Source of the DNA: Candidatus Omnitrophota bacterium
GTDB lineage: Bacteria > Omnitrophota > Gorgyraeia > JAFGHF01
NCBI GenBank assembly: GCA_016939375.1
Contig: JAFGHF010000019.1
Coordinates: 1 to 43,055, forward strand
DNA length: 43,055 nucleotides
Direction of reading: 5' to 3'
Shown: in pieces, positions 1-43,055 of the stretch
How positions within the stretch are numbered: the stretch's first letter is position 1
How the letters are laid out: each line of letters opens with the position of its first letter
The notes under the pieces: generated by a model
What the model was told of the DNA's origin: nothing
The model's database searches: none
What the model saw: only the letters and a program-made list of their open reading frames with translations
Translations under genes and position numbers: made by a program

Positions 1-1226
1 ATCTGGATATTACGGGCAATAGAAAGTTCTTTCTCGATAAGCTCGCGCGTCTGCAGCTCTTTTATATAGCGGAAAAGGCTGCTGCCCAGATAGGTCAAGA
101 TGTATATCAATATCGGCAGGAACAGGTCGATCCACAGACCAAATAAAAGAAAGAGTAAAAAGCCAAACCCTACAAATAAGACCAATGTACCTAACCGGAA
201 AAGGATGCTCTTAGGCGGCCTCATCTTAAGGGCGATAAGCAGATTCAAAAGACAGATGATAAATAAAATCGCTAAGTTCAGCGCTGGCGAAGCGCGCCTG
301 AGGAAACTTTTTGTCACGATAGAATTGTAAAGATTGGCGTGCATGCCTACCATGGGATAGACCGGCTCAAGGGCGTTGGGGTTAATATCAGCTGTGCCGG
401 TAGCAGTCAATCCGACAAAACAGACCTTATCTTTTAAGCTGTGTAATTTAGGCGGGATCTCGCCCTGGGCGCCGACCTCATGGGCGTAAGTAATGAGGAT
501 ATCGCTGTAGGAATAATGGACAAATGTATCCTCCCATTTGCCGGCAAGATTTATAAGTGCCGCTCCTTCATCATCGACAGGGATACGGATATCATCGCCC
601 AACTTTATATATCTTCCCGGCCGCATCTGGATGTTTTCTTGCGAAAACCCCAAGATATCCAATGCAGCTTTAAAGGTAAGGTGGGGCAGAAGTTCTTTAT
701 CGTATTCTACCAAAAGAGGGATACGTCTTCGCTTTCCGTCCCTGTCAGTAAGGATATTGGCAAAACCGCTGCCGCAAGCGGCATCCTCTAATTCAGTTAT
801 TATAGTAGCATCATACTTGGGAGAACGCCAAAAACCGCCTCTTACATCTCCTAATTCCAGCGAATAGGGATAATAGACATTTCCCGCCTGCGCGGTCGCT
901 TCAGTCAATAATGCGTCGTTTACTGAAGGCTCGCTGAAAATAACATCAAAGATAACTGCTTTTACCCCACAGCGGGAAAGTACTTTGATAAGCGTAGCGT
1001 GGTAATCTCTGGAGATCGGCCAACGGCTAAGTTTGGTCAGTGTATCGTTTCCGATCTCGATAATGGCGACATTGGGGTCAATTTTTTGAATCGGGCGGGT
1101 CTTAAAGCGCAGATCTAAAAGGACAAGTTCATAAGCCTCAAAGAGGCGAAAGTACGAGGCGCATCCTACAATGAGGACTAGGACTGTGAAAATAAAGGTT
1201 AAGCGCGCAGGCCTGGATACTCTTAT
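1..1226 (-). CDS. CHASE2-domain sensor, probable SpoIIE-type phosphatase (C-terminus off the window)
   Basis: The reading frame stays open from about 1226 to the left edge. Seen: one N-terminal membrane segment, a long extracytoplasmic region, then three hydrophobic helices ending in a cytoplasmic linker. This is the standard CHASE2 topology. The last visible residues (EKELSIARNIQ) match the linker that commonly precedes SpoIIE/PP2C phosphatase domains (RsbU-like); the catalytic domain itself is outside the window, so that part is inference. It is the last visible gene of the Mla/partner-switching operon and would be the natural phosphatase for the STAS protein at 3519-3851. No ATG, GTG or TTG exists in frame near the N-terminus. 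The best start is an ATA overlapping the mlaD stop (ATAA), with GAGGAAGAAG just upstream. An adenylate cyclase or kinase output domain remains possible. Confidence 0.75.
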   Translation of the reverse strand, partial: MRVSRPARLTFIFTVLVLIVGCASYFRLFEAYELVLLDLRFKTRPIQKIDPNVAIIEIGNDTLTKLSRWPISRDYHATLIKVLSRCGVKAVIFDVIFSEPSVNDALLTEATAQAGNVYYPYSLELGDVRGGFWRSPKYDATIITELEDAACGSGFANILTDRDGKRRRIPLLVEYDKELLPHLTFKAALDILGFSQENIQMRPGRYIKLGDDIRIPVDDEGAALINLAGKWEDTFVHYSYSDILITYAHEVGAQGEIPPKLHSLKDKVCFVGLTATGTADINPNALEPVYPMVGMHANLYNSIVTKSFLRRASPALNLAILFIICLLNLLIALKMRPPKSILFRLGTLVLFVGFGFLLFLLFGLWIDLFLPILIYILTYLGSSLFRYIKELQTRELIEKELSIARNIQ

Positions 1227-1894
1227 TGGTCTTCTTCCTCGTCTTCTTTAGGTTTTTGAGACTTGCTTTTGCGGATGAGTTTCCAAGGGTGCCATTTAAT
1301 ATCCTCACTAAAGGATTTGACATTTTCTGAAGTGATGACCAGGTTTTTGAGCATTTGGTCCAGATCTTCCCGGTGTACCATGATGACTTCATTTACTCCG
1401 CCTGTAAGCTTACGAAAATCGGTGATGGCGTTATCCAGATTATTAGCGATCTCCTCACCCTTTTCGATAAATTTGGCGGTATCAAACGGTTCCCGGCCTA
1501 TGATCAGGCTGTTGGGCTTTAAAAATACCGACTCCGCGGAGCCCGCTGTCAGCTCTACATACTTCTCTCCCATCAGCCCCAGGGTAGTCACAAAGGCCTC
1601 GGAATCCTCGCGCACCTTGGCATCTTCCTGCAGCCACAATGTAAGCAACACATGCGTACCTTGTTTGTCGTATATCAGGCTGATATTTTTTACCTTTCCT
1701 ACCTCTACCCCCGAAAGGCGCACGGGCGCATCTTTTTCTATGCCGCTGGAATTAATGAAAGCCACTCTTAAGTCATATCCCCCCTTGGAAAAAGAGAATT
1801 TATTCACTCTATAAGTAAGGGCCAACAGAGCGACTACAGATAAAATAACTACAAGGCCTATTAAAAAATCATTTGTCCTTTTAATCTTTACCAT
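1223..1894 (-). CDS. mlaD: MlaD-like MCE-domain lipid-binding protein
   Basis: Periplasmic substrate-binding component of an Mla-type phospholipid transporter, anchored in the inner membrane. The 223 residues show an N-terminal signal-anchor helix (about 10-28) and then an MCE domain (about 37-115) with the family pattern around GIEKDAPVRLSGVEVGKV and LMGEKYVEL. A helical tail carries a WHPWKLI motif, common in MCE proteins of this type, and an acidic end. It lies 19 bases downstream of mlaF and overlaps the CHASE2 gene. At 223 residues it is longer than E. coli MlaD, the excess being the C-terminal helix. No MlaC or MlaA homologue is visible in the window. The family assignment is firm; the transported lipid and direction are not shown. 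Confidence 0.9.
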   Translation of the reverse strand: MVKIKRTNDFLIGLVVILSVVALLALTYRVNKFSFSKGGYDLRVAFINSSGIEKDAPVRLSGVEVGKVKNISLIYDKQGTHVLLTLWLQEDAKVREDSEAFVTTLGLMGEKYVELTAGSAESVFLKPNSLIIGREPFDTAKFIEKGEEIANNLDNAITDFRKLTGGVNEVIMVHREDLDQMLKNLVITSENVKSFSEDIKWHPWKLIRKSKSQKPKEDEEEDQ

Positions 1895-1913
1895 TTTAAA
1901 TCCTCCTTGAGGC

Positions 1914-2708
1914 TTACTGTGTTAAATGTTCTAAATAGTCGTCGCCTTTTGTCAAAAACTGTATCGGCCCTTCCACATCACCGGCAATAAACTGCTGCAC
2001 GATAGGGTTGGTGGAATTTTTAATCTCTTCCTTCGTGCCTATCTGCAATATTTTTCCCTTATGCAACATAGCTATTCTGTCGGCGATACGAAACACGCTG
2101 TTCATGTCATGCGTGACCACCACTGAAGTGATCAGCAATTTTTTACTTAAATCTATCATCAATTTATCGATGACTGCGGTGACTACCGGGTCTAAGCCGG
2201 CGGAAGGTTCATCATAAAATACAATATCGGGGTCCATGGCGATGGCCCGGGCCAGGCCTACACGTTTTTTCATCCCTCCGGATAACTCACTGGGCATGTG
2301 GTTCTCGAATCCCCGCAAACCCACCAGACCTAATTTCATCTTCACCATGATCTTTATGATATCAGGGGCTAATTTAGTGTGTTCTTTAAGCGGCAGACTC
2401 ACGTTTTCCTCTACGCTTAAGGAGTCTAGAAGTGCCGATGACTGAAAAAGCATGCCAAAACGTTTCTTTATTTCGTCCATCCCGTGCGTGTCCAATTGGG
2501 TGATATCCTTGTCTTTAATGCGCACCTCTCCAGAATCAGGTTTAATCGCCCCGATAAGATGGCGCAGGAGCGTGCTCTTGCCGCACCCGGAACCGCCCAT
2601 GATCACGAATGTCTCGCCTTCATAGACCTCCAGATTGATGCCATCGAGGACACGGCGGTTGCCGAACGTCTTGATCAGATTTTCTACTTTGATTACTGTT
2701 TTTGCCAT
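1914..2708 (-). CDS. mlaF: MlaF-like ABC transporter ATPase
   Basis: Cytoplasmic ATPase that powers the MlaE permease. All ABC motifs are intact: Walker A GGSGCGKST (residues 38-46), Q-loop Gln89, signature LSGGMKKRV (142-150), Walker B IVFYDEPSAGLDP (from 162) and the switch histidine in VVVTHD (His200). The length (264) suits MlaF. It begins one base after mlaE ends, so the two are translationally coupled. In E. coli a STAS protein, MlaB, binds MlaF and is needed for activity. The STAS gene two positions upstream makes similar control plausible here, which is inference. Confidence 0.93.
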   Translation of the reverse strand: MAKTVIKVENLIKTFGNRRVLDGINLEVYEGETFVIMGGSGCGKSTLLRHLIGAIKPDSGEVRIKDKDITQLDTHGMDEIKKRFGMLFQSSALLDSLSVEENVSLPLKEHTKLAPDIIKIMVKMKLGLVGLRGFENHMPSELSGGMKKRVGLARAIAMDPDIVFYDEPSAGLDPVVTAVIDKLMIDLSKKLLITSVVVTHDMNSVFRIADRIAMLHKGKILQIGTKEEIKNSTNPIVQQFIAGDVEGPIQFLTKGDDYLEHLTQ

Positions 2709-2709
2709 T

Positions 2710-3507
2710 TTATATGTTTAGAAAATAAAAGATACCGGTTAACAAACAGTCTGCGAGGATAATCAGGATAAAACTGGAGACAACACTGACCGTTGTGGAA
2801 CGGCCTACCCCCTCAGCTCCTCCTGAAGCGTTTAAACCCTCGTAACAGCCTACTATTGCAATGATTACCCCAAAGATCATCGATTTAAAAAGACCGGTAT
2901 AGATATCCTTAAGCAAAAGGAATTTTACGGTCATATTCATATATAGACCGGGGTTTATTTTCAGGCTAAAGTAGCCGATAATAAAGCCTCCTAACATTCC
3001 CATTACATCGGCAAGTATAGTTAAACAGGGCATCATCACCAGCAAACCCAAAAAGCGAGGCACGGCCAGGAAACGCACCGGATTTATGGCCATTGTATCC
3101 AGGGCCTCGATCTGCTCATTGACTTTCATACTTGATATTTCGGCGGTTATAGCTGAACCCACGCGGCCGGCGACCACTAAGGCTGTGAACACAGGGCCTA
3201 ATTCCCGGGCCATGGATACCGCGACTAAAGTAGCTACCAGGGACTTGACCCCAAACTGCACCAGCTGATATGCACTCTGCATAGCCAGCACAATGCCGGT
3301 AAAAAGGGCGACAAAAAATACAATTATAACAGAGTGTACTCCGGAGAAGGCCATTTGGTTTGCGGTAGACCTCCAGGAAAAAGGCTTTCTAACAAAAGGC
3401 CCTACAAAAATCCAATAAATGACCTGTAGAAATAACCTTAGCTCGCCCAATGCCTTCTCAAATGGTCTTCTGAAAAAAGCGCCTATCTGTTCAATAAAAG
3501 ATATCAT
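2710..3507 (-). CDS. mlaE: MlaE-like ABC transporter permease
   Basis: Inner-membrane permease of the Mla-type transporter. The 265 residues carry an N-terminal amphipathic stretch and about five membrane helices. The MlaE signature region is seen: ARELGPVFTALVVAGRVGSA followed by EISSMKVNEQIEALDTM, then GCYEGLNASGGAEGVGR before the last helix. It sits 11 bases after the STAS gene and one base before mlaF. The family is unmistakable. Whether it moves phospholipid outward, inward or carries another hydrophobic substrate cannot be read from sequence. Confidence 0.93.
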   Translation of the reverse strand: MISFIEQIGAFFRRPFEKALGELRLFLQVIYWIFVGPFVRKPFSWRSTANQMAFSGVHSVIIVFFVALFTGIVLAMQSAYQLVQFGVKSLVATLVAVSMARELGPVFTALVVAGRVGSAITAEISSMKVNEQIEALDTMAINPVRFLAVPRFLGLLVMMPCLTILADVMGMLGGFIIGYFSLKINPGLYMNMTVKFLLLKDIYTGLFKSMIFGVIIAIVGCYEGLNASGGAEGVGRSTTVSVVSSFILIILADCLLTGIFYFLNI

Positions 3508-3518
3508 AAGTCCTCAAT

Positions 3519-3851
3519 TTAAAAATCTTTAAGGGCCTCTTCTTCGCTGGGAAAGATACCAAAGAGCCTGTCCAATTTGGTTATTTCAAAAAGGCCTCTT
3601 ACTTTATCGGTAAGGTTGGTAAGGCGCAGGGTCCCGCCGAAACGCTTCATCCGCTGCATCATCTCTACCATCGTGGCCAAACCGGAGCTATCGATATACC
3701 CCACCTCTTCAAAGTTGAGCAAGATTTTCTTTTTCTGCTCTTTAATCAATTTGTCAAAGCACTTGCGTACATCAGGCGAGGTGTTTATATTTATCTCACC
3801 CGATAAGTCCAATACCATCACATCCCCTTCATTTCTTTCTTTTACGGACAT
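3519..3851 (-). CDS. STAS-domain protein (anti-sigma factor antagonist / MlaB-like)
   Basis: A single STAS domain of 110 residues. The phosphorylation loop is canonical, YIDSSGLAT, with Ser56 in the position of the serine phosphorylated in SpoIIAA/RsbV proteins. It lies between an RsbW/SpoIIAB-type kinase gene (14 bases upstream) and mlaE (11 bases downstream). Two roles are therefore possible: classic anti-anti-sigma factor released by dephosphorylation, or the MlaB subunit of the transporter. A combination, in which phosphorylation gates the transporter, would be new. The domain call is sure; the partner is not. Confidence 0.92.
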   Translation of the reverse strand: MSVKERNEGDVMVLDLSGEININTSPDVRKCFDKLIKEQKKKILLNFEEVGYIDSSGLATMVEMMQRMKRFGGTLRLTNLTDKVRGLFEITKLDRLFGIFPSEEEALKDF

Positions 3852-3865
3852 CTTTCATGCCCCCT

Positions 3866-4264
3866 TTAGGTTTTGGCGAAATATTTGGTCATTGTTATCT
3901 TATTGCCTTTTTCATTAAATTCGACTTCATCCATTACTTTGCGGATAAGAAAAAGCCCCCGTCCCCCGGTCCTTAATAGATTCTTAACATGCCGGGGATC
4001 AGGTAAATTGGCGTAGTCAAAACCTTCCCCCTGGTCTTCGATACTAATGACTATCGCATCCGTTCTGACCTCAAAGTTTATTAGCACTTCTTTGCCGTCA
4101 TCCGACTTATTGCCGTATTTAATGGCGTTGATTATCGCTTCTTCACAGGCCAATCTGATGTCATAAAGAAACCCGTCATCCAGCTCTTTGCCATTCAAAG
4201 AATCCAGGATCGTATCACTTGCCGCTTTTACTTTTCTTACATTACTGGGGATCTTCAGTTCCAT
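3866..4264 (-). CDS. RsbW/SpoIIAB-type serine-protein kinase (anti-sigma factor)
   Basis: A small GHKL ATPase of 132 residues with the N-box EEAIINAIKYGN (Glu42, Asn46), the G1 box DQGEGFD (Asp77) and the G2 box TGGRGLFLIRKVMDEV (99-114). In this family the protein phosphorylates a STAS partner and sequesters either a sigma factor or, in variants, another target. It is the first gene of the operon, behind a strong promoter and a hairpin. No sigma factor gene is seen nearby, so the controlled partner is unknown. Ribosome binding is weak (AAGAACG before ATG). Confidence 0.9.
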   Translation of the reverse strand: MELKIPSNVRKVKAASDTILDSLNGKELDDGFLYDIRLACEEAIINAIKYGNKSDDGKEVLINFEVRTDAIVISIEDQGEGFDYANLPDPRHVKNLLRTGGRGLFLIRKVMDEVEFNEKGNKITMTKYFAKT

Positions 4265-4281
4265 CGTTCTTATCTAGGTAT

Positions 4282-4309
4282 AAAAAAGGCGCAATAGGCT
4301 TCTTGCGCC
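4282..4309 (-). terminator. Intrinsic terminator in the leader of the kinase-STAS-Mla operon (candidate attenuator)
   Basis: On the minus strand a perfect 7-base stem, GGCGCAA and TTGCGCC, with an 8-base loop, is followed directly by six T. It lies downstream of the promoter at 4371-4399 and 18 bases before the kinase start, so it would stop most transcripts unless overridden. An upstream AGGCTT in the leader can pair with AAGCCT in the loop, a possible alternative fold. A 27-codon frame (4357 to 4274) runs across the hairpin but has no good ribosome-binding site. Confidence 0.6.
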
Positions 4310-4370
4310 GCAATTACTTAATATTATTGGAGTTATTGAAAGCCTTTTTTCTCTCATCTTCGGAAATAAG

Positions 4371-4399
4371 ATTTTACCACCCTTTGCTTTTTGTGTCAA
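4371..4399 (-). promoter_or_regulatory. Promoter of the kinase-STAS-Mla operon
   Basis: TTGACA (4399-4394), a 17-base spacer and TAAAAT (4376-4371) on the minus strand closely match the housekeeping sigma consensus. The start would be near 4364, giving a leader of about 100 bases that contains the hairpin at 4288-4309. Confidence 0.7.
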
Positions 4400-4421
4400 C
4401 AGCAAAAAATTCCCTTTTCTC

Positions 4422-4450
4422 TTGATATCTTTATGGGTGCATGATAAAAT
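4422..4450 (+). promoter_or_regulatory. Promoter of the small membrane protein gene
   Basis: TTGATA (4422-4427), a 17-base spacer and TAAAAT (4445-4450), 32 bases before the ATG at 4483. It is divergent from the promoter at 4371-4399, with the two -35 boxes 22 bases apart, so the promoters could share a regulator. Confidence 0.65.
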
Positions 4451-4482
4451 AAAGACTCATCAAGAGAAAGTAGGCATAAATA

Positions 4483-4875
4483 ATGATATGGATAGTCCTA
4501 ACATTCGGTTCTCTGGCTACGGTAGCAATCCTCGCTATGTTGGTATCGCCAAAGATCATGCGCAATGTGATTAATTACTTCTTAGCGGGGAACCGGCTCT
4601 ATATAACCGGGTTTGTTCGAACCACAATAGGAATTATGCTTTTAATCTTGGCTCCGCGAGCAAGACTATGGTGTTATGTGGCAGTCATCGGCCTTATTTG
4701 TACGGCTTCCGGGGTATCTATTTTCTTTTTTTCCTTAAGACGCAGCAAAAAACTGCTTACCCGTATCCGCAACCATTCGGATTTCGCCCTGCGGCTTTAC
4801 GCGTTCTTGGTCTTGACGATGTGGATCTTTCTCTTCTACTCGCTTACCGAAGCAATCCCTACTCTTCCCCGCTAA
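4483..4875 (+). CDS. Small integral membrane protein, unknown function
   Basis: The 130 residues contain about four hydrophobic helices (near 2-22, 45-60, 65-85 and 105-123) separated by short basic loops, including LRRSKKLLTRIR. I do not recognise a named family. The pattern of paired helices with a small arginine-containing loop faintly recalls DUF2065/YjeT-like proteins. It has its own promoter divergent from the Mla operon. Its last 17 bases overlap the end of the convergent coiled-coil gene, so both ends are tightly constrained. The minus-strand frame over the same DNA is a poorer candidate. Confidence 0.7.
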   Translation: MIWIVLTFGSLATVAILAMLVSPKIMRNVINYFLAGNRLYITGFVRTTIGIMLLILAPRARLWCYVAVIGLICTASGVSIFFFSLRRSKKLLTRIRNHSDFALRLYAFLVLTMWIFLFYSLTEAIPTLPR

Positions 4876-5914
4876 TATTTGGCTTTAAAAAACGCTCGAA
4901 AGGAGAAGATTTCTCTTCTTTGTCCTCTTTCTTTTCTTCGCTGGCAGGAAGTTTTTCGGCTTGCTCTTTTTCTAATTCTTCTGTATCGGAAGAAATGCCG
5001 GGCTGTAAGGATTCGGTCTCTTCTGGTTGAGGCTCTTCCGGTTGAGGCTCTTCTGCAAGCTGTTCTTCTTGAGACCGGCTCTGTTCTGCCTCTTTCTCTT
5101 GCTCTACCTCAACCTCTTCAGGCCCTGATGCTTCTTTTTCCTCATATGGAGGTTTTTCTTCTTCCGCTTCGACTTTTTGCTCCGGCAGCGCCGTTTTTTC
5201 TTCTTCTGGCTGGGCTTCTGCTGGTTCTTTTTCGGCTAAAGGCTCGGGCCTGGTCAATGGAGCAGGAGTCTCTTTTTGCTCAACGGCTTGCGGTTCTGCT
5301 TTTGGCTGTAATTTTTCCTGTTGGCTGATAGTATCGGCGAGCTTTTGATTTTTCTGCCTGGCAAACTCCAGGTCTTCCTCTAATTGCGCTGTCTTTTCTT
5401 TTTCCCCTTGAAGCTCGCCTTTTAAGTTCTGTGACTCTTCTTTAAGCTCCTGAATTTTTTTATCAATCTCTGCATACTTGCTTTGCGCGGCAGCGCTCTC
5501 GTCCTCTTTGTCATGAAATTCCTTTTCCAACTTTTTGTACTTGACCAGCTGTTCCATCACCTGTTGTTTCTGCTGTTTCAGTTGGTTTTGCAACTGTTCG
5601 ACATCGGTCAATTTTTGCTGCATATCATCACATTTCTTCTGTGTCTCATAATAGAGGCTTTCTTTTACGCCCAATTCTTTGCGCAATTTTTCAATATCTT
5701 CCTTTGCTGTATTTAAATCCTGTTGTAATTTATCCCTGGCGGCAGAGATTCTTCTTACATCTTCGTCTTTTTTGATGACTTCATTTCTCAAGCTGTCGGT
5801 GTGTAATGAGTGCTTTTCTATATTTTGTTCCTCTTGGCCCAGCGTCTTGAATATCGTCAATATGATAATCACCACTGATATAGCCAAGAGCGCCGCCACT
5901 ATTATAGGTATCAT
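4859..5914 (-). CDS. Membrane-anchored coiled-coil protein with Glu/Pro/Gln-rich tail
   Basis: The 351 residues begin with one membrane helix (about 3-23) directly followed by a long coiled coil (about 30-200, rich in Glu, Lys, Gln and Leu). The tail (about 205-340) is acidic, low in complexity and rich in proline, with a near-duplicate EEPQPEEPQPEE, ending SSPFERFLKPNISGEE. Such proteins often act as periplasmic or cytoplasmic spacers, but no specific function is shown. A GGAGG ribosome-binding site precedes the ATG and a promoter lies at 5946-5973. Coding is supported by the start signals and by heptad-like periodicity rather than by homology I can name. Confidence 0.75.
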   Translation of the reverse strand: MIPIIVAALLAISVVIIILTIFKTLGQEEQNIEKHSLHTDSLRNEVIKKDEDVRRISAARDKLQQDLNTAKEDIEKLRKELGVKESLYYETQKKCDDMQQKLTDVEQLQNQLKQQKQQVMEQLVKYKKLEKEFHDKEDESAAAQSKYAEIDKKIQELKEESQNLKGELQGEKEKTAQLEEDLEFARQKNQKLADTISQQEKLQPKAEPQAVEQKETPAPLTRPEPLAEKEPAEAQPEEEKTALPEQKVEAEEEKPPYEEKEASGPEEVEVEQEKEAEQSRSQEEQLAEEPQPEEPQPEETESLQPGISSDTEELEKEQAEKLPASEEKKEDKEEKSSPFERFLKPNISGEE

Positions 5915-5945
5915 AATTTGAAGCCTCCAATTTATCCAACTATAT

Positions 5946-5973
5946 ATTATAGTGCAAAATCAAGATTGCGCAA
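5946..5973 (-). promoter_or_regulatory. Promoter of the coiled-coil protein gene
   Basis: TATAAT (5951-5946) is perfect. TTGCGC (5973-5968) lies 16 bases upstream. The transcript would start about 25 bases before the ATG at 5914. Confidence 0.5.
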
Positions 5974-5995
5974 GATGTAAAAATTTTAAACTAGA

Positions 5996-6784
5996 TTATT
6001 TCTTAAGGCTCTCGAATAATTTTTTTGCATCCTCGACAGAGGCGTTTTCATGCACTATATGGCGTATAGATTTTATCATCGCCAGGGAGTTCCTCGACTG
6101 CCAGATGTTGCGTCCCATATCCACGCCTATGGCACCGCTCTTTAAAGCATCATAGGCAAGCTGCAAGGCGTCTGTTTCAGTCTTCAGCTTGGGGCCACCG
6201 GCAATCACCAAAGGCACTGGAGAACTCTCGACTACCTTCTGAAAGTCCTCACAATAATAAGTTTTTATTATCTGCGCGCCCAGCTCAGCGGCAATACGGC
6301 AGGATAAAGAAAGGAATTTAACGTCGCGCTTGGCCAATTCCTTGCCTACAGCAGTCACCGCCAAAACCGGTATGCCGTACTCCTGGGCTTGATTGATGAG
6401 GTTTGAGAGACCGACAAGGGTCTGGTGCTCGTATTTCGCGCCGATGTAAATTGAAAAGGCTACAGCGGCTACATTCAGCCTGAGAGCGTCATTTATGCCG
6501 GCAAGCAGCGTCTCGTTGGACAAATCGTCGCCTTGAATACTGTTGCCTCCAGACACCCTTAAGATCACTGGGGGTGAGGTATCAGGATCAATACAGTTTC
6601 GTAACACGCCCCTGGTAAGCATAATCGCGTCGGCATAAGGTAAAAGCGGTTTTACGGTTACCCCGGGCTTCTCCAATCTCTGCACCGGGCCCAAAAAATA
6701 TCCATGGTCCATGGCTAACCATATACTTCTGCCTGTCTGCGGCCTGACCAATTTTGAGAGTCTGTTCTTCATACCCCAATCCAT
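5996..6784 (-). CDS. Class I aldolase of the DeoC/FbaB/LsrF family
   Basis: A 262-residue TIM-barrel aldolase. Seen: the AMDHGYFLGP motif near the N-terminus (24-33), Schiff-base Lys174 in QIIKTYYCED, and a phosphate-binding end with VIAGGPK and GAIGVDMGRNIWQS. This family includes archaeal-type fructose-bisphosphate aldolase, LsrF thiolase and 2-amino-3,7-dideoxy-threo-hept-6-ulosonate synthase, and sequence alone does not choose among them. It is the last gene of a five-gene run with a zinc dehydrogenase and a hexulose-phosphate synthase fusion, which points to sugar phosphate metabolism. The start at 6784 is 8 bases after the dehydrogenase stop; Met5 is an alternative. Confidence 0.85.
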   Translation of the reverse strand: MDWGMKNRLSKLVRPQTGRSIWLAMDHGYFLGPVQRLEKPGVTVKPLLPYADAIMLTRGVLRNCIDPDTSPPVILRVSGGNSIQGDDLSNETLLAGINDALRLNVAAVAFSIYIGAKYEHQTLVGLSNLINQAQEYGIPVLAVTAVGKELAKRDVKFLSLSCRIAAELGAQIIKTYYCEDFQKVVESSPVPLVIAGGPKLKTETDALQLAYDALKSGAIGVDMGRNIWQSRNSLAMIKSIRHIVHENASVEDAKKLFESLKK

Positions 6785-6792
6785 ATTGCCTC

Positions 6793-7839
6793 CTAGTCCT
6801 TGCGTAAACCTTGCGGTTTAATGATCACCTTCATCGAATCCCGGGCCTGGGCAACCAGCCGAAATCCTTCCTGTATATCATCTAGGCTAAAGCGGTGAGT
6901 GATTAACTCTTCCACCGCTATTTTACCACTGGCGATTAAACGTAATGCTGCCATGTGCTCCTTAGGCGTTGCCGCATAAGAGGAAGTAAGAGTCACCTCA
7001 TTGCGCCAGAAGACGTCATTGATCGAGAGCGGGATGGTCTCGCCTTCGGCGGTTGCGGCAAAAAAGAGCACTGTCCCTCCCCGCTTTACAGACTCCAGGG
7101 CCTGCAGGTGAGCGGCCTTTGCCCCCGTAGCGACAATAACTATATCTGCACCCTCTCCTTTATTTAATCCTTTAAAACGGCCGGGGATATCTTGCTCTGC
7201 GGCATTCAAAGTGATATCTGCGCCAAGTCTCTTAGCGAAGTCAAGCCTATAATCTACTAAATCGGTTGCCGCAATAAAACCGGCTCCTTTATATTTAGCC
7301 AGCATAATATGTAATATTCCTGAAATGCCCGCACCCAATACCAATAAGCTCTTTCCTTCCTGCATCCGGGCTAATCTCTGCCCACGCAGTACACATGCCA
7401 ACGGTTCAGTAAAGGTCCCTTGCTCAAACGTGACGCTGGGGCCAAGCGGATAGACCCCACCCAGCTCTATATTTATTTTGGGCAGGCGTACAAATTCGGC
7501 AAAACCGCCCGGATAGAATTTGGTCTTACGCAGCATATCACAGGTCGTCTCATGCCCAGAAAGACACAGCTTACATTTTCCGCAGGGCACATGGTGGGAA
7601 GCACTGAGCCTTTGCCCTTTTTTATATCGGGTGAGCCCCTTGCCTACTTCCACTACTTCACCAGCGATCTCATGGCCCAAGACCAAAGGTACTTTATCCC
7701 GCCTGTACCATTCTATTACATCTGTCCCGCAAATCCCGCTGGCCTCGATGCGCAATAAAAGTTCACCGGGACCGATTTTGGGTTTTGGCACCTCATCTAT
7801 GCGGATATCATTATTATTATAGTAAGTCGCTACGCGCAT
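6793..7839 (-). CDS. Zinc-dependent medium-chain alcohol/polyol dehydrogenase
   Basis: A 348-residue MDR dehydrogenase of the sorbitol/threonine dehydrogenase type. Catalytic zinc ligands are present: Cys37 in GICGTD, His56-Glu57 in GHEIAGEV, and Glu145. The structural zinc site is complete with Cys86, Cys89, Cys92 and Cys100. The NAD(P) fold shows LGAGISG (about 168-174). The substrate is unknown; polyols or sugar alcohols are usual. One base separates it from the CcdA-like gene upstream and 8 bases from the aldolase downstream, so dehydrogenase and aldolase probably work on a shared sugar or polyol phosphate route. Confidence 0.88.
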   Translation of the reverse strand: MRVATYYNNNDIRIDEVPKPKIGPGELLLRIEASGICGTDVIEWYRRDKVPLVLGHEIAGEVVEVGKGLTRYKKGQRLSASHHVPCGKCKLCLSGHETTCDMLRKTKFYPGGFAEFVRLPKINIELGGVYPLGPSVTFEQGTFTEPLACVLRGQRLARMQEGKSLLVLGAGISGILHIMLAKYKGAGFIAATDLVDYRLDFAKRLGADITLNAAEQDIPGRFKGLNKGEGADIVIVATGAKAAHLQALESVKRGGTVLFFAATAEGETIPLSINDVFWRNEVTLTSSYAATPKEHMAALRLIASGKIAVEELITHRFSLDDIQEGFRLVAQARDSMKVIIKPQGLRKD

Positions 7840-7840
7840 C

Positions 7841-8521
7841 TTAGGTCAACATTATCCCTATGCCGATGGCAATCAGCAATATGCCGCTGGTCAGTTTAAT
7901 AATCTTAAAATGCATTTTCACCTTTGTAAATATATCCATCGCCCGCTTCACTCCTATGCTTACCAATAAAAGAGGTATAGCCAAGCCCAGTGAATAGGCG
8001 CTTAAGAGAAACATGCCTTCTAAAAGCGTCTCTTTGGTCGCCGCCATCACTAGAATGCCCCCCAGAATAGGGCCTACGCAAGGAGTCCACCCTAAGCCAA
8101 AAGCCATACCCACGAAAAAAGAGCCCAACCAGCTTACCGGTTTAGCCTTCAGGTGGATCCTTTTCTCCTGCTCCAATAGACGTAGCTTAAAAAGGCCTGT
8201 TAAATATAATCCGAATAATATCAGGACGGCCGCGCCAATCAACCGTAATATTTTTTTATTGGCCATAAAGAACGAGCCGATATAACCGGCAGTGGCCCCC
8301 AATGCCACAAAGACCAAAGAAAAACCGAGGATAAATAATATCGCCTCGGTCAAAATGATCTTCTTTTTAGCCTGGACTTTTTCCTGGGTATCCGTGAGTT
8401 CTTGTAAAGACAACCCCGTGATAAAACAAATATATACGGGGATCAAAGGCAAGACACAGGGAGAGAAAAAAGTCAAAAGCCCTGCGCCAAAGGCGCTGAA
8501 GATTTGTAAATTATCGCTCAT
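7841..8521 (-). CDS. ccdA: CcdA-like thiol-disulfide transmembrane electron carrier
   Basis: A 226-residue protein with six membrane helices. The two functional cysteines of the CcdA/DsbD core are in place: Cys22 in TFFSPCVLPLIP and Cys148 in GLGWTPCVGPILGG. Such proteins carry reducing equivalents from cytoplasmic thioredoxin to periplasmic partners, for example in cytochrome c maturation. No thioredoxin-like or cytochrome maturation gene is adjacent. Two bases separate it from the P-loop/DRTGG gene upstream and one base from the dehydrogenase downstream. A distant functional relative lies at 39119-39781. Confidence 0.88.
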   Translation of the reverse strand: MSDNLQIFSAFGAGLLTFFSPCVLPLIPVYICFITGLSLQELTDTQEKVQAKKKIILTEAILFILGFSLVFVALGATAGYIGSFFMANKKILRLIGAAVLILFGLYLTGLFKLRLLEQEKRIHLKAKPVSWLGSFFVGMAFGLGWTPCVGPILGGILVMAATKETLLEGMFLLSAYSLGLAIPLLLVSIGVKRAMDIFTKVKMHFKIIKLTSGILLIAIGIGIMLT

Positions 8522-8523
8522 TT

Positions 8524-9627
8524 TTATAGATGCTTTGCCAAAAGCTCTATGTCTACATACCTTTCAATTAAATCTCTGATTATACCTGCTTTCTCTGAAT
8601 CCTCCGGCTTTAATTTTACTGCCAGATCATGCACCCTGGAGGCAACGCTATAAGTATCGCCTGTGGCTAATAAAAGCGGGATATTCGCCCCTTTTAACAA
8701 ATCGACGATGGTCTTATGGGGCTTGATCCCTCCGCTTAAGACAATGCCTGCTATCTGCATGCCCTCTTTGGCCTTTTCCATCTGATAACCGGCCACAGTC
8801 AAAATCATGTCTTCTCTATCGCCGGGAGTGATGATTAGGCTTTTATCTGAAAAGTACCTCAAGGCCTCGTGCGGACCCATTGCCCCTACCAAGATCTTAG
8901 CTACCCTCATATCAAGACATCCGTCGCAATTGAGCAACTTAAAGTCCAATTCATCGGCGATCTGGCCGATTGTCGGCTCAGACAATAATTCCCTATAAGG
9001 TATCACACCCAATACCCTTAGGCCCTTTCTCTTCAACCCCAGGCGGACCAATTTATTGACCTTATCAAACTTTTCCGGTTTGACTTTGTTTATTATTACG
9101 CCGGCGATCTCCACGCCTTTTTTCTCAAATAAGGCCGCATTCAACGTTATTTCGTCGATAGGCCTGCCTATGCCGCCACTTGAGACTATGACTACTTTCG
9201 ATTCCAACATCTTGGCCACTGTGGCATTGCAAAGGTCAAACACCGAACCCACACCCGCATGCCCCGTTCCTTCGATTATCACCAGGTCTTTATTTCTGGC
9301 CACTGTCTTAAAAGATTTTTTGATCCGTTGGGCCAGCTTGTTTCTTCCGCCCTTTTGCACATATTTGGACGTAAAGCCTTTTTCAATCGCTATCGGGCTC
9401 ATATCCTTGATGGCGCATTCGATGCCGCATATCTTCTCGATTACCACAGAATCCTCATCTACTTTTTCATCCTGCTCGACTACGTATCGCTGCCCCACCG
9501 GTTTGATGAAACCCACCCTTTCAAAGCGGTCTTTAAAGGCGTAGATCAGGCCTAAACTAACTACGGTCTTGCCGTCATTTTGTCCGGTCGCGGAGATAAA
9601 TATCCTGCCCACCCTTCGCCTAGGCAT
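8524..9627 (-). CDS. P-loop (BioD-like) and DRTGG-domain protein, phosphotransacetylase N-terminal type
   Basis: The 367 residues form two parts. The first (1-215) is a dethiobiotin-synthetase-like P-loop domain with ISATGQNDGKTVVSLGL as phosphate loop. The second (about 220-335) is a DRTGG domain. This arrangement equals the regulatory N-terminus of long phosphotransacetylases without their catalytic domain, and free-standing versions are known. It may sense a nucleotide or acetyl-phosphate state; that is inference, though it sits close to an acetyl-CoA-producing pathway. Its ATG follows the stop of the upstream fusion gene directly (TAAATG). Confidence 0.82.
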   Translation of the reverse strand: MPRRRVGRIFISATGQNDGKTVVSLGLIYAFKDRFERVGFIKPVGQRYVVEQDEKVDEDSVVIEKICGIECAIKDMSPIAIEKGFTSKYVQKGGRNKLAQRIKKSFKTVARNKDLVIIEGTGHAGVGSVFDLCNATVAKMLESKVVIVSSGGIGRPIDEITLNAALFEKKGVEIAGVIINKVKPEKFDKVNKLVRLGLKRKGLRVLGVIPYRELLSEPTIGQIADELDFKLLNCDGCLDMRVAKILVGAMGPHEALRYFSDKSLIITPGDREDMILTVAGYQMEKAKEGMQIAGIVLSGGIKPHKTIVDLLKGANIPLLLATGDTYSVASRVHDLAVKLKPEDSEKAGIIRDLIERYVDIELLAKHL

Positions 9628-10920
9628 TTATTTCTTCTCCCATTTTAACAATTCTATGGCTTTCCCTAATGTCGAACCGCGGTCGATCTCTTCCCTCAGC
9701 CTGTTTTCCTGTTCTAAAATGCCCATAGCCCGATTGGCAACTTCAGCTACTATGTCTTTGGGAATACACATTACCCCGTCATCGTCTCCCACAATCCAAT
9801 CTCCGGGAAACACCTTTGAGCCACTGACTGAGACAGGGACCCCGATTTCGCCAAAACCCTTGGGTTCTCCGGCGGTAGGGGTAGTCAGTTTGGCAAAAAC
9901 GGGAAAACGTAAAGCGCGAATCTCCTTGATATCACGGACCGCGCCGTCTATCACCACACCCGCTATTTTACAACGCATCGCTCCATGCGTAGCCAACTCT
10001 CCCCAGACTGCCGGACCCGCGCCTGCAGCATCTATTACGATGACATCTCCCGGTTTTGCCTTATCGATGGCCTGCACTGTTTTGGCCCAATCTCCGGGAT
10101 ACGTGCGTACAGTCACTGCCGGGCCGATCATCTTAATGCCCTCTAACAAGGAAACTATGCCTTTCAGGTCTCCGCTCCTATGCATTGCGTCGGAGATATT
10201 CGCGGTGGAGACCTCTTGTAATGCTTTCCTTACATCTTTTTCAGAAACTCGTTTAAATAATCTGGAGGCGATCACCTTTCCCGATGAAATCGCCTTTTTT
10301 ATATCGCCTGAGGCAAGCTTAGGTTCTTTCGCTTTAGTGATCGCTCCACCCACAATCACAATATCCGCTCCGGCTTTGACGGCCCGGCAAGCGGTCTCAG
10401 AGTTTATCCCCCCTGCCACAGCAACTGGTATCTTTACTGCCTTGGCCACTTTCTGCAGACGGGTAAAAGGGTCTTTTCCTTTCATCTGTTGGTCAATTGC
10501 GCAATGGACCCCCACATAATCCACGCCCAGCTTTTCCACTTGCCTGGCCCTTTTTTCAATTTCTTTTTCGCCTATCTCTATTAAGTCGGCTTCTATTTTC
10601 GCTCCGTAATTCCTTCCCGCCTGCACACATTCACGTATAGTGCTGTCTGAGGCCGCTGCCAATACGCATACGATATCGGCGCCTGCCTTGGCCGCCGCTT
10701 CGGTCTCGATCCTGCCCGCATCCATGATTTTCATATCGGCGACAATAGTTACATTGGGAAATTTTTTTCGTAATTCCCTGACAACATCCAGGCCTTCGCT
10801 TTTGATTAAAGGGGTGCCCGCCTCCAGCCAATCCACTCCACCCTTGACTGCTTCCTCAGCGACTTGTAAGGCACGTTTTAAATTAACAAAGTCCAAGGCT
10901 ACTTGTAATATTGGTTTCAT
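9628..10920 (-). CDS. Bifunctional 3-hexulose-6-phosphate synthase / RraA-like protein
   Basis: A fusion of 430 residues. Residues 1-215 are an orotidine-decarboxylase-superfamily barrel with the HPS signature VADMKIMDAG (Asp62, Lys64, Asp67) and AVAGGINSETA. Residues 220-430 are an RraA/HMG-aldolase-like domain. The same fusion is known mainly from archaea, where HPS run in reverse helps make ribulose 5-phosphate. The RraA half may be an aldolase or decarboxylase; a role as RNase E regulator is unlikely. No partner 6-phospho-3-hexuloisomerase gene is seen in the window. No ribosome-binding site is evident, because heptamer repeats run up to the start. Confidence 0.88.
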   Translation of the reverse strand: MKPILQVALDFVNLKRALQVAEEAVKGGVDWLEAGTPLIKSEGLDVVRELRKKFPNVTIVADMKIMDAGRIETEAAAKAGADIVCVLAAASDSTIRECVQAGRNYGAKIEADLIEIGEKEIEKRARQVEKLGVDYVGVHCAIDQQMKGKDPFTRLQKVAKAVKIPVAVAGGINSETACRAVKAGADIVIVGGAITKAKEPKLASGDIKKAISSGKVIASRLFKRVSEKDVRKALQEVSTANISDAMHRSGDLKGIVSLLEGIKMIGPAVTVRTYPGDWAKTVQAIDKAKPGDVIVIDAAGAGPAVWGELATHGAMRCKIAGVVIDGAVRDIKEIRALRFPVFAKLTTPTAGEPKGFGEIGVPVSVSGSKVFPGDWIVGDDDGVMCIPKDIVAEVANRAMGILEQENRLREEIDRGSTLGKAIELLKWEKK

Positions 10921-10925
10921 TTTTT

Positions 10926-10974
10926 AGCTTTCAGCTTTCAGCTGTCAGTTTTCAGTTTTCAGCTACCACTAACC
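10926..10974 (-). repeat. Heptamer tandem repeat, 7 degenerate copies
   Basis: Seven consecutive 7-base units, plus-strand form AGCTTTC, AGCTTTC, AGCTGTC, AGTTTTC, AGTTTTC, AGCTACC, ACTAACC. They fill the gap between yjbQ and the HPS/RraA gene. The units share their pattern with the longer array at 12595-12692. Confidence 0.9.
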
Positions 10975-10983
10975 AATTAAACA

Positions 10984-11400
10984 CTATTCTCCGATTATTT
11001 GCACTATGAGTTCCCGGGAACGGGGGCGATTGTCAAAATCGATAAAGATGATCTGTTGCCATGTGCCCAGGTGCAATTTCTTATTATTAAAAGGCACGGT
11101 CAACGACGGCCCCAATAATGCCGAACGCACATGCGCATAACCGTTGCCGTCATGCCACTTCAGGTTATGATGGTACTCTCCTTGCCGGGGGGCAATGATC
11201 TCAAAGGCCTCTTTTAAGTCTTGGACCAGGCCAGATTCATATTCCACCGTAGTTAAACCCCCGGTGGCCCCAGGCACAAAAACGCTAACAATTCCGTTTT
11301 TGATCTTGGCGGAGCCGATACACTCGTGTACCCGGTCAGTGATATCGATAATATCCGTCTCGCCGCGCGATTTAAGTTTTATACTCTTGGTCACTACCAT
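10984..11400 (-). CDS. yjbQ: YjbQ family protein (secondary thiamine-phosphate synthase type)
   Basis: A 138-residue UPF0047/YjbQ protein, the full length of the family. The conserved blocks are seen: FVPGATGGLTTVEYE, then HHNLKWHDGNGYAHVRSALLGPS with its metal-binding histidines, and LGTWQQIIFIDFDNRPR. Members complement thiamine-phosphate synthase weakly in E. coli, but their native role is not settled. It starts one base after the stop of the 96-residue hypothetical gene upstream. No thiamine gene is nearby. Confidence 0.9.
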   Translation of the reverse strand: MVVTKSIKLKSRGETDIIDITDRVHECIGSAKIKNGIVSVFVPGATGGLTTVEYESGLVQDLKEAFEIIAPRQGEYHHNLKWHDGNGYAHVRSALLGPSLTVPFNNKKLHLGTWQQIIFIDFDNRPRSRELIVQIIGE

Positions 11401-11401
11401 T

Positions 11402-11692
11402 TTATTTTTTCTCTGCGTTGCTGGAATCTTGCGATTCTGTTAAATATGTATAGAACCCCTTCATTTTCGTCACCGCGCTTCTTGTGACCACACGTACATT
11501 TAAGCTGTTTTTCCAATAGAGCTTCTGCGGTATCTTATGTTCTTCAAGATTTTCCCCTTTTAGCTCGGCGATCTCATCGACTATATCATTATAATCGTCG
11601 GCGACAACTCCTTTGGGCATCTCATCTTCCGAAAGAGACTGCACTATTCCCTTTAGGTCTTCAAGAAGTTTCTGCATCCTGTCATTATCCAT
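11402..11692 (-). CDS. Hypothetical protein, 96 residues
   Basis: I do not recognise this protein. It is small, acidic in its first half (MDNDRMQKLLEDLKGIVQSL) and basic later, with no membrane segment or cysteine motif. The helical N-terminus could be a coiled coil. It lies between the acsE hairpin (11723-11753) and yjbQ, and the one-base spacing to yjbQ supports co-translation. Confidence 0.65.
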   Translation of the reverse strand: MDNDRMQKLLEDLKGIVQSLSEDEMPKGVVADDYNDIVDEIAELKGENLEEHKIPQKLYWKNSLNVRVVTRSAVTKMKGFYTYLTESQDSSNAEKK

Positions 11693-11722
11693 CCAAATCT
11701 CCTATGTTATTTTTTAATCATT

Positions 11723-11753
11723 GATTTGCGGCGGCGAGCCAAAGCCGCAAATC
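11723..11753. repeat. Perfect 10-base inverted repeat downstream of acsE
   Basis: GATTTGCGGC (11723-11732) and GCCGCAAATC (11744-11753) flank an 11-base loop. On the minus strand the following bases are A-rich (AATGATTAAAAAATAAC) rather than a T run, so this is not a textbook terminator. It may mark an mRNA processing or stability point between acsE and the next gene. Confidence 0.75.
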
Positions 11754-11772
11754 CTGGTCGATATCATTAAGA

Positions 11773-12561
11773 CTATTTCTTACGATATGCATCTAAAAAT
11801 GAATCACAATATATATGCTTGTTCAATAAAAGCTCGGCGGTGATAGCCGCGTCCATCAACTCGTTATCCATAGGGTCCACGATCGCCGCATCTAAGCCAT
11901 TGGCTATAGCCATTACCAGAAAAGTGCGATTGATCAGGCTACGCTTGTCGGTGCCTTGGGATACATTGCTAAGTCCCAAGACCGTCTTGGGCGCAGGGTC
12001 AGATAAGATTTTAAGGTCTCTGATGGCCTCCAACACTTCTAGCGATTGAAATTGGGTCACGTTGACCGGAAGGATAATCGGATCAAGATAAAGGTTTTCT
12101 ATGGGGATACCAGCTTCCATGCATGCGGAGATTATTACCGCGGCGTGTTCGGCACGTTCATTTCTGTCCCGGGGAATACCGGACTCACCCATAGTCAAGC
12201 CGATAATGCCTGAGTCATATTTTTTGGCCAAAGGCAAAAGCGTATCTAACTTGGCTTTTTTTGCCGTAGTGGAATTGATGATCGCCTTTTTCTTGGCCAG
12301 CTTTAAACCCTCTTCTATAACATCGGCCTTTGTGCTGTCCAGGGCTAATGGCACATCAGTTACCTCCTGGATGGACTCGATGAGCCATCTCATGGCAGCT
12401 ACGGCATCGGCAGCTGCAGGGCCTACATTTACATCCAGCACATCCGCCCCGCATTCGACCTGTTTTTTGGCCAAGTCCTGGATCACATTTTTGTCTTTAC
12501 TGGTAATCGCCTTGCCTACATCTTTAAACATACCGTTTATGCGTTCACCGATGGTCAGCAT
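11773..12561 (-). CDS. acsE: Methyl-THF:corrinoid iron-sulfur protein methyltransferase
   Basis: AcsE moves the methyl group from methyl-tetrahydrofolate to the cobalt of the corrinoid protein AcsCD. The 262 residues equal the length of the Moorella enzyme. Key pterin-binding and catalytic residues fall at the same numbers: Asp75 in PLALDSTK, Asp160 in LYLDPI and Asn199 in GLSNVSQGT. A GGAGG site precedes the ATG. It is the last gene of the Wood-Ljungdahl run, separated from acsD by the heptamer array at 12595-12692. Function is very secure. Confidence 0.96.
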   Translation of the reverse strand: MLTIGERINGMFKDVGKAITSKDKNVIQDLAKKQVECGADVLDVNVGPAAADAVAAMRWLIESIQEVTDVPLALDSTKADVIEEGLKLAKKKAIINSTTAKKAKLDTLLPLAKKYDSGIIGLTMGESGIPRDRNERAEHAAVIISACMEAGIPIENLYLDPIILPVNVTQFQSLEVLEAIRDLKILSDPAPKTVLGLSNVSQGTDKRSLINRTFLVMAIANGLDAAIVDPMDNELMDAAITAELLLNKHIYCDSFLDAYRKK

Positions 12562-12594
12562 ATTACCTCCTTAATTATATAAGAGAATATTTCT

Positions 12595-12692
12595 GGCTTT
12601 CAGCTTTCAGCTGTCAGCTTACAGTTGACAGTTGACAGTTTACAGTTTTCAGCTTACAGCTTTCACTGATAACTGAACACTGATAACTGTCC
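12595..12692 (-). repeat. Heptamer tandem repeat, 14 degenerate copies
   Basis: Fourteen in-phase 7-base units on the plus strand, such as AGCTTTC, AGCTGTC, AGCTTAC, AGTTGAC (twice), AGTTTAC and, toward acsD, ACTGATA and ACTGAAC. The array fills the gap between acsD and acsE, and its last base touches the acsD stop. Same unit family as 10926-10974, so it is a dispersed class of short tandem array in this genome. Confidence 0.92.
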
Positions 12693-13657
12693 TATTTTTT
12701 CATAAGGCTATCAATGGTCTTTCTGACGATTTCTACTGCCTTGGGATGGCGCATAGTAAGTATATCGGCTCCGGAAAGTAATACAGAGATCGCGGTGCTC
12801 GCCTCCCAAACCGGACCTCGCTGAGCTTCCGGTCCCCATTCCGGATGCTCTGCTTGTGCTCCTTTAGCTTCTTTCGAGCGCCAGGCTTCCTGGCCCACAA
12901 AACATATAAAAGGCATAGACAACATCTTGTCGCCCATAAGAGCAGCCAATCTTGCCCTCTCCATTATAGAATATGCGTATTCCATACCGTAACCCAAAGC
13001 GCCTATAGTGGGGTTCATCGCTATCTTTTTAATATCAAAGCCCATATCGGTGATCAAAATATTGACCTGTTTGGCGATGTTGATATCGATGGGGGACTCG
13101 CCGATGATATTGTGACCATCGGCAAGACAAGCGGCTGTCAGTGTTTTATAATTATCTTCCGTGGCATCGCCGAAGAGGCAACTCTCACCCTTGGCCACCT
13201 CACAACATTTAGGCAAAACCTGATTATCTTTCTCCGCGTGGTCACAACCTAAAATAATCAAAGGCACGCCTACAGCTTGTAAAATAGATTTTACGGTATC
13301 CGCCGTCTTATCGGCCGAGGCATCACCAAAATCTGGATGGATGCCTTGAAGCCGCAGGCACAAAAGTTCCGCTTTATATTCATCCACACATTTTTTTGCC
13401 CATTGGACAGGATCATTTAAAACACCCTTGAACGGTTCTTTCAGCACGCAAGGCCAATCGACCGGTTCGCTGTCCAAAATCTCCATCGCGATTACCGGCT
13501 TATTAGGTATCTGGCCTTCATCAAATAAATATGGTAAAGTGCTCTCACCGCCGACAACGACCTTGGAAGTCCTTGTCCCGCCTTCTTCCTTTGTCGCTCC
13601 GATGGTCAAGGTGCTAATCTGATTAGACCACTTCTCTTTTACTTGTTCAACAGACAT
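12692..13657 (-). CDS. acsD: Corrinoid iron-sulfur protein, small subunit
   Basis: AcsD/CdhD pairs with AcsC to form the corrinoid protein that carries the methyl group to acetyl-CoA synthase. The 321 residues show the TIM-barrel of the family, with PVIAMEILDSEP, LLCLRLQGIHPDFGD, GCDHAEKDNQVLPKCCE and AMNPTIGALGYGMEYAYS. The length matches bacterial AcsD. Its start overlaps the end of cooC by 19 bases, so the two are coupled. The following gap holds the 14-copy heptamer array, then acsE. Confidence 0.96.
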   Translation of the reverse strand: MSVEQVKEKWSNQISTLTIGATKEEGGTRTSKVVVGGESTLPYLFDEGQIPNKPVIAMEILDSEPVDWPCVLKEPFKGVLNDPVQWAKKCVDEYKAELLCLRLQGIHPDFGDASADKTADTVKSILQAVGVPLIILGCDHAEKDNQVLPKCCEVAKGESCLFGDATEDNYKTLTAACLADGHNIIGESPIDINIAKQVNILITDMGFDIKKIAMNPTIGALGYGMEYAYSIMERARLAALMGDKMLSMPFICFVGQEAWRSKEAKGAQAEHPEWGPEAQRGPVWEASTAISVLLSGADILTMRHPKAVEIVRKTIDSLMKK

Positions 13658-14406
13658 GATACCTCCTCATAAATTCTGCTTACTGCCTGAAAAGCCTTTG
13701 AGTCTTGGGAAAGGCTCATAACGTTGGCACTATCTAAGCTTAAATTAAACACATCTTCGTCCTGCGGTATAGCCCCGGCAAAAGGCATACCCATCTTATC
13801 TATCTCAGTTCTTAATTTATCTACTCCTTGAGGGGCTTTATTGACCACTAAACGGGCCTCCTTGACGCTGATCTCCAGTTCTCTGGTTAGGTCAAGGATC
13901 CTTTTTGCCGAACGAAGGCCGATAACGGTATATTCGCTGACAACAAACAAAAGGTCTATCTTGCGGGTCGTGCGCCGGGAAAGGTGCTCCATCCCTGCCT
14001 CATTATCGATGACCATATAAGAATAGGCTTTACCTAACTTATCGATCAAAGCACGCAGTAGATTATTGGCGTAGCAATAACAGCCCGGGCCTTCGGGACG
14101 GCCCATAGCAAGCAGGTCAAACCCCTCGCCCTCCACAACGGCATCCTGAACGTGGTACTCCAGATATCTGTTTTTGGTCATTCCCTTAGGGACCTTGTCG
14201 GGGTTCTTAGCTATATCGTCTATCAGTGCTACGATGCTATTATCTGCGCTCACCCCCAAAGCCTCATCCAGGTTTGCGTTTGGGTCTGCGTCTATGGCAA
14301 TGATGGAATCGCCTTTTTGTTTTTCTAAAAGCTGTCTGATCAATAGCCCTGAAAAGGTGGTCTTTCCGCTGCCGCCTTTTCCGCAAACCGCTATTGTATA
14401 ACTCAT
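13639..14406 (-). CDS. cooC: CooC-type nickel-insertion ATPase
   Basis: A 255-residue MinD-like ATPase that matures the nickel sites of CO dehydrogenase or acetyl-CoA synthase (AcsF/CooC1). Seen: the deviant Walker A GKGGSGKTT (residues 9-17), the switch region AIDADPNANLDEALG (from 37), and the CxC metal motif PGCYCYANN (Cys109, Cys111) that binds nickel at the dimer interface in CooC1. It overlaps acsV by 4 bases (ATGA) and acsD by 19. Confidence 0.94.
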   Translation of the reverse strand: MSYTIAVCGKGGSGKTTFSGLLIRQLLEKQKGDSIIAIDADPNANLDEALGVSADNSIVALIDDIAKNPDKVPKGMTKNRYLEYHVQDAVVEGEGFDLLAMGRPEGPGCYCYANNLLRALIDKLGKAYSYMVIDNEAGMEHLSRRTTRKIDLLFVVSEYTVIGLRSAKRILDLTRELEISVKEARLVVNKAPQGVDKLRTEIDKMGMPFAGAIPQDEDVFNLSLDSANVMSLSQDSKAFQAVSRIYEEVSCLLNK

Positions 14407-16349
14407 TTTTTCACCTCTGTTATACTCGGAAAACGCTGTAACTCAGTATGCGGGAAAAACAAAGCCGAAACGTATTCATCCATATAAGCAGATTCGACGC
14501 TTAATTCTATATAAGTCATCTTTTTGGCGATCTCCTCGGCTTCTTTCTTTGCTTCGTATGAAAGCAGGATCTCTCTTGAGCCGGCTAAGGAGCTATTGCC
14601 GATAAAAGTAAATCTTTTTCTGTCCAGGTCGGGCAACAATCCTATGGTTATGGCTTTTTCGATGTCCAGATATGTCCCAAATCCACCGGCGACATAAAAT
14701 TGTTTTATGTCCTTGAAATCCAGGTTCATCTTTTTCAGAAGTATGGCGCTGGCGGCATAGATAGCCCCCTTGGAACGCTTAAGGTTTTCGATATCCGCCT
14801 CGGTAATGATGATATCACTATCGGCATCGGAATCCTCCTTGGAAACTAAGACAAATGCCTTGCCTGAGTCTGTTTCCTTGATGCGGTAAGAGTCTAGATC
14901 TTCGGCGAATTTTCCGTTGCGCCCGATGATACCCGCTTTTAAGAATTCGGCAAGACAATCGATATATCCGGAACCGCATATTCCTATCGGCTTCTCATCG
15001 GCTATAGTCTCCACTTTCACCGAACCGCCTGAAATGTGCACGCGCTGAATCGCGCCGGCAGTCGCTCTCATGCCGCAGGTAACCCCGCTGCCTTCAAACG
15101 CCGGACCGGCGGAAGCGGCACAGGATACCATCCACTCATTGTTTCCCAAGACTATTTCACCGTTAGTGCCCACATCGATAAGCATGATTAATTTTTTAGA
15201 GCGGTGTAATCCGGAGGCCAATACGCCCGCGGTGATGTCTCCGCCAACGTAGGTGCTCACGCCGGGGACACAGGAAAGTAAACCGCGGGGATTAATCTTA
15301 ATGCCCGCCTCTGCCGCCCGTACGACCGGTACAAAATTGGCCGTGGAAACATAGGGCTCGCGTCGGATGAATCTGGGGTCGACACGCAAAAGTAAATGCG
15401 CCATCGTGGTATTGCCGGCACAGGTCAATCCATTAATATCATTTAAGTTGATCTTATTCTCTTGTATCAGAGCCTTGATTATTGCGTTAATATTATCGAT
15501 TACGGCATGATGTAGTTTTTCTAGGCCATCCCGTTCGCTGGCATAAATGATACGGGTGATCACATCGCTGCCAAAGGAAGCCTGTTTATTGTGCGTGGCC
15601 TTGGTGCCTAATATTTCTTTCGTATTTAGGTTCACCAACTGGCCGGAGACAGTAGTAGTTCCGACATCCAAGGCAATTCCATAATTTCTATCTGATGTAT
15701 CGCCCGGATCGACAGAGACTATCTCTACAGTACCGTTTCTCTTTCCCAGTAAAACAGTGACTTTCCAACCGCTCTCCCTAAATAACCTTCCCAAGCGCTT
15801 GATATTGGTCAAGCCGGTCTGCATTATAGGGATATCCCTGTTTTTTCTTATCTCCCTGTAGAGTCTTTCTAAGTCACTTACCGTATCTGTCAGGCTGGGG
15901 GGATCAAGCTCAAGGTAGAGTTTTGTCGCCAGCGGGCTATGCGTAAAGAGGTCTTCTTCAATAACGCTTTTTCCCTTGGCTACATCGACCGCCTGGCTAT
16001 ACATGCCTTTTAAACGCAAAAGCTTTAATTGTTCATCGGATACATGGTCTAAATCCAGCCTCGATCCCGCAGGCACCTCGACCTCGACATCGCTGTGTAC
16101 CGTAGTCTGGCAAGCCAATACAACACCTCTTTGCCTTTCCTCCAAAGATATCCGCCCTGAGGGCTCGGTGCGTATATCTCCACTTCTAACGATCACCTTG
16201 CAGCGGCCGCAGACACCATCTCCGCCACAGCTGGAGTGTATAAAAACCCCGGCCTCTATCGCCGCAGATAAAAGGTCTTTGCCCTTATTCGCTTCTATCC
16301 GCACCGGTTCTGGATGATAGAAAGTTACTGTATAGGTCTGTTTCTCCAT
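14403..16349 (-). CDS. acsV: Reductive activator of the corrinoid protein (RACo)
   Basis: AcsV uses ATP to return oxidised Co(II) corrinoid to the active Co(I) state. The 648 residues start with a plant-type [2Fe-2S] ferredoxin domain whose ligands are Cys41, Cys47, Cys50 and Cys80. A linker domain follows, and then an ASKHA actin-like ATPase domain (DUF4445) with YGIALDVGTTTVSGQLV and LIDVGTNGEIVLGN. This domain order is that of Carboxydothermus RACo. It overlaps cooC by 4 bases and follows the small PLDc_N-like gene by 4 bases. Confidence 0.94.
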   Translation of the reverse strand: MEKQTYTVTFYHPEPVRIEANKGKDLLSAAIEAGVFIHSSCGGDGVCGRCKVIVRSGDIRTEPSGRISLEERQRGVVLACQTTVHSDVEVEVPAGSRLDLDHVSDEQLKLLRLKGMYSQAVDVAKGKSVIEEDLFTHSPLATKLYLELDPPSLTDTVSDLERLYREIRKNRDIPIMQTGLTNIKRLGRLFRESGWKVTVLLGKRNGTVEIVSVDPGDTSDRNYGIALDVGTTTVSGQLVNLNTKEILGTKATHNKQASFGSDVITRIIYASERDGLEKLHHAVIDNINAIIKALIQENKINLNDINGLTCAGNTTMAHLLLRVDPRFIRREPYVSTANFVPVVRAAEAGIKINPRGLLSCVPGVSTYVGGDITAGVLASGLHRSKKLIMLIDVGTNGEIVLGNNEWMVSCAASAGPAFEGSGVTCGMRATAGAIQRVHISGGSVKVETIADEKPIGICGSGYIDCLAEFLKAGIIGRNGKFAEDLDSYRIKETDSGKAFVLVSKEDSDADSDIIITEADIENLKRSKGAIYAASAILLKKMNLDFKDIKQFYVAGGFGTYLDIEKAITIGLLPDLDRKRFTFIGNSSLAGSREILLSYEAKKEAEEIAKKMTYIELSVESAYMDEYVSALFFPHTELQRFPSITEVKK

Positions 16350-16353
16350 TTTT

Positions 16354-16566
16354 TTATGCTTTTCTATATACCATCAGCCAATAGACAAAAGCCCCTACTG
16401 TCTGAAATACGGCGATGGCAAAAATCCATATAACTTTATACACAGGACGGCTAAAAGAATGTCTTACGCAATCTATGAGCATCTTTGCCCAAAACAAAAA
16501 AAGAACTACGGCAATGGCGATGACTATAATAGAAGATATCCCTCTGGCGAGTGAACCTATGTCCAT
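16354..16566 (-). CDS. Small PLDc_N-like membrane protein
   Basis: A 70-residue protein with two membrane helices (about 13-32 and 43-65). The end VIWIFAIAVFQTVGAFVYWL resembles the short PLDc_N (phospholipase D N-terminal) membrane module often found alone. It lies between acsC and acsV with 4 bases to acsV and 39 to acsC, and a GGAG site precedes the ATG. No function is known for the free module. Its place inside a CODH/ACS operon may be chance. Confidence 0.75.
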   Translation of the reverse strand: MDIGSLARGISSIIVIAIAVVLFLFWAKMLIDCVRHSFSRPVYKVIWIFAIAVFQTVGAFVYWLMVYRKA

Positions 16567-16605
16567 TTCGACTCTCCTTAATCTTTCATTAAAACTCGGT
16601 TACTT

Positions 16606-17943
16606 TTAGTTTTTTAATGATTTAAGGTAAGAAGGGATGCCTGAAGCCTCTTTGGGCCCGACCTTTACCTTCCAGCCAGACTCCTCTTCCAGCTTTCCAC
16701 TTAAAACCGCTACATAGCCAGGGATGATTATCTCCTGATGCGCTATTTTGTCTTTTATTCCGCACTCGTTTAAAGTCTTAGCTATAGTCTCAGCCGTAAA
16801 TTTCTCGGCTGCCCATGCCGTCAACACACTCATACCTTCGCAATAGGCGGAAATTATATAAGAAGGCACCCTGCTCGACTCCACTTCCGCCTCGACAGTA
16901 TAGTAGGTCAATGAGAAATTTGTAGTGATCATAACCGGAGATTTATCATTGACCGCCCCTACCTCATAGACCTTTGCCTCTACCTGCAGCGGCTTTTGCG
17001 GGTCGGTATAGATATTCTGTCGCACTGTCAAGATCGGCAAGATCTGCCAAGGCTCTACGCCTTTCATAATCACTATGCCGGCATATTTCGCCACAAAGGC
17101 GCTGGCTTGCATAACCTCCTGATAAGGGTCTGCACTCGTTGTGATCGCCAAAGTAGGATAGCCAAAAGGCCTAAATGTCTTTTTTAAGGCCAAGCGTCTG
17201 ATCTGAGTAAGGTCATCGATTTTATCAGTCAGGTCTTTGTTGCCGGAATCCAAAATCAGATCCTCAACTCCCTGCGCGGTAACTTTTTTCGATAATTCAG
17301 CCAGCTGCTCTAAATCTTCGGCCCTGACCACCAAAGGCAAAGATAGTTCCTTGGCTACTTTGGCCATATCTTCGGCATTGTCTTTGTTTGCGGCATATAA
17401 TAAAGGGCGTCTCTGTTTAGCTGCTTCTGCAGCGGCTTTGATGATTGCAGCGTCTTCGCACATCAGAATCAGATTAAAATCTGAGGCCGATAGGACCTTC
17501 TTTACCGCCTCAACAAAAATCTCTTTTTTCCCGCTTGCACAACTGATGGCAATTAAATCCGCGTTTATATTCTGGCCCACTCGCTCAAATCGCAATTTAT
17601 TTATTGCGGCCACCCGTTTATCTATCTCCGCTGCGGCGAGCGTATCTTCGAGCAATAAGGCCAAGCCTGTAGGGTGATAAAAAGTCTCTTCATGGCGAAA
17701 CATCACAGTCTCATTACCCAGCTCCAACTTGTTTTCACCGCTTCCTATGGTCACTAATTTGACCGGCGGGCGGGAGGCGCTCTCCAAAGACTGCTTAGCG
17801 CTATCAGAGACATGCGGACATTTGGCCAGTTCTACTTTTTTGGCCGCAATCTGCATGGCAAAAGCCAAGCAGGTGGGAAAACCGCACTCCTTACAATTTG
17901 TCTTGGGTAAAAGTTTATAGATGTCTAGACCTGATAAAGCCAT
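16606..17943 (-). CDS. acsC: Corrinoid iron-sulfur protein, large subunit
   Basis: AcsC/CdhE carries the low-potential [4Fe-4S] cluster and the cobamide. The N-terminal cluster ligands Cys17, Cys20, Cys25 and Cys42 (NCKECGFPTC and later KCPH) have the same spacing as in the Moorella protein. A TIM barrel follows, and a C-terminal cobamide-binding domain holds GIKDKIAHQEIIIPGYVAVL near the end. The length (445) is typical. An AAAGGAG site precedes the ATG. The gap to acsB (17944-18060) contains a hairpin rather than a clear promoter. Confidence 0.96.
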   Translation of the reverse strand: MALSGLDIYKLLPKTNCKECGFPTCLAFAMQIAAKKVELAKCPHVSDSAKQSLESASRPPVKLVTIGSGENKLELGNETVMFRHEETFYHPTGLALLLEDTLAAAEIDKRVAAINKLRFERVGQNINADLIAISCASGKKEIFVEAVKKVLSASDFNLILMCEDAAIIKAAAEAAKQRRPLLYAANKDNAEDMAKVAKELSLPLVVRAEDLEQLAELSKKVTAQGVEDLILDSGNKDLTDKIDDLTQIRRLALKKTFRPFGYPTLAITTSADPYQEVMQASAFVAKYAGIVIMKGVEPWQILPILTVRQNIYTDPQKPLQVEAKVYEVGAVNDKSPVMITTNFSLTYYTVEAEVESSRVPSYIISAYCEGMSVLTAWAAEKFTAETIAKTLNECGIKDKIAHQEIIIPGYVAVLSGKLEEESGWKVKVGPKEASGIPSYLKSLKN

Positions 17944-17996
17944 GTTTACGTTCTCCTTTTTTGCGTTAGATTTTGGCTCTACTTAACTATTTAATT

Positions 17997-18044
17997 GGGG
18001 ACGGCTTCCTAACTTCTGCCAATTATCAGGCCGGAAACAGCCCC
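17997..18044. repeat. Imperfect inverted repeat between acsB and acsC
   Basis: Arms GGGGACGGCTTCC (17997-18009) and GGAAACAGCCCC (18033-18044) pair imperfectly, with an inner GCC/GGC. GGGGAC also appears in the hairpin at 34452-34466, which hints at a dispersed palindrome class. There is no T run, so it is not a clear terminator. Confidence 0.6.
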
Positions 18045-18060
18045 TCAAGGCAAAGTAAAT

Positions 18061-20238
18061 TTACATCAATGGGTCCATTTTTAAAGCCGGGTGGCCAGTC
18101 TTCTCCAAATGCGCCAAAAGCTCATCGGAAGTGGTGGCCGCGGACTCATCAGCAATCTTATCTAATAGGTCTGGCACTCCTTCTTCTTGGCAACGTTTCT
18201 TTAGTTTTTCCCCTAAGGCTTCCTTTAATTCCTTGGTCATCCAGACTATGCGCTTAAGCCCCCCATCGGCGGAAATAAATTTCTTACTCACTAAATACAA
18301 TCTTCCTACCCCCATAAAACCGGGTGTCTGCGCGCCTCCGCCTACAGAACCGGCCAAGGTAGAAAAGCTCATGCCGCAGGGTGTCATCCCGTTATATTCC
18401 CTGTTGACTACCATAAACCCGTTGGCCTCGGGAAGTATGGCGATGATGCATTCAAAGCAGCCACAGGAAGTCTCCGGAAACGTCATAATCGAATAGCCGT
18501 GGAACCTCTCTAAGGTCTTATTTGACCTTTGATAGACAAATTCATTTATTCCTTTCCATTCACCACGCACCGGGTCCAGACACTCGCCTTTTTTTATAGG
18601 CTGGTTGGGGCCCACGGGGTTTAATTCATACGAGGCCTTGGCGTCAAGATAACTGTAGGCACCGCATAATCCCAAACGCTCCGGTTTTACTACACAAAGA
18701 TGGTTAGGGGCGAACGACTGGCATAGAGTACAGGAATAAAATATATCCACTGCCTCATCAGTCATTCCCGCCATGCGTTCATCGCGTTCGCTATATGATT
18801 TTTTCGCCTGGGCCAGGTATTTCTCTACCTCTTCCTGTTTTGTATAAAGCATCACCTGAGCCTTATCCACGATAGCACCGAATGTATCGTGCAAGCGGGC
18901 ATGTAAGATGGTGCCGAAGTGTTTGATTTTAAAGCCTTTCTTGTGCGCGTCTTTGCTGATACGGATCCAGCACATATCACGCTGGCCCATATGAAATATC
19001 CCCATAGCCTCGTTTAAAAAGGTATGGATCTGCCTTTCGATTATCGGCTCGAAGTCTTTTTGCATCTTGCGCCCGGCGACCTCGACCAGGATCCCCAAGG
19101 GAAGCGCTCCGCCTTCCTTGACCTCATCTACCTCCGGGCCGATCACCTCTATTTTGCCGTCCTCTACTTCCTCTAATTTCTTCGAACGGGCATACTCAAA
19201 GGCAGTAGTATATTTTCCGCCGAATTGCGCGTACATCTGTTCCCTGCGCACCCGCTCACCTTCAAAGGCAGCGGAATAAGCAACCGGGATAGGTATTTCC
19301 GATATCTTGACCTTTACGCCCCTGACCTCGATACAGACCGGGACTATCTTTTTATAGTCATGCTCTTTGACTAAATGCTCATAAGTGCATATGCCCGTCG
19401 GTCTGATCTCCGGGATATCGGTATCGGCTATCACCGGAAAACCCATATTGATAGCGCCCGCTCCGGTAGCATACTTAATATCATCGACCTCGCCCAAGGC
19501 CAAGCCAAAGGCAAATACCCTGTCTTTGCAGTATTTCAGACACTTCAAGGCCTCGCCTTTTTTATGGCCGCCGAATGTAAGCGCACCGCGGATAGCCCAA
19601 TGCAAGGGATAGATGCCAGTTATGGTATCTCTGCCGTAAGGAACGATATATGTATCCCAGCCCATTTCCACCTTTTCCTCTTTGAGCTGGTCGATGATAC
19701 TGCGTCCATTTACAGAAGACCCTACAAATGTCAATATGTTGCGTTTTTGCAGTTCACGTACAACGTCCACGGCAGTCTTATTATCCGGGGCAGCTCCCAA
19801 TATTGCCGCAAAACCCGGCATTCTACCATCCACTAACTGAATACCCAGGCTACGTAATATCGTATCCGTGAAGAATCCCTCGCAATCCTCCTGTGGCTCC
19901 TGGCCATAAAGATAACGCAAGGCCACGATCAATTCTTCCGCCAATAATGCAGCGATCCCCGAATCCAAAGCATCACCCAAATAAGGCAACCACAATTTTT
20001 CCGATGGCTCCTGGTGCAAAAGGGATTTTATATGCTCTAATATCGCGGTCAAATCTTGCAAGTTCTTTGCTTCCATGCCCAAAAGGGCATAAGCCATAGG
20101 TAAATAAAATGCGGTCCCTGGAAAGCTCACCTGTGCGTCTTTGCCCTTTTCCTTAATAGCTTTATCTAAAAAGCGTTCCGCTTCCTGCGCAAGTTTATTA
20201 GCACCCCGGATCGCTGCTGCTGCTACTATCTTTGACAT
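18061..20238 (-). CDS. acsB: Acetyl-CoA synthase, bacterial type
   Basis: AcsB joins the methyl group from AcsCD with CO and CoA. The 725 residues include the N-terminal CODH-docking domain missing from archaeal CdhC, so this is the long bacterial form. The A-cluster is complete: CTLCQSFAPNHLC and, nine residues on, GLCGAY for the [4Fe-4S] cluster, then the CGC motif 67 residues later (ETSCGCFECI) for the two nickel sites. All spacings equal those of the Moorella enzyme. It starts 17 bases after the flavoprotein gene. Confidence 0.97.
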   Translation of the reverse strand: MSKIVAAAAIRGANKLAQEAERFLDKAIKEKGKDAQVSFPGTAFYLPMAYALLGMEAKNLQDLTAILEHIKSLLHQEPSEKLWLPYLGDALDSGIAALLAEELIVALRYLYGQEPQEDCEGFFTDTILRSLGIQLVDGRMPGFAAILGAAPDNKTAVDVVRELQKRNILTFVGSSVNGRSIIDQLKEEKVEMGWDTYIVPYGRDTITGIYPLHWAIRGALTFGGHKKGEALKCLKYCKDRVFAFGLALGEVDDIKYATGAGAINMGFPVIADTDIPEIRPTGICTYEHLVKEHDYKKIVPVCIEVRGVKVKISEIPIPVAYSAAFEGERVRREQMYAQFGGKYTTAFEYARSKKLEEVEDGKIEVIGPEVDEVKEGGALPLGILVEVAGRKMQKDFEPIIERQIHTFLNEAMGIFHMGQRDMCWIRISKDAHKKGFKIKHFGTILHARLHDTFGAIVDKAQVMLYTKQEEVEKYLAQAKKSYSERDERMAGMTDEAVDIFYSCTLCQSFAPNHLCVVKPERLGLCGAYSYLDAKASYELNPVGPNQPIKKGECLDPVRGEWKGINEFVYQRSNKTLERFHGYSIMTFPETSCGCFECIIAILPEANGFMVVNREYNGMTPCGMSFSTLAGSVGGGAQTPGFMGVGRLYLVSKKFISADGGLKRIVWMTKELKEALGEKLKKRCQEEGVPDLLDKIADESAATTSDELLAHLEKTGHPALKMDPLM

Positions 20239-20255
20239 TTATCACTCCTCCCACA

Positions 20256-21542
20256 CTAAAAAGAAATCATTAGATCTTTATATTCTTCTGCACTGAATTT
20301 CTCTTGATTGTCGGCCACAAGCGGCATGACTTTAGCGTAATCAAAGTTATCTTCCAATAAAAGATGTTTTATGGAAGAGATATCAATCCTACTTTTTATT
20401 AAAATACTGATTATTCCTGCCGCTTTGATATCTCCCAGAAAAACCATTCCCGTTACCATGTTACCTTTAAGCACCAATTTTTTATAGTATACTCCGGGGT
20501 TGACCTTAGAGATGATTTCATAACCCGCTTCTTTGGGCTTGGTGATCCCCATAGAAATGCACCCCAGGCCAAAGAAATCCACCGAATTCATAGATAACGA
20601 ACCATCATAAGCCTTACTTTTTCCCGACATGTTCAGCGCGGCGGCCTCGCCTTGTTCCACCGCACAGGGCCATAGGGCATTGACTCTTTTAACCTGCCTG
20701 GCTATGTCATGAGTCTGGGCCACATCTCCGGCGGCAAAGATGTTCTCATCGCTGGTCCTCAAGAACTCATCCACTACGATGGCGTCTTCTACTTTCAGCC
20801 CGCAGGCAGAGGCAATCTCTGAGTTAGGGTTTACCCCTTTACCGATAATCACCATCTGGCATTGGAGCTTTTCTCCATTGTCCAATAAGATCCCTGAGAC
20901 CGAATCGGCGCCTAAGATCTCTTTAGCTGCCACGCCGGTCTTGACCTTTATGCCGTTTTTCTCCAAGACAGCCTGAATAATATCGGCGGCTTCTTTATCC
21001 ACCATCTGCGAGAGCACTTGCGGGCTTTTTACTATTACCGTTACCTCTTTGTCTCTTTTCCTTAAGGCATAGGCATCGCGCAGACCTATTAAACCGCCGC
21101 CCAGGACTGCGATCTGTTTTACCTTATCCATCATCGAGATTATTTCCCGGGCATCATCTATCCTGCGCACGGTAAGCACTCCCTTTTTGTCTATGCCGGG
21201 AGCGCTTAATTTTTTCGGCGAAGCCCCAGTGGCTATTAACAGCTTGTCATATTTTATGGCGGTCTTGTCTTCCAAAGTGAGGGTCTTATTTTTAGCGTCT
21301 ATAGCCACGGCCTTTTTGCCTAAATAGGTCTTGATGTTGTTTGCTTTATAGAAATCCTTATTTTTAAAACAAAGTCCTTCTTCATCTATCGCTCCGGAAA
21401 TAAGGTATGTCAATAAACAGCGTGAGTAAAGTGCAAAGGTCTCATCTGAGACCATGGTTATCTCTGCCTTTTTATCATACTTGCGCAAGGTCTCCGCAGC
21501 GGTCACTCCCGCCGCACTCCCCCCAATAATCACATATTTCAT
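20256..21542 (-). CDS. FAD/NAD(P)-dependent oxidoreductase (CODH-associated)
   Basis: A 428-residue pyridine nucleotide-disulfide oxidoreductase-type flavoprotein. Seen: the FAD site GGSAAGVTAAETL at the N-terminus, an NAD(P) site AVLGGGLIGLRDAYAL (about 145-160) and the second FAD motif IFAAGDVAQ. It overlaps cooF by 4 bases and cooF precedes it after cooS. The trio CooS, CooF and such a flavoprotein is a known CODH arrangement and is thought to pass electrons from CO to NAD(P)+. Nitrite reductase or rubredoxin reductase relatives are less likely here. Confidence 0.88.
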   Translation of the reverse strand: MKYVIIGGSAAGVTAAETLRKYDKKAEITMVSDETFALYSRCLLTYLISGAIDEEGLCFKNKDFYKANNIKTYLGKKAVAIDAKNKTLTLEDKTAIKYDKLLIATGASPKKLSAPGIDKKGVLTVRRIDDAREIISMMDKVKQIAVLGGGLIGLRDAYALRKRDKEVTVIVKSPQVLSQMVDKEAADIIQAVLEKNGIKVKTGVAAKEILGADSVSGILLDNGEKLQCQMVIIGKGVNPNSEIASACGLKVEDAIVVDEFLRTSDENIFAAGDVAQTHDIARQVKRVNALWPCAVEQGEAAALNMSGKSKAYDGSLSMNSVDFFGLGCISMGITKPKEAGYEIISKVNPGVYYKKLVLKGNMVTGMVFLGDIKAAGIISILIKSRIDISSIKHLLLEDNFDYAKVMPLVADNQEKFSAEEYKDLMISF

Positions 21543-22051
21543 TCTTTCTTCGCCTTCTCTTTGAGCTTTTTCTCAAACTCCTCTTTTGTGCCTACAAAAA
21601 GAGCACCCGTAGGGCATGCCGCCACACAGGCAAAATCTTCCCTATCCGGGCAAAGGTCGCATTTGACCGCGATATGGTTTTCTACATCCTGCACGATCGC
21701 GCCAAAGGGGCAAACCATCACGCACATCCAACAACCAACGCATTTATCGTTATCATGCAGGGTAGCGCCTGTGGCTGGGTCCTTGCTTAAAGCACCACTC
21801 ATACAGGCCTTCACACAAGGGGCGTCTTCGCAATGCTGGCAATGAAGCGAGACTACTCTCTTGCCTATGCTTTGGGCCTTGACCCTTTTCTTAGGCCTGG
21901 AACTTTCTTTGACCACGGAATAGATGTCTTTCGACTGCGAATGTTCCACCGCACAGGCTATCTCGCAGGACTTACAGCCCACGCACTTAGTGATATCGCA
22001 AAATATTTTTACTTCTTTTGACTTTTTCTTATTAAGCAAATCCTTGGACAT
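21539..22051 (-). CDS. cooF: CooF-like polyferredoxin
   Basis: A 170-residue iron-sulfur protein with four cysteine clusters in the CooF/DmsB pattern: CVGCKSCEIAC, CQHCEDAPCVKAC, CVGCWMCVMVC with CDLCPDREDFACVAAC. Four [4Fe-4S] clusters are expected. It takes electrons from CooS and, given the neighbour, hands them to the flavoprotein. It has no Tat or other signal peptide and so is cytoplasmic. It lies 18 bases after cooS and overlaps the flavoprotein start by 4 bases. Confidence 0.92.
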   Translation of the reverse strand: MSKDLLNKKKSKEVKIFCDITKCVGCKSCEIACAVEHSQSKDIYSVVKESSRPKKRVKAQSIGKRVVSLHCQHCEDAPCVKACMSGALSKDPATGATLHDNDKCVGCWMCVMVCPFGAIVQDVENHIAVKCDLCPDREDFACVAACPTGALFVGTKEEFEKKLKEKAKKE

Positions 22052-22069
22052 TTTCTGTTTCCTAATGTT

Positions 22070-24001
22070 TTATGCCTTGGCGTTCGCCGTCTTTTCATAC
22101 ATGACCCCAGCCAGCTTCAAGGCAGCCCTCTTCTTATTGATATGTTCGATCATCATCCGCGCGGCTTTGATAGGGTCGGCCTCAAAGGCAAACTTGCCGC
22201 CGATTACATTTTCCAGCTCGTTAGTGATGTAGTTGGTCACGTTTTCGCTGCCGATTACGGGCTGCGGTGTACCGAATACCGTATACACACCGCTGGCTAC
22301 AAAATAAAAACCTATCGAGACAGCCTTTTCGCTCATCCATTCCGGCGCCGCTCCGGCGACCGGCAGGTCACTGATGTCGTCTCCCAAACCACCTTCAGCT
22401 ACTACCGATGAAAGTATCAAAAGGATCCGTGAATTGTCCACACAGGAGCCGACATGCAATACAGGAGGTATGCCTACTGCTTCGCATACCTCGCGTAAGC
22501 CCTCACCGGCATATTCAAACGCACTTTCCGGAGTAAGCAATCCCTCTTTGGCACAGGCGATCGCCGAACAACCAGTCTGCACTACCAAAATATCGTTTTT
22601 TATCAATTCTTTGACCATCTCTATGTGCGCCCAATCGTGCCTGATATTAGGATTATTGCATCCCACCACACCGGCAGCCCCGCGTAATCTTCCCGAGATT
22701 ATGGCGTCGTTTAAAGGCCTTACGGTGAAACGGTATTTCCCGCCCAAGATGCGGAACGTATTCTCCGTAGTAAAACCGGCCACCAGTCCTTTTATCTCCG
22801 GTGGAATATTTACCCTTTGTTTAGTCCTGTTTTTGTAGTTTTCTACTCCCATGCGGATAATCTTTTTGGCGATCTCCAATGCCTTCTCTTCGTGAAACTG
22901 GATATGTTCTACACCGGGAAAAATACACTTAGGTGAGGTGGTCACCAGTTTCGTATGAAAACTGTTGGCTACGCTGGATAAAGCCGGCATAATACATTGT
23001 ACGTCCACCATCATCAACTCCACCGCACCGGTCAAGATCGCCAATTCCTGTTGCAAGAAGTTGCCCGCAGAAGGAAGGCCATGGCGCATCAAGATCTCGT
23101 TTGCCGTGCAACACATACCTACAAGATTGATACCCTTGGCTCCGTATTTCTTGGCCAGATCGATAAGCTCCTTGTCTTTGACCGCATCAGTAACCACATC
23201 CGAAAGCGTAGGCTCATGCCCATGCACTACGATGTTCACATGGTCCTCTTTCAAGACCCCCAAATTCACTGTGGCTCGAATAGGCTCAGGCGAACCAAAC
23301 AATACATCGGAAAGCTCTGTGGCGATCATCGAACCGCCCCAACCATCACCCAGCGCTACCCGCAGGCCGTGATTGATGATATTTTTATAATCGTTATCTA
23401 CACCGATGTGCGTACGGTGCATCATCTCTACGATTTCTCTATCTACCCCTCGGGGGCTGACCCCCAATTTACGCCACAGTTCCTGACGTCTCTGGGGAGC
23501 AAGTGAAAGCATCCTCAGTTCTCCGTGCTGCTGTCCAAACTCGGCCAGACAGGCTTCGCCCAATTCCTCTGCTATCTTCTCGATGCTTTTGCCTTCTACA
23601 GTAATACCATATACTTTGGCCAGTCTTCTTAGCTTATCCGTTCCTTTTAAGGCATAATCGTGGGCCTCACCTTTTGCCGCCAATATAAGTGCATGCGCTA
23701 TATCTCTACCGTGATCGGAATGCGCGGCAGCCCCGCCAGTAATCATTCGCGCTAAGTTTCTGGCCACGATTGTATCTTTGGAAGCGCCACAAATACCTGT
23801 CTGCGAACCTTCGCCAAAGGGATCAATCCTACAGGGGCCCATGTTGCAGATCTTGCAACATATACCCAGCTCGCCGAAACCACACTGCGGCTGCATGGCA
23901 TCATATCTGTCCCAGGCGATCTTGATATTTTCTTCCTCGGCTTTTTTGATCATCTTCTGGCTGGCCGGATCCGCTGATCTCTCTATGTGTTTATCGCTCA
24001 T
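22070..24001 (-). CDS. cooS: Carbon monoxide dehydrogenase catalytic subunit
   Basis: CooS/AcsA interconverts CO2 and CO at a Ni-Fe-S C-cluster. The 643 residues include the N-terminal B/D-cluster ligands in CGFGELGICCKICNMGPCR and GICGASKDT, the C-cluster histidine and cysteines in GMCCTANEILMRHG and LHVGSCVDNSR, and GCSAIACAKEGLL. It is the only CODH in the window and the likely CO source for AcsB, although the CooF and flavoprotein genes between them would also allow CO-dependent NAD(P) reduction. It lies 16 bases after the membrane coiled-coil gene. Confidence 0.96.
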   Translation of the reverse strand: MSDKHIERSADPASQKMIKKAEEENIKIAWDRYDAMQPQCGFGELGICCKICNMGPCRIDPFGEGSQTGICGASKDTIVARNLARMITGGAAAHSDHGRDIAHALILAAKGEAHDYALKGTDKLRRLAKVYGITVEGKSIEKIAEELGEACLAEFGQQHGELRMLSLAPQRRQELWRKLGVSPRGVDREIVEMMHRTHIGVDNDYKNIINHGLRVALGDGWGGSMIATELSDVLFGSPEPIRATVNLGVLKEDHVNIVVHGHEPTLSDVVTDAVKDKELIDLAKKYGAKGINLVGMCCTANEILMRHGLPSAGNFLQQELAILTGAVELMMVDVQCIMPALSSVANSFHTKLVTTSPKCIFPGVEHIQFHEEKALEIAKKIIRMGVENYKNRTKQRVNIPPEIKGLVAGFTTENTFRILGGKYRFTVRPLNDAIISGRLRGAAGVVGCNNPNIRHDWAHIEMVKELIKNDILVVQTGCSAIACAKEGLLTPESAFEYAGEGLREVCEAVGIPPVLHVGSCVDNSRILLILSSVVAEGGLGDDISDLPVAGAAPEWMSEKAVSIGFYFVASGVYTVFGTPQPVIGSENVTNYITNELENVIGGKFAFEADPIKAARMMIEHINKKRAALKLAGVMYEKTANAKA

Positions 24002-24017
24002 CGGTCATCTCTCCTTA

Positions 24018-24782
24018 CTATAATTTTTTCTTTTTGGTAGTTGAAGCCTCTATTTTAAATATATCCCTTAAGTTATCCTGCATCAATTCGCTGCGATAGT
24101 CGAATAAATAGCGTCTGATATCAGAAAGCCCTTCTTTGATATCCTTGCACCTTGAGGCAAATTCGTTCAATCCTTCATCGCATATCAAGTCTTTCTTTGT
24201 GCGCTGGGCAAGATCTCTTTGAAATTCCCCGACTTTTCTGTTTATATCTTCGCCCTTATTTTGGATGTAATTCTTTAGGTGACTGAATTTTACCACAGCC
24301 ATCTCGTTTTCCTCGACCGCCTGGACGAATTGTGTCAGACCTTCCATTAAATTGTCGATATGCAGGTCTATTTCCCGGTCTACTTCCTGCTTGCTGAACT
24401 TTACCTCGCCCGGCTTTTGTCTGTGTAGCTTTAATTTCTCAGACCAACGGTCAAAGGAATGTGCTGCTTTGACAGTTACGGTGGAAAAACTGGAGACCGC
24501 GTGGTTTATCCTGCGAAAGGCATCGATCTTAAATTCCTTTTTCAGCTGCTGTTGTCTTTCTATCCTCTGGTCTTTCCTAGTCTTCTTTAAGTGGACCACG
24601 ATAATGAATAAAGCCACTACCCAACCAAGAAGATTGGTAACACTCCATACCAGGTCCCTGCCCTCTAGAACTCCTTTATCGATCAAGCCATATATCCAAC
24701 CCGCATAGAGCGCAATAACGGATACGGTCACAAGATAGCTAAAAACGATATAAAATCCCTTATTTTTTCCAAAAAAGCGCAT
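24018..24782 (-). CDS. Membrane-anchored coiled-coil protein, unknown function
   Basis: The start chosen is 24782 (MRFFGKNKGF), because an earlier ATG at 24878 lies inside metF. The 254 residues begin with two membrane helices (about 9-32 and 43-62), followed by a highly charged helical region to the C-terminus (KKTRKDQRIERQQQLKKEF onward), probably a coiled coil. I recognise no family. It sits 20 bases after metF and 16 before cooS, so it is made together with the central enzymes. A membrane tether for the complex is conceivable but unproven. Confidence 0.75.
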   Translation of the reverse strand: MRFFGKNKGFYIVFSYLVTVSVIALYAGWIYGLIDKGVLEGRDLVWSVTNLLGWVVALFIIVVHLKKTRKDQRIERQQQLKKEFKIDAFRRINHAVSSFSTVTVKAAHSFDRWSEKLKLHRQKPGEVKFSKQEVDREIDLHIDNLMEGLTQFVQAVEENEMAVVKFSHLKNYIQNKGEDINRKVGEFQRDLAQRTKKDLICDEGLNEFASRCKDIKEGLSDIRRYLFDYRSELMQDNLRDIFKIEASTTKKKKL

Positions 24783-24802
24783 TAAATTTATTTCTCTTTT
24801 TT

Positions 24803-25678
24803 TTACAATCCTGCCGCATCCAGGACCTGAGGGACATACTTGTCCCAGCCCAGAGGCATGATGTGCACCCCCTGACACAGGGGCTTTAATTCTTTAATCA
24901 GCCGGCCGGCTATCTCTATGGACTTTTTGGGTCGGTCTTCCTTAGATACAGACTTCATCTCGTCTATCAGATCTTGCGGGACATTTACGCCGGCCACATT
25001 TTCATTCATAAACTTGGCCATCCCCGCGGATTTTAAAAGGACTATCCCCGCAAGCACGGGCACTTTCAGATATGCGACTTCTTTCATAAAGCGGGCAAAT
25101 TGTCCCGCATCATAGACCGCTTGGGTCTGAAAAAAACGTGCTCCCGCCTTTACCTTTTTTTCCATCTTGATAATCTGCGGCTCTAATGGATCGGCTGCCG
25201 GCGTGACCACCGCCCCCAGGAAAAAATCGGGCTTGCCATCAAGCTCATTACCCACTAAATCCTTACCTTGATTTAAGCTATCGGCGGCCTGGAGTAACTG
25301 TACCGAATCAAGGTCGTATACAGGCTTTGACTCCGGATGGTCGCCTAAGCTTGGATGGTCTCCTGTAAGACATAAGACGTTTTCCACTCCCAGGCCCCAG
25401 GCGCTCAAAAGATCTGATTGCAGGGCGATCCTGTTCCTGTCGCGAGTGACTACCTGAAATACAGGCTCGATCCCCCTCTTGGCAAGCAGGTGGCAGGTAG
25501 CCAAAGAACCGAACCTCATAACAGATGACTGGTTATCGGTCACATTAATTGCAGAGACTCTGTCTTTTAATTCTTCGGCCTCTTTGAGATGAGGTTCTAT
25601 GTTGATACCCTTAGGTGGCCCTATTTCGGAAGTTATTACAAACTCACTCTTGGTCAATCTATCTTTGAGTACGCTCAT
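24803..25678 (-). CDS. metF: Methylenetetrahydrofolate reductase
   Basis: MetF reduces methylene-THF to methyl-THF, the last folate step of the methyl branch. The 291 residues show the flavin barrel with FVITSEIGPPKG, the catalytic Glu in that segment, NVTDNQSSVMR, CLTGDHP and ARFFQTQAVYD. It overlaps metV by 4 bases, making the MetVF pair of acetogens, in which MetV is the zinc/iron-sulfur partner. The native electron donor of such pairs varies between organisms (Rnf, Hdr or hydrogenase links are known or proposed). Confidence 0.95.
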   Translation of the reverse strand: MSVLKDRLTKSEFVITSEIGPPKGINIEPHLKEAEELKDRVSAINVTDNQSSVMRFGSLATCHLLAKRGIEPVFQVVTRDRNRIALQSDLLSAWGLGVENVLCLTGDHPSLGDHPESKPVYDLDSVQLLQAADSLNQGKDLVGNELDGKPDFFLGAVVTPAADPLEPQIIKMEKKVKAGARFFQTQAVYDAGQFARFMKEVAYLKVPVLAGIVLLKSAGMAKFMNENVAGVNVPQDLIDEMKSVSKEDRPKKSIEIAGRLIKELKPLCQGVHIMPLGWDKYVPQVLDAAGL

Positions 25679-26391
25679 CTATCCTGTCCTATCGTTCTTA
25701 AGCCCGCTAGAGACTTAAAGGTTGCTCTTTTTTCCTCTAGTTTCAGACTTCTGGGATTGCTTCTCTTGGCGTAGTTTTTGGGACTTTGGTATTGCCTGAA
25801 CAAGTCAAGTTTTCCCAACTCTTTTAACCTATCGTAGATCAATTGCCAGCCACAGTCCTGTTCTTTATCTACTTCGCATTTTCCTTCTTTGGCGCCTCCG
25901 CAAGGGCCGTTTAGCAGGCCTTTTGAGCAGATAGTCACGGGACACAATCCACCTGTGGCCTCTACGATGCACTCTCCGCACAATGAGCAGTATTCAGTGA
26001 TAAAATCATCGCTGACCGTCTCCCCTCCAAAGATGGTATCGCAGCCGGGATGGACTACCGCTCCCCCCGTAGCGTCTATCACTGTGTGGATCCCTTGCCC
26101 GCAGGCCAAAATTAGAAATGAGTCGGCCTTGGCGACCTCTTCTTTATGCTCCTCTAAAAGCAATTTTTTAGCCGCGGCGAGCTTACATAGAGAAGAACCG
26201 CTTGCTGTGGCGGCGTAACCGACAACCCGCACCCCTTCTTTTTCCAGGCGTGCTTTCATTTCTCTGGCTTGTTCTTCTCCGCCCGAACGGCATTTCTCGG
26301 CACAATTGCCGCAACCAACGACAAATACCTTCTCGTCTTTGCTTAAGGCATTGATGATCTCTTTTAATGGTTTTTGGATTGTGGCATGCAT
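25675..26391 (-). CDS. metV: MetV, methylenetetrahydrofolate reductase partner subunit
   Basis: MetV partners MetF in acetogens. The start is set at 26391 (MHATIQKPLKEI) because a GAGGGGGT ribosome-binding site precedes it, and the earlier ATG at 26463 lies in the promoter. The 238 residues have an N-terminal CGNCAEKC motif (three cysteines), a middle ACGQG, and a C-terminal zinc/iron-sulfur domain with CSLCGEC, GGLCPVTICSK, GPCGGAKEGKC and DCGW. It is the first gene of the Wood-Ljungdahl operon. A related second copy lies at 29376-30041. Confidence 0.92.
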   Translation of the reverse strand: MHATIQKPLKEIINALSKDEKVFVVGCGNCAEKCRSGGEEQAREMKARLEKEGVRVVGYAATASGSSLCKLAAAKKLLLEEHKEEVAKADSFLILACGQGIHTVIDATGGAVVHPGCDTIFGGETVSDDFITEYCSLCGECIVEATGGLCPVTICSKGLLNGPCGGAKEGKCEVDKEQDCGWQLIYDRLKELGKLDLFRQYQSPKNYAKRSNPRSLKLEEKRATFKSLAGLRTIGQDR

Positions 26392-26434
26392 CTTACCCCC
26401 TCTTGGCTGGCATGCGTAAAAGACTGGAAGATAG

Positions 26435-26463
26435 ATTTTAGCATTAATTTCGTTATAAGTCAA
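26435..26463 (-). promoter_or_regulatory. Promoter of the metVF-CODH/ACS operon
   Basis: TTGACT (26463-26458), a 17-base spacer and TAAAAT (26440-26435). Transcription would start near 26428, 37 bases before the metV ATG. The -35 box is 30 bases from the -35 of the divergent hydrogenase promoter. Confidence 0.75.
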
Positions 26464-26493
26464 GGGGTGGTTTTAAGATAAAGTAAATAGGTT

Positions 26494-26522
26494 TTGACAA
26501 TTCAAGTTGCGCCTGTTAGAAT
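26494..26522 (+). promoter_or_regulatory. Promoter of the hydrogenase-MetV operon
   Basis: TTGACA (26494-26499), a 17-base spacer and TAGAAT (26517-26522), with the ATG at 26566 and a GGAGG site before it. The stretch between this and the opposite -35 box (26464-26493) is the place to look for a shared regulator site. Confidence 0.8.
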
Positions 26523-26565
26523 AATTTGACCAAACAAGACTCTATAATTTTGGAGGTAATATCGC

Positions 26566-27441
26566 ATGCTAAAGAAAGAAATTCCTGTAATCTGGCTTCA
26601 GGGGGCTGGTTGCACCGGTTGCTCGATTTCGGTTTTAAATGCCGTAAGTCCAAAAATAAAGAATCTTTTGCTTGATGAGACCGTGCCGGGCAAACGCCTG
26701 TCCTTGCGTTTCCACGCCACGATAATGGCCGGTCAAGGGGAGCCGGTAATCGAAGTACTAAGTGATACGCAAAAGCAACAAAAAGGAAAATACGTCCTGG
26801 TAGTCGAAGGCGCCGTTCCTACGGCAAAAAAAGGCATCTACGCAAGCGTAGGAAAAAAAGGTAAGAAACACCTTACTATATTGGATACCGTTGTTGAATT
26901 GGGAAAAGACGCTTTGCTGACCATCGCCTTGGGTACCTGCGCTGCCTACGGAGGAATACCCGCAGCTCATCCCAATCCCACAAAATGTAAAGGCGTAAAA
27001 GACGTTTTTATAGAAAACAAAGTCAATACCCCGGTTATAAACATACCCGGATGCTCCGCCCATCCTGATTGGTTCATAGGCACAATCGCGGCGATACTTT
27101 TAGAGAGAACTTTAGAGCTTGATGATGTATTAAGGCCAAAGTTATTCTTCGGCAAATTGGTGCATGAAAATTGTCCGCGCCGGGCAGATTTCGACAAAGG
27201 TAAATTCGCTAAAAGTCCGGGAGAGGAAGGCTGCCTTTATCTTGTCGGCTGCAAGGGCCATTATACTTACGCCGACTGCCCTTTAAGGCAGTGGAACAGC
27301 GGGCTTAATTGGTGCGTTAAAGCCGGCTCACCGTGTATGGGATGCGTTGAACCCGGTTTTCCCGACTCCACCTCCCCTCTTTATGAAAAGATAAAACCGG
27401 AGGACATCGAAAAATGCATAAGTACAAATACACGACCATAG
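26566..27441 (+). CDS. [NiFe] hydrogenase small subunit
   Basis: A 291-residue electron-transfer subunit. The proximal cluster ligands begin at Cys16 and Cys19 in GAGCTGCS and continue with LGTCAAYGG and PGCSAHPDW. Medial and distal ligands lie in HENCPRR, EGCLYLVGCKGHYTYADCP and PCMGCVEPGFPD. The last block resembles group 1 and 2 uptake hydrogenases. There is no twin-arginine signal: the protein starts MLKKEIPVIWLQ and goes straight into the first cluster, so it should stay in the cytoplasm. It overlaps the large-subunit gene by 28 bases. Confidence 0.94.
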   Translation: MLKKEIPVIWLQGAGCTGCSISVLNAVSPKIKNLLLDETVPGKRLSLRFHATIMAGQGEPVIEVLSDTQKQQKGKYVLVVEGAVPTAKKGIYASVGKKGKKHLTILDTVVELGKDALLTIALGTCAAYGGIPAAHPNPTKCKGVKDVFIENKVNTPVINIPGCSAHPDWFIGTIAAILLERTLELDDVLRPKLFFGKLVHENCPRRADFDKGKFAKSPGEEGCLYLVGCKGHYTYADCPLRQWNSGLNWCVKAGSPCMGCVEPGFPDSTSPLYEKIKPEDIEKCISTNTRP

Positions 27442-28904
27442 ATCCGATTACCAGAATCGAAGGACATTTGGGGATAGAGGTCTTAATCGACAACGGCATC
27501 GCCAAAGAGGCCCATGCCTCAGGGACATTATTTCGCGGTTTCGAGATTATATTGCAAGGAAGGGATCCGCGGGACGCTTCACGCCTGACCCAACGCGTCT
27601 GCGGGGTATGCCCTACCGCCCATGCAACGGCCTCGGCGCTCTGTCTTGATGATGCCTTCGGCATCACCGATAAAATACCCGAAAACGCTAACTTCATCCG
27701 CAGCCTGATCTTCGGCTGTAATCTTTTGCAGTCGCATATACTGCACTTTTATCATCTCGCTGCCCTGGACTACGTAGATGCCACCAAGGCAACCGGTGAG
27801 ATACATCCCTTCACCCCGCGCTACCAGGGCGATTATCGGCTCAGCGAGGATATAAACAACCAAGCGCTAAAACACTACATAATGGCCCTGGATATAAGGC
27901 GAAAAGTCCATGAAATGCTTACCATTTTCGGCGGAAAAATGCCGCATAATGTGGGGATCATCGCCGGAGGGGTCACCGAGAGGCCGACAGAAGATAAAAT
28001 CGCCAATTTTTTGGCCCGGCTCAAGGAAATAATAGATTTTATAGACAACATATATATAGCGGATGTATTGGCCGTTGCCAGGGCCTATGGGGATTATTTC
28101 CAGATCGGCAAAGGCTGCGGCAATTTTTTGGCCTACGGAGGGTTCGCCACTGCCGGGGGTAAGCTTTTTAAATCAGGGATAACTTCCGATGGCCAAAAGG
28201 CCGATTCTTTTAAACAGCAAAACATAACCGAGGATGTAAAACACTCCTGGTATAGAGATGAATCCTCCGGCAAAAACCCGAAGCAGGGAGAGACTAAAAC
28301 CCATCCGGAAAAAGAAACAGGATATTCATTTATCAAGGCTCCGCGCTATGAAGGCAGAGTATATGAATTGGGACCTTTGGCCAGGACAGTGGTCAGTTTT
28401 GCTCAAGACGATGGCAAAACGAAAAAAATGCTCCAGCCCATATTATCCGAATTCAAGGTTGGCGTGGAAAGTCTCTTTTCCGTCCTTGGCCGCCACGCAG
28501 CCCGAGCCCTAGAATGCAAGCTTATATCTGAGAACATGCTGCAATGGCTAAACGGCCTTGAGCCCGACGGACCCATATCCTGTGAATACGAGATCCCTCA
28601 AGAAGCCCAAGGTTCCGGCCTAAGCGAAGCCCCCCGAGGCAGCCTGGGCCATTGGATATCCATTAAAGATAAAAAAATCCAGCGCTATCAGATCATCACG
28701 CCTACCGCCTGGAATGGTTCGCCCAAAGATGACAAGGATCAGAGCGGCCCCATAGAACAGGCTATAATAGGCACTAAAATAAAAGATGAAAAGAATCCCT
28801 TTGAGGTAGTAAGGATTATCCGTTCATTTGACCCTTGTCTGGCATGTGCAGTACACCTTATAAACGCAAAAGGAAAAAGGCTTGGAGAATTCGAGGTCGT
28901 CTAA
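27414..28904 (+). CDS. [NiFe] hydrogenase large subunit
   Basis: The 496-residue catalytic subunit. Nickel ligands are Cys63 and Cys66 in RVCGVCPTAHA and Cys475 and Cys478 in DPCLACAVH. After His481 a 15-residue tail (LINAKGKRLGEFEVV) remains, the peptide normally cut off by a dedicated protease, whose gene follows directly. A GGAGGA site precedes the ATG. The sequence resembles uptake-type (group 1 or 2) enzymes, but no cytochrome b, ferredoxin or HoxFU-type subunit is encoded alongside. Confidence 0.95.
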   Translation: MHKYKYTTIDPITRIEGHLGIEVLIDNGIAKEAHASGTLFRGFEIILQGRDPRDASRLTQRVCGVCPTAHATASALCLDDAFGITDKIPENANFIRSLIFGCNLLQSHILHFYHLAALDYVDATKATGEIHPFTPRYQGDYRLSEDINNQALKHYIMALDIRRKVHEMLTIFGGKMPHNVGIIAGGVTERPTEDKIANFLARLKEIIDFIDNIYIADVLAVARAYGDYFQIGKGCGNFLAYGGFATAGGKLFKSGITSDGQKADSFKQQNITEDVKHSWYRDESSGKNPKQGETKTHPEKETGYSFIKAPRYEGRVYELGPLARTVVSFAQDDGKTKKMLQPILSEFKVGVESLFSVLGRHAARALECKLISENMLQWLNGLEPDGPISCEYEIPQEAQGSGLSEAPRGSLGHWISIKDKKIQRYQIITPTAWNGSPKDDKDQSGPIEQAIIGTKIKDEKNPFEVVRIIRSFDPCLACAVHLINAKGKRLGEFEVV

Positions 28905-29373
28905 AAAAATCTCTGTCTTGGGGCTAGGCAATATACTCCTAAAAGATGAAGGCTTTGGCATACATCTGATCAGGCGATTACAAAGGCTATCGCTGCCTGA
29001 TCATATAGAGCTCATAGATGGAGGCACTTGCGGACTGGATGCCTTAGCTCTTTTCGCTGGCTCTGATAAATTAATCATACTTGACGCGATCGCACATTAT
29101 GGCAAGCCTGCGACAATATACCGCATTTCGGCCGAAGACCTACTTGACGATCCCCTAACCGCTGTGTTATCGCTGCATCAAGTCGGCGCCCTGGAGACAA
29201 TCAGCATAGCAAAAAAAACTGGTAAACTCCCCCCCAAAACTGTTATAATCGGTATTGAACCTAAGCAGATAACCTGGGGCCTGGACTTAAGCAAAGAAAT
29301 AGCGCAAAAAGTACCGCAGGTCATAGATATGGTACTAAAGGAAATCGGAATTTTGCAGAAAGTAAAAGAATAG
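28882..29373 (+). CDS. Hydrogenase maturation endopeptidase (HyaD/HycI family)
   Basis: Cleaves the C-terminal peptide of the large subunit after nickel insertion. Seen: VLGLGNILLKDEGFGIHL with the metal-binding Asp/Glu, IDGGTCGLDAL, LIILDAI with the second aspartate, SLHQVGALETI with the histidine and IGIEPKQI. The start must be a TTG (28882): no ATG is in frame before the first motif, AAAGG lies just upstream, and it overlaps the large-subunit gene by 23 bases. The length, 163, is typical. Confidence 0.92.
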   Translation: MENSRSSKKISVLGLGNILLKDEGFGIHLIRRLQRLSLPDHIELIDGGTCGLDALALFAGSDKLIILDAIAHYGKPATIYRISAEDLLDDPLTAVLSLHQVGALETISIAKKTGKLPPKTVIIGIEPKQITWGLDLSKEIAQKVPQVIDMVLKEIGILQKVKE

Positions 29374-29375
29374 CA

Positions 29376-30041
29376 ATGATACTGACAGAAAAAAAGCCCT
29401 TAGAAGAGATCTTAAGTTTCATGCAGCAGGATGAAAACATATTCTTGCTTGCCTGCGGCGGTTGTCCCGAATCCGCCGAAATAGGCGGAGAAGCTGCAGT
29501 TCTGGAAATGAAAGAAGGGCTGGAGAAGGCCGGTAAAACGATCACCGGCTATCTTATAGTCGACTTTCTCTGCAATAAAGTATTGGCAACGATGAGGATC
29601 ATCCGCCATAAAGAAAAAATAGCCCAGGCAGACGCTATTTTGGTATTATCCTGCGGTATAGGCGTGCAGGCTGTGTCTTCGATAATGAAAAAAATGGTCT
29701 ATCCCGCCCTCAATACCATATCGATGGGCGGCTTTCAAGGCCTCTGGCCGGGACAGGAACGCTGCGAACAATGCGGTGAGTGCATCTTAAACTTGACCGG
29801 CGGCATATGTCCGATCACTTTTTGCAGCAAGACCCTGCTTAATGGGCCCTGTGGCGGAGCCAAAGACGGAAAATGCGAGATCGACAAGGAAAAAGACTGC
29901 GGTTGGCATCTGATCTATGAAAGGTTAAAAAAGGTCGGCAGGCTGGATAAGTTAAAGGAATTCAAAAAAGCCAGAAATTTTAAAAAGATGGAACCTAACT
30001 CTGAGGTACGCAAAAAGAGGTTTTTCGATATCGAACAGTAA
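29376..30041 (+). CDS. Second MetV-like protein, in the hydrogenase operon
   Basis: A 221-residue MetV paralogue. The C-terminal zinc/iron-sulfur domain is almost the same as in metV (CEQCGEC, GGICPITFCSK, GPCGGAKDGKC, DCGWHLIYERLKK). The N-terminal motif is reduced: ACGGCPES keeps two cysteines where MetV has three (CGNCAEKC), and SCGIG replaces ACGQG. It begins 2 bases after the protease gene. It could link the hydrogenase to MetF in place of the first MetV, or be an electron-transfer adaptor. No MetF copy is in this operon. Confidence 0.88.
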   Translation: MILTEKKPLEEILSFMQQDENIFLLACGGCPESAEIGGEAAVLEMKEGLEKAGKTITGYLIVDFLCNKVLATMRIIRHKEKIAQADAILVLSCGIGVQAVSSIMKKMVYPALNTISMGGFQGLWPGQERCEQCGECILNLTGGICPITFCSKTLLNGPCGGAKDGKCEIDKEKDCGWHLIYERLKKVGRLDKLKEFKKARNFKKMEPNSEVRKKRFFDIEQ

Positions 30042-30052
30042 CCCTTCGCAAA

Positions 30053-30958
30053 TCATCCCGCCTTCTGCAATTTTGCACACTCAAGAGTGTTTTTAATCAG
30101 CATAGTCACTGTCAAAGGGCCCACCCCTCCGGGGACCGGGGAAATATAAGAGCAGATCTCCTTGGCCGCCTCGAATTCTACGTCACCTACGGTCTTTTTC
30201 TTCGGTTTTCCCTTTTCATTTAAGACGGGTTTTCCCTTTTCATCGAGCATAGGCACGCGGTTTATTCCTATATCGATCACGATGGCCCCCTCTTTAATCA
30301 TGTCCGCCTTTATCAACCCGGCCTTGCCCACTGCCACAAATAAAATATCGGCTCTCTTGGTGTGAAATTTTAAATCGCGTGTGGCAATATGACAGACTGT
30401 AGGCGTAGCTGATTCTAGTTGCGAAGCTAACAAAAGTAAGGCCAGCGGTTTTCCCACAATCTCGCTATGGCCGACCACGATTACTTCCTTGCCTTTTAAA
30501 TTAACTCCGCTGGACTTCAAAAGCTCGATTGCTCCCAACGCCGTAGGAGGAGCAAGCCTAGGATTGCCGTAGACCAGCATCCCCATGTTGACCGGATGTA
30601 ATCCTTCGACGTCTTTGTGGGGAGCGATTTCGATCTGTATGGCCCGGGCATCGAGGTGGGCCGGGAGAGGCATCTGCAAGATAATGCCCGTTATCCTCTT
30701 ATCCTTATTTAATTCTTCTATGGCGTAACTTAGATCTTCTAAAGATATATCAGCGGGAAACTCTTTTAACTCATAGGTAAGGCCCATTTCTTCGCATGAC
30801 TTTTTCTGTTGTTTTATATATACTCTTGAGGCCGGATTCTCACCCACCTGCACGGCCACCAAGTGCGGGGCGCCCAACTGAGCGATCTCCTTTTTTAATC
30901 CTTCTTTGATCTTTACCGCTAATGTTTCGCCGTCTAAAAGTCGTGCCCCCATCGCCAT
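30053..30958 (-). CDS. folD: FolD, methylene-THF dehydrogenase/methenyl-THF cyclohydrolase
   Basis: FolD interconverts formyl-, methenyl- and methylene-THF with NAD(P)H. The 301 residues show YIKQQKKSCEEMG with the catalytic Lys and Tyr region, GIILQMPLPAHLD, KDVEGLHPVNMG and the Rossmann stretch VVGHSEIVGKPLA, ending with SPVPGGVGPLTVTML. An insert near GKPVLNEKGKPKKKTVGDV carries a tandem near-repeat. The ribosome site AAGGGG favours Met3 (30952) over Met1. It is the last gene of the purH-folD operon and converges on the hydrogenase operon with 11 bases between them. Confidence 0.95.
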   Translation of the reverse strand: MAMGARLLDGETLAVKIKEGLKKEIAQLGAPHLVAVQVGENPASRVYIKQQKKSCEEMGLTYELKEFPADISLEDLSYAIEELNKDKRITGIILQMPLPAHLDARAIQIEIAPHKDVEGLHPVNMGMLVYGNPRLAPPTALGAIELLKSSGVNLKGKEVIVVGHSEIVGKPLALLLLASQLESATPTVCHIATRDLKFHTKRADILFVAVGKAGLIKADMIKEGAIVIDIGINRVPMLDEKGKPVLNEKGKPKKKTVGDVEFEAAKEICSYISPVPGGVGPLTVTMLIKNTLECAKLQKAG

Positions 30959-30964
30959 CCCCTT

Positions 30965-31597
30965 CTATTGACTTATTTTAATCTTTCCTTTTAACACAGG
31001 CCAAAGTTCGCCCCGGACCGCACCGACTTCTTCTTCTAAAGGATCCAACGCCTTTCTGACCTTTACGATAAATTCTTTGTCTTTGATGCCGTTTAGGTTT
31101 ATCTCGACGTTCAACAGCGCAGATTGAAATGCGGAATGCAAAAGCACAAGCGCCACACCGACATCGCTGATCAAGTTGATATTGCCCTTCTCAGCCAAAA
31201 GCGGACAGAGTTTAACAGCCTGATGAGAGCATTTGCATACCTCAAACGGCGCGGTCAATGCTTCCTTGAGCGCCTTTTCGATTTGGGCACTGCGCTTTCG
31301 CTTATCCTCATCACTCTCTTTGGGGAGTTTATAGGCGGAGGCGACCTTTTTATATACGGCTACATCTTTATCGACAAGCAAAAGTAGTTGCTGCCTTAGA
31401 TCTTCTGACTCGGCCAAGGCAGCCTTCACTTGCGCCTCATAGGCCTTATATTTTTCCTTGCCCAGGGTAAAATTAGCTACCATGCTTAAAAGGCTTACTC
31501 CCAAGGCCGCCGAACAAGCAGCGGCACTTCCTCCCCCGGGAGCCGGCTTTTTGCCGGCCAAATCATCCAAATAACCTTTAAGCTGGCCTTGATACAT
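30965..31597 (-). CDS. fchA: Methenyl-THF cyclohydrolase, FchA family
   Basis: A 210-residue helical protein of the formiminotransferase-cyclodeaminase fold. The PAPGGGSAAACSAALG loop near the N-terminus is characteristic. In acetogens FchA converts formyl-THF to methenyl-THF beside Fhs and FolD. The start is set at 31597 (MYQGQLKGYL) because of an AAAGGA site and because an earlier ATG would overlap the preceding gene. FolD also has cyclohydrolase activity, so the two may be redundant or divide the load. Confidence 0.9.
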   Translation of the reverse strand: MYQGQLKGYLDDLAGKKPAPGGGSAAACSAALGVSLLSMVANFTLGKEKYKAYEAQVKAALAESEDLRQQLLLLVDKDVAVYKKVASAYKLPKESDEDKRKRSAQIEKALKEALTAPFEVCKCSHQAVKLCPLLAEKGNINLISDVGVALVLLHSAFQSALLNVEINLNGIKDKEFIVKVRKALDPLEEEVGAVRGELWPVLKGKIKISQ

Positions 31598-31607
31598 TTT
31601 ATTTCCT

Positions 31608-32018
31608 TTAGCTAAATTGTTTCCGCACATCGGGACGATGCAGGAAATATACTATCGCGAAATCTAGCACCACGCTTACGGGGATGAGAAAAAAATTGCG
31701 GATGTACATCGGTTGTATACCATAATTATTGAATATCGCCTTGCCCACGATTAAATGCGGTATATCGATCACGGCGATAAAGATTACCAGGCTACGCCCA
31801 AACTCCTTTAATTTCAGAAGTTCAAAAGACCCCACCACAAAACCGACCAAGATCACCGTCGAGATCAACCATACTAATTGCAGCGGCGCATAATAAAGGT
31901 CGAATAAAGTGCGCGTGAATTTGCGGACAGGAAAGAATCCCTGTGCTAAAATCAATGTATTCCAGGTCACCAGCCAAGAACCGACGACAAAAGTACCACG
32001 GGAACTTTTTCTCTGCAT
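31608..32018 (-). CDS. Membrane protein, unknown function, in the folate operon
   Basis: The 136 residues contain about four hydrophobic segments (near 10-28, 46-64, 74-93 and 108-126) and basic ends. I recognise no family. Its start overlaps the fhs stop by one base (TGATG), and it ends 10 bases before the fchA start. Coupled translation between two enzymes of one pathway makes it likely to be expressed, though a functional link is not shown. Confidence 0.7.
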   Translation of the reverse strand: MQRKSSRGTFVVGSWLVTWNTLILAQGFFPVRKFTRTLFDLYYAPLQLVWLISTVILVGFVVGSFELLKLKEFGRSLVIFIAVIDIPHLIVGKAIFNNYGIQPMYIRNFFLIPVSVVLDFAIVYFLHRPDVRKQFS

Positions 32019-33721
32019 CAGAATAACCCCACTACGTTTCCTTTTTTATCTATGTCGATCTTCTCTCCCGCCGGATGCGTGGGCAAGCCCGGCATCGTGC
32101 GCATTGTGCCGCACAAGGGATATAAAAATCCCGCTCCCACAGAGGCGCGTACACCGCGTATGGGCAGGGTAAAGCCTTCTGGCCTGCCTTTTAATTTCGG
32201 ATCATGGGAAAGTGAAAGATGGGTCTTGGCCATACAAAGCGGCAGCTTATCATAGCCAAGCTTATTAAATAAATCGATGTCTTTATCGGCGGCCGGGGCA
32301 TATTCTACGCTCGAGGCGCCATAGATTTTTGTGGCGATGGTCTCGATCTTTTTCTTGATCGGCCAATCTAAAGGATAGAGAAAGCGAAAATTCGATTTTT
32401 TATTACAGGCTCGCACGACCGCCTTGGCTAATTGCTCTCCCCCTTTTGAGCCCTTAGCCCAGACTTCGCTCAAAATCGCATCTTCCGCTCCAGCGGCAAT
32501 GGCCTTTTTACGGACTAACTCGATCTCTTTTTTAGTATCCGCGGTAAATCTATTAATCGCCACGACAACGGGTACGCCGAATAACTTCATATTCTCAATA
32601 TGCTTTTCTAAATTGGCGCACCCCTGTTCTAAAGCTTCTAAGTTTTCCTTAAGCAGCTCTGGATCAAGCGGTTTTCCGGCCACCACGCTGAACCTTCCCG
32701 AATGCATCTTTAAGGCCCGGACTGTACAAACCATGACCACGCAATTAGGCTTTAACCCGCTCATCCTCGATTTGATATTGAAGAATTTCTCCGCCCCGCA
32801 ATCGGCACCGAATCCGGATTCGGTGACTACGTATTCGGAAAGCTTAAGCGCTATCTTATCGGCAATGATAGAGCTGTTTCCATGGGCGATATTTGCAAAG
32901 GGACCGGCATGCACAAAACAAGGTGTGTTATCCAACGTCTGCAGAAGGTTGGGCTTAATCGCATCTTTGAGCAATACCGTCATCGCCCCGGCCACTTTAA
33001 TATCTTCTGCGGTAACCGGCTTTCCGTCCTTAGTTGTAGCTAATATTATACTGCCGATGCGCCTGCGCAGGTCTTTAAGGCTGGTGGTTAGGGCAAGTAT
33101 CGCCATTACCTCGCTGGCTACGGTGATATCAAAGCCGGCATCCCGTTCAAAACCATCCTGCGGCCCGCCTAAACCAATCTTGATATTGCGTAAAAACCTG
33201 TCTGAAACATCGACGACTCTTCTCCACATGATCGAATCGGGGTCGATATTCAACGGATTTCCTTTTAATACCGAGTTATCCAAAAATGCCGCGCAAAGAT
33301 TATGGGCTAAGCCGACCGCGTGCACATCGCCGGTCAAGTGCAGGTTAAAATCCTCCATGGGCACGACTTGGGAATAACCGCCTCCGGCAGCGCCGCCTTT
33401 TATGCCGAATACCGGGCCTAAGGAAGGCTGACGGATGCAGACTGTGGTGCGCTTGCCGATCCTGTTTAAGGACATCGCCAGGCCAATAGTATTCACGGTC
33501 TTTCCTTCGCCCAAAGGTGTAGGCGTAATCGCGGTCACATCGATATATTTACCGTCCTTTTTATTTTTCAGGCGCTCCATTACCGACAGCGATACTTTAG
33601 CTTTATAATTTCCGTAGAGCTCAAGTTCTTTTTCCTTGATACCGATCTTCTTGGCCACTTCTTTGATGGGCTTTAATTTTGCTACCCGGGCTATATCTAT
33701 ATCGGCGGGTACTTTTTTCAT
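32018..33721 (-). CDS. fhs: Formate-tetrahydrofolate ligase
   Basis: Fhs makes formyl-THF from formate, THF and ATP, the entry of the methyl branch. The 567 residues are the normal length. The P-loop TPTPLGEGKT (66-75) and RQPSLGPVFGIKGGAAGGGYSQ in two family blocks, plus VTESGFGADCGAEKF, are diagnostic. It overlaps the MetE-like gene by 4 bases (ATGA). It belongs to the operon headed by purH, so it may respond to the ZTP-like leader at 36698-36762. Confidence 0.97.
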   Translation of the reverse strand: MKKVPADIDIARVAKLKPIKEVAKKIGIKEKELELYGNYKAKVSLSVMERLKNKKDGKYIDVTAITPTPLGEGKTVNTIGLAMSLNRIGKRTTVCIRQPSLGPVFGIKGGAAGGGYSQVVPMEDFNLHLTGDVHAVGLAHNLCAAFLDNSVLKGNPLNIDPDSIMWRRVVDVSDRFLRNIKIGLGGPQDGFERDAGFDITVASEVMAILALTTSLKDLRRRIGSIILATTKDGKPVTAEDIKVAGAMTVLLKDAIKPNLLQTLDNTPCFVHAGPFANIAHGNSSIIADKIALKLSEYVVTESGFGADCGAEKFFNIKSRMSGLKPNCVVMVCTVRALKMHSGRFSVVAGKPLDPELLKENLEALEQGCANLEKHIENMKLFGVPVVVAINRFTADTKKEIELVRKKAIAAGAEDAILSEVWAKGSKGGEQLAKAVVRACNKKSNFRFLYPLDWPIKKKIETIATKIYGASSVEYAPAADKDIDLFNKLGYDKLPLCMAKTHLSLSHDPKLKGRPEGFTLPIRGVRASVGAGFLYPLCGTMRTMPGLPTHPAGEKIDIDKKGNVVGLF

Positions 33722-34422
33722 GCTTTAAGCTCCTTTTTTATTTCTCCGCTAATCTTTTGTAATTTTTGCAGATGTTTTTCGCAATCTTCCGGTTTATAAA
33801 GCGGTGAGCCCATCCCACAGGGTAGGGTAATCAAATCGCCTTCTTGAAAATCCTTGATATCCTCTATTTTTTCTATGCCCCAGGCGATTTTTTTTCCGCT
33901 GCGGTATTTTGAATATTTAGTCAGGTCGAATTTCGAGGCGTCAAAACTGACGATCTGTATGTTTGCGGAAAACATTATATCCCAGTCCATGTTGCCGCAA
34001 GTATGGATACCGCTGATCACGTCAAAGGTGGAAAACAAGGCCTCCCAGATCTCCTGGTAGTTGATGCCCGACTGCCCTAGGGCTGGCTCATCCAAAAAAA
34101 GTATTGTTTCTTTGGCCTGGAGGCCGTCCATGATCGCGGTGATATGCTCACAGGCCCTCTGTACTGCCTGGTCTTCTTTATATCCGCTGAGCATAAGCGT
34201 GGAGGGCCCTACACATTGAATCTTCACTGTCTCGAATTTGTGCTTTTTGAATTCCTGCAGACAGCTCATCTTTCCGGGATGCTTTATATATTCCAGCATC
34301 GCGTCTCCCCTCTTGGGAAGCTCAGGCAGAAATGGTATATCGTGCTTGAGACTGTAGGCTACAGCCTCACCCACATCTTCCAAAGGCAACGAACCGATTT
34401 GAGTTATTATCTTCCTAAGCAT
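33718..34422 (-). CDS. MetE-core-like methyltransferase, short form
   Basis: A 234-residue protein like the C-terminal barrel of cobalamin-independent methionine synthase. Seen: TQIGSLPLEDVGEA at the start, a QCVGPSTLMLSGY block, FLDEPALG and the zinc motif HTCGN with a late Cys in TLPCGMGS. Full MetE has about 750 residues, and even stand-alone core enzymes are longer, so some elements are trimmed. Related short enzymes in other anaerobes take methyl from a corrinoid protein instead of folate, and AcsCD is a possible donor here (inference). A UroD/MtaA-type methyltransferase is the alternative. Confidence 0.78.
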   Translation of the reverse strand: MLRKIITQIGSLPLEDVGEAVAYSLKHDIPFLPELPKRGDAMLEYIKHPGKMSCLQEFKKHKFETVKIQCVGPSTLMLSGYKEDQAVQRACEHITAIMDGLQAKETILFLDEPALGQSGINYQEIWEALFSTFDVISGIHTCGNMDWDIMFSANIQIVSFDASKFDLTKYSKYRSGKKIAWGIEKIEDIKDFQEGDLITLPCGMGSPLYKPEDCEKHLQKLQKISGEIKKELKA

Positions 34423-34451
34423 GCTTGCTAAACCTCAGCCTTAACGAAACT

Positions 34452-34494
34452 GTCCCCGAAGGGGACTGTCCCAAGTAGCACCAATAAGCGGTGC
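34452..34494 (-). repeat. Two small hairpins between folE and the MetE-like gene
   Basis: One hairpin has arms GTCCCC and GGGGAC (34452-34457, 34461-34466) around a 3-base loop; ACTGTCCC occurs on both sides of it. The other has arms GCACC and GGTGC (34478-34482, 34490-34494). Neither is followed by a T run on the minus strand, so read-through to the MetE-like gene is likely. Confidence 0.6.
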
Positions 34495-34519
34495 CAGTGT
34501 TAGTTTTGCCAAAAAGCGT

Positions 34520-35074
34520 CTATTTTATGAGAGCCAGCGTCTCGGCTCTGGTTTTGGAATTAGTCCTAAAAATGCCTCTTACGGCGCTTGTGACTGTGAT
34601 AGAACCTGGTTTTTTTACTCCCCGCATAGTCATACAAAGATGATTTGCCTCGATGACCACCATTACTCCTTTGGGCTTTAGCTTCTTCATGATCACATCG
34701 GCAATCTGCGTAGTAAGCCGCTCCTGGACTTGCAGGCGCTTGGAAAATATATCTACGACCCGGGCCAGTTTACTCAATCCCGTGACCCTGTTACCCTGAG
34801 GCAAGTAAGCGACATGAGCCTTGCCGATAAAGGGCAAAAGATGATGTTCGCAGATACTGTAAAGCGGGATATCCTTGACCAAGACTACTTCATCATGTCC
34901 TTCGGATAATAATACTTCCAATTCCTTACTGGGGTCCTGGCCAATTCCGCTTAAGATCTCTTCATACATATCGGCCACCCTTTCAGGAGTGCCTAAAAGA
35001 TCGGCCCGGCTGGGGTCCTCCCCCACCGCTTCCAAGATCATCTTCATCGCCTTAATAATCTTCTTTTTATCCAT
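34520..35074 (-). CDS. folE: GTP cyclohydrolase I
   Basis: Makes dihydroneopterin triphosphate, the first folate precursor. The 184 residues show the family signatures [10 protein letters not shown] (Cys75, His77, His78) and [10 protein letters not shown] (His145, Cys147), with the zinc ligands Cys75, His78 and Cys147 in place. GRIxG-type residues appear as [15 protein letters not shown]. It lies 26 bases after purH. Supplying the folate pool fits an organism that runs its carbon through folate. Confidence 0.96.
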
Positions 35075-35100
35075 TCGTTTTCCGTCCGCGCCAGTCAGTC

Positions 35101-36654
35101 TCAGTGTTTAAAGTGTCTTATGCCCGTAAAGACCATGGCAATGCCATATTTATTGCAGGCATCGATGATCTTTTCATCCGCGATCGAGCCACCGGGCTGG
35201 ATGATCGCCTTGATTCCCGCTTTATGTGCCTGTTCAATCGCGTCCGGTTTTGGAAAAAAGGCATCACTGGCTAAACAGGAATCCTTTGTCCTTTCCCCGG
35301 CTTTTCTGCAGGCAATAATCGTAGAATCGACACGGGACATCTGTCCTGCGCCTATACCTACGGTCTTTGTCCCTTGGGCCAAGACGATGGCATTACTTTT
35401 TACGTGCTTTACTATCTTCCAGGCAAACAGCAGTGATTGAATCTGTTCTTTTGTCGGCTGGACCTTAGTGGCTGCCTTCAGGTCGGCCTGGGTTACTATT
35501 TTTAAATCCATATCCTGGACTAAAAGGCCAGCGACGACTTTTTTGTAATCCATCTCCCTCTCGCTGGTCTTTCTGAAATCGGGAACCTCCAAAAGACGCA
35601 GATTCTTCTTCTTGGCAAAAATATCTTTTGCCTCTGCGTTAAAAGAAGGCGCAATGATGCATTCTACGAAATCCGCCTCTTCCATTATCACTTCGGCAAG
35701 CCTCATATCCACATTGCCGTTAAAACCGACGATGCTGCCAAAGGCGCTTAGGCGGTCGCAATCTAAAGCATTCAAATAGGCGTCCTCTAAAGAGCTGGCG
35801 GTTGCCGCTCCGCAAGGGTTGGTATGTTTGATGACGCTGGCTCCGGGCTGGTCAAACTCCTTGACTATCTCGATGGCCGCGTTTAAGTCGATTATATTAT
35901 TAAAGGAAAGCTCCTTTCCTTGCAGTTGCCGGGCATTGCTGATTCCGGCTTCGCTAGCCGAAGCATCACGATAAAAGGCAGCCTTCTGATGCGGGTTCTC
36001 ACCATAGCGCAGGTCCTGGACTTTTACGAAAGAAAGGTTAAGTTTTTCCTCACCTCTCATCTTTGAGGTATCACATAAGAATTTATATATGGCGGCGTCA
36101 TATTCAGCCGTACGGCGGAATACCTCTACCGCCAAGTGTCTCAATGTCGGTTCGCTGAGAAAACCTTTCTTCTCCTTGAGTTCCTTTATGATATCGGCAT
36201 ATGTGGAGGGGTTTGTGATTACGGCTACGGATCTATGGTTTTTCGCCGCGCTGCGCAGCATCGAAGGTCCTCCTATGTCTATATTTTCTATGGCCTCTTC
36301 CAAGGTCACATCCTCCCGGGCAACGGTCTTCTCAAAAGGATATAGATTGACCACCACCATGTCGATCATTGAGATATTATGCGCCTTGGCCTGCTCCATA
36401 TGGGCCAGGTCGTCCCTGACCGCCAAGAGCCCGCCATGGATCTTAGGATGTAAGGTCTTTACCCGACCGTTCATCATCTCCGGAAAACCCGTATATTCAG
36501 AGACATCCTTGACCGCTATCCCTAAGTCTTTGATCCTTTTGGCGGTACCGCCGGTGGATAATATTTCCACACCGAATTCATTCAATGTCTTGGCTAACTC
36601 TTCTATCCCAGTCTTATCGGATACACTGATTAATGCCCTTTTTACCTTTAACAT
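35101..36654 (-). CDS. purH: AICAR transformylase/IMP cyclohydrolase
   Basis: PurH converts ZMP (AICAR) plus formyl-THF to IMP. The 517 residues contain the N-terminal cyclohydrolase domain ([40 protein letters not shown]) and the C-terminal transformylase domain ([36 protein letters not shown]). AAGGAGG precedes the ATG. It is the first gene of the operon and has a 120-base leader with a ZTP-riboswitch-like structure, fitting because ZMP is its substrate. Confidence 0.97.
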
Positions 36655-36670
36655 CTTTTAAAACCTCCTT

Positions 36671-36705
36671 CTAAATAAAATAGGCCTGTAAAAAACCCAG
36701 GCCTA
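36671..36705 (-). terminator. Intrinsic terminator in the purH leader (riboswitch expression platform)
   Basis: Arms TAGGCCTG (36705-36698, minus strand) and CAGGCCTA (36688-36681) form a perfect 8-base stem with a 9-base loop, followed by TTTTATTTAG. The 5' arm shares bases with the GCCTGGG motif of the candidate aptamer, so ligand binding could prevent the stem. Confidence 0.65.
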
Positions 36706-36762
36706 CGATTTTTTTTGTTTGCCTCACCATGGTTATTTCCATGCAACCAGAGGTCATCATAT
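36694..36762 (-). promoter_or_regulatory. Candidate ZTP (pfl) riboswitch aptamer upstream of purH
   Basis: Read on the minus strand, the leader holds CTCTGGTTGC, a hairpin CATGG/CCATG closed by CCTC/GAGG, an A-rich linker, and then GTAGGCCTGGG. ZTP aptamers have a CUGG segment, a hairpin, GGGGAGC-like bases and a 3' CCGCCUGGGC whose GCC pairs back. The 3' GCCTGGG match and the terminator overlap fit; the GGGGAGC element is only partly matched (GGTGAGGC). Promoter at 36780-36808 and purH downstream support it. Confidence 0.55.
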
Positions 36763-36779
36763 TTACTTAAAGTGTTTTT

Positions 36780-36808
36780 ATTATATAGTTGAAACTGATT
36801 AAAAGCAA
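36780..36808 (-). promoter_or_regulatory. Promoter of the purH-folD operon
   Basis: TATAAT (36785-36780) is perfect, with TTGCTT (36808-36803) 17 bases upstream. Transcription would start near 36773 and run through the riboswitch-like leader. It lies between the def stop and the leader. Confidence 0.7.
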
Positions 36809-36816
36809 GCGAAAAA

Positions 36817-37299
36817 TTACATATGGAGCTTATTTCTTGTCTTTAGCCTGTAGTCGATCTTCCTCAAAAAGCTCATATAGTCGACGATCAGCTTGCCGTT
36901 TAGGTGGTCCAATTCATGCAAAATCACCCTGGCCAAAAGCCCTTTGGCCTTTATCTCCACGGGTCTGTTTTTCTCGTTCAACCCCTTTATGATCACTTCG
37001 CTGGGCCTTGAAACATCAACGATGGCATCGGGAACGCTTAAGCAGCCTTCTCCCATGGATTCCTTGGCTTTACCCAATTTTATAATCTCGGGATTGGCAA
37101 TCTTGATCGGGCCTTCCCCTATATCTATTACGATGATCCTTTTGTTTATTCCCACCTGCGGGGCAGCCAGGCCTATCCCCTGCGAGCTGCGCATCGTGGT
37201 AAGCATATCCTCAAAAAGCCGGATCTCTTTGTCCATGATCTCAGCCACAGCCTGGCATTCCTGGCGCAGGATACTATCCGGGTATTTTCTTATCTGCAT
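36817..37299 (-). CDS. def: Peptide deformylase
   Basis: Removes the formyl group from new proteins. The start is set at 37299 (MQIRKYPDSILR) by family alignment; Met at 37308 is an alternative, and longer frames run into the small gene upstream. The 160 residues hold all three motifs: GIGLAAPQVG (41-50), EGCLS with metal ligand Cys86, and HELDH (His128, Glu129, His132). The promoter of the purH operon follows its stop. Confidence 0.95.
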   Translation of the reverse strand: MQIRKYPDSILRQECQAVAEIMDKEIRLFEDMLTTMRSSQGIGLAAPQVGINKRIIVIDIGEGPIKIANPEIIKLGKAKESMGEGCLSVPDAIVDVSRPSEVIIKGLNEKNRPVEIKAKGLLARVILHELDHLNGKLIVDYMSFLRKIDYRLKTRNKLHM

Positions 37300-37331
37300 A
37301 GTGCCCATCTTCGTTCTACTGTTTTCCAGTC

Positions 37332-37508
37332 TTAACGGGAAGTCGATTTCTCTTTTTTCTTCAGCTTTTCCAAGCATTCGTTGTAAAAGTTGCACCTGGG
37401 GCAGCAGACATTTTCTTCCTTGCGCTCTCCGCGATACCACTTAGTATCGCAGGTCCAGTAGATCTGGCATCTTTCACAACAATGCATCTGTAAGTTTTTA
37501 CCTTTCAT
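37332..37508 (-). CDS. Cysteine-rich 58-residue protein
   Basis: A small gene read by hand. The 58 residues contain eight cysteines (10, 11, 14, 20, 35, 36, 39, 45) arranged as CCERC and CCPRC pairs about 20 residues apart, a zinc-ribbon-like layout, with a lysine-rich end. An AAAGGAG site stands 7 bases before the ATG. It ends 24 bases before the longer def start. The start region lies in a palindromic repeat (37506-37560). Met8 (37487) is an alternative start. A zinc-binding accessory protein is likely; the role is unknown. Confidence 0.65.
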   Translation of the reverse strand: MKGKNLQMHCCERCQIYWTCDTKWYRGERKEENVCCPRCNFYNECLEKLKKKEKSTSR

Positions 37509-37560
37509 CCTTCGACTCCTTTCAGTCGCTCAGGATGCCCCCGAGCAAAGTCGAATGGGT
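37506..37560. repeat. Palindromic repeat unit at the start of the cysteine-rich gene
   Basis: TTCGACT and AGTCGAA arms with inner GAGC/GCTC elements form an imperfect palindrome of about 50 bases. Sequences of this style (TCGACT, CTCAGG, AGTCGAA) are typical of dispersed intergenic REP-like units. The ribosome-binding site and start codon of the 58-residue gene lie at its edge. Confidence 0.6.
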
Positions 37561-37595
37561 CATCTTCAGGCCCTCTTTATCCTTCTGCCTCTCAG

Positions 37596-37613
37596 CCAAA
37601 AGTCATTTTGGCC
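37596..37613. repeat. Short hairpin after the inositol-monophosphatase-family gene
   Basis: GCCAAAA and TTTTGGC form a perfect 7-base stem with a 4-base loop, just after the stop at 37619. There is no T run on the minus strand beyond it, so it is a weak terminator candidate at best. Confidence 0.5.
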
Positions 37614-37618
37614 GGCTC

Positions 37619-38404
37619 TTAACGCGGGCGAAGGGACTTTATTACATCAAGTACTCCCTGATGCACAATTCCGTTTGAGGCGATATACCCCCGTGTATGT
37701 ATATTCCAAGGTCTGCCGGAAAAATCAGTAGCCTTGCCTTGGGCTTCTTCGACTAAGAGAAGCCCGGCGGCGAAATCCCAGACCTTATCGCAGAATTCTA
37801 TTTCCATCTCCGCTTTGCCTTCGGCTACATAGGTAAGACTGCGTACCGTTGAACCGAACATGCGCACGTTAAACACCTTGTCTGTAAGCCGGCCTAATCC
37901 TTTAAGCATCTTGTTCTTGTGCATACGTATACTGCTATCATAGATCATGGTCGCTTCTTCCATCTTCTTTTTGGAGACACTGATCTTCCTGCCGTTGCGG
38001 TAAGCACCTTTACCCCGCTGGGCAATATACAGTTCATCCGACCAGGGCATATTAATTATACCTAAAAGTACTTCTCCCTTAAATTCCAAGGCCACTGACG
38101 TTCCAAAGATCTCGATATTATGGATGAAATTATGAGTACCGTCAATAGGATCGATGATCCAGCGAAACCCCGAGCGCGTAGGGGCATCGGGACTTTCTTC
38201 GGAAACAATGCCGTCTTGAGGAAAGTGTTTTTTAATCAAGCTGATGATTGTCTTCTCCACCTGCTTATCGATATTAGTGACCAGGTCTCTATCGCCCTTG
38301 CTGGTCACAGTGACCTTGCGGCCGAAACTGCTTATTAAGATCCCGCCCACCTGTTTACAGGCCTTGACCGCTACGTTTTTTCTCGCTTCGATTTCTTTAT
38401 TCAT
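37619..38404 (-). CDS. Inositol-1-monophosphatase family protein
   Basis: A magnesium-dependent sugar phosphatase of 261 residues. Metal site residues are seen: Glu70 in VSEESPD, Asp85, Asp88, Gly89 and Thr90 in DPIDGTHNF, and the late aspartate in KVWDFAAG. The start is set at 38404, where ATGA overlaps the yggS stop by 4 bases and AAAGGA precedes; the ATG at 38422 is inside yggS. Substrates may be inositol phosphate, fructose bisphosphate or 3'-phosphoadenosine phosphate; sequence does not decide. Confidence 0.92.
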   Translation of the reverse strand: MNKEIEARKNVAVKACKQVGGILISSFGRKVTVTSKGDRDLVTNIDKQVEKTIISLIKKHFPQDGIVSEESPDAPTRSGFRWIIDPIDGTHNFIHNIEIFGTSVALEFKGEVLLGIINMPWSDELYIAQRGKGAYRNGRKISVSKKKMEEATMIYDSSIRMHKNKMLKGLGRLTDKVFNVRMFGSTVRSLTYVAEGKAEMEIEFCDKVWDFAAGLLLVEEAQGKATDFSGRPWNIHTRGYIASNGIVHQGVLDVIKSLRPR

Positions 38405-39072
38405 ATTTCCTTTTTGGCGCATTGCCGTGGCCCAAAGATCTTGCTTCCTATCCTGACAAGATTGGCCCCTTCCTCTATGGCCACTTTATAAGAATTGGTC
38501 ATGCCCATAGAAAGATATTTCATCTCTACGTTCTCCGCCCTTAAGGCCTTGAGCCGCTCGAATAATTCTCTTGTCAGCCTAAAATAGGGCCGGGCTTCTT
38601 CGGGGTCTCCGGCAAAAGGCCCCATAGTCATCAGACCCATTACTTTGATGTTCTTTAAAACCGCTATCTTCCTGACCAGCTCTTGCGCTTCCTGCGCCGA
38701 TACTCCCGACTTCTGCGCTTCTTTGCCGCTGTTTATTTCTATTAAAACTGGGATAGTCTTACCTTCTTGCGCGGCAAATCTATCGATCTCTACAGCCAAC
38801 TGTTCCGAATCGACCGTCTCGATCATATCAAAGATCTTTACTGCCTTCTTGACTTTATTCTTTTGCAGGTGGCCGATAAAATGCCACTCTACCTTATCGC
38901 CCACTTGCGCGAATATCTTCTGGGCTTCCTGGACATAGTTCTCGCCGATGATCCTGGCGCCAGCGGCTATCGCCTCCCGGATTTCTTCCGCGCTTCTGGC
39001 CTTAGCCGCAATCACCAGCCCGACTCCTGAGGGAAGCTCCCGCAATATCTGCTCAACATTTTCTCTGATCAT
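38401..39072 (-). CDS. yggS: YggS family PLP homeostasis protein
   Basis: A 223-residue alanine-racemase-like barrel that binds pyridoxal phosphate and buffers it. The PLP lysine is Lys24 in LVIAAKARS. Other family blocks are IIGENYVQEA, WHFIGHLQKNKVKKA, INSGKEAQKSGV, GLMTMGPF and LSMGMTNSYKVAIEEGANLVRIGS. It overlaps the phosphatase gene by 4 bases. An AAAGGC site precedes the ATG. Confidence 0.95.
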   Translation of the reverse strand: MIRENVEQILRELPSGVGLVIAAKARSAEEIREAIAAGARIIGENYVQEAQKIFAQVGDKVEWHFIGHLQKNKVKKAVKIFDMIETVDSEQLAVEIDRFAAQEGKTIPVLIEINSGKEAQKSGVSAQEAQELVRKIAVLKNIKVMGLMTMGPFAGDPEEARPYFRLTRELFERLKALRAENVEMKYLSMGMTNSYKVAIEEGANLVRIGSKIFGPRQCAKKEI

Positions 39073-39118
39073 ATTGCCTTTTTCGGTTTAAGCTTTAGGT
39101 CCATCTCACCGGAATGCT

Positions 39119-39781
39119 TCAAATTATGCGTAAGACCGCGATCAACATATTAATGCCTAAATACATCAATATCAACCCGCAGATCCTGCTGAACATCATA
39201 TATACCGCAGGTCTATCTTTTAAGATCTGCGGCAATCCTGCGGCCAATGGCCCTATTAACATCAATGGAGAGACCAGAGTCCCTATTCCAAAGACCAATC
39301 CGAAAAGCGCCCCCTGACTTAAGCTTTGCGCGTTAAAAGTGATATATAAGAGTACGCCAAACAACGGCACACAAGGTGCCGAGCCGATCAAAAAGCCCAA
39401 AACCGCCATCTGCCATAGGCCATTGCCGGAATTAAATTTTTTAAGAAAAGCGGCGCAAAAATTGAAATGTGGCGCCCTGCCGATGATAATCATCAGGCCC
39501 AAAAAAACTATAAAGACACTGGTGCAAAGCTGAATAATCAGAGATTCTTGTGTCTGATAAAACCTTTTTATTAGATATTGGCCTATACTTACGCTGATTA
39601 CGCTTAATATTATGTAAGGGATGATCCTGGCCAGCGAAAAGACTACTGTTGCCTTTAAGCCACCCAGCCATCCTTTTTGAGTCCCCGCTATATACGGTAA
39701 CAATACCGGGGCGCAAAAAGAAAGACACGGCCCCCAACTTAAAGCCACCCCGGTTATAAAAAGATCAAAATATATTTTCAA
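39119..39781 (-). CDS. DsbD/CcdA-like or TauE-like membrane protein
   Basis: The 220 residues contain six membrane helices. Cysteines sit where thiol-transport proteins carry them: Cys19 and Cys23 in WGPCLSFCAPVLLPY and Cys137 in GSAPCVPLFG. The CxxxC in the first motif is unusual for CcdA. It was probably named sulfite exporter-like or cytochrome biogenesis-like in other genomes. Its start touches the NifU-type gene upstream, so the two are co-translated, suggesting a role in redox or metal-cluster handling. Confidence 0.8.
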   Translation of the reverse strand: MKIYFDLFITGVALSWGPCLSFCAPVLLPYIAGTQKGWLGGLKATVVFSLARIIPYIILSVISVSIGQYLIKRFYQTQESLIIQLCTSVFIVFLGLMIIIGRAPHFNFCAAFLKKFNSGNGLWQMAVLGFLIGSAPCVPLFGVLLYITFNAQSLSQGALFGLVFGIGTLVSPLMLIGPLAAGLPQILKDRPAVYMMFSRICGLILMYLGINMLIAVLRII

Positions 39782-40012
39782 CTATACCGCTTCTACCTTT
39801 TTTACCCCCGGAACCTTGGCCTTGATCGCGCCTTCCACTACCTGGGTTATAGTGGCCTGGGCCGAAGGACAGCCGCAACATCCGCCCACAAGACGTACTT
39901 TAGCCACCCCCTCGTCGGTCACTTCGACTAACTCGACGCCTCCTCCATGCATAGAAAGCATCGGGTTTACTTCCTCGGTCAATACTTTTTCAATCGCCTC
40001 GCGCATTTTCAC
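39782..40012 (-). CDS. NifU C-terminal-domain iron-sulfur scaffold
   Basis: A 76-residue stand-alone Nfu domain that holds and transfers [4Fe-4S] clusters. Cluster ligands are Cys45 and Cys48 in GGCCGCPSA, with MHGGGVELV earlier. It lacks the IscU and ferredoxin-like domains of full NifU. Many iron-sulfur enzymes in the window would need such a carrier. It lies 12 bases after the CDF transporter gene and abuts the membrane protein gene downstream. Confidence 0.93.
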   Translation of the reverse strand: MKMREAIEKVLTEEVNPMLSMHGGGVELVEVTDEGVAKVRLVGGCCGCPSAQATITQVVEGAIKAKVPGVKKVEAV

Positions 40013-40024
40013 TCCTATTCTTTT

Positions 40025-40915
40025 TTAGTCTTTGTGCCTGCTCCTGTGGGGATTCACGTGCACCATCACATTGCTAATGCTCTTTTGGCTCCTGAGCAAC
40101 TTCTTCCTCACCTGCGCAGCGATATTATGCCCTTCGCTGACTGTAATGCTGCTGTCCACAGATATCTCTAAATCAACCGTAAAAGATGAACCTCTGCGAT
40201 GCACTTTAACGTCATCTATCTTTTTTACCCCTTCCACCTCTCTGGCATAAACGCAGATATTCTCGATAAATTCTATCTGAGGCCGCTCATCCATAATAAT
40301 ACCTACGTTGGTGCGCATCAACTCGATGCCTATTTTTACAATAAGCATGGCTACTACTATTCCCGCTAAGGGATCGAGCAGAAGAAAAGATGCTTTAGCG
40401 CCCAAAATACCGAAAAAGGCCGCCACTGAAGAAAGCGCATCCGAACGGTGATGCCAGGCATCGGCAATGATCGCAGGATTGTTGTTCACCTGCCCTACTT
40501 TTATGGAATAGCGAAAAAGCGCTTCTTTGACCACGATCGAAACCACTGCCGCGGACAAGGCCAAGTTTAACGGCACCTTAAAATCACCTTTGATGATTGC
40601 AAGCAAGGCCTCTATCCCAGCAAAAGCGCCGATCCCCAGGATTATTAGAGAAACGACACTCGCAGCGATTGTCTCGGCATTCCCGTGGCCGTAGGGATGA
40701 TCTTCATCCGGAGGCATAGCCCCGATATGCACTCCTACATAAACCACGACCGAGGTCAAAATATCAGAGAGCGAATGAAAGGCATCGGCAATCATCGCCT
40801 GGCTTAAGCCAAATATCCCCGCCAGGAACTTAAAGCCGGTTAACAGTATGTTAACTAAGATGCTTATCTGTATGCAAGTTTTGGGGTTATAAAGATCTTT
40901 ATCTTTCTTGCGCAA
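40025..40915 (-). CDS. Cation diffusion facilitator metal transporter
   Basis: An inner-membrane exporter of Zn, Fe, Co or Ni. Seen: the metal-binding helices AFHSLSDILTSV and DAWHHRSDALSSVAA with paired His/Asp, PDEDHPYGHG, and a cytoplasmic ferredoxin-like C-terminal domain with KIDDVKVHRRG. The start is uncertain. A TTG at 40993 falls inside the promoter (40982-41010), so a later TTG at 40915 (LRKKDKDLYNPK), 10 bases after AAGGAC, is preferred. Metal specificity is not readable. Confidence 0.87.
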   Translation of the reverse strand: MRKKDKDLYNPKTCIQISILVNILLTGFKFLAGIFGLSQAMIADAFHSLSDILTSVVVYVGVHIGAMPPDEDHPYGHGNAETIAASVVSLIILGIGAFAGIEALLAIIKGDFKVPLNLALSAAVVSIVVKEALFRYSIKVGQVNNNPAIIADAWHHRSDALSSVAAFFGILGAKASFLLLDPLAGIVVAMLIVKIGIELMRTNVGIIMDERPQIEFIENICVYAREVEGVKKIDDVKVHRRGSSFTVDLEISVDSSITVSEGHNIAAQVRKKLLRSQKSISNVMVHVNPHRSRHKD

Positions 40916-40981
40916 AGTGCACTTAGTCCTTAATAGTTTCCCTAGATTGTGACGATTTTGCCTCAGGTAGAAAGGGCCTAT

Positions 40982-41010
40982 ATTATAGTACAATCATGAT
41001 TTTAAGTCAA
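40982..41010 (-). promoter_or_regulatory. Promoter of the CDF-nifU-yggS gene run
   Basis: TTGACT (41010-41005), a 17-base spacer and TATAAT (40987-40982) on the minus strand, one of the best promoter matches in the window. Transcription would start near 40975. Confidence 0.75.
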
Positions 41011-41017
41011 GAGGCTT

Positions 41018-41046
41018 AAAGAAACAAAAATGACGGTAGGCCTGTC
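41018..41046 (-). terminator. Weak intrinsic terminator after cbiO
   Basis: On the minus strand GACAGG, loop CCTA and CCGTC form a short stem with one bulged A, followed by ATTTTTGTTTCTTT. It ends the cobalt transport operon just ahead of the CDF promoter. Confidence 0.4.
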
Positions 41047-41058
41047 AAGGTCTTTGTC

Positions 41059-41748
41059 CTAAAAAAGGTCTGCTAAGTCCTGGGGGGTGGAATTTTCTTT
41101 TACCAGAGCGCCTTTGTCCAGAAAAATATAGCGCGAACACAAAGCGGTTACGAGCTCCAGATCGTGAGAGGCGATTATTTTTGTCTTATTTATCCCTTTA
41201 AGCAAAGCGATAAGCTCTTTTCGCCCCTTGGGGTCTAAATTACTGCTTGGTTCATCCAAAACCAAGATATCCGGTCTCATTGATAACACGCTGGCTATAG
41301 ATACACGCTTCTTCTCGCCAAAACTTAAATGATGGGAAGTCCTCTCAATGGCATCGGACATACCCACCTGCGCCAATGCCTGTTTTACGAAAGCATCTAC
41401 TTCTTTCTTGGGCAACATCATGTTTATCGGACCAAAGGCGACGTCATCGAATACCGTGGGCATAAAGAGCTGATTGTCAGGATCTTGAAACACGAGCCCT
41501 ATCCTGCTTCTCACCAAAGGCAAAGTAGAGTCCTGAATTTCGGTGCCCATTACTTTTATCTTACCGCTTCCGCGCAAAATACCGTTTAAGTGCAAAAGCA
41601 GGGTAGATTTACCGGCTCCGTTAGGCCCGATAATCCCTACCGATTCTCCTTTTAAGACATCCAGGTTTATATCGCGCAAGGCCTGGGTACCATCGGGATA
41701 AGAATAATGCAAATCTCTGATTTCGATCGCCTTGTTATTTGCCGACAT
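41059..41748 (-). CDS. cbiO: CbiO, cobalt ECF transporter ATPase
   Basis: ATPase of an energy-coupling cobalt importer. The start is set at 41748 ([13 protein letters not shown]), where ATG overlaps the cbiQ stop by one base (TAATG); a longer frame runs inside cbiQ. The 229 residues show Walker [10 protein letters not shown] (41-49), Q-loop [11 protein letters not shown], signature LSFGEKKRV and Walker [14 protein letters not shown]. The QDPDNQLF Q-loop is typical of ECF ATPases. Confidence 0.94.
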
Positions 41749-42518
41749 TATATACCTATTAGCCTGATACCGGTTAAGACACCGGCAATTATCACAATAA
41801 AGTAAAGATCGCTTCTTTTTATCTGAAAATTGCTGATTGTATGTACCTCTCCGGTAAAACCTCGGGAGCACATCGCCAGATATATCTTCTCTCCTCTTTC
41901 GTAGGCCCGGATAAATAAGACTCCCAACATATGCGCCAGTGCTTTAATATGTACGTGCTTAGGCCCGCCTACAGACCTGGATTCTTTGGCCTGCCTCATC
42001 TTCATCAGTTCATCCTCAAAGACAAAAATATAACGGTACATAAAGGAGAGTATCATCGTAAATATCCTGGGGACCTTTAATCTTTCCATGGCCTTTAAAA
42101 AATCGCTAAACCTTGTGCTGGTCATGAGCACTATCATGCTCAAAACGCACAAATATGACTTTATCATCACGTTCCAGAAGACCATCAGCCCGCTATATGT
42201 CACAGTCAACCGCAATGAGCCCAATGAATATCCTCCGGCTATCTCCCCTTCTTTAAGGAAGGGGATAAAAGCCGTCACCATCAATACAAAGGGAATGACC
42301 ACCAGAGAACGTTTAAAGATAAACCCCACTGGGATCTTGGACAAGACGATCAAGGCCGCTATCAGGCTGAAAAAAAGGACAAAAGATAAAAAAGCTTGCG
42401 CAGGGGTAAGGATTATCGAAAGGATAAGCGCAAAGACGCCCAATATCTTCACCCGCGGGTCTATACGGTGGACATAACTGTCGATGCCGCTATATTTATC
42501 GATGAAGAAGTGTCTCAT
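41748..42518 (-). CDS. cbiQ: CbiQ, cobalt ECF transporter transmembrane subunit
   Basis: The T component of the cobalt importer. The 256 residues begin MRHFFIDKYSGIDSYVHRID, as in many CbiQ proteins, and hold five or so membrane helices. The cytoplasmic coupling helices include RFSDFLKAMERLKVPRIF and LMKMRQAKESRSVGG with their conserved Arg/Ala pattern. It overlaps the PDGLE gene by 4 bases and cbiO by one. Confidence 0.93.
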   Translation of the reverse strand: MRHFFIDKYSGIDSYVHRIDPRVKILGVFALILSIILTPAQAFLSFVLFFSLIAALIVLSKIPVGFIFKRSLVVIPFVLMVTAFIPFLKEGEIAGGYSLGSLRLTVTYSGLMVFWNVMIKSYLCVLSMIVLMTSTRFSDFLKAMERLKVPRIFTMILSFMYRYIFVFEDELMKMRQAKESRSVGGPKHVHIKALAHMLGVLFIRAYERGEKIYLAMCSRGFTGEVHTISNFQIKRSDLYFIVIIAGVLTGIRLIGI

Positions 42519-42805
42519 GTGTTCTTTCGTCTGAGCAAAGCCGCTAACCCTAAGCCTAGGCCGAAAGTGACCAATGTCCCTGATATCCCCGCTAAAGACG
42601 TAGCTATGCCTTCGTTCTCTATACCTGGCCAGGCATAATCAGGAACGGGAGACGATACTAAAGGCTGGACTTCGCCTTTTTGCAAAAAGCCTTTATCTTC
42701 GGCTACCTTCTCCAGGCCATCGGGCCAAGGGCTGGCAAATGGTGAAAATACGACCGCTAAGATCACGGCTATAAACAAGCCGACTATTATTTCATTTCTG
42801 CTCAT
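42515..42805 (-). CDS. PDGLE-domain protein (CbiN-like component)
   Basis: A 96-residue protein with two membrane helices (about 7-25 and 70-90) and the diagnostic PDGLEKVAEDKGF motif between them. The domain is often fused to CbiM or occurs in its operon and takes the place of CbiN. It lies 12 bases after cbiM with a GGAGG site, and overlaps cbiQ by 4 bases. Cobalt rather than nickel specificity is assumed from the corrinoid enzymes in the window. Confidence 0.9.
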   Translation of the reverse strand: MSRNEIIVGLFIAVILAVVFSPFASPWPDGLEKVAEDKGFLQKGEVQPLVSSPVPDYAWPGIENEGIATSLAGISGTLVTFGLGLGLAALLRRKNT

Positions 42806-42817
42806 CTCTATTCCTCC

Positions 42818-43055
42818 TTAAAGAGCGTATATCAAATCCCTTCTTACTTTTAACACAAAGCCCACTACTAAGCAAGAAATAATTGCCTCTCCTATGCCTA
42901 TTAACGCGTGCACAGCGGCCATGGCCGGAAGAGCGACATTAAGCGGAGAAGTCCCCGAAATAGCCAGCTCGAAAGCACAGACAACAGAGGCCAAGATTAC
43001 CGAAAGCCAGGCAGCGACTGCCGTGCCGATAATAACACCTTTGTCTTTAGCGATC
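42818..43055 (-). CDS. cbiM: CbiM, cobalt ECF transporter S component (C-terminal part only)
   Basis: Only the last 78 codons are in the window; the start is beyond the right edge. Two membrane helices are visible, with VALPAMAAVHALIGIGEAI, a well-conserved CbiM segment, and the end KVRRDLIYAL. CbiM binds the Co(II) ion and gives the complex its specificity. Position ahead of PDGLE, cbiQ and cbiO confirms the assignment. Any cobalamin riboswitch would lie outside. Confidence 0.88.
   Translation of the reverse strand, partial: IAKDKGVIIGTAVAAWLSVILASVVCAFELAISGTSPLNVALPAMAAVHALIGIGEAIISCLVVGFVLKVRRDLIYAL

Follow-up and report, generated by a model that had tools for sequence, protein, structure and literature searches.

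A partner-switching module encoded with, and probably acting on, an Mla-type lipid transporter in Candidatus Omnitrophota

We suggest that in Candidatus Omnitrophota a partner-switching module directly regulates an ABC lipid transporter in place of a sigma factor, and we consider this the likely function of the locus described here. The DNA analyzed (the window, 43,055 nucleotides) is the complete contig C38 of a 1.74 Mb genome that is 93% complete. Six genes on its minus strand run from position 4264 to the left edge, in the order kinase, STAS, MlaE, MlaF, MlaD and CHASE2; the phosphatase half missing from the last of them is found at the start of another contig, C20. The features of the locus are as follows.

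4371..4399, minus strand: probable sigma-70 promoter, TTGACA-17-TAAAAT, 11/12 consensus matches (pattern match only)
4288..4309, minus strand: terminator-like hairpin with T tract, between promoter and kinase; a similar hairpin lies 5' of the kinase in locus L041
3866..4264, minus strand: serine kinase of the RsbW/SpoIIAB type (GHKL, 132 aa; PF13581, HATPase_c_2, 102 bits)
3519..3851, minus strand: STAS protein, SpoIIAA/RsbV-like, 110 aa (PF01740, 79 bits)
2710..3507, minus strand: MlaE permease of the kinase/STAS-linked clade (PF02405, 266 bits)
1914..2708, minus strand: MlaF ATPase with MlaB-docking C-terminal arm (F251, Y258, L259, L262; structure match and alignment)
1223..1894, minus strand: MlaD, MCE-domain protein, 223 aa (PF02470, 71 bits)
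1..1226, minus strand: CHASE2 sensor, N-terminal part of a CHASE2-SpoIIE phosphatase, truncated by the contig end (PF05226, 88 bits, for the part after 908)
Contig C20, L005:3-674: PP2C/SpoIIE half (PF07228, 173 bits)

A sequence-only reading of the same DNA had described the six genes as one tightly spaced operon, and had proposed that the STAS protein is switched by kinase and sensor-phosphatase and gates lipid transport. Domain profile matches place all six genes where that reading had them, with gaps of 14, 11, 1 and 19 nt from kinase to MlaD and with CHASE2 abutting MlaD. The proposal itself is in our view well supported; phosphorylation and gating are steps that we infer. A sigma-70-like promoter is located 100-140 bases 5' of the kinase gene, and the hairpin downstream of it is a possible attenuator; an Rfam search of the operon leader matched no RNA element.

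A PP2C/SpoIIE domain had been anticipated past the left edge of the window, and we find one opening contig C20. The CHASE2 frame in C38 is open from about 1247 and ends in ...LSIARNIQ; it has no ATG, GTG or TTG before 908, a position already within the domain. Alignment with L042, a protein of the nearest relative, genome G003, puts its start, with some uncertainty, at an ATA overlapping the stop codon of MlaD (near 1226) or close to it. C20 opens with a SpoIIE domain minus its first residues (LPQGLKGTDICVDMNTAKHVGGDLYDF..., stop at base 674), and this frame supplies exactly what the C38 frame lacks. L042 has 638 residues, of which 2-409 correspond to the window half and 416-635 to the C20 half. 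We thus join C38 to C20, because the two truncations are complementary and a full-length relative exists; the junction probably spans about six codons, or some 14 unassembled bases, and comparison of the two contig ends revealed no overlapping sequence. Only two SpoIIE domains occur in the genome, and the second lies in its own complete frame of 463 residues. The acidic motifs of the phosphatase (GGDLYD, GDVSGKG and TDGVTE) are present in the relatives and in the C20 half.

The kinase likewise appears to have the residues needed for catalysis. Its nearest solved structure is RsbW (6m36), its N, D and G boxes are kept (E41, E42 and N46; D77, G79 and G81; G101, R102 and G103, all invariant in 15 relatives), and it has no second close match anywhere in the genome. 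Its presumed substrate, the STAS protein, is closest to RsbV and SpoIIAA by both sequence and fold, with E. coli MlaB a weaker match, and its top fold matches are mostly SpoIIAA/RsbV structures in complex with their kinases. The DSSG motif occupies residues 54-57. Ser56 had been named as the phosphosite in the sequence-only reading; homology to the SpoIIAA phosphosite and to Thr52 of E. coli MlaB shifts the prediction to Ser55, which starts helix 2 in an AlphaFold model of the STAS protein (pLDDT 93). In the SpoIIAA mutant structure 1tid, it is the first Ser of the motif that is replaced by Ala. A Ser or Thr is found at the predicted phosphosite in 50/50 STAS proteins, 49 with DSSG and one with DTAG (L024).

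We propose that this STAS protein is the equivalent of MlaB. It scores 29 bits against the NCBIfam mlaB model, for which the cut-off is 90, and its SpoIIAA-like fold, with a fifth strand and a C-terminal helix that are absent from E. coli MlaB, is larger than the minimal STAS domain of MlaB. One might suppose that it is simply a constitutive structural subunit, with kinase and phosphatase acting elsewhere or barely mattering; after all, no kinase is known for E. coli MlaB, and assembly of the transporter there needs MlaB (PMC7367683, PMC5016091). We find this very hard to reconcile with a fold nearer to SpoIIAA/RsbV than to MlaB, with a phosphosite kept in all loci, and with a kinase that almost always adjoins this type of MlaE (see below) and in one lineage (L029) is fused to STAS in a single protein.

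An indication that the STAS protein would act on the transporter comes from MlaF. In E. coli, MlaB contacts the helical subdomain of MlaF and also the C-terminal arm of the neighboring MlaF, through Tyr261, Leu265 and Leu266 (PMC7367683). The best structural match of the window MlaF model is E. coli MlaFB (6xgy_A), and the protein aligns into the E. coli arm with Tyr258 opposite Tyr261. The monomer model has a short helix at 258-263 in the arm, predicted with low confidence. Across 20 relatives F251, L259 and L262 never vary and Y258 hardly does; in other Omnitrophota classes the arm has the sequence FKQTSEAYLKGLL or one like it. A GPxxF arm motif is present in 52/52 MlaF proteins from kinase/STAS loci and in 0/43 other MlaF proteins, the latter comprising 42 from STAS-less loci with the other MlaE type and one more, L037 from genome G081. 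Arm length alone was considered as a marker and rejected, as it fails to tell the two MlaF groups apart; the sequence motif does separate them. In L037 the MlaE falls within the clade, a receiver-domain protein sits in the place of kinase and STAS, and the arm of MlaF is gone, so that G081 is a natural experiment in which, judging from the genes present, kinase, STAS and arm were lost together. Present in each MlaF from the kinase/STAS loci and in none of the 43 others, the arm provides independent evidence for binding between STAS and MlaF.

The same evidence bears on an inverted version of the switch, in which the kinase binds and inhibits MlaF or MlaE and STAS serves only as an antagonist that titrates the kinase. 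Classical switches are built in this way, with RsbW binding sigma, and the transporter is indeed encoded together with the kinase. The arm, however, is a known STAS-binding element rather than one that binds GHKL kinases (PMC7367683), and we consider the inverted arrangement improbable.

The sequences themselves show the parts and their order, the phosphatase half on C20, the conserved catalytic and phosphosite residues, and the association of arm and STAS. For direct control of the transporter through STAS we infer the following scheme, covering STAS-MlaF binding, phosphotransfer, the polarity of the switch, the signal and the lipid carried. The dephosphorylated STAS protein would take the place of MlaB, contacting MlaF with its helical surface around Ser55 while also being held by the C-terminal arm of the neighboring MlaF; once bound, it would stabilize and activate the MlaF-MlaE-MlaD complex. 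The RsbW-like kinase would phosphorylate Ser55, or trap STAS in an ADP complex, and thereby take it off MlaF so that transport falls. The CHASE2-PP2C protein would sense an envelope signal and dephosphorylate STAS, turning transport on again. The cargo, going by the protein family, would be phospholipid.

In E. coli, Thr52 of MlaB sits near the center of the MlaB-MlaF interface, and the substitution T52E weakens MlaF binding; in SpoIIAA, phosphorylation of the phosphosite disrupts partner binding (PMC7367683). From these effects kinase and MlaF would be expected to compete for one face of the STAS protein. T52A in MlaB also abolishes ATPase activity (PMC5016091), and phosphoregulation may thus not be simple.

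The arrangement is widespread in the phylum. Scanning contigs with an alignment of the kinase identified the relatives as Candidatus Omnitrophota. Among 99 related genomes, 37 have MlaE of the clade type, and the kinase adjoins it in 36 of these 37 (in two across a contig break). Pooling the related genomes with the contig scan gave 50 distinct loci with STAS and arm-type MlaF, and gene order and strand are identical in all 49 loci that have all five genes. With one and the same order in 50 distinct loci, the arrangement cannot be put down to chance. Five loci in other families outside the class have the same order, with weak kinase matches (64-72 bits). The linked MlaE proteins form one clade, with support of 100/100 and an SH-aLRT of 99 when other classes are added. 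Most of these genomes also carry a second MlaEFD set without kinase or STAS, and its MlaE falls outside the clade. Scope beyond Omnitrophota was set by the kinase contig scan; Planctomycetota kinases from that scan were considered as members of MlaE operons and none was in one, the nearest MlaE in L133 and L139 being 3-4 kb off on the opposite strand.

Could the genes merely be transcribed together, with the module controlling a sigma factor or some other target and STAS never touching MlaF? Classical partner switches do target sigma factors, and the genome has an RpoD-like sigma factor (L048) without a known regulator. A few lineages, moreover, have kinase and STAS, some with CHASE2-PP2C, without MlaEFD of the clade (L170/L171, L045/L173, L185 and L189; families f28 and f5, genomes G176 and G121), and there the module may serve, or may once have served, another output. 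In G121 and f28 the genes flanking kinase and STAS resemble those of intact loci, and one reading of this is that the transporter was lost. By eye-assigned class, the sigma factors of the genome are RpoD, the RpoD-like protein and two ECF factors only, each ECF gene being followed by a cysteine-containing, likewise eye-assigned anti-sigma-like gene. We found no sigma factor of the SigB/SigF type, either next to the operon or elsewhere in the genome, which extends to the whole genome the earlier remark that no sigma factor was visible; a search of the genome for a sigma factor as the partner of the switch yielded none that fits. This, together with a gene order that is fixed across classes and an MlaF arm that tracks the STAS gene in every case, including their joint loss in G081, makes mere co-transcription unlikely, if somewhat less so than the inverted arrangement.

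Direct regulation of the transporter would combine two known systems. As in the RsbU-RsbW-RsbV and SpoIIE-SpoIIAB-SpoIIAA switches of Bacillus sigma-B and sigma-F, there is a kinase, a STAS substrate with DSSG and a sensor-phosphatase of the SpoIIE family; the Omnitrophota operon differs in having no sigma factor, an ABC lipid transporter as its output, and CHASE2 as its sensor. Like the MlaFEDB operon of E. coli, P. aeruginosa and A. baumannii, it brings together MlaE, an arm-bearing MlaF, MlaD and a STAS protein; it differs in that the STAS protein is SpoIIAA-like and scores below the MlaB cut-off, that kinase and phosphatase are added, and that MlaC and MlaA had no match in the genome (93% complete). 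Partner switches with known or proposed outputs other than an anti-sigma factor include Bordetella BtrU/V/W and Vibrio SypE-SypA, where kinase and phosphatase likewise switch a STAS protein outside any classical anti-sigma circuit; none of these is known to act on an ABC transporter.

The wiring joins known parts to what would be a new output, and a search of the open-licence literature returned no report of a link between a partner switch and a lipid transporter. Two groups have suggested that MlaB may be phosphorylated, neither naming a kinase (PMC5016091, PMC7367683), and how the level of active MlaB is regulated has been called an open question (PMC7367683). As kinase, substrate, sensor-phosphatase and transporter share a locus that is conserved throughout a phylum, phosphoregulation of MlaB becomes directly testable. 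If our proposal is right, partner switching would not only control genes but also act directly on a membrane transporter.

About half of the loci with CHASE2-PP2C have, between the genes for MlaD and CHASE2-PP2C, one for a FecR-domain protein, mostly along with one for an outer-membrane beta-barrel; in the source genome, contig C20 encodes both a FecR protein and a barrel further along. We speculate, tentatively and aware that the chain may well prove wrong, that the state of the outer membrane is relayed through FecR and the beta-barrel to CHASE2-PP2C and on to the MlaB-like STAS protein, so that the lipid ABC transporter is switched at the post-translational level; the kinase would contribute a readout of ATP/ADP. 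If so, this would be the first case of a partner switch with an ABC transporter as its output, and an example of how subunits of the MlaB type can come under phosphoregulation. Families f21 and f35 lack an adjacent phosphatase gene, and in the three genomes read a CHASE2-PP2C-like protein, with its CHASE2 domain recognized by eye, is encoded elsewhere. One further STAS protein, encoded away from the operon on contig C53, could be a second substrate.

In one relative (locus L029:5049-5789, genome G062), kinase and STAS are fused into a single protein of 246 residues that adjoins MlaEFD; this fusion offers a ready-made construct for structural studies. At another locus (L037:5032-5412, genome G081), one receiver-domain protein lies immediately 5' of MlaE, in the position that kinase and STAS occupy in relatives, and might represent another phospho-input into the same transporter. 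The MlaF of this locus has lost the MlaB-docking arm, the C-terminal arm by which E. coli MlaF clasps MlaB.

A cassette of a FecR-domain protein and an outer-membrane beta-barrel is inserted between MlaD and CHASE2-PP2C, the sensor-phosphatase, at L007:4301-6132; equivalents are found at L008, L009, L016, L017, L028, L035, L091, L094 and L140. In the window, the expected start of the CHASE2 gene has no ATG, GTG or TTG; an ATA at 1224-1226 overlaps the MlaD stop there, and may be a rare start codon or an error of assembly.

A terminator-like hairpin with a T tract lies between promoter and kinase start in two family members, the window (4288-4309) and L041; it is possibly an attenuator or a small RNA, or, at L041, a plain terminator of the gene upstream.

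Kinase-STAS pairs also occur without this MlaEFD, at L170, L171, L045, L173, L185 and L189, with CHASE2-PP2C present in most. One genome (G092) has a second partner-switching set, unrelated to Mla, of kinase, STAS and two PP2C proteins (L175:2512-6077). In G085 (L174:2938-6287), a PP2C protein and a kinase immediately precede a multi-spanning membrane protein which, judged by eye, resembles a cation-proton antiporter; this may be another switch linked to a transporter.
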